From contig NZ_JACBYW010000002.1 of the NCBI RefSeq assembly GCF_013408175.1, positions 186,001-250,000 of the forward strand: DNA of 64,000 bases. Direction: 5' to 3'. Shown in pieces: positions 1 to 64,000 of this stretch. This stretch comes from Actinopolyspora biskrensis (GTDB lineage: Bacteria; Actinomycetota; Actinomycetes; Mycobacteriales; Pseudonocardiaceae). Position 1 is the first letter of the stretch. Each line of letters starts with the position of its first letter. The notes beneath the pieces are model-generated. The model had not been told where the DNA came from and did not search any database. It saw only the letters and a list, made by a program, of their open reading frames with translations. The translations under genes were made by a program, and so were the position numbers.

Positions 1-157
1 CCACGAGCGGCAGCCCGGTCGTGGACAGTGCGGCCAGCCGCGCGGCCACGTCCCGCACGTCCATTCCGAGATGAGCGGCGAGTTCGTGCACCGCCGCACG
101 ACCTGTTTCGGCGACGGCGTTCAGCAGGTGTACGTCCACGGGATCCGGTCCAGCCAC
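1..157 (-). CDS. N-terminal part of an unidentified protein with a helix-turn-helix-like start (partial)
   Basis: An open frame enters from the left edge on the minus strand and starts at a GTG at 157. About 52 residues are visible; the 3' part lies outside the window. The visible part reads as alternating helices (HLLNAVAETGRAAVHELAAH and then DVRDVAARLAALS), which resembles a winged-helix regulator N-terminus. A stop lies in frame about 100 nt upstream and no strong ribosome binding site is seen, so both start and function are uncertain. It is divergent from dnaE. Confidence 0.45.
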   Translation of the reverse strand, partial: MAGPDPVDVHLLNAVAETGRAAVHELAAHLGMDVRDVAARLAALSTTGLPLV

Positions 158-458
158 ATCCGGCCACGCTACCCGTCTGATCGAGAGCGGTCTCCCCGTG
201 GTGTCGATCCGCTCCTCCGGAACGACCGGGTGATCCGTGGAGGTCGGCCGGTGCGGCCCCTACCGGAAGGGACGACGCGCCAGGGGGACTGCTCCGTTCG
301 CGCGGGCCGCTGGACTAGGCTTGGGACAAGGCGTCCAACCACCTCCCGTCGCAGGAGCGAGGTTGCCGATCGCGCCGGTTTTCCAGCCGGCCGGGTAATC
401 GTTTTTCCCGGTCACAGCATTGATTTGCGTCGTGTTGCTCGCGAAGGGGAGATTCGCC
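158..458. other. dnaE upstream region
   Basis: This 301-nt gap holds a TAGGCT -10-like hexamer at 316-321 and a GCCGG/CCGGC hairpin near 378-395, upstream of the dnaE ribosome binding site. It probably carries the promoter and leader of dnaE and the divergent promoter of the partial gene. I see no gene in it. Confidence 0.4.
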
Positions 459-3400
459 GTGTCCGCCGATTCGTTCGTTCACCTGCACGTGCACACCGAG
501 TACTCGATGTTGGACGGCGCGGCGAAGATGGGGGCCCTGTTCTCCGAGGCCCAACGTCTGGGGATGCCCGCGGTGGCGATGACCGACCACGGCAACATGT
601 TCGGGGCCGACGAGTTCTACCAGCAGGCCAAGAAGGCCGGGATCAAGCCGATCATCGGTATCGAGTCCTACGTCGCTCCGCAGAGCAGGTACCACAAGAA
701 GCCGGTGTTCTGGGGTGAGGCCAAGCAGCGCAGCATCGACGAGTTCGGTGAGGGCGGTGACGTCTCCGGCGCCGGTGCCTACACGCACATGACCATGTGG
801 GCGCGCAACTCGGTCGGGCTGCGCAACCTGTTCACCCTGTCCAGCCGGGCCTCTTTCGAGGGGCAGTACCGCAAACCCAGGATGGACCGCGAGCTGATCT
901 CCGAGTACGCCGAGGGGATCATCGCCACCACCGGATGTCCCTCGGGAGAGGTGCAGACCCGGCTGCGTCTGGGGCAGTACAAGGAGGCCCTGCAGGCGGC
1001 CTCCGACTACAAGGACATCTTCGGCGCGGAGAACTTCTTCCTCGAACTGATGGACCACGGGCTGGTCATCGAGCGTTCCGTTCGCGAGAACCTGCTCAAG
1101 ATCGGCAAGGAGCTGGATCTCAAACCGGTGGCCACCAACGACAGTCACTACGTGACGGTCGACCAGGCCGAGTCGCACGGCGCGCTGCTGTGCGTGCAGT
1201 CCGGCAAGACCCTCCACGACGAGAACCGGTTCCAGTTCAACGGCGACGGCTACTACCTCAAGTCCTCCGCGGAGATGCGGGAGTACTGGGACGAGGAGGT
1301 CCCCGGGGCGGCGGACAACACGCTGCTGGTGAGCGAGCTGGTCGAGTCCTACGAGGAGGTCTGGACCTACGAGGACCGGATGCCGCGCGTGACGGTCGAG
1401 GCGGGCACCACCGAACGGGACGCGCTGGCGGCCGAGGTCGAGCACTACCTGCCGAGCCGTTTCCCCGAAGGTGTCAGCGACGACTACAGGCACCGGCTCC
1501 AGCTCGAGATCGACGTGCTGGACACCAAGGGGTACTGCGCCTACTTCCTCGTGGTCGGCGACGTGACCCGTTGGGCGAAGTCGGAGAACATCCACGTCGG
1601 CCCCGGACGTGGTTCGGCAGCGGGGTCGCTGCTGGCCTACGTGCTGCACATAACCGATCTGGATCCGATCGCGCACGGGCTGATCTTCGAGCGGTTCCTG
1701 AACCCGGAACGTGACTCACCGCCCGACATCGACCTCGACTTCGACGACCGCAGGCGCGACGAGGTGCTGCAGTACGCGAACGACAAGTACGGGCGGGACA
1801 AGGTCGCGCAGGTCATCACCTTCGGCAAGATCAAGACCAAGGCGGCGTTGAAGGACGCCGCGCGCGTGCACCACGGCCAGCCGGGCTTCGCCATCGCGGA
1901 GAAGATCTCCAAGGCGCTGCCCGCACCGGTCGCGGCCAAGGACATCCCGCTCGAGGGAATCGTCGATCCCGAGCACGAGCGCTACGCGGAGGCGGCCGAG
2001 GTGCGCGGGCTGATCGAGAGCGACCAGTCCGTCTCGCAGATCTTCTCCACCGCGCGGGGGCTGGAGGGGCTGATCCGCAACGCGGGCGTGCACGCCTGCG
2101 CGGTGATCCTGTCCTCCCAACCCCTCATGGGGACGGTTCCGCTGTGGATGCGCGACGACGGTTCGATCATCACGGGCTGGGACTACCCGAGCTGTGAGGC
2201 GATCGGCCTGCTCAAGATGGACTTCCTGGGGCTGTCGAACCTGACGATCCTCGGGGACGCCCTGCAGTCCGTGCGCACCAACCACGACCTGGAAATAGAC
2301 CTCTCGAAGCTGGCGCTCGACGATCCCAACACCTACGCGTTGCTGGCGCGGGGCGAGAGCCTGGGCGTTTTCCAGCTCGAGGGTGGCGGGATGCGCGAGT
2401 TGCTCAAGCGGCTGCGCCCCACCGAGTTCACCGACATCGTCGCGGCCAACGCGCTGTACCGGCCGGGTCCGATGGAGGTCAACGCGCACCTGGACTACGC
2501 CGACCGCAAGAACGGCCGCAAACCGATCGAGCCCATCCACCCCGAGCTCGAGGAGCCGTTGCGCGACATCCTGGCCGAGACCTACGGGTTGATCGTCTAC
2601 CAGGAGCAGATCATGGCCATCGCGCAGAAGGTGGCCGGGTACAGCCTCGGACAAGCGGACATCCTGCGCCGCGCCATGGGCAAGAAGAAGAAGGCGGTGC
2701 TGGACGAGGAGTTCGTCCGGTTCCACTCCGGCATGTCGGGCAACGGTTACAGCGAGGAAGCGATCAACGCGCTGTGGACCACGGTTCTGCCGTTCGCCGG
2801 TTACGCGTTCAACAAGTCCCACGCGGCGGGTTACGCCCTGGTGGCCTACTGGACCGCCTATCTGAAGGCCAACTACCCCGCCGAGTACATGGCCGCGCTG
2901 CTCACGGCCAACGGTGACAACAAGGACAAGATGGCCGTCTACCTTTCCGAGTGCCGCCGGATGGACGTGCGGGTGCTCTCGCCGGACGTCAACGACTCCA
3001 GGGACACGTTCACCGCTGTCGGCAGGGACGTGCGTTTCGGGCTCAGCGCGGTGCGCAACGTCGGTTCCAACGTGGTCTCCTCGATCTGCCGGGTGCGCGA
3101 GGAGCAGGGGCGCTACGCCTCGTTCCGCGACTTCCTGGACAAGTCCGAGACGCTCGCCTGCAACAAGCGCGTCGTCGAGTCGTTGATCAAGGCCGGTGCG
3201 TTCGACTCGCTCGGACACACCAGGATGGGGCTGACCGAACAGCACGAGTCCGCCGTGGACGCGGTGCTGGCCCTGAAGCGCCAGCAGGCCGCCGGGCAGT
3301 TCGACCTGTTCGGCCCCGCTTCGAGCGATGACGCGGCCTCGGAGAGCTCCCCGCTGGCACACCTGACCTTCTCCGACGAGGAGTGGCCGCGCAAGCAGTT

Positions 3401-4061
3401 GCTGGCCTACGAGCGGGAGATGCTGGGGCTCTACGTCTCGGCGCACCCGTTGGACGGGGCGCACAAGTTGCTCGCTCCGTACCAGGACACCGGGATCGCG
3501 GAGCTGGTCGGCGGGGAGCGTTCCTCCTCCGGAGGCAAGGACGGCAAGGAGCCGCAGGTCCGTATCGCGGGGATGATCTCCGGAATCCAGCGTAAGCTCA
3601 ACAAGAACGGTCAGCCCTGGGCGATCGCGACGTTGGAGGACCTGGACGCCAGTGTGGAGGTCCTGTTCTTCCCCAAGGCCTACGAGGTGTTCTCCGAGAC
3701 CCTGGTGGAGGACACGGCCATAGCCGTGAAGGGCAGGATCAACGAGCGGGAGGGCGCGATCAGCGTCTTCGCCTCGGACGCGGTGCCGATCGACATCTCC
3801 GCCGCCGAGACAGCCCCGGGAAGCAGCCCGGCCTTCGTGCTGCGGATCCCGGCGACGAAGGTGGACCGTCCCCTGGTGCACGAACTCAAGCGGACGCTGC
3901 GCGCTCATTCCGGTGACGTTCCGGTGCAGGTCAAGCTGCAGGGAATCCGGGGAGTGACCCGGTTGGCCCTGTCCAGCGACTACTGCGTCAACACCGAGAA
4001 CGGGCTGCAGGGCGAGCTGAAGGGGCTGCTCGGCGCGAGCTGCTTCGAGTCGGCGCAGTGA
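459..4061 (+). CDS. dnaE: DNA polymerase III alpha subunit DnaE (replicative polymerase)
   Basis: Catalytic subunit of the replicative polymerase. The 1200-residue protein opens with the PHP domain (HLHVH, residues 8-12). The palm carries the catalytic aspartates in PDIDLDF (about residues 422-428). The later part holds the helix-hairpin-helix region and an OB fold ([17 protein letters not shown]), and the length is normal for actinobacterial DnaE1. GTG at 459 is chosen over an in-frame TTG at 420 because GGGGAG lies 7 nt before it and the product starts directly at the PHP motif. It is monocistronic, followed by a strong hairpin. The cytochrome P450 downstream has its own ribosome binding site. 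Confidence 0.97.
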
Positions 4062-4146
4062 GTTCTCGGCAGCGGTGACGGAGCGGTTCGTTCGGGTCGG
4101 CTGTTCGCCCCCGGAGCGCGGGAGCCGGCAGTGCTCCCGACGGGCG

Positions 4147-4178
4147 CTCGGGGCGCCGGGCGACTCCGGCGTCCCGAG
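4147..4178 (+). terminator. Intrinsic-type terminator hairpin after dnaE
   Basis: Arms of 13 nt at 4147-4159 and 4166-4178 pair with one G-T wobble around a 6-nt loop. A smaller GGGAGC/GCTCCC hairpin precedes it at 4120-4138. There is no T-tract, as is usual in this G+C-rich window. Confidence 0.65.
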
Positions 4179-4267
4179 TTCGTGCCAGCTCCGCTGAGTG
4201 TGGGATGACAACCCCGGTCTAAACGGTGTTAACTGACGGTGGCCACTCGTTTACCGGAAAGGTTGTC

Positions 4268-5509
4268 ATGACCGCGTCACAGCAGTGCCCGCACGCCGCC
4301 ACCACGGTGCTCGACGACGAGTTCCTGCAGGACCCGCACGTGCAGTACGCGCGTATGCGGGAGAACGACCCCACTCGACGAGTGACGACCATAACCGGGA
4401 TGCCGGTCTGGTTGATCACCCGTTACGCGGAGGCCAAGGCCGCTCTCACGGATCAGCGGTTGACCAAGGACTACCGGGGTATACGGAGCGTGCTGGATCG
4501 CAAGACCGAAGAAGGGGCGGACAGTGCCAACTTCGGGGAGTCGATACAGGCTCACATGCTGAACATGGATCCGCCCGACCACACCAGACTGCGCAAGCTG
4601 GTGGTCAAGGCCTTCACCGCGCGGAGGGTGGAGGCACTGCGTCCCCGCATAGAGCAGATAACCGGCGAGCTGCTCGACCGGTTGGCGGTTCGTGATTCCG
4701 CCGGCGAGACCGAAGTGGACCTGCTGGACGAGTTCGCCTTTCCACTTCCCATCCGGGTGATCTGCGAACTGCTCGGCATCCCGGAGGATCGCAGGCAGGA
4801 CTTCCGCGTGTGGTCCAACACGCTCGTATCGGGCGAGGATCCGCGGGCGTCCGAACAGGCGGCCCTGGCCATGTCCGAGTACCTGCTCGAACTGATCGAG
4901 CGGAAACGCGAGAGCCCGGGCGACGACCTGCTCGCCGGTTTGATCGAGGCGAGCGACGAGAGCGACCGGCTGAGCGGCAACGAGCTGGTCGCCATGGTCT
5001 TCCTGCTGCTCGTGGCCGGGCACGAGACGACGGTCAACCTGATAGGCAACGGCGTGCTGGCGCTGCTGGACAACGACGAGGAGCACGAGAAACTGCGTGC
5101 CGATCCGACGCGGGCCGCGAAGGTGGTCGAGGAGGCGCTGCGTTTCGACGGGCCGGTCAACCTCGCGACCCTGCGGTTCACGAGCGAACCGGTGCGGGTG
5201 GGCGAAGTGGACATCCCCGAGGGCGAACTGGTCCTGGTGGCGTTGTCCTCGGCGAACAGGGACGACGAGAAGTTCCCCGAACCGCACCGGTTCGACCAGG
5301 ACAGGGCCACCGGCGGGCACCTGGCGTTCGGACACGGCATCCACTTCTGCGTGGGAGCACCGCTGGCCCGCATGGAGGGCGAGATCGCGCTGCGGCAGTT
5401 GGCCGAACGTTTCCCGAACATCGCGCTCGACGTCCCGAGGGAGAACCTGCGCTACCGGTTCAGCACGCTCATGCGCGGTCTCGAGCGATTGCCGGTGCGA
5501 CTGTCCTGA
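4268..5509 (+). CDS. Cytochrome P450
   Basis: Soluble bacterial heme-thiolate monooxygenase of 413 residues. The I-helix oxygen-binding motif AGHETT lies near residue 250, the K-helix ExxR in EEALRF near 288, and the heme-binding FGHGIHFCVGAPLA has Cys361 as axial ligand. ATG at 4268 is preferred over an upstream TTG at 4226 because GGAAAGG precedes it. Its substrate cannot be told from sequence; the overall pattern is of the CYP107/CYP105 type common in actinomycetes. No ferredoxin gene adjoins it, but a ferredoxin/ferredoxin reductase fusion lies 3 kb away at 8575-10119. It converges with aftA. Confidence 0.95.
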   Translation: MTASQQCPHAATTVLDDEFLQDPHVQYARMRENDPTRRVTTITGMPVWLITRYAEAKAALTDQRLTKDYRGIRSVLDRKTEEGADSANFGESIQAHMLNMDPPDHTRLRKLVVKAFTARRVEALRPRIEQITGELLDRLAVRDSAGETEVDLLDEFAFPLPIRVICELLGIPEDRRQDFRVWSNTLVSGEDPRASEQAALAMSEYLLELIERKRESPGDDLLAGLIEASDESDRLSGNELVAMVFLLLVAGHETTVNLIGNGVLALLDNDEEHEKLRADPTRAAKVVEEALRFDGPVNLATLRFTSEPVRVGEVDIPEGELVLVALSSANRDDEKFPEPHRFDQDRATGGHLAFGHGIHFCVGAPLARMEGEIALRQLAERFPNIALDVPRENLRYRFSTLMRGLERLPVRLS

Positions 5510-5510
5510 A

Positions 5511-5533
5511 CGAGGTCTTCCCGGCTCGGTTCG
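5511..5533 (+). repeat. Post-stop motif CGAGGTCTTCC-CTCGGTTCG (P450 copy)
   Basis: It starts two bases after the P450 stop codon. The blocks CGAGGTCTTCC and CTCGGTTCG recur in the same place after the trp-region membrane gene (45139-45159) and, more loosely, after the LuxR gene on the minus strand (56377-56394). The role is unknown. Confidence 0.5.
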
Positions 5534-5536
5534 GGC

Positions 5537-5608
5537 GGCGGTGCCGACTGCTCGGGCGAACTTCCCGGCACCGCCCGCGCCGAAAGCGCCGTGCCGTTCG
5601 TCGGCACG
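5537..5608 (+). terminator. Two tandem hairpins downstream of the P450 gene
   Basis: GGCGGTGCCG (5537-5546) pairs with CGGCACCGCC (5566-5575). CGTGCCG (5590-5596) pairs with CGGCACG (5602-5608) around a TTCGT loop. They lie between the convergent P450 and aftA genes and could stop transcription from either side. Confidence 0.6.
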
Positions 5609-5767
5609 ACGGGAAGGCATCGGCGCGGAGCCCGGACGAGGAGTGCCGGAGCTGCCGGGCGGCGCCGGTCGGGAAGCGGACCGCGCCGCCCGGCTCTCTG
5701 CGGTGCCTGTCGTCGCCGCGGGAACACGCCCCTCCGGGCGGAGTCGGAGTACGCGAGCGCGGCCCCC

Positions 5768-7777
5768 TCAGCGGCGTGCGATCACGGTGTACGGGCCGAC
5801 CCGGCGCGTGACGAAAGCGGGGTCCCGGAACAAATCGGCGTCGAACACCACGGGGTAGTTGTGCACATTGGGCTGGCGGGGAAACGCGTCGGCCTTCAGG
5901 GTCACCGAGTACTCGCCCTCCGGTGGATTGACCCGGTCGGCGTCGTCGAGGATCTTCGGCACGTGCACTTCCTTCCCGTCCGAGTGGTGCCGTACGACGA
6001 ACACCTCGGGAGCTTCGAAATCGGCGTTCCGGAGCATGCGGGACAGCTCGTCGCTGCTCGCGGCGTTCGACCACCTCCGTATCTCGGCCGCACGACGCTC
6101 GTACTCGGCCAGTGGGTTGGCGTAGTGCGGGGTTTCCTGCTGAAAGCCCCAGTAGGGGTGGTAGGAGAGCAGGTCGTAGTTCGTGGTGAGCAGGATGTTG
6201 TGCTGTGGCGGGTCGTGCGTGAGCTCGTTGATCGTCGAGTTCAGCTCGTCCAGCCAGGCACCCGGTTCACCGGTTTCCGCTTCGGCCAGCGCGTTGTTCC
6301 CGTTCGGGTAGTAGTCGTTGTACGCGGCCTTCTTCTCCGAGCTCAGCCCCGATGACATCTCGTGCTGGAGCACGGCCAGCGATCCGGTGACCGCGATGAC
6401 AACGGCGAACACCGTCAACTGCGTCGCGTGACGCATCGAGAGCTTCCGGCGTAGGTACCTGACCAGCTCGACGAGCCCCAGCGTTCCCGCGACGGCCAGC
6501 GCGCTTTCCAGGACCACTTGCAGTCGGAAGGCCAGCAGCGTCGTCTCCGCCAGCAGAGCCAGCGTGGACAGTCCGAACCAGACGTAAACCGCGGCGGTCA
6601 CGGTGAGCAGTGCCTGGGCGATGCGGCTCGTCGTCGTGCGTATGACCAACCACACGAGGCCGCTGAGGCAGAGCAGGCCGAACGGCTTCGGATCCGTCAT
6701 CGGCAGTGGGAGGAAGGCGCTGCCCTCCGGAAGGTAGTGCTGGGCGGCACTGCGCTGGAACAACCCGCCTGCCAGCAGGAAGGGCAGCCACACCACCAGG
6801 GCTATCACCCCGCTGGTGATCCCGATCGGCAGCAGCCGCAGGAAGAGCTCACGTACGGTCCCGCCCACGGAGGAGCCGCGCCGGACCCGGAGCGTTCCGA
6901 TGACCACCGCCATGGAAACCGTGAGCAGCACGCTGAAACCGAAGTGCAGCGTGTAGGTGATCGCGGCGAAACCGGTGAACACGCCGATGCCGAGCAGCGC
7001 CCCGCGTGGTGCGCGCGGTCGTGCGGACAACGTGCGCCAGGTCAACACCGCTATCGGAGCCAACCAGGCGGCCGAGGGCCAGGCGTAGGGTTCGAGCAGG
7101 CCGTGCCGGGTCCCGGCGAGAATGGTGGCCAGCGCGGCGAGCAGGGCCAGCTTGCGCGGCAGGCTGAGGCTCCACAGCGTGAAAGCCACGACTCCGGCCA
7201 CGGCTATCCAGGCCACCGCGTACGGTTTGTACGCGGCCCAGCCCTCCCAGCCGATCAGGTTGGCGAAGCGGCCGCCCAGCCAGAACCATCCCGAGGGGTA
7301 GTACGGGGGGATGTTGGCGTAGTTCATGTCCGCGGGGACCAGGTTCTCCGCCATCCGGGTCATGTACTGCATCCGGAAGGCGTTGTCGCCGCCGGAACCG
7401 CCGTAGTAGAAGCGCGTCCCCTGCAGCGGGAGGGCGAGAGCGAGGGTGCTCAGCGTCGTCAGCGTGATCCAGACGCCGCCGAGCCGCAGCCATCTCGCCC
7501 TCGGGAACCAGCGGCCGCGAACCACCGCGCCGAAGACGAGGACGAGCAGCACGGTCGTGCCGAACACCGCCAGCGCCTCGGGGCCGTTGCTCGGTTCGAC
7601 GATCCCGAGCCGGGCGACCCCGAACTGCAACACGATACTCAGCGCAGCCGCCGTCACCGTGCCGAGCAGCAGCTCGGTGATCGTCTGGCCGGCGGGTAAT
7701 CTCGAAGCCGAGATCACGTGGTCGCGTTGGGCTCTGCCCGGTCCGGTCGGCGTGGGGTTTGGCAAGGCTTCCGCCAC
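5768..7777 (-). CDS. aftA: Galactan 5-O-arabinofuranosyltransferase AftA
   Basis: Membrane glycosyltransferase (GT85) that puts the first arabinofuranose residues on the galactan chain of arabinogalactan, using decaprenyl-phosphoarabinose. About 669 residues: a run of hydrophobic helices with the conserved loop YYGGSGGDNAFRMQYMTRM after the first helices, then an extracytoplasmic C-terminal domain (EVFVVRHHSDGKEVHVPK) ending at the frame. Length fits the family (about 640-680). GTG at 7777 is chosen because a TATTCT -10 hexamer lies about 33 nt upstream (7811-7816); GTG at 7717 is an alternative. It stands alone here, without emb or dprE genes. Confidence 0.88.
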   Translation of the reverse strand: MAEALPNPTPTGPGRAQRDHVISASRLPAGQTITELLLGTVTAAALSIVLQFGVARLGIVEPSNGPEALAVFGTTVLLVLVFGAVVRGRWFPRARWLRLGGVWITLTTLSTLALALPLQGTRFYYGGSGGDNAFRMQYMTRMAENLVPADMNYANIPPYYPSGWFWLGGRFANLIGWEGWAAYKPYAVAWIAVAGVVAFTLWSLSLPRKLALLAALATILAGTRHGLLEPYAWPSAAWLAPIAVLTWRTLSARPRAPRGALLGIGVFTGFAAITYTLHFGFSVLLTVSMAVVIGTLRVRRGSSVGGTVRELFLRLLPIGITSGVIALVVWLPFLLAGGLFQRSAAQHYLPEGSAFLPLPMTDPKPFGLLCLSGLVWLVIRTTTSRIAQALLTVTAAVYVWFGLSTLALLAETTLLAFRLQVVLESALAVAGTLGLVELVRYLRRKLSMRHATQLTVFAVVIAVTGSLAVLQHEMSSGLSSEKKAAYNDYYPNGNNALAEAETGEPGAWLDELNSTINELTHDPPQHNILLTTNYDLLSYHPYWGFQQETPHYANPLAEYERRAAEIRRWSNAASSDELSRMLRNADFEAPEVFVVRHHSDGKEVHVPKILDDADRVNPPEGEYSVTLKADAFPRQPNVHNYPVVFDADLFRDPAFVTRRVGPYTVIARR

Positions 7778-7898
7778 TTTCGTCCGCGAATTCGATGATG
7801 ACTGTGCACGAAGAATAATCGACGTACGTACGGGTAGGCTCTTGCGGACCCGACAGCGCGGGTGTAGGGGCCGAGCGTCGGCACGAAAAGGAGGGTCC

Positions 7899-8489
7899 GT
7901 GTCGGAGGAACCGGAGGACGACCCCGTTTCCGCTGAAGGTTCCACAGTGGAAACGGTGGAGGACGAGCCGCGGAGGAAGCCGGGAGTGGTGGTCAAGGCC
8001 GACCTGCTGCCCGCGTTGAGCGTGCTCTGCCTGGTGGCCTTGCTGGGGTTCCCTCTCGGATGGATCTGGGCGCGGCTGGCTCCGCCGCAGGAGAGCACCC
8101 TGAACGCGGACGGTGAGCTGGTACCGGTGCTGGTGGAGAGCTACCACGAGTTCGACGGCTTGGCCATCTTCCTGCTCGTCAGCCTGTCCGCGGGTGTGCT
8201 GACCGCGGCGGCGCTCTGGTTGCTGCGTGGCCGCAGGGGGCCGGTGCTGCTGATCGCCGCGGTGGTGGGCTCGTTGCTGGCCGGATGGCTCGGTACCCGG
8301 ATGGGCACTTCCTTCGCGGCCGGGCTGTACCCGATGCCGCAGCGGGTGAGGCGGGGAGACGTCGTCGAGGTCGCTCCCGGGATCGACACGCCGGCCGCTT
8401 GGTTGACCCAACCGTTGGCGGTGGCGTTCGTCTACGGGTTGTTGGCCTCGTGGAACGGTTTGGACAGTCTCGGCAGGCACCGTGACTGA
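7899..8489 (+). CDS. DUF2567-like integral membrane protein
   Basis: A 196-residue protein with an acidic, proline-poor cytoplasmic N-terminus of about 30 residues, then four predicted hydrophobic helices (for example LLPALSVLCLVALLGFPLGW) and a polar loop between helices 3 and 4. It looks like the actinobacterial DUF2567 family (recognised by pattern, not by search); no biochemical role is known. GTG at 7899 is preceded by a near-perfect AAAAGGAGGG. It is divergent from aftA across 121 nt carrying TAGGCT (7835-7840) and a TACGTA palindrome, so the two may be co-regulated; a cell-envelope role is inference only. Confidence 0.75.
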   Translation: MSEEPEDDPVSAEGSTVETVEDEPRRKPGVVVKADLLPALSVLCLVALLGFPLGWIWARLAPPQESTLNADGELVPVLVESYHEFDGLAIFLLVSLSAGVLTAAALWLLRGRRGPVLLIAAVVGSLLAGWLGTRMGTSFAAGLYPMPQRVRRGDVVEVAPGIDTPAAWLTQPLAVAFVYGLLASWNGLDSLGRHRD

Positions 8490-8519
8490 CGGGGGTTTTC
8501 CGGTGCGGAGGTGATCTCC

Positions 8520-8560
8520 GGCTCGGCCGAGCTGCCTCCGTCGGCGAGCTCGGCCGAGCC
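8520..8560. terminator. Bidirectional terminator hairpin with 13-bp perfect arms
   Basis: GGCTCGGCCGAGC (8520-8532) and GCTCGGCCGAGCC (8548-8560) are perfect complements around a 15-nt loop, between the convergent DUF2567-like gene and fprB. Each arm is itself nearly palindromic, so two smaller hairpins are an alternative fold. Confidence 0.75.
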
Positions 8561-8574
8561 GGGTGGCGGAAGGG

Positions 8575-10119
8575 CTAGCCGTCCCGCTCGAGGGATTTCG
8601 ATCTCCGCAGGCGGAGCCGGTTCACGAGGTCCGCCGGTTTCGAGGGCCGTCGGGCCGGTTCGGGGAGTCTTCCCGCGACGGCGTCGTCGAGCAGGGTGCC
8701 GACCGTTTCCTTGGCGCACGTCCTGTTGGTGCCGATCCCCCCGGAAGGACCACGTTTGATCCAGCCCACGACGTAGTTGCCGGGACTGCCTTCCACGCGC
8801 CCACCGGAGTGCGGGACGGTTCCGCTCCGCTCGTCGAAGGGCAGGCCGGGCACCGGTTTCCCGTGGTACCCGATCGCCCGGATCACCAGCCCGGTGGGTA
8901 TTTCGGCGGCCTCCGGGTGGCCGGTGGTGCGCAGCGCGTGCACCCGCGTGTCACCGAGGAGCGCTTCGGGCGCGGAGCCGAACCGGAACACGATGCGCCG
9001 TCGTTCGGGGTCGGGTGCGGCGGACCAGTCGACTTCCTCCCGGTCGACGTCTCGCAACAACCCCGCCTTCTCCTCGGCGGAGGCCGCGTCCATGGTCTGT
9101 TCGATCCGGGGGTCGTGCGTGTCCACCACGAGCTCGACATCGTCCCGCTGGGTGAGGGCGAGCAGCTCCGGTTTGGTGTAGGAGGCGTGTTCCGGGCCGC
9201 GTCGCCCGAGCAGCACCACCTCGCGGACCCTGCTCGAACGCAGCTGGCGCAGGGCCTGCCGCGAGATGGACGTGTTCTCCAGCTCGCTCGGGTCGGTGGT
9301 CAGGATCCTGGCCACGTCCAGCGCGACGTTGCCGTTGCCGACCACGACCACTCGCTCGGCCGACAGGTCGATCGCGTCCCCCGCGACCTCCGGATGGCCG
9401 TTGTACCAGGCCACCGCTGTGGTCGCTGCCACGCTGCCGGGCAGCTCCTCGCCCGGGACGTCGAGCGTGCGGGCGGCGGAGGCACCGACCGCGTAGATCA
9501 CCGCGTCGTGTCGTGCGGACAGTTCCGCAGCGGAGACCTCGTCGCCGACCTCGACTCCCAGGCGCATGCGCAGCCGTGGGTGGTCGTGGAACCGGGCGAA
9601 CGTTTCCCCGATCTTCCGTGTGGAGGGGTGGTCCGGTGCGACGCCGTACCGCACGAGCCCTCCCGCGACGGGAAGCCGGTCGATGAGGGTGACCCGGGAG
9701 TTGGTGTGCAGCAGCAGATCCTCGACGGCGTACATGCCGGCCGGGCCGGTACCCACCACGGCGACGTCCAGCGGAGCGAAGTCGCTGGGGATGTCGCGGT
9801 CGAACACCGGAGGTGCCCACTCGTGGAAGTTGGGGGAGGAGGTCCCGGTGTCGGTGGAGGGCTTCCGGTCCGCGTAGTACTCGGCGTTGACCTCCGCGTA
9901 CGCCTTGAGGGGCCCGGTGAGCTTGTCCACCGGGAAGACGGCGTCGACCGGGCACGCGTCCGCACAGGCTCCGCAGTCTATGCAGGTTCGCGGGTCGACG
10001 TAGAGCATCTCGGTCTTGCCGAAGTCCGGCTCGCCCGGCGTCGGGTGGATGCAGTTGACCGGGCACGCCGCCACACAGGAGGCGTCCGTGCAGCAGGTTT
10101 GGGTGATCGCGTAGGCCAT
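8575..10119 (-). CDS. fprB: Ferredoxin / ferredoxin-NADP reductase fusion, FprB type
   Basis: Two-domain electron-transfer flavoprotein of 514 residues. The N-terminal ferredoxin has cysteine motifs CTDASCVAACPVNC (residues 9-22) and CIDCGACADACPVD (near 44-57). The adrenodoxin-reductase-like part binds FAD (VVGTGPAGMYAVEDLL, near residue 124) and NADPH (VVVGNGNVALDVAR, near 258). Family members move electrons from NADPH to ferredoxin clients. The start lies 3 nt after the stop of the AurF-like diiron gene, so the two are almost certainly one transcript and the diiron enzyme is the likely client (inference). The same pair occurs in Mycobacterium tuberculosis as Rv0885-Rv0886. Confidence 0.93.
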   Translation of the reverse strand: MAYAITQTCCTDASCVAACPVNCIHPTPGEPDFGKTEMLYVDPRTCIDCGACADACPVDAVFPVDKLTGPLKAYAEVNAEYYADRKPSTDTGTSSPNFHEWAPPVFDRDIPSDFAPLDVAVVGTGPAGMYAVEDLLLHTNSRVTLIDRLPVAGGLVRYGVAPDHPSTRKIGETFARFHDHPRLRMRLGVEVGDEVSAAELSARHDAVIYAVGASAARTLDVPGEELPGSVAATTAVAWYNGHPEVAGDAIDLSAERVVVVGNGNVALDVARILTTDPSELENTSISRQALRQLRSSRVREVVLLGRRGPEHASYTKPELLALTQRDDVELVVDTHDPRIEQTMDAASAEEKAGLLRDVDREEVDWSAAPDPERRRIVFRFGSAPEALLGDTRVHALRTTGHPEAAEIPTGLVIRAIGYHGKPVPGLPFDERSGTVPHSGGRVEGSPGNYVVGWIKRGPSGGIGTNRTCAKETVGTLLDDAVAGRLPEPARRPSKPADLVNRLRLRRSKSLERDG

Positions 10120-10122
10120 GGG

Positions 10123-11040
10123 TCAGATCAGGTTCGCGCGCTTGTAGAACCAGGTCGATGCCTTGGTGAGCAGTCCGGCGGAGCTGAGGAACTCCATCAG
10201 TCCGGAGCAGCTGGAACGCAGCAGCGACTTGTGGTGCTGGTTGTTCTTCGCCTCGCGGACGGCCCGCTTCACGTCCAGTCCCGCGTTCTCGTAGACCTTC
10301 TTGTTGACCATGCTGGTGACGATGAAGTACGAGGCGATGGCCACGACCAGGGAGTTGATCTGCTTGCGCAGCGGTCCGGCCTTCTCCAGGCGTTCCTTGG
10401 TCTCCTGCCTGGCGAACTTCATGTGCCGTGATTCCTCGACCACGTGGATGTTGTTGACGGTGCGGACGAAAGGCACCACCCGCTCGTCCCGCATCCAGTC
10501 CCGCTGCATCACGTCGAGAACTTCCTCGGCGACCAGGATCGCGGCGTAGGCGGCCTCGCCGAACGCGAGTGCCTTGAACACGCGACCGAGTTCGATGACT
10601 CCTCTGGGCGGGCGGTAGGCGGGAGCACGCAGTTTCGCGGCTCCGCGCGCGAACATGATGGAGTGCCGGCACTCGTCGGCGATCTCGGTCAACGCCCACT
10701 GGAAGGACGGGTCGGTCGGGTCCTTCGCGTAGAAGTCCCGCAGCATCATCTGCTGCAGGATCATCTCGAACCAGATCCCGGTGCTGGCGACCGACGCCGC
10801 CTCCTGACGGGTCAGCTCGCGCTGTTGCTCCGGGGTCATCTCCTTCCAGTAGGCCGTGCCGTAGAGGGTGCTCCACTCGGGGCTCGTTCCGTGGTAGTTC
10901 GTGTCGAGCGGCGTGTCCCAGTCGACCTCCTGAGCGGGGTCGTAGGACAGGGTCTCCGAGGAGTCGAGCAGCCTGCGGGCGACGTCGTCCCGATCGGACG
11001 CGGGGGAGGTCGCTTCGGAGCCGGTGATGCTGCTGGTCAT
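10123..11040 (-). CDS. AurF-family diiron N-oxygenase-like protein
   Basis: A 305-residue helical protein with two ferritin-like iron motifs: ADECRHSIMFA (ExxH, about residue 136) and EESRHMKFA (ExxH, about residue 208). Further acidic ligands are likely in the helices around WFEMILQQM and VAEEVLD. It resembles the p-aminobenzoate N-oxygenase AurF family, diiron enzymes that oxidise amines or other substrates with ferredoxin-supplied electrons. The substrate is unknown; no biosynthetic cluster surrounds it, and pairing with fprB suggests a housekeeping role. ATG at 11040 has GGGATCTCCC just upstream. Transcription starts in the palindrome-rich region at 11041-11101. Confidence 0.82.
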   Translation of the reverse strand: MTSSITGSEATSPASDRDDVARRLLDSSETLSYDPAQEVDWDTPLDTNYHGTSPEWSTLYGTAYWKEMTPEQQRELTRQEAASVASTGIWFEMILQQMMLRDFYAKDPTDPSFQWALTEIADECRHSIMFARGAAKLRAPAYRPPRGVIELGRVFKALAFGEAAYAAILVAEEVLDVMQRDWMRDERVVPFVRTVNNIHVVEESRHMKFARQETKERLEKAGPLRKQINSLVVAIASYFIVTSMVNKKVYENAGLDVKRAVREAKNNQHHKSLLRSSCSGLMEFLSSAGLLTKASTWFYKRANLI

Positions 11041-11065
11041 GGGATCTCCCTGAAACGGTGTTCGG

Positions 11066-11101
11066 GTGTTACCGGCGGTTAGGGGTTACTGAAGGTAACA
11101 C
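11066..11101. promoter_or_regulatory. Candidate operator upstream of the AurF-like/fprB operon
   Basis: GTGTTACC (11066-11073) and GGTAACAC (11094-11101) are exact inverted repeats. Between them GTTAC (11085-11089) forms a second dyad with GTAAC (11095-11099). Nested GTTAC/GTAAC half-sites of this kind are typical TetR-family operators. No regulator gene adjoins it, so the cognate protein is unknown. Confidence 0.55.
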
Positions 11102-11352
11102 TTATTCAACCGATGCGACGAGATCCCGGTCACTGTGATGTGAGACACCCCGGCTCGGGGTGGGAGCGTGCGCGGCTGGGGCACTCGGTCCGCGCGGTTC
11201 CGTGAAGATCGGGTGGCTGGGCCGGATGCGGTGCGGGGCCGCAGGGCACGTGGCTGCGGGGTGCTGCTCGAGATGCTCCGCAACCCTTCGGAGGCACCGA
11301 TTCGGCCGCCGGTTCCACGGCCCGCAGACCGGGTCCCAGAACGACTTCTGAG
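11102..11352. other. Intergenic stretch between the AurF-like gene and the anchored secreted protein
   Basis: Together with its flanks this gap spans 11041-11409. Beyond the operator at 11066-11101 and the hairpin at 11353-11381, I see no convincing gene or RNA. It must hold the upstream promoter elements of the minus-strand AurF-like gene. Confidence 0.35.
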
Positions 11353-11381
11353 CGAACCCGCCCGGATGCCGGACGGGTTCG
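11353..11381 (-). terminator. Hairpin terminator of the anchored secreted protein gene
   Basis: CGAACCCG-C-CCGG, loop ATG, CCGG-A-CGGGTTCG: a two-part stem of 8 and 4 bp with one mismatch. It starts about 29 nt past the minus-strand stop at 11410. Confidence 0.65.
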
Positions 11382-11409
11382 CGTGCCGAGGAAGGTTTTC
11401 GAGCGCCTT

Positions 11410-12381
11410 TCAGATCAGCCGCAACGACCTGAGTGAGCGGTTGACCTTTTCCGGGGCGACGCTGCCGACGGCTTCCTGATCGGCGATGCCGATCATGACC
11501 ACGTTCTCCTGCTGACTGGGCAGGGCTATGGCGCCGATGTAGGTGGAGGGCGAATCGCACGGTCCCGGATCGGCTGGGGTGATCGTTCCGGACAGGAACG
11601 TCCCCTCGAGCGCTCCTCCGTCCAGAGAGGCCTGCTGCGGACTGTCCAGTTCGGTACGTGGTCCGGTACCGTCCGAGGAGGACCAGCCCAGCCTGGCCAC
11701 GCGGCGCAGCACCGTCTCGGCAGCGGATTCGGCGTTCGGTTCCTTGATCGACGTCAGCCCGACCACGGCCCGGTACGAGGACGACGCCTGCGAGCAGAAC
11801 CCGTCCAGGTAGGTCGAGTAGTTGCTCATCGTCAGTCGTTCGCCGGAGTCGTTCTCGAAGCCGGTTATTCCCTCGTGGTCGGTCTCCCATATCGGGGGAA
11901 CGTCGTAGGCGACTCCGGCGTCGCCGATGGGGACGGACTGCCATCCCGGCTCCACCGGGGTGAGGCTGGTGCTAGTGGGAGCGCTCGTGGTGGGAGCGCT
12001 CGTGGAGGGCGACGTGCTCGCTGCCGAGCTCTGCCGGTCATCACCGGTCTTCACCAGCACGAGGGTGGTGATGATGACGATGATGCTGGCCACGGCCGTG
12101 GAGGCCACGGCGATGGTGGGCCCGTAACTCCGCTTCGGTGGGGCCTGGGGAGCCGGTCCGAAACCGGTTCCCGGTTCGGTGCCGGAGGCGGCGAAGGACT
12201 GATACCCCGAGGTTTCCGGATTGCCGGAGACGTTCGCACCCGGCAGGGAGTGCCCGCCCCGGTACTGCTGATAGTCGTGGCCGGACGCCCCGTCGAGGGG
12301 GTGTCCGCTCAACGGGTCGTAGTATTGCCGGCCTCCACCGTCCGCTCCGTACTGGTTGTTCGGCCCACCAGGTAACGACAT
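11410..12381 (-). CDS. Membrane-anchored extracytoplasmic protein of unknown function
   Basis: 323 residues. A Gly/Gln/Tyr-rich cytoplasmic tail of about 85 residues is followed by one transmembrane helix (IAVASTAVASIIVIITTLVLV), a Ser/Thr/Pro linker and a folded outer domain of about 185 residues with a cysteine pair (GFCSQA and PGPCDSP). This type II layout is common for actinobacterial surface proteins. No catalytic motif is visible and I cannot name the domain. ATG at 12381 has an AGGA about 10 nt upstream. It is transcribed alone, between a LON-domain gene and the AurF-like operon. Confidence 0.8.
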   Translation of the reverse strand: MSLPGGPNNQYGADGGGRQYYDPLSGHPLDGASGHDYQQYRGGHSLPGANVSGNPETSGYQSFAASGTEPGTGFGPAPQAPPKRSYGPTIAVASTAVASIIVIITTLVLVKTGDDRQSSAASTSPSTSAPTTSAPTSTSLTPVEPGWQSVPIGDAGVAYDVPPIWETDHEGITGFENDSGERLTMSNYSTYLDGFCSQASSSYRAVVGLTSIKEPNAESAAETVLRRVARLGWSSSDGTGPRTELDSPQQASLDGGALEGTFLSGTITPADPGPCDSPSTYIGAIALPSQQENVVMIGIADQEAVGSVAPEKVNRSLRSLRLI

Positions 12382-12530
12382 GGTCCGAGATCCTAGTAGG
12401 AGCCGGTCGGCTCGGTTGGCGAGACGGCCGCTTCAGCGGAAGCGCCCGCCGGTTCGCGGGGCGGGCGCCCCTCGACAGCGATGTGTGTCGCGGGCCCTGC
12501 CGCCCTGCCCCGGGGTCGGGGCGCTCGAAC

Positions 12531-12548
12531 CCGGAATGCGGATTCCGG
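12531..12548 (-). terminator. Hairpin between the LON-domain gene and the anchored protein gene
   Basis: CCGGAAT (12531-12537), loop GCGG, ATTCCGG (12542-12548): a perfect 7-bp stem about 70 nt past the minus-strand stop at 12617. Nothing else is recognisable between 12382 and 12616. Confidence 0.5.
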
Positions 12549-12616
12549 AACGGGTCCGACAGGTACACCGGCGAGTCGACGGGACCGCTCGGGGCGACCG
12601 GACTCGAACGGAGGGA

Positions 12617-13297
12617 TCAGTTGTGGCCCGCGTGTTCGGCGAACTCGGACAGCTGTGCCGGCACGGCCCGGAGTCTGCGGACGAACTCCGTCTCCCGGTT
12701 GATCAGCGACCTGACCCTGCGCAACCGCAACAGCGGGTCGGTCTCGGCCAGCAGGTTCTGCCGGTCGTCCGGGCTCAGCACACAGCTTTCCGCCAGTCCG
12801 TAGGCCAGGTCGGCGGTGTCGGCGTCCTCGGGAGGGGAGGTGCTGCCCTCGACCCGCAGCCCCGTGGCGAGATACCGCTCGTGCGCGGCACGCGCCGAGG
12901 CCGCGAGGCGGTCCCTGAGCTGTTCGGAGTCCTGGTCCGGTTCCGTGTCCGGCAGCCATTCCACCCGTGCCATCAGGTAGGGGGCGGCCTCGGTGTCCAG
13001 CTGCAGCAGTCGGAACCTGTGCTCGCCGCTGCTCGTGGTGTCGTAGCGCCCCTCGGGAAGTTGCTGTATCTCGCCCATCCGGGCCGAACACCCCACGTCG
13101 TACATGGCGTCGACGTTGTCCTCGCCGACTTCCCAGCCCTGCCTGATCCCGACCACGCCGAATCTGCGCCCGGGGACCACCTCGTTGACCAGATCCTGTA
13201 CGAGCTGGCGGTAACGTGCCTCGAAGATGTGCAGTGGCAGCGAGCCACCGGGCAGCAGCACGTTCCCCAGCGGGAACAACGGGAGAGTCTCAGTCAC
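12617..13297 (-). CDS. LON N-terminal substrate-binding domain protein
   Basis: 226 residues opening with LPLFPLGNVLLPGGSLPLHI and FEARYRQLV, the signature of the LON substrate-binding domain (PF02190). The ATPase and protease domains of true Lon are absent, so this is a stand-alone domain protein. Such proteins are widespread in actinobacteria and have no assigned function; substrate recognition in protein turnover is only suggested by homology. GTG at 13297 is preceded by TAGGTT and then GGAGGC, so it may be read from a leaderless or near-leaderless mRNA. Confidence 0.85.
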   Translation of the reverse strand: MTETLPLFPLGNVLLPGGSLPLHIFEARYRQLVQDLVNEVVPGRRFGVVGIRQGWEVGEDNVDAMYDVGCSARMGEIQQLPEGRYDTTSSGEHRFRLLQLDTEAAPYLMARVEWLPDTEPDQDSEQLRDRLAASARAAHERYLATGLRVEGSTSPPEDADTADLAYGLAESCVLSPDDRQNLLAETDPLLRLRRVRSLINRETEFVRRLRAVPAQLSEFAEHAGHN

Positions 13298-13303
13298 GCC
13301 TCC

Positions 13304-13309
13304 AACCTA
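13304..13309 (-). promoter_or_regulatory. -10 element of the LON-domain gene
   Basis: TAGGTT on the minus strand, 6 nt before the GTG start. This is the spacing seen at several genes in this window and implies transcription starting at or next to the start codon. Confidence 0.45.
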
Positions 13310-13459
13310 CTTGTCCGGGGCCACGGCTGACCAACCGATCGGAGCGGTTCACCGGTCCGTGATCCTCTCGGGAGTCCGCTCGGTGTGGCTCGCTCGACGG
13401 GGCTCTCCGGCCGAGTCGTGGGTTGGATCGAGGGCTTTGAACAGGTCGCCCGCACCGGA

Positions 13460-14173
13460 TCACCCCGGCGGTCGGAGCACGGCGAAGGCGTCGGTGATCT
13501 GCAGGTCGCGCGAGGTGAAGCGGAACAGTGCGGGAGGACGTCCACCGGAGGGGCCCGCCGCGACGGTCTGGCCGGTCGCCTCCAGGGCGCCGCGCCGGGA
13601 CAGCACGCGCTGCAGGTTCGTGGCCGACACGCGGTATCCGAGCGCCGCCGAGTAGATGTCCCTGAGTTCGGAGACGGTGAACTTCGGCGGGGCCAGGGCG
13701 AATCCGATGTTGGTGTAGGAGAGCTTGGCCCGCAGGCGTTCCCGCGCGGCCAACAGGATTCCCTCGTGGTCGAACGCGGTCTCCGGGAGGGAGTCGACGG
13801 GATGCCAGCAGGTGTCGTCCGGAAGTTCCGGGTCCGTGTCGGAGGGGATCAGTCCCAGGAAGGCCGTTGCCACGGTCCGGCTTCCCGGAATGCGGTCCGG
13901 GGAGCTGAACACCGAAAGTTGCTCGACGTGCGTGAGCTCCCGCACGTCGACCTTCTCGGCCAGCTGTCTGCGGATGGAGTATTCCACCGTTTCGTCGGGA
14001 CCGAGTCTGCCGCCGGGCAGGGACCAGCGGTTCGGGTGGGGAGGTTTGGCGCGCTGCCACAACAGCGCCTGCAGCCGGTTCGCCCGTATCCGCAGTACGC
14101 CCGCGAGCACCTCGTGGCCCGTCGGTGTCACATTCGGGTGATCCCTGCGGGGTTCCGTGTTACTATGGGACAC
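13460..14173 (-). CDS. nrtR: NUDIX-domain transcriptional regulator NrtR (NAD biosynthesis repressor)
   Basis: N-terminal NUDIX-like domain ([20 protein letters not shown], then [21 protein letters not shown]) and a C-terminal winged helix ([19 protein letters not shown]) ending RPPALFRF. The NUDIX box is degenerate, as expected when the domain senses ADP-ribose or NAD-derived ligands rather than hydrolysing. It is divergent from nadABC, the known target of this family in actinobacteria. GTG at 14173 sits 7 nt after a TACAAT -10, pointing to leaderless translation; GTG at 14131, behind AGGGA, would give 223 residues and is equally possible. Confidence 0.88.
14161..14166 (+). promoter_or_regulatory. 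-10 element of the nadABC operon
   Basis: TACTAT places the transcription start near 14173, at the left edge of the operator. No good -35 is visible. The leader before nadA would be about 120 nt. Confidence 0.45.
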
Positions 14174-14196
14174 GTTTTCGATTGTAAGACGAAAAC
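14174..14196. promoter_or_regulatory. NrtR operator shared by nrtR and nadABC
   Basis: Perfect dyad GTTTTCG (14174-14180) and CGAAAAC (14190-14196) around a 9-nt A+T-rich core that contains the nrtR -10 TACAAT (14186-14181, minus strand). One bound repressor would block both promoters. The position and form match NrtR regulation of nad genes; the binding itself is inferred. Confidence 0.72.
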
Positions 14197-14293
14197 CCTG
14201 ATCGGAAAATCAGGAGACCGACGACCCGGCGGGCGCCGGGTCTCGCGGGGAATCGGCGCGATGGTCGGCCACCGCGCCGGTGAGGAGGAGGAC

Positions 14294-15366
<1,073 letters not shown>

Positions 15367-15370
<4 letters not shown>

Positions 15371-16971
15371 CCTGGCGGGCGAAGGCCGACCTGCTGGTGG
15401 TCGGCACCGGAGTGGCCGGGTTGACCGCCGCGCTGCGTGCCCGTGAGCTCGGAATGCGCGTGCTCGTGGTCGGCAAGGACGCGGCAGCCGTCGGGAACAC
15501 CGCGTGGGCGCAGGGCGGTATCGCCGTGGTGCGCCCCGAGGAGAGGGACGCGGACGACAGCGTGCGGCGGCACGTGCGGGACACGCTCGAGGCCGGCGCC
15601 GGGTTGTGCGATCCCGAGGCGGTGCGCAGCATCCTGGAGGACGGGGCCACGGCGATGCGCCGGTTGCGGGACACCGGGGCGCGTTTCGACACGACCGGGG
15701 ACGGAGCGCTGTCGCGGACCCGCGAGGGCGGGCACAGCGCTTTCCGCGTCGTGCACGCCGGAGGGGACGCCACGGGTGCGGAGGTGCAGCGTGCGTTGAA
15801 CGACGCCGCTTCCTCCGAAGGCATCCCGGTGCTGGAGCAGCACTGCGTCGTGGAGCTGCTGCACACCGAAGGTGGTGCTGTGGGCGGAGCACTCGTGCTG
15901 GACGAGGGGGGAAGACCCGGTGTGATCCAGGCTTCGGCCGTGCTGCTGGCCACTGGCGGGTTCGGGCAGCTGTACCGGGCCACTACGAACCCCGAGGTCG
16001 CCACCGGCGACGGGATAGCCCTGGCACTGCGTGCCGGCGCGTCCGTGGCCGATCTGGAGTTCGTCCAGTTCCACCCCACGGCGCTGCGCTCCGAGGCCCG
16101 GGATTCGGGGAGGCGCCCACTGGTGACCGAGGCCCTGCGGGGCGAGGGAGCGGTGCTGGTCGACGTCCACGGCCACCGGGTGATGCGCGGGGTGCACCCG
16201 GCGGAGGAGCTGGCCCCGCGCGACGTGGTAGCCGCGGCCATCGACAGGAGGATGGCCGAGACCGGTGCGGACTCGGTCCACCTGGACGCGACGTGCCTGG
16301 GTCCGGCGCTGCCGGAGCGCTTCCCCACGGTTTACGCCGCGTGCCGCGCGGAGGGGATCGATCCCGCAGTGGAGCCGGTGCCCGTCACCACGGCCGCGCA
16401 CTACTCCTGCGGCGGCATCGTGACCACTGTGGATGGCAGAACCGAGATGCCCGGGCTGTACGCGGCGGGAGAGGTGGCCAGGACGGGGCTGCACGGGGCG
16501 AACAGGCTGGCCTCGAACAGCCTGCTCGAGGGGCTGGTGCTGGCGACCCGTGCGGCCGAGGCAGCGCAGCGGGACCTCCACCGGGGGCCGGCCGGGCGGA
16601 AGTTGCTCGACTCCGGAGCGCTGCCCGCCGCCCCGGTGGTCGACCGCGCCACCCTGCGAGCGGTCATGAGCGCTCACGCCGGGATCGAACGTGATGCCGC
16701 CGGGCTGGCCGAAGCCCGTGAACGGCTGGACGAGGCGTCCGTGGTGCGTCCACTGCGGACGCGGGAGAACGTGGAGGACGCCTCCCTCACCCTGACGGCG
16801 TACGCGCTGCTCGCCTCGGCCGCCGAACGTGCCGAGTCCCGGGGATGCCATCGTCGGCGCGACCACCCGGACACCGACGATCGCCACTGGCGTCGTGGCA
16901 ATGCGTTGCGGCTCGACGTGTCCGGTTGGTTGATCCGTTCCGCTTCCGGGGAAATGAGGGCAGTCGCGTGA
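15367..16971 (+). CDS. nadB: L-aspartate oxidase
   Basis: FAD enzyme that oxidises L-aspartate to iminoaspartate for NadA. The 534-residue protein begins with the dinucleotide fold [19 protein letters not shown] and has the flavoprotein motifs [11 protein letters not shown] and [10 protein letters not shown]. The active-site region [15 protein letters not shown] and [20 protein letters not shown] agree with the succinate dehydrogenase/aspartate oxidase family. The start overlaps the nadA stop and the stop overlaps nadC by GTGA, indicating tight translational coupling. Confidence 0.96.
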
Positions 16972-17855
16972 ACCTCGCAGAGGCCACAGTTCGAAACCTG
17001 CGTACCGCGGGGCTGGACCCCGCCGAATCCGAGGTGCTGGTTCGGGCCGCACTGGCCGAGGACCTCAGGTACGGTCCGGACGCCACCACCGCGGCCACCG
17101 TTCCGGACGAGAACGTCGCCACGGCCGGGTTCAACACCCGCGCCGACGGGGTACTGGCCGGGCTTCCCCTGGTGCTGGCCGTGCTGGACGAGGTGGTCGG
17201 TCCGGAACGGTACCGGGTGGACAGCGCAGGCGCCGACGGTGCGCCGGTACGCGCGGGTGAGTGCGTGCTGTCGGTCCGGGCCCCGGTGCGTCCCCTGCTC
17301 ACGGCGGAACGGACCGCGTTGAACCTGCTGGGGCACCTTTCCGGGATCGCCACCGCGACGGCGGACTGGGTCGCTGCGGTCGGGGGGACGGGGTGCGTCG
17401 TCCGCGACAGCCGCAAGACGACACCGGGTATCAGGGTTCCCCAGAAGTACGCGGTGCGCTGCGGTGGGGGGAGCAACCACCGGTTCGGGCTGGGGGACGC
17501 GATGCTCGTCAAGGACAACCACGTGGCCGCGGCCGGATCGGCCGGTGCCGCGCTGCGCGCGTGCAGGGAACACGCTCCCGAGCTCCCGCTGGAAGTGGAG
17601 GTCGGCGAGCTGGCCGAACTCGACGAGGTGCTGGCCGAGTCCCCCGAACTCGTGCTGCTGGACAACTTCACGCCCGCGGACTGCGCCGAAGCGGTCCGCC
17701 GCGCGGCTGCCACCTCTCCCGGGACCGGGCTGGAGGCCTCCGGGGGGCTGACCCTCGAGTCCGCATCCGCCTACGCGAAGACCGGGGTGCACTACCTGGC
17801 GGTCGGAGCGCTGACCCATTCCGCCCCGGTGCTGGACATAGGGCTGGACATGTGA
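16968..17855 (+). CDS. nadC: Nicotinate-nucleotide pyrophosphorylase (quinolinate phosphoribosyltransferase)
   Basis: Converts quinolinate and PRPP to nicotinate mononucleotide, closing the de novo NAD route. 295 residues. The PRPP and quinolinate sites are visible in RDSRKTTPGIR, KYAVRCGGGSNHRFGL, VKDNHV and LEASGGLT near the C-terminus. The GTG start overlaps the nadB stop. It ends the operon at a strong hairpin shared with the convergent ndh gene. Confidence 0.97.
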   Translation: MNLAEATVRNLRTAGLDPAESEVLVRAALAEDLRYGPDATTAATVPDENVATAGFNTRADGVLAGLPLVLAVLDEVVGPERYRVDSAGADGAPVRAGECVLSVRAPVRPLLTAERTALNLLGHLSGIATATADWVAAVGGTGCVVRDSRKTTPGIRVPQKYAVRCGGGSNHRFGLGDAMLVKDNHVAAAGSAGAALRACREHAPELPLEVEVGELAELDEVLAESPELVLLDNFTPADCAEAVRRAAATSPGTGLEASGGLTLESASAYAKTGVHYLAVGALTHSAPVLDIGLDM

Positions 17856-17867
17856 GTCCCGGGCGGA

Positions 17868-17885
17868 TCCTCCCCGAGGGGAGGA
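17868..17885. terminator. Bidirectional terminator between nadC and ndh
   Basis: TCCTCCCC and GGGGAGGA are exact complements (17868-17875 and 17878-17885) in the 35-nt gap between convergent genes; in practice a 7-bp stem with a CGAG loop. Confidence 0.7.
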
Positions 17886-17890
17886 CGGGG

Positions 17891-19231
17891 TCAGCTCTGG
17901 GACGAAGTCGTCGCGGAGGACTCCTCGCCGCGCAGGTCGGGAACCTCGGGCGAGGAGGTGTCCAACGGCACGGTCCCGGAGCGGACCATTCCGAGCTGGA
18001 CGCACTGCCGTTCCGCCGCCGCCTCCAGAGCCCAGTCGACCGCCACCCGCAGCCGGTTCGCGGGCATCGCCATCAGGTGGTAGCCACGTGTGACCACCTT
18101 GGCCGGGAAACCCGACATCGGGATGTGCAGTGGGTTCGCCGCGGCCTGGTGCGCCCCGAGGTCCACCACGAAGCCGAGGTCGCGGTGCCGGTATCCCTTC
18201 GGCGTGCCGTCGCGCAGCGAGGCGACCACGTTGCTCGCGGCGAGCTTGCCCTGGCGCGTCGCGTGCTGGGCGGTCATGGCCGTGAGACCGCCGGGATTGC
18301 CGCGGTCCGGCACCCCCGCCGCGTCGCCGCAGGCGAAGATCCGGGGGTATCCGGGCACGTTGAGCGTCTCGTCGACCGCGATCCTGCCCTCCCTGGTCTC
18401 CAGACCGAGGGACTCCACGAGCGGATCGGGCCGGACGCCCACGCACCAGATCAGCGAGTGGGTGGGCACGTACTGCCCGTTGTCGAGCGTGACCCCGTTC
18501 GTCCCGGCTTCCTCGATCGAGGTCTCGGTAAGCAGCTCGACCCCGCGCGCACGCAACACGTCGGTGGCCGCCCTGGACAACCGCTGGTCGAGCCCGGGAA
18601 GCAGCCTCGGAGCCACGTCGAGCAACTTCCAACGTATCGACTGGTTGGCCAGCTCGGGGTGGCGGTTGGCCAGCATCCTGGTGAAGTCCGGACCCTGGGC
18701 GGCGATCTCGGTGCCGGTGTAGCCCGCACCGACCACCACGAAGGTGCAGCGTGCGTCCCGCTCCGCCTGGTCGGTGGTGGTGGCGGCCAGTTCGATCTGC
18801 CGCGTGACGTGGTCGCGGAAGTACAGCGCCTCCGGGATCCCCCGGAAACCGTGCCCGTGCGTGGCGACTCCGGGGATCGGGAGCAGCTTGTTCACACTTC
18901 CCGCGGCGAGTATCAGCTGGTCGAAGGAGAGCCGTCCCGGGGTGTCCTCGGGGTCGGTGTAGACGATCTCCTGGTGGTCGGGGTCGACCGAGGTGACCTC
19001 GCCGAGCACCAGTCGGACCCGTGGCAGTGTTCCCGGCAGTGACACGGTGATCGCGCGGGGGTCGAGAATCCCGGCAGCCACTTCCGGCAGCAGCGGCAGG
19101 TACAGGAAGTAGTCGGTTGGATTGACGAGGACGATCTCCACCTCTTCCCGACGCGTCTCCTCGGCGAGGCGCTCGGCCGCGTGGTAACCGGCGAATCCTC
19201 CGCCCACGATCACTACTCGGTTGCGTCCCAT
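17891..19231 (-). CDS. ndh: Type II NADH dehydrogenase
   Basis: Single-subunit, non-proton-pumping NADH:quinone oxidoreductase at the inner face of the membrane. 446 residues: FAD fold VVIVGGGFAGYHAAERL at the start, NADH fold TFVVVGAGYTGTEIAAQG near residue 165, FAD-contact motif RIFACGDAAGVPD, and quinone-side LTAMTAQHATRQGKLAASNV. The C-terminal amphipathic region is followed by a Ser/Glu-rich tail. ATG at 19231 is chosen because the FAD fold starts at once; an in-frame start at 19318 would add 29 atypical residues. It follows the nitrilase-like gene on the same strand, 133 nt apart. Confidence 0.92.
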   Translation of the reverse strand: MGRNRVVIVGGGFAGYHAAERLAEETRREEVEIVLVNPTDYFLYLPLLPEVAAGILDPRAITVSLPGTLPRVRLVLGEVTSVDPDHQEIVYTDPEDTPGRLSFDQLILAAGSVNKLLPIPGVATHGHGFRGIPEALYFRDHVTRQIELAATTTDQAERDARCTFVVVGAGYTGTEIAAQGPDFTRMLANRHPELANQSIRWKLLDVAPRLLPGLDQRLSRAATDVLRARGVELLTETSIEEAGTNGVTLDNGQYVPTHSLIWCVGVRPDPLVESLGLETREGRIAVDETLNVPGYPRIFACGDAAGVPDRGNPGGLTAMTAQHATRQGKLAASNVVASLRDGTPKGYRHRDLGFVVDLGAHQAAANPLHIPMSGFPAKVVTRGYHLMAMPANRLRVAVDWALEAAAERQCVQLGMVRSGTVPLDTSSPEVPDLRGEESSATTSSQS

Positions 19232-19364
19232 CGTGTCCCCAACTGTTCGGCTCCGTCGGTTCCCCCATACCCGCTGGGGAACTCGATCAAACCGATCTCG
19301 GGTCACACGGCCGGGCAAGGGAGCGACCGGGTTCCGTTCCGGGAGTGGATCCGAGTACCCGGGA

Positions 19365-20156
19365 TCAGAACTTCCTGTTGGCCAGCACGGGGATCGACTC
19401 CCGGGCCTGCTCGGCCCGTTCCGGTGCGATGTCGGTGATCAGCACGTCGGGTTCGGCTTCCAGCTGGTCGTGGATCTCCCCGTAGGGAGTGACCACCGTG
19501 CTGTAGCCGATACCGGTGGGGGCCTTGGCCGCCGGTTCCCTCCCGATGCTGCGTGGGTCGGCCTGTCCACAGGCGACCACCCAGGAGGTCGAGTCGAGCG
19601 CCCTGGCGCGGGTGAGCAGTTCCCACTGCGCGCGCTTACCGCTGCCCGCTCCCCAGGAAGCCGCCGTGACCAGCACCGAGGCGCCCTGTTCGGCCAGGGT
19701 CGTGTACAGCCCGGGGAAACGGACGTCGTAGCAGGTGGTCAGTCCGACGGTGGCGCTGGGCAACCGAACAGTCAGTGGCTGCTCGCCGGGGGAGACCGTG
19801 CGGGACTCCGTGAACCCGAACGCGTCGTAAAGGTGGATCTTGTCGTAACGCGTCCGCCGGCCGGGACCGGTGACCAGCAGCGTGTTGGTGACCCGTCCGT
19901 CCTCGGTCGGGGTGAACATGCCCGCGACCACGGTGACGCCCGCATCGGCGGCCAGCCTGCCGACCTCCCCGGCCCACGGGCCGTCCAGGGGCTCTGCCAG
20001 CGGTGCCAGTGGAACCCCGAAGCAGGCCATGGTGGCTTCGGGGAACACCGCCAGTTCCGCGCCGGCCTCGCCGGCGCGCCGCACACCGCCGGCCACGAGT
20101 TCGAGATTCGCGTCCGGTTCCGGAGTGGACGATATTTGGCACAGTGCTATTCGCAC
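19365..20156 (-). CDS. Carbon-nitrogen hydrolase (nitrilase superfamily)
   Basis: 263-residue amidase-type enzyme with the Glu-Lys-Cys catalytic triad: FPEATM (Glu near 42), YDKIHLYD (Lys near 107) and TTCYDVRFPG (Cys near 142). The compact length matches omega-amidase/Nit2-like and related small amidases; the substrate cannot be assigned. GTG at 20156 follows GGGAGGT. It is divergent from the peptide-type ABC operon and could share its promoter region. Confidence 0.88.
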   Translation of the reverse strand: MRIALCQISSTPEPDANLELVAGGVRRAGEAGAELAVFPEATMACFGVPLAPLAEPLDGPWAGEVGRLAADAGVTVVAGMFTPTEDGRVTNTLLVTGPGRRTRYDKIHLYDAFGFTESRTVSPGEQPLTVRLPSATVGLTTCYDVRFPGLYTTLAEQGASVLVTAASWGAGSGKRAQWELLTRARALDSTSWVVACGQADPRSIGREPAAKAPTGIGYSTVVTPYGEIHDQLEAEPDVLITDIAPERAEQARESIPVLANRKF

Positions 20157-20323
20157 GTGGCTACCTCCCGCTGTGGCCGTGCCTACGGCTCCATGGTCCC
20201 ATCCCGGCGACCCCGAGGGGAACGTGCTCAGGGGGACCGGCCCCTCCGGCAGGCTCGCCCCGGTGCTCGGAAGGTCACGTCGCCGTGGGAACGATGGATG
20301 GGAGTAGGCAAGATCTCATCGTG

Positions 20324-20353
20324 TTGCCAGTGAGTTGCAGCAATGTCTAGAGT
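20324..20353 (+). promoter_or_regulatory. Promoter of the ABC importer operon (leaderless)
   Basis: TTGCCA (20324-20329) and TAGAGT (20348-20353) are spaced by 18 nt. TAGAGT is 6 nt from the GTG start at 20360 and there is no ribosome binding site, so the mRNA probably begins at the start codon. Confidence 0.5.
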
Positions 20354-20359
20354 TTCGGC

Positions 20360-21949
20360 GTGTTGAACCGCCGCACCCTGATGACCTCGTCGTTGGCTGC
20401 CTTCACCCTGGCCGGAACCGCCTGTTCGGCGCCGTCCAACCCGAGTGGAACGGAGCCGAGGTCGATGCTGTTGGCCGACGGGTACGAGCCGAGCAGCCTG
20501 AACCCGTTGTTGGGCTACGCCCGCTTCGGAGCGGCCAAGTTCTACGACGGGTTGCTCGCCTTCGACGGCAACGGGGAGCTCCACCCCGCTCTGGCGGTCG
20601 AACGCCCCACTCCCGACGAGGAAGCCCGCACGTGGACGGTCCGCCTGCGTCGCGGAGTCGCCTTCCACGACGGCGCGCCCTTCGACGCCCACGACGTGGT
20701 GGCCACCTACCGGGCCGCCGTCGACCCGGCGTACGCCTCGACGATCAGCTCCGATCTGTCCATGCTCGACGAGGTCGAGGCCGTGGACGATCACACGGTC
20801 CGGTTCAGGCTGAACATCCCCTACGCGGCCTGGCCTGCCAGGATGGTCATGGGGATCATGCCGAGGTCCGCCCTGAGCGATCCCGTTCCCCAGGACCGTT
20901 CCCCGCTCAACACCGAACCGGTGGGGACGGGGCCCTACCGGTTGACGGAGTGGCGTCAGGGCGAGCGGATGATCTGGAAGGCCAACGAGGACTACTGGGG
21001 CGACGCCCCGGCGGTGGACAAGATCACCGTCGTGTTCGCCACCGACGACAACACCAGGGCGCAGCGCGTGCAGGCAGGCGAGTTCGACGGGACAGTGCTC
21101 CCGCCGAGGCTGGCCGAACGGGTGGGCACCGCTCCCTACCGCACCATCCACCACGACACCGCCGACTACCGTGCCATCACCCTGCCGAACGATCAGCCGG
21201 TAACGGGGGATCCGGCCGTGCGGAAGGCCCTGAACCTGGCGGTGAACCGTTCGGGAATGGTCGAGAGCCTGCTCGGGGGGCACGGCACCCCCGCCTACAC
21301 CCCCATCCCGGAGTCCATGGGGCGTTACCACGAGCCCGAGGCCCGGTTCGACTTCGACCAGCAGCGTGCTCGCCGGATACTCGACGAGGCGGGGTGGCGC
21401 ACCGGGGCGGACGGTGTCCGCCGCAAGGACGGCACGGAGGCGCGGTTCACCGTCATGTACTTCGCCGACGACACACTGCGCAAGCAGTTCGCGCAGGCCT
21501 TCTCCTCGGACGCGGGCAAAGTGGGCTTCCGGGTCGAACTCGCCGGTGTGCAACGTTCGGAAGCCGCCGAACGCATCGGAAGCGACGCGATCGTGCTGGG
21601 CGGTGGGAGTCCGCTCGACCCCGACATCCAGATGTATACCGGCCTGCACTCCTCGATGATCGGGACCGGCACCTACAAGAATCCGGCCAAGTACCGGAAC
21701 TCCCGGGTCGACTCCGCGCTGGACGCGGGCAGGCGCACCGTCGAAACGGCGGAACGCGCAAGCCACTACAAGGAGGCGCAGCGGGCCTACGTCGCGGATC
21801 CGGGGCTGGTGTACCTGGCCTTCATCCAGCACAGCTACGTCGTGCGTGACGGGGTCTGGAACGGGTACGAGCCGGTGATCGAGCCGCACACCCACGGCAC
21901 GACCTGGGGTCCCTGGTGGAACGTCGAGGACTGGACCCCCGCGAATTGA
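20360..21949 (+). CDS. ABC importer substrate-binding lipoprotein, peptide/nickel family
   Basis: 529-residue family 5 solute-binding protein. The N-terminal signal (NRRTLMTSSLAAFTLAGTAC) ends in a lipobox-like cysteine at about residue 22. The fold starts with EPSSLNPLLGYARFGAAKFYDGLL and the hallmark VRLRRGVAFHDGAPFDAHDVVATY. It captures oligopeptides, nickel chelates or similar small ligands outside the membrane; the ligand cannot be told. It heads a five-gene operon with two permeases and two ATPases. A promoter at 20324-20353 suggests leaderless translation. Confidence 0.92.
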   Translation: MLNRRTLMTSSLAAFTLAGTACSAPSNPSGTEPRSMLLADGYEPSSLNPLLGYARFGAAKFYDGLLAFDGNGELHPALAVERPTPDEEARTWTVRLRRGVAFHDGAPFDAHDVVATYRAAVDPAYASTISSDLSMLDEVEAVDDHTVRFRLNIPYAAWPARMVMGIMPRSALSDPVPQDRSPLNTEPVGTGPYRLTEWRQGERMIWKANEDYWGDAPAVDKITVVFATDDNTRAQRVQAGEFDGTVLPPRLAERVGTAPYRTIHHDTADYRAITLPNDQPVTGDPAVRKALNLAVNRSGMVESLLGGHGTPAYTPIPESMGRYHEPEARFDFDQQRARRILDEAGWRTGADGVRRKDGTEARFTVMYFADDTLRKQFAQAFSSDAGKVGFRVELAGVQRSEAAERIGSDAIVLGGGSPLDPDIQMYTGLHSSMIGTGTYKNPAKYRNSRVDSALDAGRRTVETAERASHYKEAQRAYVADPGLVYLAFIQHSYVVRDGVWNGYEPVIEPHTHGTTWGPWWNVEDWTPAN

Positions 21950-21957
21950 GCGTCCGA

Positions 21958-22959
21958 ATGCGGTCGGAGGGGCGCCTGGGGCGGCGGGGAGAGGCGGTCC
22001 TGTGGCTGGTCCTGCGCAGACTGGTGATGGCGGTTCCCGTGCTGCTGCTCGTCTCGTTCGGCGTGTTCCTGCTCGCCGCGGCCTCGCCCTTCGACCCGAT
22101 CCACCAGTACTACGGGGTGCAGATCTTCAACGCCTCCACCGCGGACGTGGCCAGGGTCCGCGCCGAGCTCGGACTCGACCAACCGGTGCTGCTGCGCTTC
22201 TGGGACTGGTTGAGCGGACTGGTCACCGGGGACCTGGGGGTGTCGCGTTCGATGCGCCAGCCGGTGGCCGAGGTGCTCGCGGAAAGGTTGCCGTGGACGC
22301 TGCTGCTCGCCGCGAGCGGCCTGGGCTTCGCGGTCGTCCTCTCGTTGGTCGCCGGGACGCTGGCCGCCTGGCGCCAGGGGGGTTGGTTCGACAGGACGGT
22401 CACCGCCCTCGGGCACGCGCTGGAGGGGATACCGCCCTTCGTGCTGGCCCTGCTGGCCATCGCCCTGTTCTCACTGGGACTCGGCTGGTTACCGGTCGCA
22501 GGGCTCACCGACGCGGGCAGCCGGCTCGGGGCGGGCCAGGTGGTCGAGCACCTGCTGCTGCCGGCAGCGGTGCTCGGTGTCTCGCAGGCCCCGTGGCTGG
22601 TGCTGCACGTGCGCCAGTCCCTGCTGGCCGCGCTCACCGAGGATCACGTCACCGGGGCACGGGCCCGCGGTCTGCGGGAGCGGGTCGTGGTGCTGCGGCA
22701 CGCCCTGCCCACCGCGCTCCTCCCGTTCGTCGCCGTGCTGGGAGCCCGCGTCCCCGAGCTGGTGACCGGTGCGGTGCTCGTGGAGGCGGTCTTCTCCTGG
22801 CCCGGTGTGGCCTCGGCCGTCGTGACGGCCGCACAGGCCGCGGACTACCCGCTGCTGGCCGTGCTCACACTGCTCGCGACGGCTGCCGTGCTGCTCGGTT
22901 CCCTGCTCGCCGACGTCGCCGCCGTACTGCTCGACCCGAGGGTGTCCGCCGATGGTTGA
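21958..22959 (+). CDS. ABC importer permease 1 (DppB/NikB-like)
   Basis: 333 residues with about six transmembrane helices. The region between helices 1 and 2 (RVRAELGLDQPVLLRFWDWL) is characteristic of DppB-type permeases. The EAA loop that docks the ATPase appears as ARARGLRERVVVLRHALPTA. ATG at 21958 lies 8 nt after the binding-protein stop; a TTG at 21946 overlapping that stop is possible. Its 3' end overlaps the next permease by 8 nt. Confidence 0.92.
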   Translation: MRSEGRLGRRGEAVLWLVLRRLVMAVPVLLLVSFGVFLLAAASPFDPIHQYYGVQIFNASTADVARVRAELGLDQPVLLRFWDWLSGLVTGDLGVSRSMRQPVAEVLAERLPWTLLLAASGLGFAVVLSLVAGTLAAWRQGGWFDRTVTALGHALEGIPPFVLALLAIALFSLGLGWLPVAGLTDAGSRLGAGQVVEHLLLPAAVLGVSQAPWLVLHVRQSLLAALTEDHVTGARARGLRERVVVLRHALPTALLPFVAVLGARVPELVTGAVLVEAVFSWPGVASAVVTAAQAADYPLLAVLTLLATAAVLLGSLLADVAAVLLDPRVSADG

Positions 22960-23869
22960 ACTCGACTCCGGAAGAGCGCGCCCCCCGGGAGGCGGAGAGT
23001 GGCGCAGCGCGGCCCGGACGCGCGCGGGCACCGCGCGCGGCGGCACCGGCAGGGCTCGGCTGCGCGCGCGTGCGTCGGTGGTCGTGCTGGTCTCGCTGGT
23101 GCTCGCCGCCGTGCTGGTTCCGATGCTGTCCCCGGCCCCGGGGTTGGTCGATTACACCTCGGTGCGCATGCCCCCCGAGCCCGGGCACCCGTTCGGGACG
23201 GACACCTCGGGGAGGGACCTGTTCGTGCGCTCGTGGGCGGGGCTGCGCATCTCGCTGCTGGTCGCCGCGGTCAGCACCCTGGTCTCCACCGTGCTCGGAT
23301 CCGCCGTGGGAGCCGTCGCGGGTTCCTTCGGGGGGTGGGTCGACCGGCTGCTGATGCGGGTGGTCGACGCGATCAACTCCGTGCCGCACCTGCTGCTGGG
23401 GATCGTGATAGTCGCTTTGTACCGCGGCACCGTGCTGGCCGTGGTGCTGTCCATCGGGCTCACGCACTGGGCCACCGTCGCCCGCGTCGTCCGCTCCGAG
23501 GTGCTGGGGCTGCGCAACCGCCCCTACATCGACGCGGCGATCTCGGCTGGTGCCGGTCGGTGGTGGGTACTGCGCAAGCACGTTCTTCCGGCGATCGTTC
23601 CGCAGGCGGTGCTGTCCGCCGTGCTGCTGGTGCCCCACGCGGTGTTCCACGAGACCGCGTTGAGCTTCCTCGGGCTGGGGTTGCCGCCGCACCTGGCCAG
23701 CATCGGCAACATCCTGGGGGACGGGCGCGCGGCGGTGCTGCTCGGGGCCTGGTGGATAGTCGTGTTCCCCGCACTGCTGCTCGTGGCGACCACTCTCGCG
23801 GTTTCCGGCCTCGCGGCCGGATGGCGGGACAGGGCCGTCCCGACACGTCGTTCCGAACTGTCGTTGTGA
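22952..23869 (+). CDS. ABC importer permease 2 (DppC/NikC-like)
   Basis: 305 residues. An Arg-rich cytoplasmic tail of about 40 residues precedes the first helix, then HPFGTDTSGRDLFVRSWAG, the family's conserved periplasmic motif, four further helices and the EAA loop AAISAGAGRWWVLRKHVLPA. The ATG overlaps the stop of permease 1, so the two membrane partners are made in step. Its stop overlaps the first ATPase start. Confidence 0.92.
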   Translation: MVELDSGRARPPGGGEWRSAARTRAGTARGGTGRARLRARASVVVLVSLVLAAVLVPMLSPAPGLVDYTSVRMPPEPGHPFGTDTSGRDLFVRSWAGLRISLLVAAVSTLVSTVLGSAVGAVAGSFGGWVDRLLMRVVDAINSVPHLLLGIVIVALYRGTVLAVVLSIGLTHWATVARVVRSEVLGLRNRPYIDAAISAGAGRWWVLRKHVLPAIVPQAVLSAVLLVPHAVFHETALSFLGLGLPPHLASIGNILGDGRAAVLLGAWWIVVFPALLLVATTLAVSGLAAGWRDRAVPTRRSELSL

Positions 23870-24909
23870 CCCGGGGGCCGGTGGAAGCGGTGCTCGAGTC
23901 GCCGGAAGAAGGGGGTGCGCTGTTGGACGGGCCGTCCCGACCGCTGTTGAGCCTGGACGACATGTCGGTGCGTTTCGCGCTCGGAGGCCGTCGTGCGGGG
24001 GAGACGGTGCACGCGGTCACGGAAGCGCGGTTGGAGCTGTTGCCGGGGCAGGTGCTGGCGCTCGTCGGCGAGTCGGGCTGTGGCAAGTCGGTGCTGGCCT
24101 CGGCCCTGCTGGGGTTGTTGCCCGCCAATGCCTGGCTGCGCGGCAGCGCCCGGGTCGGCGGTGCCGACGCGGAGGAGGACGTCGAGTTGCTCTCCGCCTC
24201 GGAGCAGGTGCTGGCCGGCCGGATCCGCGGACGGCGCATCGGCCTGGTGCCGCAGTCCGCCGCCACCCACCTGACCCCGGTGCGCACCGCGCGGGCGCAG
24301 CTGGCCGAGGCCGTCCGGGAACTGCGCGGGCACGAGGACGACGGGGATGTGGACGAGCTGGCCGGGCGAGTGGGGCTCGATCCTGCCGCCCTCGGGCACT
24401 ACCCGCACGAGCTGTCCGGGGGGATGGCCCAGCGTGTCGTGGTCGCCTCGGCCCTGGTGGGGGAACCTCCCGTGGTCATCGCCGACGAACCCACCACCGG
24501 ACTGGACCGCCCGCTGGTGGACCGCACCATGGATCTGCTCGGTGAACTGGCGAATCGGAGCCGAGGAGTACTGTTGATCACCCATGACCTGTCCGCCGCC
24601 CGGCGCGTGGCCACGCACGTGGCCGTGATGTACGCCAGCCGTGTGGTGGAGACCGGCCCGGCGGACGAGGTGTTCGATCGTCCGTGGCACCCCTACACGG
24701 TGGGACTGCTCAACGCGCTTCCCGAACGGGGATTCGAACCGATACCCGGGCATCCTCCGGCGCTCACCGAGCTCGACGCGCTGGAGCGCGAATGGGGCTG
24801 CGCGTTCTGCCGACGCCGCCCGGACACCCCGGGAGTCGCCGCCTGTGACGGAACCCCGGAGCTCGTCTCGTACGGCACCCGCTCGGTCGCGGCTCATCCG
24901 CCATGCTGA
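23866..24909 (+). CDS. ABC importer ATPase 1 (DppD/OppD-like)
   Basis: 347 residues. Walker A is GESGCGKS (near residue 70), signature ELSGGMAQRV, Walker B VVIADEPTTGLD and the switch histidine LLITHDLSAARR. The oligopeptide-type C-terminal extension contains HPYTVGLLNALPERG and a partial cysteine cluster (GCAFCRR, VAAC), the region that holds an Fe-S cluster in some OppD proteins. GTG at 23866 overlaps the permease stop; GTG at 23890 is an alternative. Confidence 0.9.
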   Translation: MTRGPVEAVLESPEEGGALLDGPSRPLLSLDDMSVRFALGGRRAGETVHAVTEARLELLPGQVLALVGESGCGKSVLASALLGLLPANAWLRGSARVGGADAEEDVELLSASEQVLAGRIRGRRIGLVPQSAATHLTPVRTARAQLAEAVRELRGHEDDGDVDELAGRVGLDPAALGHYPHELSGGMAQRVVVASALVGEPPVVIADEPTTGLDRPLVDRTMDLLGELANRSRGVLLITHDLSAARRVATHVAVMYASRVVETGPADEVFDRPWHPYTVGLLNALPERGFEPIPGHPPALTELDALEREWGCAFCRRRPDTPGVAACDGTPELVSYGTRSVAAHPPC

Positions 24910-25544
24910 GGGCCAGCGGGCTGGTCGCCGGTTACGAGCGGGGAAAGCGCGTGCTCGACGGGGTGAACGTGGACCTCCCCCGGGGAGGGGTTCGTGGACT
25001 GGCCGGGCCGAGCGGCTGCGGAAAGTCGACCCTGGCTCGTGTGCTCGCGCTGTTGCAACGCCCGTGGGCCGGTACCGTGGAGCTGGACGGAAGCCCGATC
25101 AGGGGATTTCGACACGCGGCTTCCCGGAGACAGCGGACCGCTGTCGGGGTCGTTTTCCAACAACCACGCCCCGCCGTGGACCCGCGGATGCCCCTGCGCC
25201 GGGTGCTGGAGGAGCCGCTGCGGGCGAGCGGGGAGCGGGGTGTCCCCGAACGGGTGGCGGAGCTGACGGAGTTGACGGGGCTGGACGGGGAGCTGCTCGG
25301 CAGGTTTCCGCACGAGGTCAGTGACGGCCAGTTGCAGCGCGCTTGCCTGGCACGGGCCATCGCGCTGCGGCCGCGCTACCTGATCTGTGACGAGATGACC
25401 GGCATGTTGGACGCTTCCACCACGGCAGCGCTGGTGCGCGTGGTCGACGAGCAGGTGCGGGTGGAAGGGACCGGGGTGCTCGCCATCAGTCACGACGAGT
25501 CATTGCTGCACGCGTGGGCCGGGGACGATGTCATCCGGCTGTGA
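24903..25544 (+). CDS. ABC importer ATPase 2 (DppF-like, short)
   Basis: 213 residues. Walker A GPSGCGKST, a signature changed to EVSDGQLQRA in place of LSGGQ, Walker B YLICDEMTGMLD and switch LAISHDES. It ends just after the core, lacking the C-terminal extension usual in DppF (family about 320 residues), so it is unusually compact. It overlaps ATPase 1 by 7 nt and closes the operon. The altered signature may make this the weaker or regulatory ATP site of the heterodimer (inference). Confidence 0.88.
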   Translation: MLRASGLVAGYERGKRVLDGVNVDLPRGGVRGLAGPSGCGKSTLARVLALLQRPWAGTVELDGSPIRGFRHAASRRQRTAVGVVFQQPRPAVDPRMPLRRVLEEPLRASGERGVPERVAELTELTGLDGELLGRFPHEVSDGQLQRACLARAIALRPRYLICDEMTGMLDASTTAALVRVVDEQVRVEGTGVLAISHDESLLHAWAGDDVIRL

Positions 25545-25638
25545 TGATCATGGGTGTGGCAAGGTGAGGTGGTTGACCAGTGCAAGGTCGTTGTGACAGT
25601 GGCGGCCTCAGGCGCCCGATTGGTTGTGGAGAGCACTG

Positions 25639-25791
25639 ATGAGCGAACAGACCACGTTCATGCAATGGCGCGAACGAGCGAGGTCGGAGATCCGCGACGA
25701 ACACCCGCAGTTGCGCTGGTTGCTGCTCGTCGCCGGAGCGGTGGTGGTGCTCGGGATCCTGGCGGGAGTCGTGGTCCTGTTGCTGGGCTGA
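25639..25791 (+). CDS. Small single-pass membrane protein, 50 residues
   Basis: ATG at 25639 lies 6 nt after GGAGAG. The product has a charged, amphipathic N-terminal half (MQWRERARSEIRDEHPQLR) and one C-terminal transmembrane helix from about residue 28 (LLLVAGAVVVLGILAGVVVL) ending right at the stop. It is too short for domain recognition and its function is unknown. A TTGACC at 25573-25578 could be its -35. It is separated from the carboxypeptidase by a very strong hairpin. Confidence 0.6.
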   Translation: MSEQTTFMQWRERARSEIRDEHPQLRWLLLVAGAVVVLGILAGVVVLLLG

Positions 25792-25855
25792 TCTTCCCGC
25801 TCGTCCGGGACACGACCCGGGAACCGTTTCACGGGGCGCTCGGTCGTGCGGAGAC

Positions 25856-25893
25856 CCGTCCGGGTCGGTCCGGATCCGGACCGGCCCGGACGG
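25856..25893. terminator. 38-nt near-perfect palindrome, bidirectional terminator
   Basis: CCGTCCGGG-T-CGGTCCGG, AT, CCGGACCG-G-CCCGGACGG: two 17-bp arms interrupted by a single mismatch. It lies between the convergent small membrane protein and carboxypeptidase genes. Confidence 0.75.
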
Positions 25894-25933
25894 TCGGTTC
25901 CGCCGTGTGCCGAGTCGCGGCACCGGGATCGGA

Positions 25934-27199
25934 TCAGCGTCCGCTCTCGTCCAGCAGGATGGAGACCGCTTCGTCGTTGCGGCTCGTTTCGCGCTGGATG
26001 ACCTCGTCCGGTGGGTAGAACCCGTCGATCCCGCCGCTGTCCGGATACATCTCGAAGGTGAAGGACAGGATGTCGTGCTCGGCCCACATCCAGTCGTTGA
26101 CACTGCCGTCGGTGACGTAGAGATCGCTCGACTGCATGGGCGTGTACCCGTTGGTGGCGGCCATGGCCTCGCCGAGGTCGGCGAACCTGCGGTACTCCTC
26201 CCGGGTCATGCCGGGGGCGTTGTCCTCCGTGGTGTAGCCGTAGGGCCACAGCACCAGTTCGGAGAAGGTGTGGAAATCGATGTGCGCTGTTATCTGCTGC
26301 GTACCGTCCACCACCCTCGAGTCCACGAAGTCGCGGACGGAAGCGGTCTCCGGCGCGGAGAAGGCCTCCGGGCCTCGGTAGGTCGACGAGTTCGGGTCAC
26401 CGCTGGAACCGCCGCAGCAACCCCACTTGTGACCCCAGTTCCGGTTCAGGTCCACCGGGTTCGACTCCCTGTTCCGCCGCCATCCCAGGTAGTCGCTTCC
26501 CGAGATGTCGTGGACGACCCCGTCCGGGTTCACCATCGGGATCACCCAGATCTCCCTGCCGTCCACCATGTCGCTGATCGCTTGGTCCGAGCCGTAGTTG
26601 TCGGTGTAGCGCTTCAGCACGTGCAGGCACATCTCGGCGGTCAGGTGCTCCCGCGCGTGCTGGTTGCAGGTGAACAGCACTTCGGGTTCGGCCTCGTCGG
26701 ATCCGGCGTTGTCGCTGATCTTGACGGCCGGGATCTCGCGTCCCTCGGCGGAACGCCCCGCACTGGTCCTGTCGACGATGTCGGGGTGCTGGCTGGCGGC
26801 CTCGTCGAGCTCGGTGAGCATCTCGGAGTACGTGTGGTAGTCGCTGTCCTCGGCGGGGAAGTCCCCCGGAGCCGCTGGCCCCCGGGAGGAGCGGCCGGTG
26901 GTCGCCGACGCCCGTTCCAGGGCCAGTCCCGCGGAACGGAGCCGCTCCGCCTGCGAACCGTTCGCCTGGACGAAGGCGGTGTCCCCGCTTACGGACAGCA
27001 CCAGCGCTCCTGTTCGCTGGATCTCCGTTCGCGTGCTGCCGTCGGTGTCGGTGACCCGGTACACGGTCCCGGAACTCGCTCGCTCCGGTCCCTCCGAGGT
27101 CGTCTGCCGCTGCTCGGCAGCGGACTGGGGGGCGGGAAACGCCAGCAGGCACGCCGTCACGGACAGCGCGGCCGCTGTTCGTCGTCGTAGTGCACGCAT
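25934..27199 (-). CDS. Secreted zinc carboxypeptidase, M14 family
   Basis: 421-residue exported metallopeptidase. The signal peptide is [14 protein letters not shown] followed by a hydrophobic stretch ending near PQSAA; a propeptide of about 90 residues follows. The catalytic domain carries zinc ligands in [11 protein letters not shown] (His and Glu) and HIDFHTFSE (His), Arg/Asn of the [11 protein letters not shown] region, and the general base Glu in [11 protein letters not shown]. It probably trims C-terminal residues from extracellular peptides. ATG at 27199 has GGAGAG just before it. It faces hisD. Confidence 0.92.
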
Positions 27200-27356
27200 G
27201 TCTCTCCGATCGGTCACGAGTCGGGTGCTCTCCGACACTCGCGCCGATCACGCCCGGTGAAAACATACTTACGTCTGAACACGTGTCCTCCTTTCCGGTG
27301 GAGCAGGTGGTGGAGACCCGTGCGGAACTGCCGGTCGGGCCGCGCATCCGGACGGC

Positions 27357-27362
27357 TATTCT
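27357..27362 (+). promoter_or_regulatory. -10 element of the hisDCB operon
   Basis: TATTCT, 29 nt before the hisD start and upstream of its GGAAGGA ribosome binding site. No clear -35. Confidence 0.45.
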
Positions 27363-27391
27363 GGGAGCAGCGACGTTTGCGGAAGGATGCC

Positions 27392-30478
<3,087 letters not shown>

Positions 30479-30504
30479 GCCCCGTTCCCCGGAACCCCGT
30501 CGTC

Positions 30505-30534
30505 GGGGGCGGGTGGCGAACACCGCCCGCCCCC
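30505..30534 (+). terminator. Terminator hairpin after hisB
   Basis: GGGGGCGGG (30505-30513) and CCCGCCCCC (30526-30534) pair perfectly, with further GTG/CAC pairing in the loop. It ends the hisDCB transcript. The rest of 30479-30692 shows no gene. Confidence 0.65.
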
Positions 30535-30692
30535 GCGCGGGGCGGCACCACCGCACGACCCCGGACGGAGGTCGCTGCTCGGGGGGCCCCGCGCCTCCGG
30601 TGCGGTGTCGGCTCACGTGCGGCCGAGCGCCACACAGAACTCCGTTGTGCGTCTTCGGTCGCTCGGCCGGGTGGTTTTCCCCGGGAAGCTAC

Positions 30693-30770
30693 TTGACAGT
30701 CCGACAGCACGGACACCATTGTCTCTTATTGAGCAACGTAATGTGCATTGTGCAACACATTGGGTTGTCG
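30693..30770 (+). promoter_or_regulatory. Promoter and paired TTGNGCAAC boxes of the cysteine-synthase-like/fdhF module
   Basis: A consensus -35 TTGACA (30693-30698) is followed 18 nt later by CATTGT, a weak -10. Downstream are two direct repeats, ATTGAGCAAC (30728-30737) and ATTGTGCAAC (30747-30756), 19 nt apart, then a related ATTGGGTTG (30759-30767). Each holds a TTGNNCAA dyad. Two turns of helix between copies suggests a dimeric regulator on one face of the DNA. Confidence 0.5.
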
Positions 30771-30813
30771 CCTAGTCCTCAACTGCTTTGACAATGATGT
30801 CAGGGGAGAGCTC

Positions 30814-31764
30814 ATGGCCAGGTCACCGACGGCCGGGATCCCACCCGCCGTGCCGCACGCCCCCGCCCCCGCCGACAACGGATCGATACTGGAATCGATC
30901 GGTGACACCCCACTGCTGTTGATCGAGGGCATCCGAGTCAAACTGGAGTTCCTCAACCCCTCCGGTTCGATCAAGGCGCGCATCGCCGCCTACATGATCG
31001 AACGCGCCGAGCGCGAGGGGCTGCTGCGGCCGGGCGACACCATCGTGGAGGCCAGCAGCGGCAACACCGGAAACGCCATGAGCATGGTGGCCGCTGTCAA
31101 GGGGTACCCGATGCTCGTCGTGATGCCGCGCAACGTCAGCGCGGAACGCGCGGCGATCTCCAGGGCCTTCGGGGCCGAGGTGCGCACGACCGGGGACTTC
31201 CACGTCAACGACGCGTTGGAAACGGCCAAAGAGCTGGGGCGGCAACCGGGGTACTTCGCCCCGAGGCAGTTCGACAGCGAGTGGAACGTCGACGAGAACC
31301 GCACCTGGCTGGGCCCCGAGATCCTCCGCCAGCTTCCCGAGGACGTGGTCCCCGACGCCGTGGTCGGCGGAGTGGGCACCGGCGGCACGGTCGTCGGAGT
31401 GGGCCAGGCGTTCCGCGAGGTGAACCCGCAGTGCCACGTGGCCGCGATGGAACCCGACGAGTCGTGCACCCTCGCCTGCGGCGAGGTCGACAAACACCTC
31501 ATCGAGGGGATCTCGGACGGTTTCGTCCCGGGGGTCTTCGCGCGTCACCGTGACGAGGTCGACGAGATCATCGCCGTGGACAGCACGGAGGCGCTCGCCC
31601 AGGCACGTGAACTGGCACGCCGGTACGGCCTGTTCGTCGGGCCCTCCTCGGGGGCACACTTGCTGGCGGCGAAACGGCTCGGACAGCGCAGGCCCGACCT
31701 CCGGGAGATCGTCACCTTTCTCGCGGACGAGGGCGAGAAGTACCTCACCGAGCATTTCCGCTGA
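30814..31764 (+). CDS. Cysteine-synthase-family PLP enzyme
   Basis: 316-residue beta-replacing PLP enzyme of fold type II. The PLP lysine is in LNPSGSIKARIA, where most cysteine synthases have SVKDR; the substrate loop reads EASSGNTGNAMS and the phosphate loop GGVGTGGTVVGVG; GPSSGAHL closes the site. The N-terminal tail is proline-rich. The loop changes make plain O-acetylserine sulfhydrylase activity uncertain; another beta-replacement or sulfur-transfer reaction is possible. ATG at 30814 follows CAGGGGAGAG. An FdhF/YdeP molybdoenzyme follows 94 nt later, likely co-transcribed. Confidence 0.85.
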   Translation: MARSPTAGIPPAVPHAPAPADNGSILESIGDTPLLLIEGIRVKLEFLNPSGSIKARIAAYMIERAEREGLLRPGDTIVEASSGNTGNAMSMVAAVKGYPMLVVMPRNVSAERAAISRAFGAEVRTTGDFHVNDALETAKELGRQPGYFAPRQFDSEWNVDENRTWLGPEILRQLPEDVVPDAVVGGVGTGGTVVGVGQAFREVNPQCHVAAMEPDESCTLACGEVDKHLIEGISDGFVPGVFARHRDEVDEIIAVDSTEALAQARELARRYGLFVGPSSGAHLLAAKRLGQRRPDLREIVTFLADEGEKYLTEHFR

Positions 31765-31858
31765 TCAAAAGACATGATCGTGCCGAGTACACTGGCAGGA
31801 ACGACCGGTGTGCGCGAACCGCCGGCATCGAAACCTCCGTGTTCGTGACGAGGGACGG

Positions 31859-34180
31859 GTGGATCTCGTGGGACGGCAGAGCCCCGAAAAGGACATCGAC
31901 GAGTCGGCACTCGAAGTGCACGAGCCCGAACGGGCGGCGGTCGGAGTACGCGGAATCACCATCGCGCTACGCCGCAGCCTCGAACAGATGGGACCTGTTC
32001 GGACAGCCAGGACGCTGCCGCTGCTGAACCAGCGCAGTGGTTTCGACTGCCCCGGATGTGCCTGGCCGGATCCACGGGCGGAGGACGGAGAGTCCCGCAA
32101 GTTCGCGGAGTTCTGCGAGAACGGGGCCAAGGCGGTGGCCGAGGAGGCCACCACCCGCACCGTCGACGCCGAGTTCTTCCGCGAGCACTCGATCGACGAC
32201 CTGGCCGAACGCACCGACTACTGGCTGGGACAGCAGGGGCGGCTGACCCGCCCGGTGATCAAGCGGGAAGGGGACACGCACTACCGTCCCGTCGAGTGGG
32301 CGGAGGCCTTCCGGATCATCGCCGACGAACTGAGCGAACTCGGTGCCGAGCGCACCGCCTTCTACACCTCGGGACGCGCCAGCAACGAAGCCGCCTTCTG
32401 CTACCAGCTGCTGGCCCGCTCGATGGGAACGAACAACCTCCCCGACTGCTCGAACATGTGCCACGAGTCCTCCGGGACGGCGCTGAACGAGACCATCGGA
32501 GTCGGCAAGGGTTCGGTGAGCCTGAACGACCTGGAAAACGCCGATCTCGTCGTGGTGATGGGGCAGAACCCGGGAACCAACCACCCACGGATGCTCAGCT
32601 CGCTGGAACGGGTGAAGCAGCGCGGCGGGAAGATCCTCGCGATCAATCCGCTGCCGGAGACCGGGCTGATGCGTTTCCGCAACCCCCAGAGCGTACGTGG
32701 CGTGGTCGGTTCGGGAACTCCGCTGGCCGACGAGTTCGCCCAGATCCGCATCGGCGGTGATCTCGCGCTGTTCAAGGCGATCAGCGCTCTGCTCATGCGT
32801 GCCGAGGACGAGGCTCCGGGAACGGTGCTGGACAACTCCTTCATCGAGAACCACACCGAGGGGTTCGCCGAGTTCGCCGAGCAGGCGCGCGACGTCGACT
32901 GGACCGAGGTCGAGCGGCTCACCGGCCTGGAACGGGAACAGATCGAACGAATCGCGCGGATGTTCGTGGACTCGAGCAGCACCGTGGTCTGCTGGGCGAT
33001 GGGGATAACCCAGCACAGGCAGGCGGTGCCCACCATCCGCGAAATCGTGAACGTGCAGCTGCTGCGGGGGATGATCGGCAAGCCCGGGGCCGGAGTGTGC
33101 CCGGTGCGGGGACACTCCAACGTGCAGGGCGACCGGACGATGGGGATCTGGGAGAAGATGCCCGAGTCGTTCCTGGCCGCGTTGGACGAGGAGTTCGACC
33201 TGCGGGCCCCGCGGGAGCCGGGATGGGACACGGTCGAGACCCTGCGTGCCATGCACGAAGGCCGCTGCACCGCGTTCATCGGGCTGGGCGGGAACTTCGC
33301 GGCGGCCACACCGGACAGTGCCGCCACCGAGCGGGCGCTGCGCGGTTGCGAACTGACCGTCCAGATCTCCACCAAGCTCAACCGTTCGCACGTGGTCCCG
33401 GGGCGAACAGCCCTGATCCTCCCGACGCTCGGACGCACCGAACGGGACCGGCAACGCAGCGGGGACCAGTTCGTGACCGTCGAGGACTCGATGTCGGTCG
33501 TACACGCTTCGCGGGGGCGGCTGGCGCCCTCCTCGGACCAGCAGTTGTCCGAAGTGGCCATAATCTCCAGGCTGGCGCGTGCCGTGTTCGGCTCCGAGCA
33601 CCGGGTCCCCTGGGAGGACTTCGAGCAGGACTACGACCGGATTCGGGAGCGCATAGCCAATGTGGTCCCCGGGTGCGCCGACTACAACCGAAAGGTGCGC
33701 GAGCCCGACGGTTTCGTGCTGCCGCATCCGCCGAGGGACAGCCGGAGCTTTCCCACCTCCACGGGCAGGGCCAACTTCACCGCGAACGTCCCGCACATGA
33801 TCCACGTCCCGGAGGGGCGGTTGCTGCTGCAGAGCCTGCGCAGCCACGACCAGTACAACACCACGGTCTACGGACTTTCCGACCGGTACCGCGGGGTGGA
33901 GAACGCGCGCCGCGTGGTGCTGGTCAACTCCGCGGACTTGGAGGAACTCGGTTTCGCCGACGGCGAGACGGTCGATCTGGTCTCGGAGTGGGCCGACGGT
34001 TCCGGCGGTATCGAACAGCGTCGTGCCGAGGGGTTCCGACTGGTCTCCTACTCGACTCCGCGTGGTTGCGCCGCGGCCTACTACCCGGAGGCGAATCCAC
34101 TGGTCCCGCTGGACTCGGTCGCCGAGGGCTCCAACACGCCGGTGTCCAAAGCCGTCGTCATCCGGCTCGAACGTGGCTGA
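31859..34180 (+). CDS. FdhF/YdeP-family molybdopterin oxidoreductase
   Basis: 773-residue bis-molybdopterin guanine dinucleotide oxidoreductase. A CPGC motif (GFDCPGCAWPD, near residue 63) and the likely molybdenum-ligand cysteine in PDCSNMCHESSGTAL are present. MGQNPGTNHPRM and GHSNVQGDRTMG are cofactor contacts; the C-terminal cap follows TSTGRANFTANVP. It lacks the N-terminal Fe-S array of large formate dehydrogenases and matches the YdeP subgroup, whose substrate is unsettled. GTG at 31859 follows GAGGGACG; TACACT near 31785 could be an extra promoter. Assembly would need FdhD and molybdenum cofactor genes, none of which are in this window. Confidence 0.9.
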   Translation: MDLVGRQSPEKDIDESALEVHEPERAAVGVRGITIALRRSLEQMGPVRTARTLPLLNQRSGFDCPGCAWPDPRAEDGESRKFAEFCENGAKAVAEEATTRTVDAEFFREHSIDDLAERTDYWLGQQGRLTRPVIKREGDTHYRPVEWAEAFRIIADELSELGAERTAFYTSGRASNEAAFCYQLLARSMGTNNLPDCSNMCHESSGTALNETIGVGKGSVSLNDLENADLVVVMGQNPGTNHPRMLSSLERVKQRGGKILAINPLPETGLMRFRNPQSVRGVVGSGTPLADEFAQIRIGGDLALFKAISALLMRAEDEAPGTVLDNSFIENHTEGFAEFAEQARDVDWTEVERLTGLEREQIERIARMFVDSSSTVVCWAMGITQHRQAVPTIREIVNVQLLRGMIGKPGAGVCPVRGHSNVQGDRTMGIWEKMPESFLAALDEEFDLRAPREPGWDTVETLRAMHEGRCTAFIGLGGNFAAATPDSAATERALRGCELTVQISTKLNRSHVVPGRTALILPTLGRTERDRQRSGDQFVTVEDSMSVVHASRGRLAPSSDQQLSEVAIISRLARAVFGSEHRVPWEDFEQDYDRIRERIANVVPGCADYNRKVREPDGFVLPHPPRDSRSFPTSTGRANFTANVPHMIHVPEGRLLLQSLRSHDQYNTTVYGLSDRYRGVENARRVVLVNSADLEELGFADGETVDLVSEWADGSGGIEQRRAEGFRLVSYSTPRGCAAAYYPEANPLVPLDSVAEGSNTPVSKAVVIRLERG

Positions 34181-34235
34181 TCCGGTCGGCGAGAATCGCC
34201 GGGACATCCTTTCCCGGTGACGAGCGGAGCGTGCC

Positions 34236-34385
34236 GTGCGGGACTTCCTGCCGATCTTGTTGCTGGCCTTCGCGGGTTTCCTCGCGGGAGGGGCCTACGC
34301 GATGTGGAAAACCACGCGGGGGCTCGCCGTGGTGCTCGCGGTGGCCGCGCTGGTGGCGCTGTCCGGTGGGCTGCTGTGGCTGTGA
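34236..34385 (+). CDS. Small two-helix membrane protein, 49 residues
   Basis: GTG at 34236 follows GCGGAGC by 6 nt. Two hydrophobic segments (FLPILLLAFAGFLAGGAYAM, then LAVVLAVAALVALSGGLLWL) are joined by a short basic loop (WKTTRG), an almost minimal hairpin membrane protein. It ends 1 nt before a 34-bp palindrome. It lies 55 nt after the molybdoenzyme gene and may be the last gene of that operon. I do not recognise a function. Confidence 0.6.
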   Translation: MRDFLPILLLAFAGFLAGGAYAMWKTTRGLAVVLAVAALVALSGGLLWL

Positions 34386-34419
34386 GGAGCACGCCGCGGA
34401 ACGTTCCGCGGCGTGCTCC
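34386..34419. terminator. 34-nt perfect palindrome terminator
   Basis: GGAGCACGCCGCGGAAC and its exact complement (34386-34402, 34403-34419), starting right after the stop of the 49-residue gene and facing the end of the minus-strand gntP gene. Confidence 0.75.
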
Positions 34420-34491
34420 GCGACCGGAAGGCGCGTCCGGGGAACCGGTTCCGCCGCCCGAGCCCCCGGACGGTCGGGACGGGGCTCTGCG

Positions 34492-35952
34492 TCAGACGAC
34501 CGGGCTGAGCACCAGCACGCAAAGCAGCGAGATCACCGAGGCCATCATCGTCACCAGAGTGCAGGTCTTCAGGGTTCCGCGTGTGCTCAGGCCGAGCAAC
34601 CGCTGGAACATCCAGAAGAAGTTGCTGTTGACGTGCACGGCGAACAGCGCGCCCGAACCGGCCGCCAGGGCGATCAGCAGCGGCGCCGTGTCCGTTCCGC
34701 CCAGTGCGGGGGCGAGGATGCTGCCCGCTGTGATCGCGGCGACCGAGGTGGAACCGATCGCCACGTGCAGCACGGCCGCGATGATCCAGGCGAGCAGCAG
34801 TGGCGAGAAGGCGTTCGAGGAGAAGTACCCGGACAGGATCTCCTCCAGACCCGTCGCGGAGATCACCCCGCCCAGTGAGCCCCCGATGCCGGTGATGATC
34901 AGGATCGGGCCGCACTCGCGCATCCCCTCGGCCACGGCCGAGCTGGCCACGCCTCGGGAGAACGTGCGCCACGCCAGCAGGTAGGCCCCGAGCACACCGA
35001 TGAACAGGGCCACCAGGGGGTTTCCGAGGAAGGCGAGCGGGCCGGAGGTCACCCCCGCGACCTTGGCGATTCCGCCCGTGGCGATGAGCACGATGGCGAG
35101 CACCAGCGGCAGCAGCGAGACTCCCAGCGGGGGGAGCCGGTCGCCGCTCCCGGTCGTGTTCGCCTCGGTTCCCTCCGTGTCCTCCTCGCCGAGCTCCTCC
35201 ACCGACAGCTCGTCCTTCTCCGCGTTCCACAGCCCGCCGCGCAGCAGCCACCGGTAGAGGTAGATGGTCACCAGCGCGGTGGGGACCGTGACGAGCAGAC
35301 CGAACAGCAGCATTCGCCCCAGGCCGACGTTCAGCAGCCCGGCGACGGCCAGCGCGCCGGCCCCCGGGACGACGAGAACCAGGCCGAGCTCGGAACCGAG
35401 GATCAGGGCCGCGCCCATGGCCGCGGTTCCGTCCCGTTTGATGCGCGGTGCGATGGACCTGCCCAGCGGAGCCGTCAGCACGAGCAGCACGTCCGTGTAG
35501 ATGGCGGGGAATATGCTGCTCATCGCGGTTCCGAACACGTAGGGAGAGCGTTCGGCCCCGAACACGCGTAACAGGCTCTCGGTGAGTTTCCGCAACGCGC
35601 CGGTTGCCGAGAGCAGTGACCCCAGCAGCACGCCGAAGGTGATCAGCAGACCTATCTCGGTCATTATGTCGCCGAAGCCACTGGTTACGGCCTCGGCCGT
35701 TCCGCTGAAGCCGAGGCCGGTGGCCAGCCCGAGGTAGAGTGATCCGAGCAGTAGCGCCATCAGCGGTTCGATGCGCAGCGCGAGGATCAACAGGATCGTT
35801 CCCGCTATGGCGATCCCGGTGTGCAGGAGAATCAGGGACTCGCTCAACCGCCCGACCTTTCCGTCGTCATCACGGTTAACTCCGTGTTGCGTCCGTGCGA
35901 TGTCGCGGGGAACTATCGGCCGCCGCTCGTGCGGTGTCATCGTTGTGTTCAT
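34492..35952 (-). CDS. GntP-family permease (gluconate or organic acid:H+ symporter)
   Basis: 486 residues with about 12-14 hydrophobic helices. The first helix (HTGIAIAGTILLILAL), the region AMSSIFPAIYTDVLLVLTAPLGRSI and the C-terminal HVNSNFFWMFQRLLGLSTRGTLKT agree with the GntP family. An acidic loop (VEELGEEDTEGTEANTTGSG) near residue 260 is unusually polar. It is divergent from a CitA/CitB-type two-component system, an arrangement that normally means the sensed ligand is the transported one, so a di- or tricarboxylate is as likely as gluconate. ATG at 35952 is a best guess; ATG at 35940 is also open. Confidence 0.87.
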   Translation of the reverse strand: MNTTMTPHERRPIVPRDIARTQHGVNRDDDGKVGRLSESLILLHTGIAIAGTILLILALRIEPLMALLLGSLYLGLATGLGFSGTAEAVTSGFGDIMTEIGLLITFGVLLGSLLSATGALRKLTESLLRVFGAERSPYVFGTAMSSIFPAIYTDVLLVLTAPLGRSIAPRIKRDGTAAMGAALILGSELGLVLVVPGAGALAVAGLLNVGLGRMLLFGLLVTVPTALVTIYLYRWLLRGGLWNAEKDELSVEELGEEDTEGTEANTTGSGDRLPPLGVSLLPLVLAIVLIATGGIAKVAGVTSGPLAFLGNPLVALFIGVLGAYLLAWRTFSRGVASSAVAEGMRECGPILIITGIGGSLGGVISATGLEEILSGYFSSNAFSPLLLAWIIAAVLHVAIGSTSVAAITAGSILAPALGGTDTAPLLIALAAGSGALFAVHVNSNFFWMFQRLLGLSTRGTLKTCTLVTMMASVISLLCVLVLSPVV

Positions 35953-35982
35953 TTCGTTCACGAGTCGCCGGGGGAGGGATGA

Positions 35983-37641
35983 TTGACCGATTCCGGTACG
36001 CGCGTTCCGCTTCGAGCGGGCGGCGACACCCGTTGGAGCCTGGCGCGCAGGCTGTTCGTCCTCCAGGCGGTGATCGTGATCGTCGTGATCCTGGCCGGCT
36101 CCGGACTGGCCTGGTACAGCGCGCGTGCGCAGAACCAGGAGGCCGCGCGCGGCGAGGTCCGTGCCGTGGCGAAAACCCTGGCGGGGATGCCCGCCCTGCG
36201 GTCCGCTCTGGACGGTGCGGATCCGAGTGACCGGCTTCAACCCCTGGCGGAGAGGACGGCCTCCCAAACGGGGGTCGACTTCGTGACGATCATGAGCAAG
36301 GAGGGAATCCGCTACACCCATCCGGATCCGAGCAGGATCGGCGAGCGTTTCTGGGGGCACATCGAGCCCGCGGTGCGCGGGAACACCTTCACCGAGACCT
36401 ACGCGGGGACCCTGGGGCCTTCCGTGCGGGCGGTGGCGCCCGTGCTCTCCCCCGCGGGGAGGGTGACGGCGCTCGTCAGCGTCGGGATCAGGGTCCGGGT
36501 GCTCACCAGGCAGCTGCAGGACCAGCTACGTGCTCTGTTGCTGGTCGCGGGGCTGGCGCTGCTGTTCGGCGGGCTGGCGACCTACCTGGTCAGCGTACGC
36601 ATGCGCCGGTACACCCACGGTCTTTCCCCGGCGGCGCTGAGCAGGGTGCACGAGTACCACGAGGCGATCCTGCACGCCGTGCGCGAGGGACTGCTGCTGG
36701 TCTCTCCCCGCGGTGTGGTGACCCTGTGCAACGACGGGGCAGCCGTGCTGCTGGGACTGGATCCGGCGCTGACGGAGGGCAGGCGTGTCGACGATCTCGG
36801 GCTGCCCGACTCCTTGGCAGCGGTCCTGGGAAGTCGTGCTCCGGTGCGTGACGAGCTGCACCTGAGCGAGGACAGGGTGCTCCTCGTGACCGTCGTCGCC
36901 GCGGGCGGCGGCAACGGGGAGCTCGGCAACGTGGTCACACTGCGGGACCACACCGAGCTCCGCACGTTGAACCGCGAGTTGGACACGCTGCGCGGTTTTT
37001 CGGAGTCGCTGCGTTCGCAGGCCCACGAGTCGGCCAACCGGCTGCACACGATCGTCTCGATGATCGAACTCGGACGTACCGAGCAGGCCGTGGAGTTCGC
37101 GACCTCGGAGCTGCGCACCGCTCAGCAACTCACCGATCGGGTGGTCGGTGCTGTGGAGGAGCCGGTGTTGGCCGCCGTTCTGCTCGGAAAGACCGCCGAA
37201 GCGCGCGAACGCGGGGTCGAGATCGGCATAACCGAGGACACCCGGGTCGACGAGTCGGCTTCGGAGGCCGTGGACCCCCGGGAGCTCGTGACCGTGCTCG
37301 GGAACCTGATCGACAATGCGGTGGAAGCGGTGCTGGCCGCCGGGGCGGGCTCGCCAGCGGTCGACGTGACTCTCCGCGCCGAGGAGGAGGGCCTGCTGGT
37401 CAGGGTGGTCGACAACGGGCCGGGCGTCGATACGGGGACGACGCGTGAGCTGTTCCGCCGTGGCCGCTCGGGCAAGGGCGACGGCAGGGGACTGGGGCTT
37501 GCTCTCGTAGGGCAGAGTGTTCGCCGTCATGGTGGTCACGTCGAGGTGGCCAACGACACCGGCCGAATGCGGGGAGCGGCTTTCACCGCGTGGTTGCCGT
37601 TGGAACCGCTCGCCGGACGGGAGCCGAAGGCGGGAGGATGA
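35983..37641 (+). CDS. Sensor histidine kinase, CitA/DcuS type
   Basis: 552-residue membrane kinase. One helix at about residues 24-46, an extracytoplasmic Cache-like sensor (about 47-180, with GERFWGHIEPAVRGNTFTET), a second helix near 183-205, a PAS domain (EYHEAILHAVREGLLLVSP), then the Spo0B-like dimerisation segment with phospho-acceptor His in SQAHESANRLH. The ATPase has N-box NLIDNAVEAV, G1 VVDNGPGVD and G2 GKGDGRGLGLALVG. It probably senses a carboxylate. TTG at 35983 is chosen for the GGGAGGGATGA before it; only 30 nt separate it from gntP. Confidence 0.92.
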   Translation: MTDSGTRVPLRAGGDTRWSLARRLFVLQAVIVIVVILAGSGLAWYSARAQNQEAARGEVRAVAKTLAGMPALRSALDGADPSDRLQPLAERTASQTGVDFVTIMSKEGIRYTHPDPSRIGERFWGHIEPAVRGNTFTETYAGTLGPSVRAVAPVLSPAGRVTALVSVGIRVRVLTRQLQDQLRALLLVAGLALLFGGLATYLVSVRMRRYTHGLSPAALSRVHEYHEAILHAVREGLLLVSPRGVVTLCNDGAAVLLGLDPALTEGRRVDDLGLPDSLAAVLGSRAPVRDELHLSEDRVLLVTVVAAGGGNGELGNVVTLRDHTELRTLNRELDTLRGFSESLRSQAHESANRLHTIVSMIELGRTEQAVEFATSELRTAQQLTDRVVGAVEEPVLAAVLLGKTAEARERGVEIGITEDTRVDESASEAVDPRELVTVLGNLIDNAVEAVLAAGAGSPAVDVTLRAEEEGLLVRVVDNGPGVDTGTTRELFRRGRSGKGDGRGLGLALVGQSVRRHGGHVEVANDTGRMRGAAFTAWLPLEPLAGREPKAGG

Positions 37642-37642
37642 C

Positions 37643-38323
37643 GTGATCTCGGTCCTGGTGGTGGAGGACGACGAGGTGGCGGGCGAAGCCCACGAGAGCT
37701 GCACGAACAGCGTGAGTGGATTCCGCGTGGTCGGCCGGGTTCGTACCGGTCAGGAGGCCCTGCGGTTCCTCGGCCACACCGCCACGGACCTGGTGCTGCT
37801 CGATCTCCGGTTGCCGGACATGGACGGTCTGCGGGTGAGTCGCACGTTGCGGAGGCAGGCGAGCGAAACCGATGTGATCGCGGTCACCTCGGCTCGTGAT
37901 CTCAGCCGGGTGCGCGAGTCGGTGGCCAGTGGCGTGGTGCAGTACCTGCTCAAACCGTTCACCTTCGCGGCGATGCGGGAGAAACTGGAGAACTACGCCC
38001 GTTTCCGGAGCAGCATTTCCCGGGAGGGGGCCGTCAACGGCCAGCACGAGATAGACCACGCCTTCTCCGCGTTGCGCGACGGCGATCGCCGCGAGCTGCC
38101 CAAGGGGATGGGGGAGCAGACGCTCGAGTCGGTGGTTTCGGCCGTGCGGGAGCTGCCGGAGGGGGGATCGGCCGAGACGGTCGGCCGGTTCAGCGGTGTT
38201 TCCAGGGTGACCGCGCGCAGGTATCTGGAGTACCTGGTCGAGTGCGGCACCGTGTCGCGCGCTCCCCGCTACGGAGGTGTGGGGCGTCCCGAGATGAGTT
38301 ACCGCTGGAACGGGAACTCCTGA
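37643..38323 (+). CDS. Response regulator, CitB/DctR type
   Basis: 226 residues. Receiver domain with acidic pocket VVEDDEVAG, phospho-acceptor Asp54 in LVLLDLRLPDMDG and lysine in QYLLKPFTF; then a C-terminal helix-turn-helix (GGSAETVGRFSGVSRVTARR) of the type in citrate and C4-dicarboxylate regulators. GTG at 37643 follows GGGAGGATGAC and lies one nt after the kinase stop. Likely controls the divergent gntP. Confidence 0.93.
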   Translation: MISVLVVEDDEVAGEAHESCTNSVSGFRVVGRVRTGQEALRFLGHTATDLVLLDLRLPDMDGLRVSRTLRRQASETDVIAVTSARDLSRVRESVASGVVQYLLKPFTFAAMREKLENYARFRSSISREGAVNGQHEIDHAFSALRDGDRRELPKGMGEQTLESVVSAVRELPEGGSAETVGRFSGVSRVTARRYLEYLVECGTVSRAPRYGGVGRPEMSYRWNGNS

Positions 38324-38336
38324 CCGGTGGTGGCCA

Positions 38337-38410
38337 CCGGGGCGCCCGCTCACGAGACCGCGGGGGTTCCCCGGGGCGACTCACCGGGACACGGGCGAGC
38401 GGGAAACCCC
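38337..38410 (-). repeat. Structured post-stop repeat, copy C (truncated)
   Basis: Read on the minus strand it follows the soxR stop by 8 nt. GTTTCCCGCTCG matches copy B, and CGCGGTCTCGTGAGCGGG followed by CGCCCCG matches copy A (39819-39972) with one difference in 25. It lacks the distal arm present in copies A and B. It also fills the gap behind the response-regulator gene. Confidence 0.65.
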
Positions 38411-38418
38411 GACGAGGG

Positions 38419-38880
38419 TCACATCCCTCCCTCGGCCTCGGGGCGCAGCAGCGGTGCGGCTGGACCTTTCTGCGCCATCCGGTCGTCCGGGTTGTACAGC
38501 GAGCAGGTGTTCAACGAGAGGCAACCGCACCCGATGCAGCCGGTGAGCCGGTCGCGCAGTCGCCGCAGCCCGTCGATCCTGGCGTCGAGCTCGTCCCGCC
38601 AGTGCTCCGAGAGCCGTGCCCAGTCGGCCTTGCTGGGGGCGTGGTTCTCCGGGAGCGTGCTCAACGCGTCCGTGATGTCCTCCAGGCTGAGCCCGACTCG
38701 CTGGGCCGCGCGGATGAACGCCAGCCGACGCAGCACCCCGCGCTCGTAACGTCGTTGATTGCCGCTCGTGCGCGTCGAGCTGATCAGCCCGCGGTCCTCG
38801 TAGAACCGAAGTGCCGTCGTCGCGAAACCGCTGCGTTCCGCGACCTCGCCGATGGTCAGTTTTGCGGAGGGGTTCGACAC
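38419..38880 (-). CDS. soxR: Redox-sensing MerR-family regulator SoxR
   Basis: 153 residues. N-terminal MerR winged helix (LTIGEVAERSGFATTALRFY), coiled-coil dimerisation helix, and the [2Fe-2S] cysteine cluster CIGCGCLSLNTCSLYNP near residue 118, diagnostic of SoxR. It is oxidised by redox-cycling compounds or superoxide and then activates target genes. Actinobacterial SoxR usually controls a small set of oxidoreductases and exporters. The GTG start is 6 nt after a TAGGCT hexamer, so the mRNA is probably leaderless. An operator-like dyad lies at 38903-38918. Confidence 0.95.
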   Translation of the reverse strand: MSNPSAKLTIGEVAERSGFATTALRFYEDRGLISSTRTSGNQRRYERGVLRRLAFIRAAQRVGLSLEDITDALSTLPENHAPSKADWARLSEHWRDELDARIDGLRRLRDRLTGCIGCGCLSLNTCSLYNPDDRMAQKGPAAPLLRPEAEGGM

Positions 38881-38886
38881 GGGACC

Positions 38887-38918
38887 AGCCTACCGCCGCG
38901 ATTTCCAGTTCACTGGAA
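38887..38918 (-). promoter_or_regulatory. soxR promoter with SoxR-type operator dyad
   Basis: TTCCAGT and ACTGGAA (38903-38909, 38912-38918) form a 7-2-7 dyad of the form MerR-family proteins bind. The -10 TAGGCT is at 38892-38887 (minus). The dyad covers the expected -35 rather than the usual spacer, which would favour autorepression. Confidence 0.65.
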
Positions 38919-38959
38919 GGACAGGTGTGGTCCTGAGGGGGGCGAGGAAGCGGTTCGGG

Positions 38960-38965
38960 TAGCCT
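38960..38965 (+). promoter_or_regulatory. -10 element of hisH
   Basis: TAGCCT, 6 nt before the hisH GTG. It gives the second his block its own promoter, divergent from soxR, with a leaderless start likely. Confidence 0.5.
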
Positions 38966-38971
38966 GGAGCC

Positions 38972-39604
38972 GTGGCACGAGTCGTCGTACTGGACTACGG
39001 ATCGGGCAATCTCCGTTCGGCCGAGCGCGCGTTGGAGCGCGCCGGGGCCGAGGTGGAGGTTACCGCCGACCATCGGCGCGCCGTCGAGGCGGACGGGTTG
39101 GTCGTGCCCGGTGTCGGTGCGTTCTCGGCCTGCATGCGTGGTTTGCTCGAAGCCGGAGGGGACCGGGTGATCGACCGTCGGCTGAGCGACGACCGTCCCG
39201 TGCTGGGGATCTGCGTGGGAATGCAGATCCTTTTCGAGCGCGGCGTCGAGCACGGTGTCGAGGCCGAGGGAGTCGGACGTTGGCCCGGCACGGTCGAACG
39301 GCTTCGTTCCGAGACGCTGCCGCACATGGGGTGGAACACGGTCTCCGCGCCCGCCGACAGCGTGCTGTTCGCGGGACTCGACCCGGAGACCCGTTTCTAC
39401 TTCGTGCACTCCTTCGCGGCACGTGAGTGGCCCACCGTCCCCGGTGGTGCCGGCGCGGGGAAAACCCGGTTGATCACTTCCGAGCACGGCGAGTCCTTTC
39501 TGGCGGCCGTGGAGGACGGGCCCCTGATGGCAACCCAGTTCCACCCCGAGAAGTCGGGGGAGGCCGGGAGCCGGTTGCTGCGCAACTGGTTGGAGACCCT
39601 GTGA
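38972..39604 (+). CDS. hisH: Imidazole glycerol phosphate synthase glutaminase subunit
   Basis: Class I glutamine amidotransferase of 210 residues that feeds ammonia to HisF. Opens with [18 protein letters not shown]; nucleophile Cys in [13 protein letters not shown]; His and Glu in [13 protein letters not shown] near the C-terminus complete the triad. GTG at 38972. Its stop overlaps the GTG of a small membrane gene, which separates it from hisA and hisF in the second his block. Confidence 0.96.
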
Positions 39605-39816
39605 GGACACGCAGGCACGGGTTGATGCGACCTGGAGGAGCCGCACGTGTCGTGGCTTTCGTGCTGTGCCTGGGGATGGTCATCGGCTTCTCCTCGACCT
39701 ACCTCGTGTCGGCGGGCGTGTCCGGTTGGCTCGTGCTGTTCTTCGCGCTGCTGGTGCTGGGGGTTCCGGTGGTGGCGGCGTTGCGCTCGAACGGCCGATC
39801 AGGCGGAGGGGACTGA
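39601..39816 (+). CDS. Small two-helix membrane protein between hisH and hisA
   Basis: 71 residues. A basic N-terminus ([13 protein letters not shown]) leads into two hydrophobic helices, [21 protein letters not shown] and [20 protein letters not shown], with a short charged tail. Its GTG overlaps the hisH stop, so it is translated with the his genes. Small membrane proteins at this place occur in other actinobacterial his operons; no function is established. It is followed at once by structured repeat copy A. Confidence 0.75.
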
Positions 39817-39818
39817 GT

Positions 39819-39972
39819 GAGGTTCTCCGTCTCGGTCGTCGTGGGTGGTCGCGGGACCCCTCGCGGTCTCGTGAGCGGGTGCCCCGACATCGGGTGGTCG
39901 CCTGCACGACGTCGGGACCGTCCTCGCGGGAGCACCACGGGGAACCCGCGGCGGTCCCGGTTGCCGGGGCGG
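39819..39972 (+). repeat. Structured post-stop repeat, copy A
   Basis: It begins 2 nt after the stop of the hisH-linked membrane gene and fills half of the 311-nt gap to hisA. The core from GCGGGTGCCCCGAC to AACCCGCGGCGG aligns with copy B (61751-61913) at roughly nine positions in ten. It holds an outer GCGGGT/ACCCGC pairing and a competing pairing of CCCC (near 39857) with GGGG (near 39938). The remaining 39973-40115 shows no gene. Confidence 0.75.
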
Positions 39973-40115
39973 GGTGTTTCGGTACCGGCAGCGCCGAAGG
40001 AGAGCCCCGGCCCGACCGACGAGCCGAGCGGGGAACTCGATGAGAACCGTTCGTCAGGCTCGAGTGGTCAGCGCCGGCTCCGCGGGGTGTCGTCGTGGCG
40101 GGATACGAGGGGTCG

Positions 40116-40121
40116 TAGGCT
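40116..40121 (+). promoter_or_regulatory. -10 element of hisA
   Basis: TAGGCT, 6 nt before the GTG start; no ribosome binding site. It gives hisA a likely leaderless transcript independent of hisH. Confidence 0.5.
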
Positions 40122-40127
40122 TGAAGC

Positions 40128-40868
40128 GTGACTTTCACGCTGCTTCCCGCCGTCGATGTGGCAGATGGACAGGCAGTGCGCCTCGTGCGGGGCGCGGCCG
40201 GGACCGAGACCTCTTACGGTGATCCGCTGCAGGCCGCCCTGGCCTGGCAACAGGCCGGTGCCGAGTGGGTTCATCTCGTCGATCTGGACGCGGCGTTCGG
40301 GCGTGGTTCGAATCGTGAGCTGTTGGCCGATGTGGTCGGCAGGCTCGACGTGAATGTCGAGCTTTCCGGGGGGATCCGGGACGACGAATCCCTGCGGGCC
40401 GCGCTGGGGACCGGATGTGCCCGGGTGAACCTGGGAACCGCCGCTCTGGAGGATCCGGAATGGACCGCGAGCGTGGTGCGTGAGCACGGCGAGCGTGTCG
40501 CGGTCGGCTTGGACGTCCGGGTGGAGGAACGGGGGCACAGGCTCGCCGCCCGTGGCTGGACCCGCGACGGCGGGGACCTGTGGGAGGTGCTCGACCGGCT
40601 CGACGAAGCCGGGTGCAGCCGCTACGTGGTGACCGACGTGAGCAAGGACGGAACTCTGCAGGGGCCCAATCTGGGACTGCTGCGTGCCGTCTGCGAGCAC
40701 ACTCCTGCCCCCGTGGTGGCCTCGGGGGGGATTTCCACGGTGCACGACCTGGTGGCGCTGACCTCCCTCGAGCCGGCCGGCCTCGAGGGCTCGATAGTCG
40801 GCAAGGCCCTCTACGCGGGCAATTTCACTCTGTCCGAGGCGCTCGCCGCTGTGCGGTCGACCGGCTGA
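40128..40868 (+). CDS. priA: Bifunctional phosphoribosyl isomerase A (HisA/TrpF)
   Basis: 246-residue beta/alpha barrel. Isomerises ProFAR in histidine synthesis and, in actinobacteria without trpF, phosphoribosylanthranilate in tryptophan synthesis. Catalytic aspartates are in [15 protein letters not shown] and [16 protein letters not shown]; phosphate loops LSGGIRDD and ASGGISTV. No trpF is in the trp cluster 2 kb away, which supports the dual role (established for the family, inferred here). GTG at 40128 is 6 nt after TAGGCT. Confidence 0.94.
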
Positions 40869-40913
40869 CCGGTTCGCGGCCGGTGCCGCGTACCGCGCCT
40901 CGTGCGGGGCACT

Positions 40914-40919
40914 TACCCT
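40914..40919 (+). promoter_or_regulatory. -10 element of hisF
   Basis: TACCCT, 6 nt before the hisF ATG. The intervening GGAAGT could also act as a close ribosome binding site, so leaderless translation is probable rather than certain. Confidence 0.42.
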
Positions 40920-40925
40920 GGAAGT

Positions 40926-41699
40926 ATGGCTGTTGCGGTGCGCGTGATCCCCTGTCTGGACGTCGACGAGGGGAGAGTGGTCAAAGGGGTGAACTTCACC
41001 GACCTCGTCGATGCCGGAGACCCGGTCGAGCTGGCCAGGACCTACGACCGCGAGGGAGCGGACGAGCTGACGTTCCTCGACGTGACCGCTTCCTCGGGCA
41101 ACAGGGAGACCACGTACGACGTGGTGAGCGGCACGGCCGATCAGGTTTTCATTCCGCTGACCGTCGGCGGTGGGGTGCGCACCCCGGACGACATGGACCG
41201 GTTGCTGCGCGCCGGAGCCGACAAGGTCAGTCTGAACACCGCCGCGATCGCGCGGCCCGAGCTGCTGGAAACGGCTTCCCGACGGTTCGGCGCCCAGTGC
41301 GTCGTCCTCTCGGTCGACGCCAGGAGGGTTCCGGAGGGCGGGGAGTCCACGCCCTCCGGGTTCGAGGTCACCACGCACGGTGGAAGCAGGGGGACCGGGA
41401 TCTGCGCGGTCGAGTGGGCCGAGCGGGCCGAGCGTCTCGGCGTCGGGGAGGTCCTGCTCAACTCGATGGACGCAGACGGCACGAAGGAGGGCTTCGACCT
41501 GGAGATGATTCGTGCGGTTCGCGCGGCGGTGGGGGTTCCGTTGATCGCCAGCGGTGGTGCTGGTGACAAGCGGGACTTCGCTCCGGCCGTGCACGCGGGG
41601 GCCGACGCAGTGCTCGCCGCGAGCGTGTTCCATTTCGGACAGCTGAGCATCGCCGAGGTCAAGGAAGCCATGCGCGCGGAGGGGATCACCGTTCGATGA
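40926..41699 (+). CDS. hisF: Imidazole glycerol phosphate synthase cyclase subunit
   Basis: 257-residue barrel that uses HisH-derived ammonia to form the imidazole ring and release AICAR. Starts [22 protein letters not shown] with the catalytic Asp; second Asp in [15 protein letters not shown]; phosphate loops LTVGGGVRT and [11 protein letters not shown] at 40926 is preferred over an upstream in-frame start at 40902. Its stop overlaps the hisI start. Confidence 0.97.
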
Positions 41700-42064
41700 G
41701 CGAGCTCGGGCAACTTCCGGAGAAGTTGGACCCCGCGATCGCGGGCAGGCTCAAGCGCAACGACGCGGGACTGGTCGCCGCCGTGGTGCAGCAGCACGAC
41801 ACGGGCGAGGTGCTGATGCTGGCCTGGATGGACGACGAGGCGTTGCGGCACACCCTGGCCACGAGGCGGGCCACCTACTACTCCCGCAGCAGGGCCGCCC
41901 ACTGGATCAAGGGCGAGTCCTCGGGCAACACCCAGCACGTGCGCGAGGTCCGGTTGGACTGCGACGGCGACACGGTGCTGCTGCTCGTCGACCAGACGGG
42001 ACCGGCCTGCCACACGGGCGCGCCGAACTGCTTCGAAGCCGATGTCCTCCTGGCGGACGAGTAA
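41696..42064 (+). CDS. hisI: Phosphoribosyl-AMP cyclohydrolase
   Basis: 122-residue zinc/magnesium enzyme opening the purine ring of PR-AMP. Motifs [31 protein letters not shown] and the metal-binding CHTGAPNCF and LDCDGD. The PR-ATP pyrophosphatase domain fused to it in enterobacteria is absent; hisE and hisG are not in this window. ATG overlaps the hisF stop. It ends the his block at a hairpin. Confidence 0.97.
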
Positions 42065-42097
42065 CCGGTCGGCGGTGGGTACCCGTCCGGAAGTGAC

Positions 42098-42128
42098 GCC
42101 GTTCTCCTGGGCGTGACCGGAGAACGGC
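42098..42128. terminator. Bidirectional terminator after hisI
   Basis: GCCGTTCTCC (42098-42107) and GGAGAACGGC (42119-42128), perfect 10-bp arms around an 11-nt loop, between the convergent hisI and TetR genes. Confidence 0.72.
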
Positions 42129-42143
42129 TCGCGGCGCGGGGCT

Positions 42144-42767
42144 TCAGGACGGGTCGAGCCGGCCGGTCAGGTAGTGCTGCAGATTGGGGGCGACGGCGGT
42201 CACGATCGTCTCGTGCTCGGTCGTGTCCAGCGGTTCGAGACGCATCACGTAGCGCATCATTCCCAAACCGATCAGCTGGGATCCGCACAGGGCCGCGCGC
42301 AGTTCCGTCCGGTCGGCCCCGAGAGCGTGCAGCAGTGGTTCGAGCAGTGTCGTGGTGAGGAACTCGCGCAGCATGCGAACCGCCTCCTCGCCGGTGGACA
42401 GGCTGCGTATCAGCGCGGTGAACTCGCCGCCCCCGGCGGAGTCCCACGTCGACAGGAAAACGCGCAGCATGCGTTCCGCGAGTCGTTCCACCGGACCGTC
42501 CAGCAACTGGGGAAGTATCCGGTCCGGATCGACCGGCAGCGCCACCGCCGCGGCGAAGAGCCCCTTCTTGTCGCCGAACCAGTGGCGGACCATCGCGGGG
42601 TCCACTCCGGCCCTGCCCGCGATATCGCGCACGGTGGCACCGCTGTAACCGTGCTCGATGAACGCCGCACGCGCGGCGGTGAGCAACGCCGCTCTGGTTT
42701 CGTTCCCGCTGCCGCGTCTGCCTCTGCGTCCGCTTTCCCGGGGGCTCCCGTGACCACTGTCCTGCAC
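42144..42767 (-). CDS. TetR-family transcriptional regulator
   Basis: 207 residues. A flexible Gly/Arg-rich N-terminus, then the TetR helix-turn-helix (RAALLTAARAAFIEHGYSGA, TVRDIAGRAGVDPAMVRHWF) at about residues 24-66, and an all-helical ligand-binding domain. WFGDKKGLFAAAVALP is the usual end of the DNA-binding region. GTG at 42767, behind GAGGA, is chosen over TTG at 42803. It is divergent from trpE (79 nt), but neither the ligand nor a clear operator is apparent, so a link to tryptophan genes is not claimed. Confidence 0.88.
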   Translation of the reverse strand: MQDSGHGSPRESGRRGRRGSGNETRAALLTAARAAFIEHGYSGATVRDIAGRAGVDPAMVRHWFGDKKGLFAAAVALPVDPDRILPQLLDGPVERLAERMLRVFLSTWDSAGGGEFTALIRSLSTGEEAVRMLREFLTTTLLEPLLHALGADRTELRAALCGSQLIGLGMMRYVMRLEPLDTTEHETIVTAVAPNLQHYLTGRLDPS

Positions 42768-42846
42768 GACGACATCCTCACCGGGGGGTCTCCGCTCCCG
42801 CAAACGCCGGGGTTAGGCACGCAGGGGCGCTGGGCGGCCTGCAACA

Positions 42847-44487
42847 ATGGCGGCCATGGTCGGCGACGGTGACATCGGCACTATCAGTCCTCCACGAGCC
42901 GAGTTCCGGGAACTGGCGACGGGACGCAGAGTGATTCCGGTGGTGCGGCGGTTGCTCGCGGACGACGAGACGCCGCTCGGAGTCTATCGCAAGCTCGCCC
43001 GTGACGAGTCGGGAACTTTCCTGTTCGAATCGGCGGAGAACGGGCGATCCTGGTCGCGATGGTCCTTCGTCGGCGTGCGCAGTGCGGCCGCTCTCACGGC
43101 GCGCAACGGTCGGACGCACTGGCTGGGTCAGCCACCGGCCGGGGTGCCGACCGAGGGTGATCCGCTGCGAACGCTGCGGGAGACCGTGCGCCTGCTGCAC
43201 ACCGATCCGTTGCCGGGGCTGCCTCCGCTGACCGGCGGGATGGTCGGCTATCTCGGTTACGACACGGTTCGCAGGTTCGAGCGATTGCCCGACTCGGCCG
43301 AGGACGATCTCGGCCTGCCCGAGATGGTCATGTTGTTCGCGACGGATCTGGCGGCTCTGGACCACCACGAGGGCACGATCACGTTGATCGCGAACGCCGT
43401 CAACTGGGACGACAGCCCCGAGCGGGTGGACGCGGCCTATGACGACGCGGTCCGCAGGCTCGACGAGATGACCGCACGGCTTCACGAGCCGAGGCCCTCC
43501 ACCGTCGCGACGTTCTCCCGGTCCGAGCCGGATTTCACGCGGCACCGCAGTTCCGAACAGCACCAGGAAGCCGTCCGGAAGGCGAAGGAGGCCATACACC
43601 AGGGCGAGGCCTTCCAGGTGGTCGTCTCCCAGCGTTTCGAGATGCGGACCGATGTCGAGGCCTTCGACATCTACCGCATCCTGCGCACGACCAACCCGAG
43701 CCCTTACATGTACCTGCTGCGGTTGCCCGATCCGGAGGGGGGCCGGCCCTTCGACATCGTCGGCTCCAGTCCGGAGTCCCTGGTCCGGGTCAGGGGCGGG
43801 CAGGCGACGACCTACCCGATCGCGGGCACCAGGTGGCGCGGGGCGGACGAGGACGAGGACGTCGCTCTGGAGAAGGAGCTCATCAACGACGAGAAGGAGC
43901 GCGCGGAGCACCTCATGCTCGTGGATCTCGCGCGCAACGACCTGGGGCGGGTGTGCAGGCCGGGCTCGGTGCACCCGGTCGAGTTCTTCCGGGTGGAGCG
44001 CTACAGCCACGTCATGCACATCGTCTCCTCGGTCACGGGTGAGCTCGCCGCGGACCGGGTCGCCTTCGACGCCGTGGAGTCGTGCTTTCCCGCGGGGACG
44101 CTGTCCGGTGCCCCGAAGCCGCGTGCGCTGGAGCTGATCGAGGAGCTGGAACCGGTGCGGCGTGCCCAGTACGGGGGTGTCGTGGGGTATCTGGACTTCG
44201 CCGGGGACGCGGACACGGCGATAACGATCCGCACCGCGTTGCTGCGGGACGGGACGGCCTACGTTCAGGCGGGAGGCGGGATCGTCGCCGACTCCGACCC
44301 GGAGGCCGAGGACCGCGAGTGCCTCAACAAGGCCATGACCGTGCTCAACGCGGTGGCCACCGCCCAAACCCTGCGGAGCCCTTCGACGGGCTCCGGGGAC
44401 GGGAACGCTTCGCGGGAAGCGGCCGCCGCGAGCTCCGCGGTGCCGACGCCCGGGAACACGGAGGACGGGAATGCGAGGCAGGCGTGA
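42847..44487 (+). CDS. trpE: Anthranilate synthase component I
   Basis: 546 residues. Converts chorismate to anthranilate with TrpG. The feedback site region ([12 protein letters not shown] and [18 protein letters not shown]) and chorismate-binding block ([58 protein letters not shown]) are complete. The C-terminus is extended by about 40 Ser/Ala/Gly-rich residues. trpG and trpD are not in this window. Starts at ATG 42847 or, 9 nt later, ATG 42856. The stop overlaps the next gene within a 21-bp tandem duplication. Confidence 0.95.
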
Positions 44488-44518
44488 CCGGTGAACAGGC
44501 AGGCGTGACCGGTGAACA
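44477..44518. repeat. 21-bp tandem duplication at the trpE/membrane-gene junction
   Basis: Two exact copies of a 21-nt unit (44477-44497 and 44498-44518), each containing GGCGTGACCGG. The first carries the trpE stop overlapped by the next start; the second offers another in-frame GTG at 44505. It adds seven residues (VTGEQAG) to the membrane protein. Confidence 0.85.
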
Positions 44519-45137
44519 GGAATCCGGCGGGCGCGGCACGGGTCGCCGGCTGCTGGTCGCGTGTGTGATCGGCATGATCGCCGCCGCCGTGGGGCTGTGG
44601 GCGGCCGGTTCGCTCGTGTGGGTGCACCAGAGGTACCGGACCCCCTTCTCGGGGGAGTCGGTGACCGAGGTCACCGGCGCCACGATCCGCGGCGAGCTCA
44701 CACCGCTCGCGCTGGCCACGCTGGCGGCCATCGCAGCCGTGCTGGCCACTGGCGGGCTGATGCGTCGGGTGATCGGTCTGATCGTCCTGCTGGAGGCCGT
44801 GCTGCTGACCTGGCGGCTGGTCGACTGGACGACGGGGTCCCACGGGGTCGACGAGCTCCCCGGCACGCCCCCGGGGACCCGCGCGCTCGCCGTGGAGCGA
44901 GTGGTTCCGTACGGTCCGATCCTGATGGGCGCCTGCGCGGCCGTGCTGCTGCTCTGCGGGCTCTCGGTGCTGGTGACGGCTCGGCGGATGCCCGCGATGG
45001 GGGCCAAGTACTCGGCTCCTTCCGCGGAGCGCGAGCCCGGCGATCCCGACCAGCGCATCTGGGACGCCCTCGACAGGGGGCGGGATCCCACCGAGAACGA
45101 GGAGCCCCCCGGAGGGGACGAACCACCGCGCCCCTGA
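44484..45137 (+). CDS. trp-region conserved membrane protein (TIGR02234-like)
   Basis: 217 residues with four predicted helices ([58 protein letters not shown]; and one near residue 150). The helices are joined by a loop with [15 protein letters not shown]. The pattern and place between trpE and trpC match the tryptophan-operon membrane protein of actinobacteria, whose function is unknown. The hydrophilic tail is acidic. GTG at 44484 overlaps the trpE stop. Confidence 0.87.
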
Positions 45138-45138
45138 T

Positions 45139-45159
45139 CGAGGTCTTCCGCTCGGTTCG
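45139..45159 (+). repeat. Post-stop motif CGAGGTCTTCC-CTCGGTTCG (trp copy)
   Basis: Starts two bases after the stop of the trp-region membrane gene; same blocks as at 5511-5533 with a 2-nt shorter middle. Confidence 0.5.
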
Positions 45160-45395
45160 TGGTGTCCGTTCCGCGTGCTCGCGGGATTCGGGCGAGGGCA
45201 AGCCTGCGCGCCCGGAGTGTCGTGGGGAACGTCCTCACGGGGGAACCCGTGTACCCCCAACAGCAGGAACGGTGTGACCACCAGGGACTTAGGTCCTTGG
45301 TGCGCTGGGACGTTCTTCCGCCCCCTGCGGTGGGGTTCACACCGAACGGGGTTAGCATCGACAACGCGACCGGCACGGCGGGGAAGGGGAGTGTC
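45160..45395 (+). other. Upstream region of trpC
   Basis: With its flanks the gap runs from 45138 to 45395. It holds a CACGGG/CCCGTG hairpin near 45236-45251, the DosR-like dyad at 45280-45301, and a TAGCAT -10-like hexamer near 45353. A separate promoter for trpCBA is likely; no Trp-rich leader peptide is seen. Confidence 0.4.
45280..45301. promoter_or_regulatory. DosR/DevR-box-like dyad upstream of trpC
   Basis: 22-nt dyad whose core GGGACTTAGGTCC fits the mycobacterial DosR consensus GGGACTTNNGNCCCT at 14 of 15 positions. It pairs as an RNA hairpin as well, so a terminator or attenuator role is an alternative reading. Confidence 0.4.
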
Positions 45396-45479
45396 GTGAT
45401 CGAGCGCGATGAGACGATCCGCGCGTATTGCCACCTGCGAGCAAGTGTCCGGCCGGCCCTAGGTGAGGTGCGCGCGTGA
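45396..45479 (+). CDS. 27-residue ORF translationally coupled to trpC
   Basis: GTG at 45396 has an excellent ribosome binding site (AAGGGGAG, 4 nt spacing) and its stop overlaps the trpC GTG by GTGA. The product, [11 protein letters not shown] followed by [16 protein letters not shown], has no tryptophan codons, so it is not a classical attenuator leader. It may serve only to bring ribosomes to trpC, which lacks an obvious site of its own. Confidence 0.45.
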
Positions 45480-46288
45480 GCGTTCTGGACACGATTATCG
45501 AGGATGTGCGAACGGATCTGGCCGCTCGTGAGGCGGCCGTTCCGTTCGAGGAAATCAAGCAGCTTTCCGCTGCCGCACAGCCGCCCAAGGATGTGTGGGC
45601 GGCGCTGCACGAACCGGGCGTCGGTGTGATCGCCGAGGTCAAGCGGCGCAGCCCCTCGAAGGGGGAGCTGGCCGACATAGCCGAACCGGCCGATCTCGCG
45701 GCGGAGTACTACGACGCGGGCGCCAGGGTGATCAGCGTGCTCACCGAGGAGCGTCGTTTCGGCGGTTCGCTCGCCGATCTGGACGCGGTGCGCGCTCGGG
45801 TGAGTGCTCCGCTGTTGCGGAAGGACTTCATCGTCAGCCCCTACCAGGTGCACGAGGCACGTGCGCACGGAGCGGACATGGTGCTGCTCATCGTGGCCGC
45901 GCTCGAGCAGAACGCTCTCGAGGCCCTGCTGGACCGGGTGGAGTCGCTCGGGATGGCGGCCCTGGTCGAAGTGCACAACGCCGAGGAGGCAGACCGCGCT
46001 CTCGCGGCAGGTGGAAAGATCATCGGCGTGAACGCGCGGAACCTGCACACGCTGGAAGTGGACCGGGAGGTTTTCGGGCGGACAGCCCCCGGACTGCCCG
46101 CCGAGGTGATCAAGGTCGCCGAGTCCGGAGTGCGCGGGCCCAGTGATCTGATGGCCTACGCGGGCTCCGGTGCCGACGCCGTCCTGGTCGGCGAGGGTCT
46201 GGTCGGTAGCGACAATCCACGTGCGGCTTTGACGCAGTTGGTCACGGCGGGGTCGCACCCCGCCTGCCCGCGGCCGAGTCGCGGATAG
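45476..46288 (+). CDS. trpC: Indole-3-glycerol phosphate synthase
   Basis: 270-residue barrel closing the indole ring. Catalytic Lys and Glu in [15 protein letters not shown], further active-site residues in [30 protein letters not shown] and [10 protein letters not shown]-like strand ends. GTG at 45476 overlaps the stop of a 27-codon ORF. TrpF is not fused to it and not adjacent, in line with PriA doing that step. Followed by trpB after 8 nt. Confidence 0.96.
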
Positions 46289-46296
46289 GAGACCGG

Positions 46297-47577
46297 ATGA
46301 CAGTACGCGATCCCGACGAGGCGAACGGCGTGGGCGGTGCGCATGCCACGTCCGGTGGGCACGATCCCGACGAGGGCGGCCATTTCGGTCCCTACGGGGG
46401 CCGGTTCATGCCAGAGGCGCTCATCTCCGCTCAGGACGAGCTCGCCGAGGAGTACGACAAGGCGCGCAACGACCCCGAGTTCGTCGCCGAACTCGATCGG
46501 TTGTTGCGGGACTACGCCGGCAGGCCCTCGCCGCTGACCGAGGCGGAGCGGTTCGGTGCCCACGCGGGGGGAGCCCGGGTGCTGCTCAAGCGCGAGGACC
46601 TCAACCACACCGGATCCCACAAGATCAACAATGTGCTCGGCCAGGCGCTGCTGGTCAAGCGCATGGGAAAGCGCCGGGTGATCGCCGAGACCGGTGCGGG
46701 ACAGCACGGGGTCGCCACGGCCACGGCCTGTGCGCTGCTGGACCTGGACTGCGTCATCTACATGGGCGCGACGGACACCGAGCGGCAGGCGCTCAACGTC
46801 GCCAGGATGCGGTTGCTCGGGGCGGAGGTGCGGCCGGTGAACACCGGTTCGGCCACGCTCAAGGACGCGATCAACGAGGCCCTGCGGGACTGGGTGACCA
46901 ACGTGGCGGACACCCACTACCTGCTGGGCACGGCGGCGGGCGCCCACCCGTTCCCGCTGATGGTTCGGAACCTCCACAAGGTGATCGGCCAGGAAGCCCG
47001 GGAGCAGGTGCTGCGCTCGACCGGTGAGCTGCCCGACGCCGTGCTCGCCTGCGTGGGAGGCGGTTCCAACGCGATCGGCGTGTTCCACGGCTTCGTCGAC
47101 GACCCGGGGGTTCGCCTGATCGGCATGGAGGCGGGAGGCCACGGTCTCGACAGCGGGGAGCACGGTGCCGCGCTCACGAGCGGAACTCCGGGCACCCTCC
47201 ACGGAGCCAGGTCGTACCTGCTGCAGGACGAGGACGGCCAGATCGCCGAGGCCTATTCGATCTCGGCCGGTCTGGACTACCCGGGTGTGGGCCCGGAACA
47301 CGCGTGGTTGGCCGACAGCGGACGCGCCGAGTACCGTGCCGTGACCGACGAAGAGGCCATGGAGGCGTTCAAGCTGCTCTCCCGCACGGAGGGCATCATC
47401 CCCGCCATCGAGTCGGCCCACGCGCTGGCCGGAGCGCTGCGCCTCGGAAGGGAGCTCGGCCCCGACGCGGTGCTCCTGGTGAACCTCTCCGGGCGAGGGG
47501 ACAAGGACATGGACACCGCCGCGCACTACTTCGGCCTCGTTCCCGAGGCCGGTATCACGGGAGAGGACCAGCAGTGA
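46297..47577 (+). CDS. trpB: Tryptophan synthase beta subunit
   Basis: 426-residue PLP enzyme joining indole and serine. PLP lysine in [30 protein letters not shown], phosphate loop [10 protein letters not shown] and C-terminal [15 protein letters not shown]. The N-terminus carries about 25 extra acidic residues before [16 protein letters not shown] at 46297 follows GGATAGGAG. Its stop overlaps trpA, normal for this complex. Confidence 0.98.
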
Positions 47578-48389
47578 GCCTGGAAGATGTTTTCCGTACC
47601 TGTGCGGCACAGCGGCGGGCGGCTCTGATCGGCTACCTGCCCGCGGGGTTCCCCACGATGCCCGAGAGCGTCGAACTCCTCGAGGCCATGGTCCGGGGGG
47701 ACGGCGACACGCCGGGCTGCGACATCGTCGAAGTGGGGCTGCCCTACTCCGATCCCGTGATGGACGGGCCGACGATCCAGGCCGCGTCCGGGCAGGCGCT
47801 GCGCAACGGGTTCCGGGTGCGCCAACTGTTCGACGCGGTCTCGGCGGTGGCCGCGGCAGGCGCGGCTCCCGTGGTCATGAGCTACTGGAACCCGATACAC
47901 CGCTACGGTCCGGACGCTTTCGCCGGGGACCTGCGTGCCGCGGGAGGACTCGGACTGATCACACCGGACCTGATCCCGGAGGAAGCCGGGGAGTGGACGG
48001 CCGCGTCGAACCGGCACGGACTCGACAGGATCTTCCTGGTGGCCCCCTCCTCCTCGGAGCGGCGCCTGGCGCTGACGGCCGAAGCGGGTTCGGGTTTTCT
48101 CTACGCGGCCTCGGTGATGGGGGTGACCGGGGCGCGGGACTCCGTGTCCGGTTCGGCGCGGGACCTGGTGCGTCGCACCAGGGAGCACACGAGCCTGCCG
48201 ATCGGTGTGGGGCTCGGGGTGCGCGACGCCGAGCACGCGGCCGAGGTGGGCCGATTCGCCGACGGGGTGATCGTCGGTTCCGCCTTCATCACCCGTGCCG
48301 AGCGGGAGGGCGCCACGGGAGCGGGCGCTTTCGCCGGCGAGCTCGCCAGGGGGCTGCGTGCCGAGCCCGCGTCGACAGCGGAGCGGTGA
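47574..48389 (+). CDS. trpA: Tryptophan synthase alpha subunit
   Basis: 271-residue barrel that splits indole-3-glycerol phosphate and passes indole to TrpB. Catalytic Glu in [20 protein letters not shown], Asp in [12 protein letters not shown], loop [15 protein letters not shown], phosphate site [11 protein letters not shown] at 47574 overlaps the trpB stop. lgt follows after 54 nt with its own promoter. Confidence 0.97.
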
Positions 48390-48431
48390 TCCGAGGCGGG
48401 AACCCGTGTCGAAGGCGGTCCACGCGCCCGT

Positions 48432-48437
48432 TACGGT
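48432..48437 (+). promoter_or_regulatory. -10 element of lgt
   Basis: TACGGT, 6 nt before the lgt GTG, with no ribosome binding site: probable leaderless start separating lgt from trpCBA. Confidence 0.42.
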
Positions 48438-48443
48438 AGTCGC

Positions 48444-49511
48444 GTGACTGTCGCGCTGCCGACCCCGGCGACCACTCATCTGGCCAACATCCCCAGTCCC
48501 GACCGCGGGGTCTGGTTCCTCGGCCCGGTCCCCATCCGCGCCTACGCGCTCTGCATCATCGTCGGCATCATCATCGCCATCTTCTGGGCGGAACGCCGCT
48601 GGGTGGCACGCGGTGGCCGCAAGGGCGCGGTTACCGACATCGCCGTTTTCGCGGTTCCCTTCGGCCTGGTCGGCGGCAGGCTCTACCACGTGATCACCGA
48701 CTACTGGCGTTATTTCGGCGCCGACAGTCCGAACCCGTGGTGGGGCATATTCCAGATCTGGCAGGGCGGCCTCGGCATCTGGGGAGCCGTGGCTCTCGGC
48801 GCGGTCGGTGCCTGGATCGGCTGCAGGCGGCGCGGAGTGCCGCTGCCCGCCTTCGCCGACGCGGTGGCCCCCGGACTCGTGGTGGCCCAGGCCGTCGGCA
48901 GGTTGGGCAACTACTTCAACCAGGAGCTCTACGGCGGTCCGACCGACCTGCCCTGGGGACTGGAGATCTACCAGCGCGAACCGGACCCGGTCACCGGTGT
49001 GGCCGTCAGTGACGTGCCCGTCGAGGTCGTGCACCCCACGTTCCTCTACGAGCTGCTGTGGAACCTGCTCGTCGCTCTGCTGATCGTCTGGGCCGACCGC
49101 AAGTTCCGAATGGGGCACGGCAGGGTGTTCGCGCTGTACGTGGCCGGCTACACGGCGGGGCGCTTCTGGATCGAGATGATGCGCACGGATCCGGCCTCCA
49201 CCCCGTTCGATCTGGGGATCAGGGTCAACGTCTACGTCTCGGCGCTGGTTTTCGTGCTCGCCGTGGCCTGTCTGCTGCTCGCCCGACGTGGCAGGGAGGA
49301 TCCACACCTCCTGCTCGGCAAACCGATGCCGGGAGACCCCGACTACGGGACGGGGAGCTCCGCGGCCCGGGAGAGCGGGGCTCCGGGGCAGGAGAGCGGA
49401 CGTGGTTCCGTCACGGAGGAGACGTTCGAGGCCGAGCACGCTCACGGGGACGAGCCCCCGGACTCCTCCTCGGAGCGCGGAGCCACGGGGAGGACGAACC
49501 CTCCCGAGTGA
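48444..49511 (+). CDS. lgt: Prolipoprotein diacylglyceryl transferase
   Basis: Adds diacylglycerol to the lipobox cysteine of prelipoproteins in the inner membrane; needed for lipoproteins such as the two ABC binding proteins in this window. 355 residues, about seven helices, with the signature VGRLGNYFNQELYGGPT (near residues 151-167), FGLVGGRLYHVITD and RPTFLYE-like HPTFLYELLWN. A 70-residue hydrophilic, acidic C-terminal tail extends beyond the catalytic core, common in actinobacteria. Position after trpA is conserved in many actinomycetes. Confidence 0.95.
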   Translation: MTVALPTPATTHLANIPSPDRGVWFLGPVPIRAYALCIIVGIIIAIFWAERRWVARGGRKGAVTDIAVFAVPFGLVGGRLYHVITDYWRYFGADSPNPWWGIFQIWQGGLGIWGAVALGAVGAWIGCRRRGVPLPAFADAVAPGLVVAQAVGRLGNYFNQELYGGPTDLPWGLEIYQREPDPVTGVAVSDVPVEVVHPTFLYELLWNLLVALLIVWADRKFRMGHGRVFALYVAGYTAGRFWIEMMRTDPASTPFDLGIRVNVYVSALVFVLAVACLLLARRGREDPHLLLGKPMPGDPDYGTGSSAARESGAPGQESGRGSVTEETFEAEHAHGDEPPDSSSERGATGRTNPPE

Positions 49512-49518
49512 CCGGGTT

Positions 49519-49541
49519 GCCGGGGACTTCGCGGTCCCGGC
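49519..49541. terminator. Terminator hairpin between lgt and btuD
   Basis: GCCGGGGAC (49519-49527) and GTCCCGGC (49534-49541) pair with one bulged G around TTCGCG, 8 nt past the lgt stop; convergent genes on both sides. Confidence 0.6.
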
Positions 49542-49590
49542 CCGTCGGCGGTGCCGCCCGGGCCCTGCCGCGGAGCCCACGCGGTCCGCG

Positions 49591-50385
49591 TCAAGCGCGC
49601 CGCCGGGGTTCCGCGGCACGTACGGGTGCGACGACCGGGGAACCGTCCGGGGCGCGCAGGACGGAGATCCGAGCGGTGTAGTGCTCTTCCAGGGTGTCGG
49701 CCGTGAGCACCTCCTCGGGAGTGCCTTCCGCCGTCACCGCGCCCTGGTCCAGCAGCAACAGACGTTCGGCGTACTGGCCCGCCATGGTGAGGTCGTGCAG
49801 CGTGGTCACGACCGTGGTCCCCTGCTCGTGCCGTAGCCGGTCGACCAGGTCCAGCAGTTCCTGGGCGTGCCCCACGTCCAGGCCCGTGGTCGGTTCGTCG
49901 AGCAGCAGCACACCGGTGCGCTGGGCCAGGGCCCGCGCCAGCACGGCTCGTTGCCGCTCACCCCCTGAGAGGGTGGGGAGTTTGCGGTCGGCCATCCGGG
50001 TGAGGTCCAGGCGGTGCAGCACCTCGGCCACCACGTCGAGGTCCGTCCCGCTCTCCCTGCCCAGCAGCCCCGTGTGCGGAGTACGCCCGAGCAGCACGTA
50101 GTCGGTCACGGTCAGTCCGACGGGCAGCTGCGGAAGCTGGGGTGCGTACCCGAGTGATCTGGCCCGGTCCCGGTGCCGCAGTCCGGTGACGGCGCGTCCG
50201 TCCACGAGCACCCTCCCGGTGTGCTCGACGAGACCGAGCACGGCCTTGAGCAGGGTGGACTTGCCCGAACCGTTCGGACCGATAACCCCGAGCCAGCCCC
50301 CGGACTCGATCCCGGCGGAGACATCGGAGACCACTGTACGGCCCCGGTATCCCGCCGAGAGCCCGCTGATCTCCACGGCGCTCAT
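49591..50385 (-). CDS. btuD: Cobalamin-type ABC importer ATPase
   Basis: 264 residues of the FecE/BtuD type. Walker A GPNGSGKST (about residues 37-45), Q-loop YAPQLPQLP, signature TLSGGERQRA, Walker B VLLLDEPTTGLD, switch TTLHDLTMA. ATG at 50385 follows GGAGAGG. Third gene of the minus-strand operon binding protein-permease-ATPase, downstream of a cobalamin riboswitch, which makes B12 or a corrinoid the likely cargo rather than a siderophore. Confidence 0.88.
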   Translation of the reverse strand: MSAVEISGLSAGYRGRTVVSDVSAGIESGGWLGVIGPNGSGKSTLLKAVLGLVEHTGRVLVDGRAVTGLRHRDRARSLGYAPQLPQLPVGLTVTDYVLLGRTPHTGLLGRESGTDLDVVAEVLHRLDLTRMADRKLPTLSGGERQRAVLARALAQRTGVLLLDEPTTGLDVGHAQELLDLVDRLRHEQGTTVVTTLHDLTMAGQYAERLLLLDQGAVTAEGTPEEVLTADTLEEHYTARISVLRAPDGSPVVAPVRAAEPRRRA

Positions 50386-50440
50386 ACGATCGCCTCTCCG
50401 TTCGCGGTCTCGGTCCTCACCGGACGCCTCTTCCGTTCCG

Positions 50441-51529
50441 TCACCGCGTTCGGTTCGTGCGCAGCAGCAGGGCGAAGAACGGAGCCCCGGTGAAGGCGGT
50501 GACGACGCCGATCGGGAGTTCGGCCGGAGCCATGACGGTCCGAGCCAGCATGTCGGCTCCCACCAGGAAGGAACCACCGAACAACAGCGAGAGCGGGACT
50601 ATGACGCGGTAACTGCCCCCCGCGGTCAGCCGTACCAGGTGAGGGACGACCAGCCCGACGAACCCGATCAACCCCGCCACGGAAACGGCCGATGCCGTGG
50701 CCAGTGACGCGGCCACCAGCACCAGAGCTCTTACCCGGCCGGGGCGGACTCCCAGCGCGCTCGCCTCCTCGTCCCCGGTCCCGAGCAGATCCAGCAGCCT
50801 GGAGCACGCGCACAGCACCACGGCGGCCAGTGCCGAGGTCGGCAGCACCACGAGCACCTCGTCCCACCCCGAGGTGCTCAGGTTGCCGAGAATCCACATG
50901 TACACGCGTTGCAGGGATTCCACGCGGAGCTGCTGGACGAACGTCTGGGCCGCAGTGAGGAAGGCACCCACCGCCACCCCGGCCAGCACCAGGGTGGCGG
51001 TGTCGGGTCCGGCGGAACGGCCGATCAGCCAGGTGAGCCCGACCCCGCCCAGCGCGCCGCCGAAAGCGGCCAGCTGCGCGAGACCGGTGCTGCCGAGGTC
51101 GACCTGCGGCACCGTGGTGACCACGACGGTCACGCTGAGTCCGGCCCCCGCTGCCGCACCGAGCAGGTAGGGGTCGGCCAGCGGATTGCGGAAGACGCCC
51201 TGGAAAGCTGCTCCTGAAACCGCCAGTGCGGCTCCGACCAGCGACGCGAGCACCACACGGGGGACGCGCAACTGCCAGAGGATCGCGGCTTCACGTCCGG
51301 AGAGGGGCGAGCGGCCTCCCGTCAGCTGCGCGCCGATCTCGGCGAGCACGCGCTGCCAGCCCAGGTCGGCCGCGCCGATCAGCGCGGACAGCAGCGTCAG
51401 CGCGACGAGCACCGCGAGTCCGCACAGCACGTGGACCGGCCGCAGCGCGTTGCGCCGGGGACGTGCTCCGCGCTCGGGTGCTCCGGAGGAGCCGTCCGTG
51501 ACGGCGGTGCCGGCCCGTAACTCGCTCAT
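50441..51529 (-). CDS. btuC: Cobalamin-type ABC importer permease (FecCD family)
   Basis: 362 residues, about ten helices. Conserved LRVPRVVLASLVGAALAVSG, FQGVFRNPLADPYLLG and IGFVGLVVPHLVRLTAG of the FecCD family, the last forming part of the ATPase contact. Starts 9 nt after the binding-protein stop, in the same operon. Paired by riboswitch context with corrinoid uptake. Confidence 0.88.
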   Translation of the reverse strand: MSELRAGTAVTDGSSGAPERGARPRRNALRPVHVLCGLAVLVALTLLSALIGAADLGWQRVLAEIGAQLTGGRSPLSGREAAILWQLRVPRVVLASLVGAALAVSGAAFQGVFRNPLADPYLLGAAAGAGLSVTVVVTTVPQVDLGSTGLAQLAAFGGALGGVGLTWLIGRSAGPDTATLVLAGVAVGAFLTAAQTFVQQLRVESLQRVYMWILGNLSTSGWDEVLVVLPTSALAAVVLCACSRLLDLLGTGDEEASALGVRPGRVRALVLVAASLATASAVSVAGLIGFVGLVVPHLVRLTAGGSYRVIVPLSLLFGGSFLVGADMLARTVMAPAELPIGVVTAFTGAPFFALLLRTNRTR

Positions 51530-51538
51530 CCGGAACGG

Positions 51539-52498
51539 TCAGCTCTTCTGCGCGGAGTCGACGGCCTCGCTGATCGAGCGGGCCAGTTCGACCACGCGCG
51601 GTCCCCAGCGGTTGGCGATGTCCTCGTCGAGTTCGTGGATCCGTCCTTCGCGCACCGCCGTCAGGTTGTTCCAGCCGGGACGCCGGGAGACTTTCTCCTT
51701 CGTGACGCCGGCGGAGCCGGTGTCGGCGAGGAAGATCATGTCCGGATCCGCCCGCAGGATCTTCTCCTCGGAGAGCCGGGGAAACTTGCTGTCGCCGGCG
51801 GAGTCCGCGATGTTGGTCAGTCCGAACTTCCGGTAGACGTTGCCCACGAAGCTCTCGGACGTGCTGGTGAAGTGGTCCGGGCTGATCTCGTGGTAGTAGG
51901 TCAGTTCCCCTTGCGGTTCGGGAGTCCTCTCCACCAGTTCGTCCATCCGGGAGCGCATGCGGTTCACGGTCTCGGTGGCGCGTTCGCCGTGCCCCGTGGC
52001 CCGTCCCAGTGCCTTGATCTGGTCGTACGAGTCCTGAAGGTTTTCGGCCGAGGGGGTGAGCAGCACCGGAACGTCGATCTCACGCAGCCCGTCCGCCAGC
52101 GAGTCCGCACTGCCGGCCTGGGCGATCACGAGATCGGGACGGTACTCGGAAACGGCGCTCGCGCTGGTGTCCAGGGCGGAGAACTCCTTGCGCGGAGCCC
52201 TGCCGGGATGGTCGGAGTTCTTGTCGACCGCGATGACCTGCTCATCCGCGCCGATCTCGTAGAGAACCTCGGTGGCCGTCGGGCTCAGCGAGACGATGCG
52301 CTTCGGCTGTTCCGTCAGGGTGACCGGCTGCCGGCCGGACAGCTCGACCCTGACCGGAAAGGCGGAAGCGGAATCGTTCCCGCTGTCCGGCTGCTCGTTG
52401 GAGGTGGGCCTGCTGGCGCACGATGTGAGTGGAACGAGTAGCGCGAACACGGCCAGCAGCAGGGCCGCGTTGCGGCGAAGTCCGATCGTCCGGCTCAT
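51539..52498 (-). CDS. btuF: Cobalamin-type ABC importer binding lipoprotein
   Basis: 319 residues. Signal peptide with lipobox (VPLTSC, Cys near residue 27), then a periplasmic-binding-protein type III fold: KRIVSLSPTATEVLYEIGAD, YRPDLVIAQ, and C-terminal RWGPRVVELARSISEAV. ATG at 52498 follows GAGGACA. First gene of the operon; its leader contains the cobalamin riboswitch at about 52588-52695 and a 9-bp hairpin just before the ribosome binding site. The length and architecture suit BtuF. Confidence 0.88.
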   Translation of the reverse strand: MSRTIGLRRNAALLLAVFALLVPLTSCASRPTSNEQPDSGNDSASAFPVRVELSGRQPVTLTEQPKRIVSLSPTATEVLYEIGADEQVIAVDKNSDHPGRAPRKEFSALDTSASAVSEYRPDLVIAQAGSADSLADGLREIDVPVLLTPSAENLQDSYDQIKALGRATGHGERATETVNRMRSRMDELVERTPEPQGELTYYHEISPDHFTSTSESFVGNVYRKFGLTNIADSAGDSKFPRLSEEKILRADPDMIFLADTGSAGVTKEKVSRRPGWNNLTAVREGRIHELDEDIANRWGPRVVELARSISEAVDSAQKS

Positions 52499-52509
52499 GA
52501 CTGTCCTCG

Positions 52510-52552
52510 GTCTCGGCCGGTGCACGCGGAGTCCGCCACAGAACCGGCCGAC
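52510..52552 (-). promoter_or_regulatory. Expression-platform hairpin before btuF
   Basis: On the minus strand TCGGCCGGT and ACCGGCCGA (9 nt each) pair across a loop of roughly 23 nt and end a few nt before the GAGGAC ribosome binding site. It is well placed to switch translation or transcription in response to the riboswitch upstream. Confidence 0.5.
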
Positions 52553-52587
52553 ACCGCGTTCCTGCACCGGGAACGGCGGTCTCGAGT

Positions 52588-52695
52588 GACGTACGAGGCG
52601 ACCTGGCTCGGCCCGGTCGTTCCGCGACGGCGGAACGGGGCCTCACAGTTGCGGGACAGCACCGGAGTCACACCGGGTTTCGCTCGTACGGCACC
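52588..52695 (-). ncRNA. Cobalamin riboswitch upstream of btuF-btuC-btuD
   Basis: Read on the minus strand it has GGTGCC, then GAAACCCGGTGTGACTCCGG, GCTGTCCCGCAACTGTGAGG, a GTTCCGC/GCGGAAC hairpin and GAGCCAGGTCGCC, the landmarks of the cobalamin riboswitch including the B12 box. A closing helix CGTACGAG/CTCGTACG joins 52683-52690 with 52590-52597. Cobalamin binding should turn the importer off. Confidence 0.9.
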
Positions 52696-52923
52696 ACGCG
52701 GGCTGCTCCGTGGGGAGCAGTCAACGTTCTGATCAGCAAAGATACCAGTTCGTTCGGTCGTGTGAGCGGACAGCCCCGCCGGTGCGCGGTACTGCGGTCC
52801 GTTCGGTTTCCCGATGCGCGGGATTTCCGGGAGGGACACGGGCCCTGCCCCGTTCACCAGGCGCGGCGGGGCTCCCGGCGGGCGGGACGTGCCACGCCGC
52901 CCGCCCGCCGGTGCCGCCCTCGT
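52696..52923. other. Region between the riboswitch and helD
   Basis: It holds GACTGCTCCC/GGAGCAG pairing (about 52704-52722) in the start of the btu leader, the btu promoter region, and the tail of helD transcription. I see no gene and no clear promoter hexamers. Confidence 0.35.
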
Positions 52924-55224
52924 TCACTCCTCGAGCTCGAGCCCCCGCAGCTCCGCGGGAAGGTCACCGGTGTGCACGACAGCCAGCCTGGTGGTGCTCC
53001 TGGTGAGCGCGACGTAGACGTCGTTGAGCCCCCGGGCGGACTCGGAAAGCAGGACCTGCGGCTCGACCACGACCACGCTGTCGAACTCGAGTCCCTTGGC
53101 CTGGTCCACCGTCAGCACCATCACCGGCGCTTCCAGTCCCTCCGGCTGGGGGCCGAAGGCGGCCTCCGGCGTTCGCCCCACGATCGAACGACCGACCCCG
53201 GAGAACCCGTTCGCCGGGAGCAGCACCGCGACACGCCCACCGTCGACGGCCTCCATCTCCTTCGCGGTCACCTCGGCGACCCGGGCGGGGAGCTCTTCCT
53301 CCGGCACGCGGAGTCGGTGGGGGCGTACTCCGGTGCTGCGGACCGAGGTGGGCACGGAAAGATCCACATCCATCGCGGACAGCAGCGGTTCCGCACGGGA
53401 CATGATCTCGGAGGGCGTCCGGTAGTTGATCGTCAGTTCTTCCATGCGCCAGCGCCGTGCGACGTACGGGGACAGCACCTCGTGCCATGAACCGGCCCCC
53501 GCCGTCGAACCGGTCTGGGCGATGTCGCCGACCACCGTCATGGAACGACTCGGACACCTCCGCATCAGCACGCGCCAGGCCATCGCGGACAGCTCCTGGG
53601 CCTCGTCGATGATGACGTGCCCGAAGGTCCAGGTTCGGTCACCCGCGGCTCGTTCCGCCGCCGTCATGTCGCTGTTCGTGCGATGCCGTTGCGCCAGAAG
53701 GTCGGCGTCGAGCACGTCGGAGACCCGCAGCCGCTCGGGATCGATGATCTCCTCGTCCTGCTCCATGATGTGCAGCACGCCCTCGGCGTAGGCCAGCTCC
53801 TCGCGTTCCTGCTGCCGCTGTGCCTGCTGCTGTTCGGACTCGTCCTCGCCGAGCAGTTCGGCCAGCTCGTCGAGCAGCGGCGCGTCCGAGGGAGTCCACT
53901 CGGCCCCCGACTCACGCAGCAGCGCCTGCCGCTGCTGCTCGTCGAAGTACTTGCGGGCGGCCTTGCGCAGCCGTTCGGGTGAGGAGAGCAGCTCGTCGAG
54001 CAGCGTGGTCGGTTCGAGCTCGGGCCAGAGCCCTTCCAGGACCTCGCCCACGCCGGAGTCGGCACGCAGCTCCGCGGAGATGTCGTCGATGTCGCGCTGG
54101 TCGAGCAGGTCCCTGCCGAGGCGGTCGGCAACCTGCAACGCCAGCGCCGAGAACATCTCGCGCCGGAAGATCTTCCTGGCCTCGTTGTGCGACTTGCGCG
54201 ACTTGCGGGCCTTGGTGCGTGCCTGGCTGCACGTGCTCTTGTCGATGTGGAGTGGTTCGCGGTCGAACATCACCTCGACATAGTTCTTGGGGACCTGTTG
54301 CCGCTCGCGCACCGCGTTGTTCAGGATCGAGACCATTTCCGAGCGCCCCTTGAGCTCGGCGGCCTCGGCGGATTCCCGCCCCGTGGCCGCCACTCCCGGG
54401 TACAGCTCCCCGACCGTGGAGAGCAGCACACCCGTCTCCCCGAGCGAGGGAAGCACCTGTCCGATGTAGCGCAGGAACGTCGGGTTCGGGCCGACCACGA
54501 GCACGCCGCGCTTGGTCAGCTGCTGCCGGTAGGTGTAGAGCAGGTAGGCGGCCCGGTGCAGCGCGACGGCCGTCTTGCCCGTTCCGGGGCCGCCCTGCAC
54601 CACCAGCACGCCGTTCATGCCGCTGCGGATGATCCGGTCCTGTTCGGCCTGGATGGTGGCGACGATGTCGCCCATCTTCCCGGTGCGGCGCTCGTCCAGT
54701 GCCGCGAGCAGCGTGGCCTCCCCCGCGAGACCGAGATGGCTGCTCTGCTCGGCCGCGTCCAGGTCGAGGACCTCGTCCTCCAGATCCGTGACGGTACGTC
54801 TGGTGGTCCGTATGTGCCTGCGGCGCACGACTCCGTCCCTGGACGCCGCCGTGGCGAGGTAGAACGGGCGCGCGGCCGGAGCCCGCCAGTCGATGAGCAG
54901 CGGTGTGTACTCGTTCTCCTCGTCGAACAGCCCCAACCTGCCGATGTGAAAACGTTCGCCACTGTCCAGGTCGAGCCTGCCGAAACACAGCCCGTTCTCC
55001 ACCGCGCTCAGCTGGGAGAGCTTGTCGATGTGCATCTTGGTGGAAATATCGCGTTCGGTGCGCGCCTGCGGGGTGCCACCGGTTTCGCGGAGCGTCTCGG
55101 CCAGACGCCTGCTGTTGTACTGGCGTAGCTCGTCGAGCTTGTCGTAGAGCATCGACACGTACTGCTGCTCGGCGGCGACGCCGTCGGTGTGGTCAAGTTC
55201 CCGATCGGCTCGGGTGTCGGACAC
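52924..55224 (-). CDS. helD: HelD-like RNA polymerase-recycling ATPase (UvrD-like superfamily I)
   Basis: 766 residues. N-terminal coiled coil (AAEQQYVSMLYDKLDELRQY), Walker A QGGPGTGKTAVALHRAAYLL (near residue 200), a large helical insertion, Walker B HVIIDEAQELS, and helicase motifs VVGDIAQTGSTAG, LTVDQAKGLEFDSVVV and VALTRST. Actinobacterial HelD releases RNA polymerase from stalled complexes and can contribute to rifampicin tolerance. GTG at 55224 follows AGGTGGAG. It is the last part of a monocistronic unit. Confidence 0.9.
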   Translation of the reverse strand: MSDTRADRELDHTDGVAAEQQYVSMLYDKLDELRQYNSRRLAETLRETGGTPQARTERDISTKMHIDKLSQLSAVENGLCFGRLDLDSGERFHIGRLGLFDEENEYTPLLIDWRAPAARPFYLATAASRDGVVRRRHIRTTRRTVTDLEDEVLDLDAAEQSSHLGLAGEATLLAALDERRTGKMGDIVATIQAEQDRIIRSGMNGVLVVQGGPGTGKTAVALHRAAYLLYTYRQQLTKRGVLVVGPNPTFLRYIGQVLPSLGETGVLLSTVGELYPGVAATGRESAEAAELKGRSEMVSILNNAVRERQQVPKNYVEVMFDREPLHIDKSTCSQARTKARKSRKSHNEARKIFRREMFSALALQVADRLGRDLLDQRDIDDISAELRADSGVGEVLEGLWPELEPTTLLDELLSSPERLRKAARKYFDEQQRQALLRESGAEWTPSDAPLLDELAELLGEDESEQQQAQRQQEREELAYAEGVLHIMEQDEEIIDPERLRVSDVLDADLLAQRHRTNSDMTAAERAAGDRTWTFGHVIIDEAQELSAMAWRVLMRRCPSRSMTVVGDIAQTGSTAGAGSWHEVLSPYVARRWRMEELTINYRTPSEIMSRAEPLLSAMDVDLSVPTSVRSTGVRPHRLRVPEEELPARVAEVTAKEMEAVDGGRVAVLLPANGFSGVGRSIVGRTPEAAFGPQPEGLEAPVMVLTVDQAKGLEFDSVVVVEPQVLLSESARGLNDVYVALTRSTTRLAVVHTGDLPAELRGLELEE

Positions 55225-55566
55225 GACTCCACCTCGTGCGGTCAAGAGCGTTGGGACAGTAAGTGCGCCAAGTGGAGGCGCGGCGGTGTCGGAGACGAAC
55301 ACCGTGGCCCGCCAACAGGGCCGACGAACGAGTATACCTCCGCGGGGAGTGTGCTTGCCGGTGCGTGATCGCCGGCGTCGTGTGAAACGGCGCGGTCCCG
55401 CCGCGGGAACCGCTCGGGAAAAGCGTCCCTGACCGCGCGGGGGGTGCGACGACTATTCTGGTCCGCCGGAATGTGCACGTGCCATGTTGGCGGCCCTCCC
55501 GCGCCGTCACCGGGGTGACCGTCGCGCGGTGACCACCGGGCGAGGATCGGGAGGTCCCGGGCGTGC
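55225..55566. other. Divergent promoter region of helD and the GntR gene
   Basis: 342 nt without a gene. TATACT on the minus strand (55336-55331) is a good -10 for helD with a leader of about 105 nt, and GGCCC/GGGCC (55306-55322) is a small dyad in that leader. I do not see the rifampicin-associated element described for other helD genes. Confidence 0.4.
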
Positions 55567-56289
55567 ATGGCGGCGAACGGAGCCAGGTTGAGCGGAGGAC
55601 TGCACGGAAAGATCGTCGACGTTCTGGGGCGCGAGATCAGCGCCGGGACGCATCCGCCCGGTAGCGTGCTGCGCGTCGAGGACCTGGAGCAGCGTTTCGG
55701 CATATCCCGCAGTGTGGTGCGCGAGGTGGTGCGCACGCTCGCCTCGATCCGGCTCGTGGTGGGACGTCAGCGGATCGGGATCGTGGTTCGGCCGCGCGAG
55801 GAGTGGAACACTTTCGATCCGATGCTGATCCGCTGGCTGCTGGAGGTCGACAGGACCAACCAGGTCAAGACCCTCGTGGAACTCCGCACCGCCGTCGAGC
55901 CGGTGGCGGCCGGTGCCGCGGCGCAGCGTGCCGATGCCGAGCAGGTGGCGGAGCTGGCGCGTCTCGCGGCTCGGATGGGGGAGCTCGCCTCGGCCGGAGC
56001 TCTGGAGGAGTTCCTCGACGCCGACGTGGCTTTCCACTCCCTGGTGCTGAGGGCCTCGGGCAACGAGATGTTCGCCCAACTGCACGAGGTGGTGCGGGAG
56101 GTGCTGCGCTGGCGCACCGAGCAGGGACTGATGCCGGCTCGTCCCGAGCCGAGGGCCATCGAGCTGCACAGCGAGATCGCACGGTGCATCGGGGAGGGGC
56201 ACGGGCAGCGTGCCGAGGACGCGACGAGGGAGCTGGTCGCCGAGGCGCTGCACGGGACGCTGGAGCTGTTGGACACCTCCGAAACGTGA
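55567..56289 (+). CDS. GntR-family regulator with FCD domain
   Basis: 240 residues. Winged helix GKIVDVLGREISAGTHPPGS and LEQRFGISRSVVREVVRTLA; linker; FCD ligand domain with metal-binding residues in DADVAFHSLVLRASGNE and RAIELHSEIARCIGEGHGQR. Such regulators respond to sugar acids or organic acids. No catabolic gene adjoins it; the gntP permease lies 20 kb away. ATG at 55567 has GGGAGG about 12 nt upstream. Confidence 0.92.
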   Translation: MAANGARLSGGLHGKIVDVLGREISAGTHPPGSVLRVEDLEQRFGISRSVVREVVRTLASIRLVVGRQRIGIVVRPREEWNTFDPMLIRWLLEVDRTNQVKTLVELRTAVEPVAAGAAAQRADAEQVAELARLAARMGELASAGALEEFLDADVAFHSLVLRASGNEMFAQLHEVVREVLRWRTEQGLMPARPEPRAIELHSEIARCIGEGHGQRAEDATRELVAEALHGTLELLDTSET

Positions 56290-56313
56290 CCGTTCGGCGC
56301 GGAGCCCGTGGCC

Positions 56314-56327
56314 GCCCGAGCTCGGGC
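56314..56327. terminator. Palindrome between the convergent GntR and LuxR genes
   Basis: GCCCGAG/CTCGGGC, a 14-nt perfect palindrome in the 105-nt gap; it can act as a short terminator stem only with a reduced loop. Confidence 0.35.
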
Positions 56328-56376
56328 ACTCGGAGCGGAGGCCCGGGGAAGGGGGCGGGCGGCGAGTTCCGGTGGT

Positions 56377-56394
56377 CCGAGCGGAAGGCTTCGA
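56377..56394 (-). repeat. Post-stop motif TCGAAGCCTTCCGCTCGG (LuxR copy)
   Basis: Directly after the minus-strand stop of the LuxR gene. It differs from the trp copy (45138-45155) at only two positions over this length. Confidence 0.5.
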
Positions 56395-58755
56395 TCAGGA
56401 CTGCTCCGACTGCTGCCCCGCGACCCACCCCGCGATCTGCGCCCGCGAGGTGAAGTCGAGCTTGGTGAGGATGTGCTGCACGTGGCCCTCCACCGTTCGC
56501 AGCGCGATGACCAGTCGTTCGGCTATTTCCTTGTTGGTGCGTCCCTGCGCCACGAGCTGGGCGATCTCCCGCTCCCGGCTCGTCAGCGGCATCGGGTGAA
56601 CGTTCTCCCGCGAGCTGGTCCGCGAGCGCTGCTTGATCTCCAGCGCGTAGTCGATCGCGGTCTCGGAGGACCAGCGGTATCCGCGGTCGAAGGCGTCGTT
56701 GTACTCCTCGGAGCCGAGGGCCTGCCTCGTGGCGACCAGGTGGTTCCGGTGCTCCTCGGCGAAGGCGGCGTAGAGGTTGGGGGTGGAACGCGCCGACTCC
56801 CAGGCTCCGCCCGCCGCCCCGAACAGCCGGGCCGCGCGCTTGTCGTCACCGCGCCGGTGCACGGCCCAGGCCATGGTGTCCATGCTGAAGGCGATGGCCA
56901 GACGGTTGTCCAGCCTGCGCTGCAGGCTCAGCGCTTCCTTGAGGGCGGATTCGGCCCGTTCGGGGGCGCCGGCCGTGATCTTGAGGTATCCGATCGCCCA
57001 CAGCGTCCAGGAACGCCAGTAGATCTCGCCTCGGCCCGTGGTGATCGCCAGTGCGTCGTCGAGCAGCTCCAGCCCGTGCTGTCTTCGCCCGCCCAACGTG
57101 TGGGCGAGCCCGAGCCCGATCAGCGCGAACAGTTCGCCCTGCGGATCGACGTGGCGGCGGAAGGCGGTCAGCGCTCCCTGGAGGAGCCGGGTGGCCGTGT
57201 CCGTTTCCTGCTCGAACAGTGCCGCCATGCCGTACACCTGGGTCAGCTGGGCGCGTTCGAGGGCGGCGTCCTCGTCCTCGATCGTGGTGGTGGCCGTGTC
57301 CAGCGAACGTCGAGCCACGGAGACGTCTCCGTGCAGGAGGGTGAACCAGGCGCTGGCGGCGAGCGCGGAGGCCCTGTCCCGCTTGGCGTGTTCCGTACCG
57401 GTCAGCGCCAGCGTCCTGTCCAGCCAGTGCCGAGCCTCCGAATGCAGACCGCGCAGCTGCCAGTAGCGCCCCAGCCCGATGGCCAGGCGCAGCGCGAAGG
57501 ACGGGTCGGCGGCCGCCCTTTCGGGGCCGCTCGCCAGATGCAGCGCCGTACGCAGGTTCGCCTGCTCCATGCGCAGCCGCCGCACCCATTCGACCTGCTC
57601 GGCACCGAGCCACTCGGCGGAGAACCGCTCCACGATGCCGCCGTACCACTGCCGGTGCCGTTCCTCGGTTCCGGGGCGCTCACCCGCCGCGGTCAGCTTC
57701 TCCAGGCCGTACTCGCGCAACGCGTGGGGGAGCCGGTAGCGGCTCGGACCGTCGTGGTCGGAGTCGCGCAGCAGGATCGACTTGTCCACCAGCGAGTGGA
57801 CGAGCGTCGCGACGTTTCCGCGGTCGACGGTGTCTCCGAGGACGTGTTCGGCCGCTTCGAGGTCGAAGCTGCCCGCGAACACCGACAGGTGCGCCCATGC
57901 CCTGCGGTCCTGCTCGGTGCACAGGTCGTAGCTCCAGTCGATCAGGGCCCGCAGCGTCCGCTGCCGCTGCGGAGCTCCGCGCCTCCCCCCGCTGAGCAGC
58001 TCGTACCGCTCGTTGAGGCGTTCCTCGAGCTGTTCGGGGGACAGGGAGCGCAGTCGCACCACGGCCAGCTCGATGGCGAGGGGGTTGCCGTCGAGTCGCT
58101 GGCACAGCCGCATCAGCACGGGGGCGTTGTCCGGAGTCACCTCGAACTCGGGAACCACGGCGCGGGCCCGGTCGGCGAACAGCCTCACGGCGGCGTACTG
58201 CTCGTAGGCCTCCGGAGCGGGCAGTTGCTCCGGGTCGGGAGCCTGCAGCGGGGGGACGACCAGTGTGCTCTCCCCGGCGATACCGAGGGAGTGCCTGCTG
58301 GTGGCGAGTACGCGCACCCCCGGGCAGGAGCGCACGAGGGCGTCCACGAGCCCGGCGCAGGCCTCCACGAGGTGTTCGCAGTTGTCCACGACGAGCAGAG
58401 TTTCGCGTTCACGGAAGTACTCGACGATGTCGTCGGTCTCCGTGCCGCCGGAGGACTCCGGGATGTTGAGCTGTTCCACGACGGTGGCCGGCAGCAGTTC
58501 CGGGTCGTCCAGATCGCCGAGGTCGACCTGCCACACCTTGTCCCGGAACGATTTGCGCGCGCCCGTCGCCACGCGCAGCGCCAACCTGCTCTTGCCGATC
58601 CCCCCTGGGCCGGTGAGCGTGACCACCCGGGATTCGGCCAGCAGTCGTTTGGTGAGCGTGATCTCGCGACGCCTGCCGACGAAGCTCGTGACCTCTGCCG
58701 GGAGATTGCCGCCGGCCGTACGTGAGCGAGCTCGTGCGGTGGAGTCCACGTCCAC
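56395..58755 (-). CDS. ATPase-type LuxR-family regulator
   Basis: 786 residues. N-terminal NB-ARC-like ATPase: Walker A TLTGPGGIGKSRLALRVA (near residue 48), Walker B ETLLVVDNCEHL and sensor LATSRHSLGI. A long middle of helical repeats (about residues 380-690, TPR-like) follows, then a C-terminal LuxR helix-turn-helix (LTSREREIAQLVAQGRTNKE, VEGHVQHILTKL). It is of the large STAND/AfsR-LuxR group that couples an unknown ligand to transcription. GTG at 58755 (or 58749) has no ribosome binding site; it lies 14 nt after the VanZ-like stop, probably the same transcript. Confidence 0.9.
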   Translation of the reverse strand: MDVDSTARARSRTAGGNLPAEVTSFVGRRREITLTKRLLAESRVVTLTGPGGIGKSRLALRVATGARKSFRDKVWQVDLGDLDDPELLPATVVEQLNIPESSGGTETDDIVEYFRERETLLVVDNCEHLVEACAGLVDALVRSCPGVRVLATSRHSLGIAGESTLVVPPLQAPDPEQLPAPEAYEQYAAVRLFADRARAVVPEFEVTPDNAPVLMRLCQRLDGNPLAIELAVVRLRSLSPEQLEERLNERYELLSGGRRGAPQRQRTLRALIDWSYDLCTEQDRRAWAHLSVFAGSFDLEAAEHVLGDTVDRGNVATLVHSLVDKSILLRDSDHDGPSRYRLPHALREYGLEKLTAAGERPGTEERHRQWYGGIVERFSAEWLGAEQVEWVRRLRMEQANLRTALHLASGPERAAADPSFALRLAIGLGRYWQLRGLHSEARHWLDRTLALTGTEHAKRDRASALAASAWFTLLHGDVSVARRSLDTATTTIEDEDAALERAQLTQVYGMAALFEQETDTATRLLQGALTAFRRHVDPQGELFALIGLGLAHTLGGRRQHGLELLDDALAITTGRGEIYWRSWTLWAIGYLKITAGAPERAESALKEALSLQRRLDNRLAIAFSMDTMAWAVHRRGDDKRAARLFGAAGGAWESARSTPNLYAAFAEEHRNHLVATRQALGSEEYNDAFDRGYRWSSETAIDYALEIKQRSRTSSRENVHPMPLTSREREIAQLVAQGRTNKEIAERLVIALRTVEGHVQHILTKLDFTSRAQIAGWVAGQQSEQS

Positions 58756-58769
58756 GAGAATAACGCGAT

Positions 58770-59186
58770 TCAGTCCGCGGAACCGTCGATCATTCCCGAG
58801 CGGGAGCGCGTTGCCCTGGGACGACGGCTACTCACACGAAGGTGGGAACGCCGTGTCAGCCGGAGGAGCGCCAGTGCGGTGAGAACTCCTGCCAGGTCCG
58901 CCGCGAGGTCGAGGGGATCGGCGTGGCGGCGTATCGGCAACGCGGCTTGCAGCAGTTCGGACAGCGGTGCGTAGCAGACCAGCGTGGTGACCAGCGGCCC
59001 GGAACGTGCACCGGCCAGCTGCCCGGTGCCGGTCAGCGCGAGGAAGAGCGCGAGGTGGACGAGCTTGTCCGTGCCGGGAGGAGCGGTGGGAACCCCGCTC
59101 GAAGGGGTGAAAAGAATCACCGCGCTGGCTACGCAGCAAATCGTGAACAGCACACGGTGGAGGGGTCTACTGAAAGGATCCAGCAC
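58770..59186 (-). CDS. VanZ-like membrane protein
   Basis: 138 residues, about four helices, with GTDKLVHLALFLALTGTGQL and LSELLQAALPIRRHADPLDLAADLAG, the conserved blocks of the VanZ-like family; the C-terminus is basic. The family is linked to glycopeptide (teicoplanin) resistance in VanZ proper, but most members have no known role. GTG at 59186, with GAGAGG before it, is chosen over ATG at 59225. It leads into the LuxR gene. Confidence 0.85.
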   Translation of the reverse strand: MLDPFSRPLHRVLFTICCVASAVILFTPSSGVPTAPPGTDKLVHLALFLALTGTGQLAGARSGPLVTTLVCYAPLSELLQAALPIRRHADPLDLAADLAGVLTALALLRLTRRSHLRVSSRRPRATRSRSGMIDGSAD

Positions 59187-59248
59187 TGTGGCCTCTCGGA
59201 AGGTGGACAACGCCGGTGGTCGCATGCTGCGCGCGCGATAGTACGGAT

Positions 59249-59254
59249 TAGGCT
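59249..59254 (+). promoter_or_regulatory. -10 element of pyk
   Basis: TAGGCT, 8 nt before the GTG start, in the 76-nt gap to the divergent VanZ-like gene. There is no ribosome binding site, so a leaderless or nearly leaderless mRNA is likely. Confidence 0.45.
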
Positions 59255-59262
59255 GTGGCACC

Positions 59263-60684
59263 GTGAGTCGACGAGCCAAGATAGTTTGTACTATGGGGCC
59301 AGCAACGGCCAGCCCGGAGAAGGTGAGTGCGCTCGTCAGCGCCGGGATGAACGTCGCTCGGCTGAATTTCAGCCACGGTAGTCACGAGGACCACCGCCAT
59401 GTTTACGACATGGTTCGTGCCCAAGCGTCCGAGTCGGGACGTGCGGTGGGAGTCCTCGCCGACCTGCAGGGGCCGAAAATTCGGTTGGGGACCTTCGCCG
59501 AGGGCGAGGTCGAATGGCGTACCGGCGAGGCGGTGCGTATCACGGTGGAGGACGTACAGGGCGACCACGACCGGGTGTCCACGACCTACGAGGGACTGAC
59601 CGGCGACGCGAAGGTGGGCGACCGGATCCTCGTCGACGACGGGAAGGTCGGACTGACCGTTACCGACGTCGAGGAGACCGATGTGGTCTGCGAGGTCGAC
59701 GAAGGGGGGCCGGTCTCCGACCACAAGGGGCTCTCCCTGCCGGGAATGGACGTCTCCGTTCCGGCGATGTCGTCCAAGGACATCGAGGACCTGGAGTTCG
59801 CGCTGAACATGGGTGTGGACTTCATCGCGCTGTCGTTCGTCCGCACCCCGGCCGACATCGACATCGTGCACCAGGTCATGGACCGGGTCGGTCGTCGAGC
59901 CCCCGTGATCGCGAAACTGGAGAAGCCCGAGGCGGTGGACAACCTCGAAGCCATCGTGCTCGCATTCGACGGGGTGATGGTGGCCAGGGGGGACCTCGGC
60001 GTCGAGCTCCCGCTGGAACACGTGCCGCTGGTGCAGAAGAGGGCGATCGGGATCGCCAGGGAGAACGCCAAGCCGGTGATCGTGGCCACCCAGATGCTCG
60101 ATTCCATGATCGGCAACCCGAGGCCCACCCGCGCGGAGACGTCCGATGTGGCCAATGCCGTGCTGGACGGCACCGATGCCGTGATGTTGTCCGGCGAAAC
60201 CAGCATCGGCGACTATCCCGTGGATACGGTGGAGACGATGGCCCGCATCGTCGAGGCGGTCGAGGCCGGTTCCTCGGAACCGCCGGAACTGAGCCACGTG
60301 CCGCGTACCAAGCGGGGAGTGCTCTCCTACGCCGCGCGGGACATCGGGGAGCGTCTCAGCGCCAAGGCGCTGGTGGCGTTCACGCAGTCCGGTGACACCG
60401 TACGGAGGTTGGCCCGGTTGCACACCAGGCTGCCGCTGTTCGCGTTCACCCCCGAGGAGTCCGTCCGGAGTCAGCTCGCTCTCACTTGGGGGACGGAAAC
60501 CTTCCTGGTGCCTAGTGTGGAGACCACCGACCAGATGGTGCGCCAGGTGGACCAGGCCATGTTGTCGATCGGACGTTCGGAGACCGGGGACACGGTGGTT
60601 ATCGTCGCCGGATCCCCTCCGGGGACGGTCGGCTCGACGAACCTGGTTCGGGTGCACCGTCTCGGCGAGGAAGACCACGTCTGA
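59263..60684 (+). CDS. pyk: Pyruvate kinase
   Basis: Last step of glycolysis: PEP plus ADP to pyruvate plus ATP. 473 residues. N-terminal RRAKIVCTMGPATASPEKV, B domain, active site VIAKLEKPEAVDNLEAI, metal-binding MVARGDLGVELP, KPVIVATQMLDSM and DGTDAVMLSGETSIGDYPV. GTG at 59263. The acyl-CoA thioesterase gene follows 117 nt later. Confidence 0.98.
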   Translation: MSRRAKIVCTMGPATASPEKVSALVSAGMNVARLNFSHGSHEDHRHVYDMVRAQASESGRAVGVLADLQGPKIRLGTFAEGEVEWRTGEAVRITVEDVQGDHDRVSTTYEGLTGDAKVGDRILVDDGKVGLTVTDVEETDVVCEVDEGGPVSDHKGLSLPGMDVSVPAMSSKDIEDLEFALNMGVDFIALSFVRTPADIDIVHQVMDRVGRRAPVIAKLEKPEAVDNLEAIVLAFDGVMVARGDLGVELPLEHVPLVQKRAIGIARENAKPVIVATQMLDSMIGNPRPTRAETSDVANAVLDGTDAVMLSGETSIGDYPVDTVETMARIVEAVEAGSSEPPELSHVPRTKRGVLSYAARDIGERLSAKALVAFTQSGDTVRRLARLHTRLPLFAFTPEESVRSQLALTWGTETFLVPSVETTDQMVRQVDQAMLSIGRSETGDTVVIVAGSPPGTVGSTNLVRVHRLGEEDHV

Positions 60685-60801
60685 TCCCCCCGAAGCGTGG
60701 CGGAACCGGAGTACGCGGTACTGCGGTGCCAGCGCTCTCCGGCATTCCGCGCGCCTCGGGCGAGGGGTGGCGCACACCGATCACGACACGAGGAGCCCGA
60801 A

Positions 60802-61746
60802 GTGACCCGAGCGGCACGGGACGCCGCCGCAGACCCGGCAGGCGCCAGTAGTCAGTCCTCGGTTCCGGTGGACGCCAGCGGAATGCCGCACGGACAGCCT
60901 GTGCTGGACCGTCTGGTCGCGTTGCTGGATCTCGAACCCATCGAGGAGAACATTTTCCGAGGGGTCAGTCCCGCGGAATCACCGGTAAGGGTGTTCGGCG
61001 GCCAGGTGGCCGGGCAGGCCCTCGTGGCGGCCGGGCGGACCGTGCCGTCCGACCGCAGGGTGCACTCCCTGCACGCGTACTTCCTCCGTCCCGGAGATCC
61101 CAGCGTTCCGATCGTCTACGAAGTGGACCGGACACGCGACGGCCGTTCGTTCACCACGCGCCGGGTCGTCGCGGTGCAGCACGGCAAGCCCATATTCTCG
61201 TTGTCCACGTCCTTCCAGGTCGAGGAGGAGGGCATGGACCACTCCGAGCCGATGCCCGAGGTCCCGGCGCCGGAGGAGCTGCCGACCTACGGGGAGCGGA
61301 TCGGTGCCATGGCCGACGAGGTGGGGGGCATGGCCAACCTGCCGCGGCCCGTCGACATGCGTCACGTCACCGAACCGCCGTGGTTGAGTCGCCGGGAGGG
61401 ACCGCGGGACGCCCGCAGCAGAGTGTGGATGCGGGCCGACGGTGAGCTGCCCGACGACGATCTGCTGCACGTCTGCCTGCTGGCCTACGCCTCGGACCTG
61501 ACGCTGCTGGATTCCGTGCTCATCGGGCACGGCGTGTACTGGGGGGTCGACAAGGTCCACGGCGCCAGCCTCGACCACGCCATGTGGTTCCACCGCCGTT
61601 TCCGCGCGGACGAGTGGTTCCTCTACGACTGCAGTTCCCCGAGCGCTTCCGGCGCGCGTGGGCTGGCGACGGGGAACTTCTTCGCCAGGGACGGTTCCCT
61701 GATCGCCACCGTGGTTCAGGAAGGGCTGCTCCGCATGGCGGACTGA
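60802..61746 (+). CDS. tesB: Acyl-CoA thioesterase II (TesB family)
   Basis: 314-residue double-hotdog thioesterase releasing free acid from acyl-CoA. N-terminal hotdog with VFGGQVAGQALVAAGRTVP and HSLHAYFLRPGDPSVPI; C-terminal hotdog with ASDLTLLDSVL, SLDHAMWFHRRFRADEWFLY (catalytic Asp region) and GLATGNFFARDG. GTG at 60802, behind GAGGAG, is preferred over an upstream start at 60697. Structured repeat copy B starts 5 nt after its stop. Confidence 0.94.
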   Translation: MTRAARDAAADPAGASSQSSVPVDASGMPHGQPVLDRLVALLDLEPIEENIFRGVSPAESPVRVFGGQVAGQALVAAGRTVPSDRRVHSLHAYFLRPGDPSVPIVYEVDRTRDGRSFTTRRVVAVQHGKPIFSLSTSFQVEEEGMDHSEPMPEVPAPEELPTYGERIGAMADEVGGMANLPRPVDMRHVTEPPWLSRREGPRDARSRVWMRADGELPDDDLLHVCLLAYASDLTLLDSVLIGHGVYWGVDKVHGASLDHAMWFHRRFRADEWFLYDCSSPSASGARGLATGNFFARDGSLIATVVQEGLLRMAD

Positions 61747-61750
61747 CCGC

Positions 61751-61913
61751 GAGAGTTTCCCGCCTCGGTTAGCGCGGGTGGTTGCGTGGCGGAACCTCTC
61801 GCGGGCTCTCGCTGCGGGTGCCCCGACCTCGGGTAGCCGGCCTACACGACGTCGGGACCGTCCTCGCGAGAGCACCACGAGAGAACCCGCGGCGGCGCCG
61901 ATCACCGGGGCGG
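61751..61913 (+). repeat. Structured post-stop repeat, copy B
   Basis: 163 nt beginning right after the thioesterase stop. CTCTCGCGGGCTCTCG (61796-61811) can pair with CGAGAGCACCACGAGAG (61867-61883). Separately, GCGGGT/ACCCGC and CCCGAC/GTCGGG form a nested stem that competes with it. The rest of the gap (61914-62079) shows no gene. Confidence 0.75.
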
Positions 61914-62079
61914 AATCCCGGCCCTGCCTGCTTCGGAAGAACCGCTCCGGGGCTTTGACACGACGGGAGGCCCGAACCGGCTGCTCGGCGGGATGAATAG
62001 CTCGGCTGATGCGGGTACCGGCACACGAGGCTCCTGTTCGCACGGACTCGGTCGCAGGCCCGCGCCTCGTCGGCACTGC

Positions 62080-62580
62080 TCAGCCGCGCCTGCGTGCCGG
62101 TCGCGGCGGCCGGGGCGGAGTGAGCGCGCGGGTGTGGACCTGTTCGAGCACCACCGAGGTGGTGAAGTGCCGTACCTCCGTGCGCGCGGACAGCTTGTCC
62201 ACGAGGAAGCTCTGCAGGTGCGCGCTGTCGGCCACGGCGACGTGCAGCATGAAATCGGCCTGCCCGCTGACGTGGAGCAGCGAGCGGGTCTCGGGCTGGG
62301 CCATCACGAACTCCCGGAAGGAATCCACCACCGCCCGCGTGTGCGGGCGGACGTTGATGGAAACCACGGCCTCCAGGGTCAGACCGGTTGCGGCCGGGTC
62401 CACGTCGATGTGTGACCCGGTTATCACCCCCTGCTCACGCAGCCTGCGCACTCGTTGCAGGCAGCTCGACGCGGCGAGACCGATCCTTTCGGCCAGCGTC
62501 CTGTTGGCCAGTGTCGCGTCGTTCTGCAACTCCTCCAGGATCCGCCAGTCCACCGAATCCAGTTCTACTGTGTTCGTCAT
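62080..62580 (-). CDS. Lrp/AsnC-family regulator
   Basis: 166 residues. N-terminal helix-turn-helix DWRILEELQNDATLANRTLA, RIGLAASSCLQRVRRLREQG and a C-terminal RAM ligand domain (AVVSINVRPHTRAVVDSFRE, GQADFMLHVAVAD). It is divergent from a LysE-type exporter, an arrangement in which the regulator usually senses the exported amino acid and activates export. ATG at 62580. A dyad at 62584-62599 is the likely binding site. Confidence 0.92.
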   Translation of the reverse strand: MTNTVELDSVDWRILEELQNDATLANRTLAERIGLAASSCLQRVRRLREQGVITGSHIDVDPAATGLTLEAVVSINVRPHTRAVVDSFREFVMAQPETRSLLHVSGQADFMLHVAVADSAHLQSFLVDKLSARTEVRHFTTSVVLEQVHTRALTPPRPPRPARRRG

Positions 62581-62583
62581 CGC

Positions 62584-62599
62584 CGAACATCGTATGTCG
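62584..62599. promoter_or_regulatory. Candidate Lrp operator
   Basis: CGAACATCGTATGTCG, an imperfect 16-nt dyad with ACAT/ATGT core, placed 3 nt upstream of the lrp start and in the shared 100-nt promoter region with the exporter gene. Confidence 0.45.
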
Positions 62600-62680
62600 T
62601 AGCTGGAAAGAGCACGAACTAATGACCCATTATTCCGAGGACTGTCGAAGATTCGTCGGATAAGCGTGAAGGAGTTCGCG

Positions 62681-63289
62681 GTGCACATCGCTTGGGGGTC
62701 GTTCCTGCTCGCCCTGCTGGTGATCATCCTGGTCCCGGGGCCCGACTTCGTGATGGTGACCAGAAACGCCGCGAGTGGAACCAGGTGGGGATGGCTGGCG
62801 GCCGCCGGTGTGACCTGTGGGCTGCTCGTGCACGCGAGCGCGGCCACCGCGGGACTGTCCGCGCTGGTCATGGCCGTTCCCGGGGCGTTGGCCGTGGTCA
62901 AGGTGATCGGGGTCTGCTATCTGGCCTTCATGGGACTGCAGATCCTGCGCCGGGCGGGCGCCGGGACCGTGCGGGAGGCGACCGCGGCGCCGACGTCGCG
63001 GCGGGCGGTGTTCTTCCGCGGTTTACTGATCGACGTGCTCAACCCGAAGGTGCTGCTCACCTTCCTCACCCTGTTGCCGCAGGCCATGGATCCCTCCGGT
63101 GAGCCGATGCCACAGGCGTTGTTGTTGAGCGGGGTGGCGGTGTCCTCGTTCGCCGCCTGGTGGCTGATCGTGGTGCCCTCGGTCGGGTGGTTGTCGGCCT
63201 TTCTCGCGGATCCGCGGCGGAAGCGCGTCTTCGAGCGCTGCTGCGGCGGTGCGCTGCTGGTGATGGCCGGCTCCATCGCGATGGCCTGA
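62681..63289 (+). CDS. LysE/RhtB-family amino acid exporter
   Basis: 202 residues, about six helices. Begins HIAWGSFLLALLVIILVPGP with the family's VPGPDFVMVTRNA motif, then YLAFMGLQILR and DVLNPKVLLTFLTLLPQ, both conserved. Exports basic or branched amino acids or homoserine lactone-like compounds; the cargo is not known. GTG at 62681 follows GAAGGAG by 6 nt and is better than GTG at 62666. Likely under the divergent Lrp regulator. Confidence 0.92.
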   Translation: MHIAWGSFLLALLVIILVPGPDFVMVTRNAASGTRWGWLAAAGVTCGLLVHASAATAGLSALVMAVPGALAVVKVIGVCYLAFMGLQILRRAGAGTVREATAAPTSRRAVFFRGLLIDVLNPKVLLTFLTLLPQAMDPSGEPMPQALLLSGVAVSSFAAWWLIVVPSVGWLSAFLADPRRKRVFERCCGGALLVMAGSIAMA

Positions 63290-63433
63290 TCGGCGGGGCG
63301 TGCCTCCGCGAGCTAACACGACGGGGAGCGGTGCGTCGATGTTGACCACGCGCACGCGCTGTGCTTGCTTGTACCGAGCACGAAAGGTGTTCGCTCGTGT
63401 GGTGTACGTGTGCCGTGTTCGAAAGGCGGGACG

Positions 63434-64000
63434 TTGCGGCGTGGGTTGGCTCTGTTCCTCGGGTTCGTAGTGCTGCTGGCGACTCCCACCGGCGCCGCTT
63501 CTCCTGCCTCTCCGGACGGGCGCGGCGAGCTGCGCGACGATCTGGACGGGATGCTCGAGGACCCTCGCCTGGACGGGTCCACGGTGGGGGTCGTGGTCCG
63601 CGATCCGCGCAGCGACCGCGTGCTCTACGCGCGGAACCCGCGCACGCGGATGACTCCGGCCTCCAACGCCAAGTTGTTCACCTCGGTGGCCGCGCTGGAA
63701 ACGCTCGGCAGGGACTTCCGGTTCGGCACCGAGGTGCTCACGACGGGGGAGAGGCAGGGCGCGGAGCTGCGCGGTGATCTGTACCTGCGCGGGAGCGGCG
63801 ACCCGACGATGCTGGCTGCCGATTACGAGGGGCTCGCCGCCGATGTCGCCGAGTCCGGGATCGACGTCGTCCGCGGCCGGGTGCTCGCCGACGACAGCTG
63901 GTTCACCGGTCCGGGGCTGGCCAACGGCTGGATGGCGGTGGACGAGCCCTATCACTACGCGGCGCCGGTCTCAGCGCTGACCGTCGCCCCCACCGACGAC
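63434..64000 (+). CDS. dacB: D-alanyl-D-alanine carboxypeptidase/endopeptidase, DacB (PBP4) type, partial
   Basis: The first 189 residues are visible; the gene runs off the right edge. A signal peptide (RRGLALFLGFVVLLATPTGA) is followed by LDGSTVGVVVRDPRSDRVLYA and the serine SxxK motif in MTPASNAKLFTSVAALE (Ser near residue 78). GDLYLRGSGDPTM is typical of S13 peptidases, which trim peptidoglycan peptides outside the membrane. TTG at 63434 follows GGCGGG; GTG at 63410 is an alternative. TTGACC at 63342-63347 could be its -35. Confidence 0.88.
   Translation, partial: MRRGLALFLGFVVLLATPTGAASPASPDGRGELRDDLDGMLEDPRLDGSTVGVVVRDPRSDRVLYARNPRTRMTPASNAKLFTSVAALETLGRDFRFGTEVLTTGERQGAELRGDLYLRGSGDPTMLAADYEGLAADVAESGIDVVRGRVLADDSWFTGPGLANGWMAVDEPYHYAAPVSALTVAPTDD

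Follow-up and report, generated by a model that had tools for sequence, protein, structure and literature searches.

Copies of the repeat in the window

The window, a 64,000-nucleotide stretch of the Actinopolyspora biskrensis genome, contains three sequences, A, B and C, which follow the stop codons of a small hydrophobic reading frame behind hisH, an acyl-CoA thioesterase gene and a MerR-family regulator gene, respectively (Table 1). The genes adjoining the copies are unrelated to one another, and the small reading frame upstream of A has no Pfam match. An earlier note on this DNA had placed a stop codon upstream of each copy, rightly so, as checking of the genes (Pfam) showed. It had also aligned A and B over their whole length; B is an 80% match to A across query positions 5–158, both copies being as described there. 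They lie at the positions given, but the real elements are longer, reaching about 40043 (A) and 61978 (B). The 3' end of A is approximate because it was set by an imperfect inverted repeat common to other copies; in A, an imperfect inverted copy of its own 5' end is located at about 40024–40043. A hairpin like the 3' hairpin of A is present in many other copies.

Covariance model scores are 109.6 bits for A (match 39842–39969) and 130.6 bits for B (match 61780–61910), values that are not independent, as both copies were among the 30 sequences used to build the model. C had been proposed as a third copy; it is a relative of A and B, but a weak one and probably internally deleted, with a score (17.2 bits, E 0.19) that is not significant by itself. 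C occupies exactly the 95 bp that separate two convergent stop codons. Elsewhere in the window, at 52602–52677 on the minus strand, a cobalamin riboswitch scores slightly over the Rfam gathering score.

Table 1. Positions in the window of the three copies, their parts and the adjoining genes.
Feature	Position	Strand	Basis or remark
Response regulator, convergent with the MerR gene	37517..38323	+	
Copy C, probable internally deleted F1 remnant	38324..38418	-	Weak covariance model score
MerR-family regulator (soxR in the earlier note), upstream gene of C	38419..38880	-	
Small hydrophobic reading frame behind hisH, last 63 codons; upstream gene of A	39625..39816	+	
Copy A, full F1 element, about 227 bp	39817..40043	+	Directly behind TGA 39814-39816
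A, conserved core, consensus GGCGGAACC ... AACCCGCGG	39849..39951	+	Covariance model match
A, stem P1, 5' arm (approximate)	39857..39874	+	Consensus structure transferred by eye
A, stem P2, 5' arm	39881..39889	+	Consensus structure transferred by eye
A, stem P2, 3' arm	39909..39917	+	Consensus structure transferred by eye
A, stem P1, 3' arm (approximate)	39925..39942	+	Consensus structure transferred by eye
A, 3' hairpin TTCGG ... CCGAA	39978..39998	+	Sequence; beyond the 3' limit first described for A
Acyl-CoA thioesterase (PF02551), upstream gene of B	60697..61746	+	Start codon approximate
Copy B, full F1 element	61747..61978	+	Directly behind the thioesterase TGA; 3' end approximate

A large family of interspersed repeats

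A and B are members of a large family of interspersed structured repeats, which we call F1. The covariance model search proposed in the earlier note, run with a model built from 30 F1 copies, found many further copies rather than none: at least 141 matches (E ≤ 1e-3) in the 4.95 Mb of the own genome, where the best 150 candidates were scored, so the true number may exceed 141. Blastn, scoring the best 40 of 319 first-look candidates, gave at least 41 matches in this genome, including a very weak one with an E of 4.8. For the congeners, the covariance model matches among the best candidates number at least 119–147 per genome in eight of the nine. The outlier among the ten genomes of the genus is G006, with two covariance model matches and one match to a strict two-anchor pattern; such a near-absence could help to identify the enzyme through a comparison of gene content.

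The strict pattern has matches in 15 of 120 genomes of the bacterial family, in 7 of 46 genera, while its reversed control has none in all 120. Among the stretches from named genomes (80 listed of at least 111), F1 is found in Actinopolyspora, Saccharopolyspora, Halopolyspora and Amycolatopsis, part of a group of soil-dwelling and halophilic bacteria; genome G021 is presumably that of Saccharopolyspora erythraea. Rfam gave no match on F1, either at the gathering score in the window or at E ≤ 1 in 18 loci, and the two matches in the search of the loci, TPP (L361) and a sub-threshold sul1 (L154), lie outside it. Viral contigs searched by exact pattern and phages and plasmids searched by blastn with copy B contained no match. 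In the literature, most subscription papers being outside the scope of the search, we found no report of the family, nor is it described in the parts consulted of PMC2817692, PMC2267715, PMC12548453 and PMC3610266.

A hairpin kept by compensating changes

The sense strand of F1 is predicted to fold as one long interrupted hairpin, the element being about 230 bp long. In order, the hairpin has a stem P0 (GCGG/CCGC), a covarying stem P1, an internal loop, a covarying stem P2 and, in many copies, an apical GRGUAG...CUACRC motif. Copies of the own genome alone are too uniform for a test of pairing (covariation term 0.04, almost nil), and other genera were therefore brought in. With 22 sequences from five genomes, 94.8% of the cells for the 29 proposed pairs are paired, compared to 81.2% in shuffled alignments and 42–57% when one side is slid; two-sided changes occupy 79 cells, compared to 25.4 in shuffles. 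On all five pairing measures the real alignment exceeds every one of 500 shuffles, in a test where the structure derives from that same alignment and the shuffles do not preserve relatedness. Alignment A3 left out L144, L147, L148, L153 and L156 of 20 loci and used 7 of the 83 own copies.

Counting over 266 distinct copies needs no multiple alignment. Pairs 4–6 of P1 are formed in 92–94% of these copies, versus 46–51% when partners are dealt randomly, and use up to six pair types; pairs 1–3 are nearly invariant and pairs 7–9 pair less well (57–75% versus 30–58% with random partners). L031–L066 were left out of these counts and of those for the apical motif. The F1 hairpin is thus kept by compensating changes across genera. 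A stem that keeps pairing while its bases change (CCCC with GGGG in A, CTCT with AGAG in B) had been noticed earlier from the window; it holds in the 266 copies, and covariation goes beyond chance across genera.

At six P1 positions, read on the sense strand, G.T or T.G occurs in 54 cells versus 9 for A.C or C.A, with 48 other mismatches; for the 51 distinct arm pairs, these numbers are 15, 6 and 34. The apical motif, as searched, is present in 108 of the 266 copies and in 106 of those it combines GGGTAG with CTACAC or GAGTAG with CTACGC. The G.T excess and this coupled change favour selection on the folded sense strand, be it RNA or single-stranded DNA.

Single copies differ in how well they fold. 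The folding energy z is −5.1 for L145, a copy from S. erythraea, and −3.1 for B, but A (−1.0) and C (−1.3) do not fold unusually well alone, and the minimum-energy fold of A is unlike the consensus. A fifth piece, from L222, covers only part of a copy and is not informative on this point. Two mutually exclusive pairings had been described for A and B. The CCCGA/TCGGG pairing can be read, by eye, in Actinopolyspora copies but is absent from the Saccharopolyspora copies examined, and is therefore not a conserved switch. The attenuator once suggested is not supported on this ground, given also the unrelated neighbours in the window and the result of a simple scan for intrinsic terminators, in which no GC hairpin with a run of T behind it was found around A or B.

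Position relative to stop codons

Genes were called with a simple GC3 heuristic. The upstream gene is in the sense of the repeat for 61 of the 83 own copies, antisense for 16 and uncalled for 6. The neighbours form convergent pairs in 30 cases, sense co-directional pairs in 27, antisense co-directional pairs in 11 and divergent pairs in 3, the rest being incomplete. Where the upstream gene is sense, the core starts 28–60 nt behind its stop codon in 53 of 61 copies; A is counted as a miss because the small reading frame behind hisH was not called. The same range holds 23 of 27 copies from named Actinopolyspora, 16 of 30 from named Saccharopolyspora and 7 of 11 from G022, all with a sense upstream gene (counted by hand, copies 400 bp or less from the end of a locus being dropped).

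In 1.6 Mb of the congener G005, 51 of 58 copies have a sense upstream gene, and in 43 of these 51 the core starts within the same 28–60 nt, compared to 13.3 expected for random placement in the copy's own gap. None of 100,000 simulations reaches 43, although this null ignores the loss of insertions near promoters and terminators, so part of the excess may be due to selection. Six of 64 G005 copies lie inside called genes, probably through errors of the caller; they were left out of the orientation and 43/51 counts and kept in the stop-codon count (44/56 there). Some F1 copies lie away from the position behind a sense gene's stop. The first nucleotides behind the stop vary between copies, which places the F1 end about 0–15 nt from the stop with no single fixed base. 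The preference for stop codons may have one of three causes: selection may favour the place where an insert is least harmful, the element may be needed at the mRNA 3' end, or insertion may truly be targeted.

Further repeats were seen beside F1. A palindrome, CGATTTCGCGAGAAAT(C/T)G, recurs downstream of it in Actinopolyspora (L240, L241, L243, L250, L251, L254 and L265), and in Saccharopolyspora dendranthemae both L271 and L294 have another repeat, with CCCAGTTTTAGTC, after the F1 copy.

A role for F1 at the mRNA 3' end is possible, judging from its sense orientation behind stops and its conserved sense-strand fold. Taken as a full explanation, F1 would be a functional 3' untranslated RNA element, its hairpin ending transcription, stabilising the mRNA 3' end or binding a protein, and copies, however they had spread, would be kept only where transcribed just behind a stop. 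We find this doubtful. It agrees with the sense orientation (61 of the 77 own copies whose upstream gene was called, as well as the G005 copies), with the use of all three stop codons, and with the G.T excess and coupled apical change. It is at odds with the copies that lie elsewhere, the unrelated neighbours in the window and the scan without a T-tailed terminator at A or B; furthermore, orthologous genes in congeners do without a copy, and the direction of replication should be irrelevant in convergent gene pairs.

A second repeat family, F2

Another structured repeat family, F2, has a similar hairpin and an apical GAGTAG..CTACGC motif. It is found behind stop codons like F1 and joined with F1 in mosaics. 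There are 30 copies in the 1.6 Mb of G005, 28 of them outside called genes, and 11 of the 19 with a sense upstream gene start 35–45 nt behind the stop (placement background: a uniform model). F2 loci include the G005 stretches L157–L196 and L374–L413, and the G005 sites that match L121 and L077.

Presence and absence in relatives

F1 copies are lineage-specific. Alignments read by eye show that the element is absent from the site of A in nine of nine congeners; in G005, which is 95% identical next door, just a short 5' piece is left. No congener of the nine has a full copy at the site of B, where G005 contains F2-type sequence and a piece resembling the 3' part of F1. At the site of C, related sequence is present in G005 and G001 and in none of the other seven.

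On the 1.6 Mb of G005, 43 of the 83 own copies could be placed. Fifteen of these align straight through and are common to both species, hence much of the F1 set is not recent; the other 28 are absent, incomplete, rearranged or disrupted in some other way. L002, L104 and L126 have clean empty sites in G005, with the flanks joining at the stop codon, while for L004 and L008 the copy is missing as well, with blurred junctions. At L121 and L077, a composite of F1 and F2 is found in inverted order and orientation between the two species, like bacterial mosaic elements. High copy number, insertions missing in relatives and mosaic rearrangements thus support the MITE- or REP-like repeat that had been suggested among other readings.

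A classical MITE would be moved as double strand by a transposase acting on terminal inverted repeats, here imperfect and seen in one subfamily (5' CCGATGTTTTCCG, 3' CGGAAAACATCGG), with a 2–3 bp target duplication. The 3' terminal motif has 117 matches with up to two mismatches, compared to 5 for the reversed control, and the junctions of L002 (GA) and L126 (AG) fit such a duplication, although no duplication fits them equally. The end sequences differ between subfamilies and genera, however, while the core and the distance to the stop are kept. In the 1.6 Mb of G005, three inward-facing pairs of TIR1 ends, which may include an autonomous version of the element, were found, 1.6–3.9 kb apart, and no pair (up to two mismatches) is closer than 1.6 kb. 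A direction bias such as that described below would not be expected either, and we consider a classical MITE unlikely.

Orientation relative to replication

Of the 36 pattern copies in G022, 34 are directed away from position 0, whichever half of the chromosome they lie in. With a slightly different pattern, the same is true of 15 of 15 copies in G021 and 11 of 13 in G084, genomes in which the strict two-anchor pattern counted 19 and 23 copies. In convergent gene pairs an element follows a gene whichever way it points, so that replication direction can be separated from gene direction; there, F1 points with replication in 9 of 9, 9 of 10 and 8 of 8 cases in the three genomes, or 26 of 27, a count that took in 15 of the 36 G022 copies. 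The bias is weaker in the genus of the window: in G005, 16 of 23 copies in convergent pairs and 42 of 58 overall point with replication, versus 690 of 1159 gene calls on the leading strand. The origin was taken to be at position 0 or at the point where the copies change sign (about 240 kb in G005), rather than being placed by dnaA.

Of the 36 copies in G022, 30 are in the chromosome half closest to position 0, which suggests that copies are enriched near the replication origin.

A possible mode of insertion

Three features together, a sense strand that folds, clean insertion and an orientation that follows the chromosome halves, suggest insertion as a single strand into the lagging-strand template. 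The reading we put first, to which we give an even chance, is that F1 is REP/BIME-like and non-autonomous, and that it moves in the form of a folded single strand. Copies would be exposed as such on the lagging-strand template and inserted by some enzyme, much as in IS200/IS605 or RAYT transposition. Once inserted, F1 would form the 3' untranslated end of the transcript from the upstream gene; there it would be nearly harmless and may protect the mRNA or terminate it. If true, the family of Saccharopolyspora erythraea, the erythromycin producer, gets its own counterpart of the REP/BIME repeats.

For the enzyme, the genomes of the genus were searched for Y1 transposases (PF01797), and no mobilising gene for F1 was found. 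Y1 transposases match in eight of the ten genomes; G001 and G008, with at least 123 and at least 119 F1 matches, have none, which argues against Y1 as the mobiliser. The only Y1 match of the own genome, G000:C5:89381-89734 (L420), has an F1 copy some 170 bp away, at C5:89083-89212.

The preference for stop codons is left unexplained by single-strand insertion. At 59 F1 and F2 sites, the stop codon is TGA in 42, TAG in 12 and TAA in 5, versus 948, 160 and 51 in the background. TAG and TAA together (17/59 versus 211/1159) are at least as frequent as in the background, and TGA is slightly depleted, with a p of 0.04 that rests on a uniform model. TGA was rejected as a target motif on these counts. 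A MIRU-type repeat that targets a TGA motif is very improbable for the same reason, even if several well-preserved copies are, by eye, bracketed by TGA; L126, a candidate fresh insertion, sits behind TAG.

Insertion of F1 and F2 might depend on two things at once, the ends of reading frames (any stop, about 0–15 nt downstream, in sense) and the direction in which the replication fork moves. Site choice would then involve recognition of translation termination or of the mRNA 3' end, and the element would be integrated as a folded single strand. We offer this extension of the single-strand reading tentatively and doubt that it is correct. Species that are 95–96% identical at the loci of A, B and C differ in their copies, so the insertion rule and the missing enzyme are directly testable.

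Comparison with known repeat systems

We know of no fixed distance to a stop codon or direction bias in ERIC/RU-type repeats. These repeats of enterobacteria (see PMC2759123) are like F1 in being mobile, 100–170 bp long and present in many intergenic regions.

The MIRUs of mycobacteria, hosts from the same bacterial order as those of F1, insert at DTGA sites. They share with F1 that they are short mobile repeats at gene boundaries. The parts consulted of PMC12548453 describe MIRUs as apparently mobile repeats that are inserted at start codons, with translational coupling. F1, on the other hand, has a pronounced structure and is found behind each of the three stop codons without favouring TGA.

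In transposition of the IS200/IS605 type, the strand is folded and insertion is biased to the lagging-strand template. F1 would be alike in both respects, but has neither a linked Y1 gene nor a defined target sequence here.

With the REP/BIME repeats and their RAYT transposases, as far as the parts consulted of PMC2817692 describe them, F1 has in common the many intergenic hairpin units, the mosaics of inverted order (L121 and L077) and a proposed single-strand transposition, while its unit is several times longer and contains two covarying stems. It is not a short palindrome led by GTAG; in F1, GTAG is found only inside the apical motif, facing CTAC (108 of 266 copies). G001 and G008 contain F1 without a Y1 match, and the placement of F1 is tied to stop codons. 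F1 thus works most like the REP/BIME repeats, yet differs from them in transposase and motif. What distinguishes it is strong structural conservation combined with a rule of placement directly behind any stop codon, which to our knowledge has no equal among bacterial repeats.
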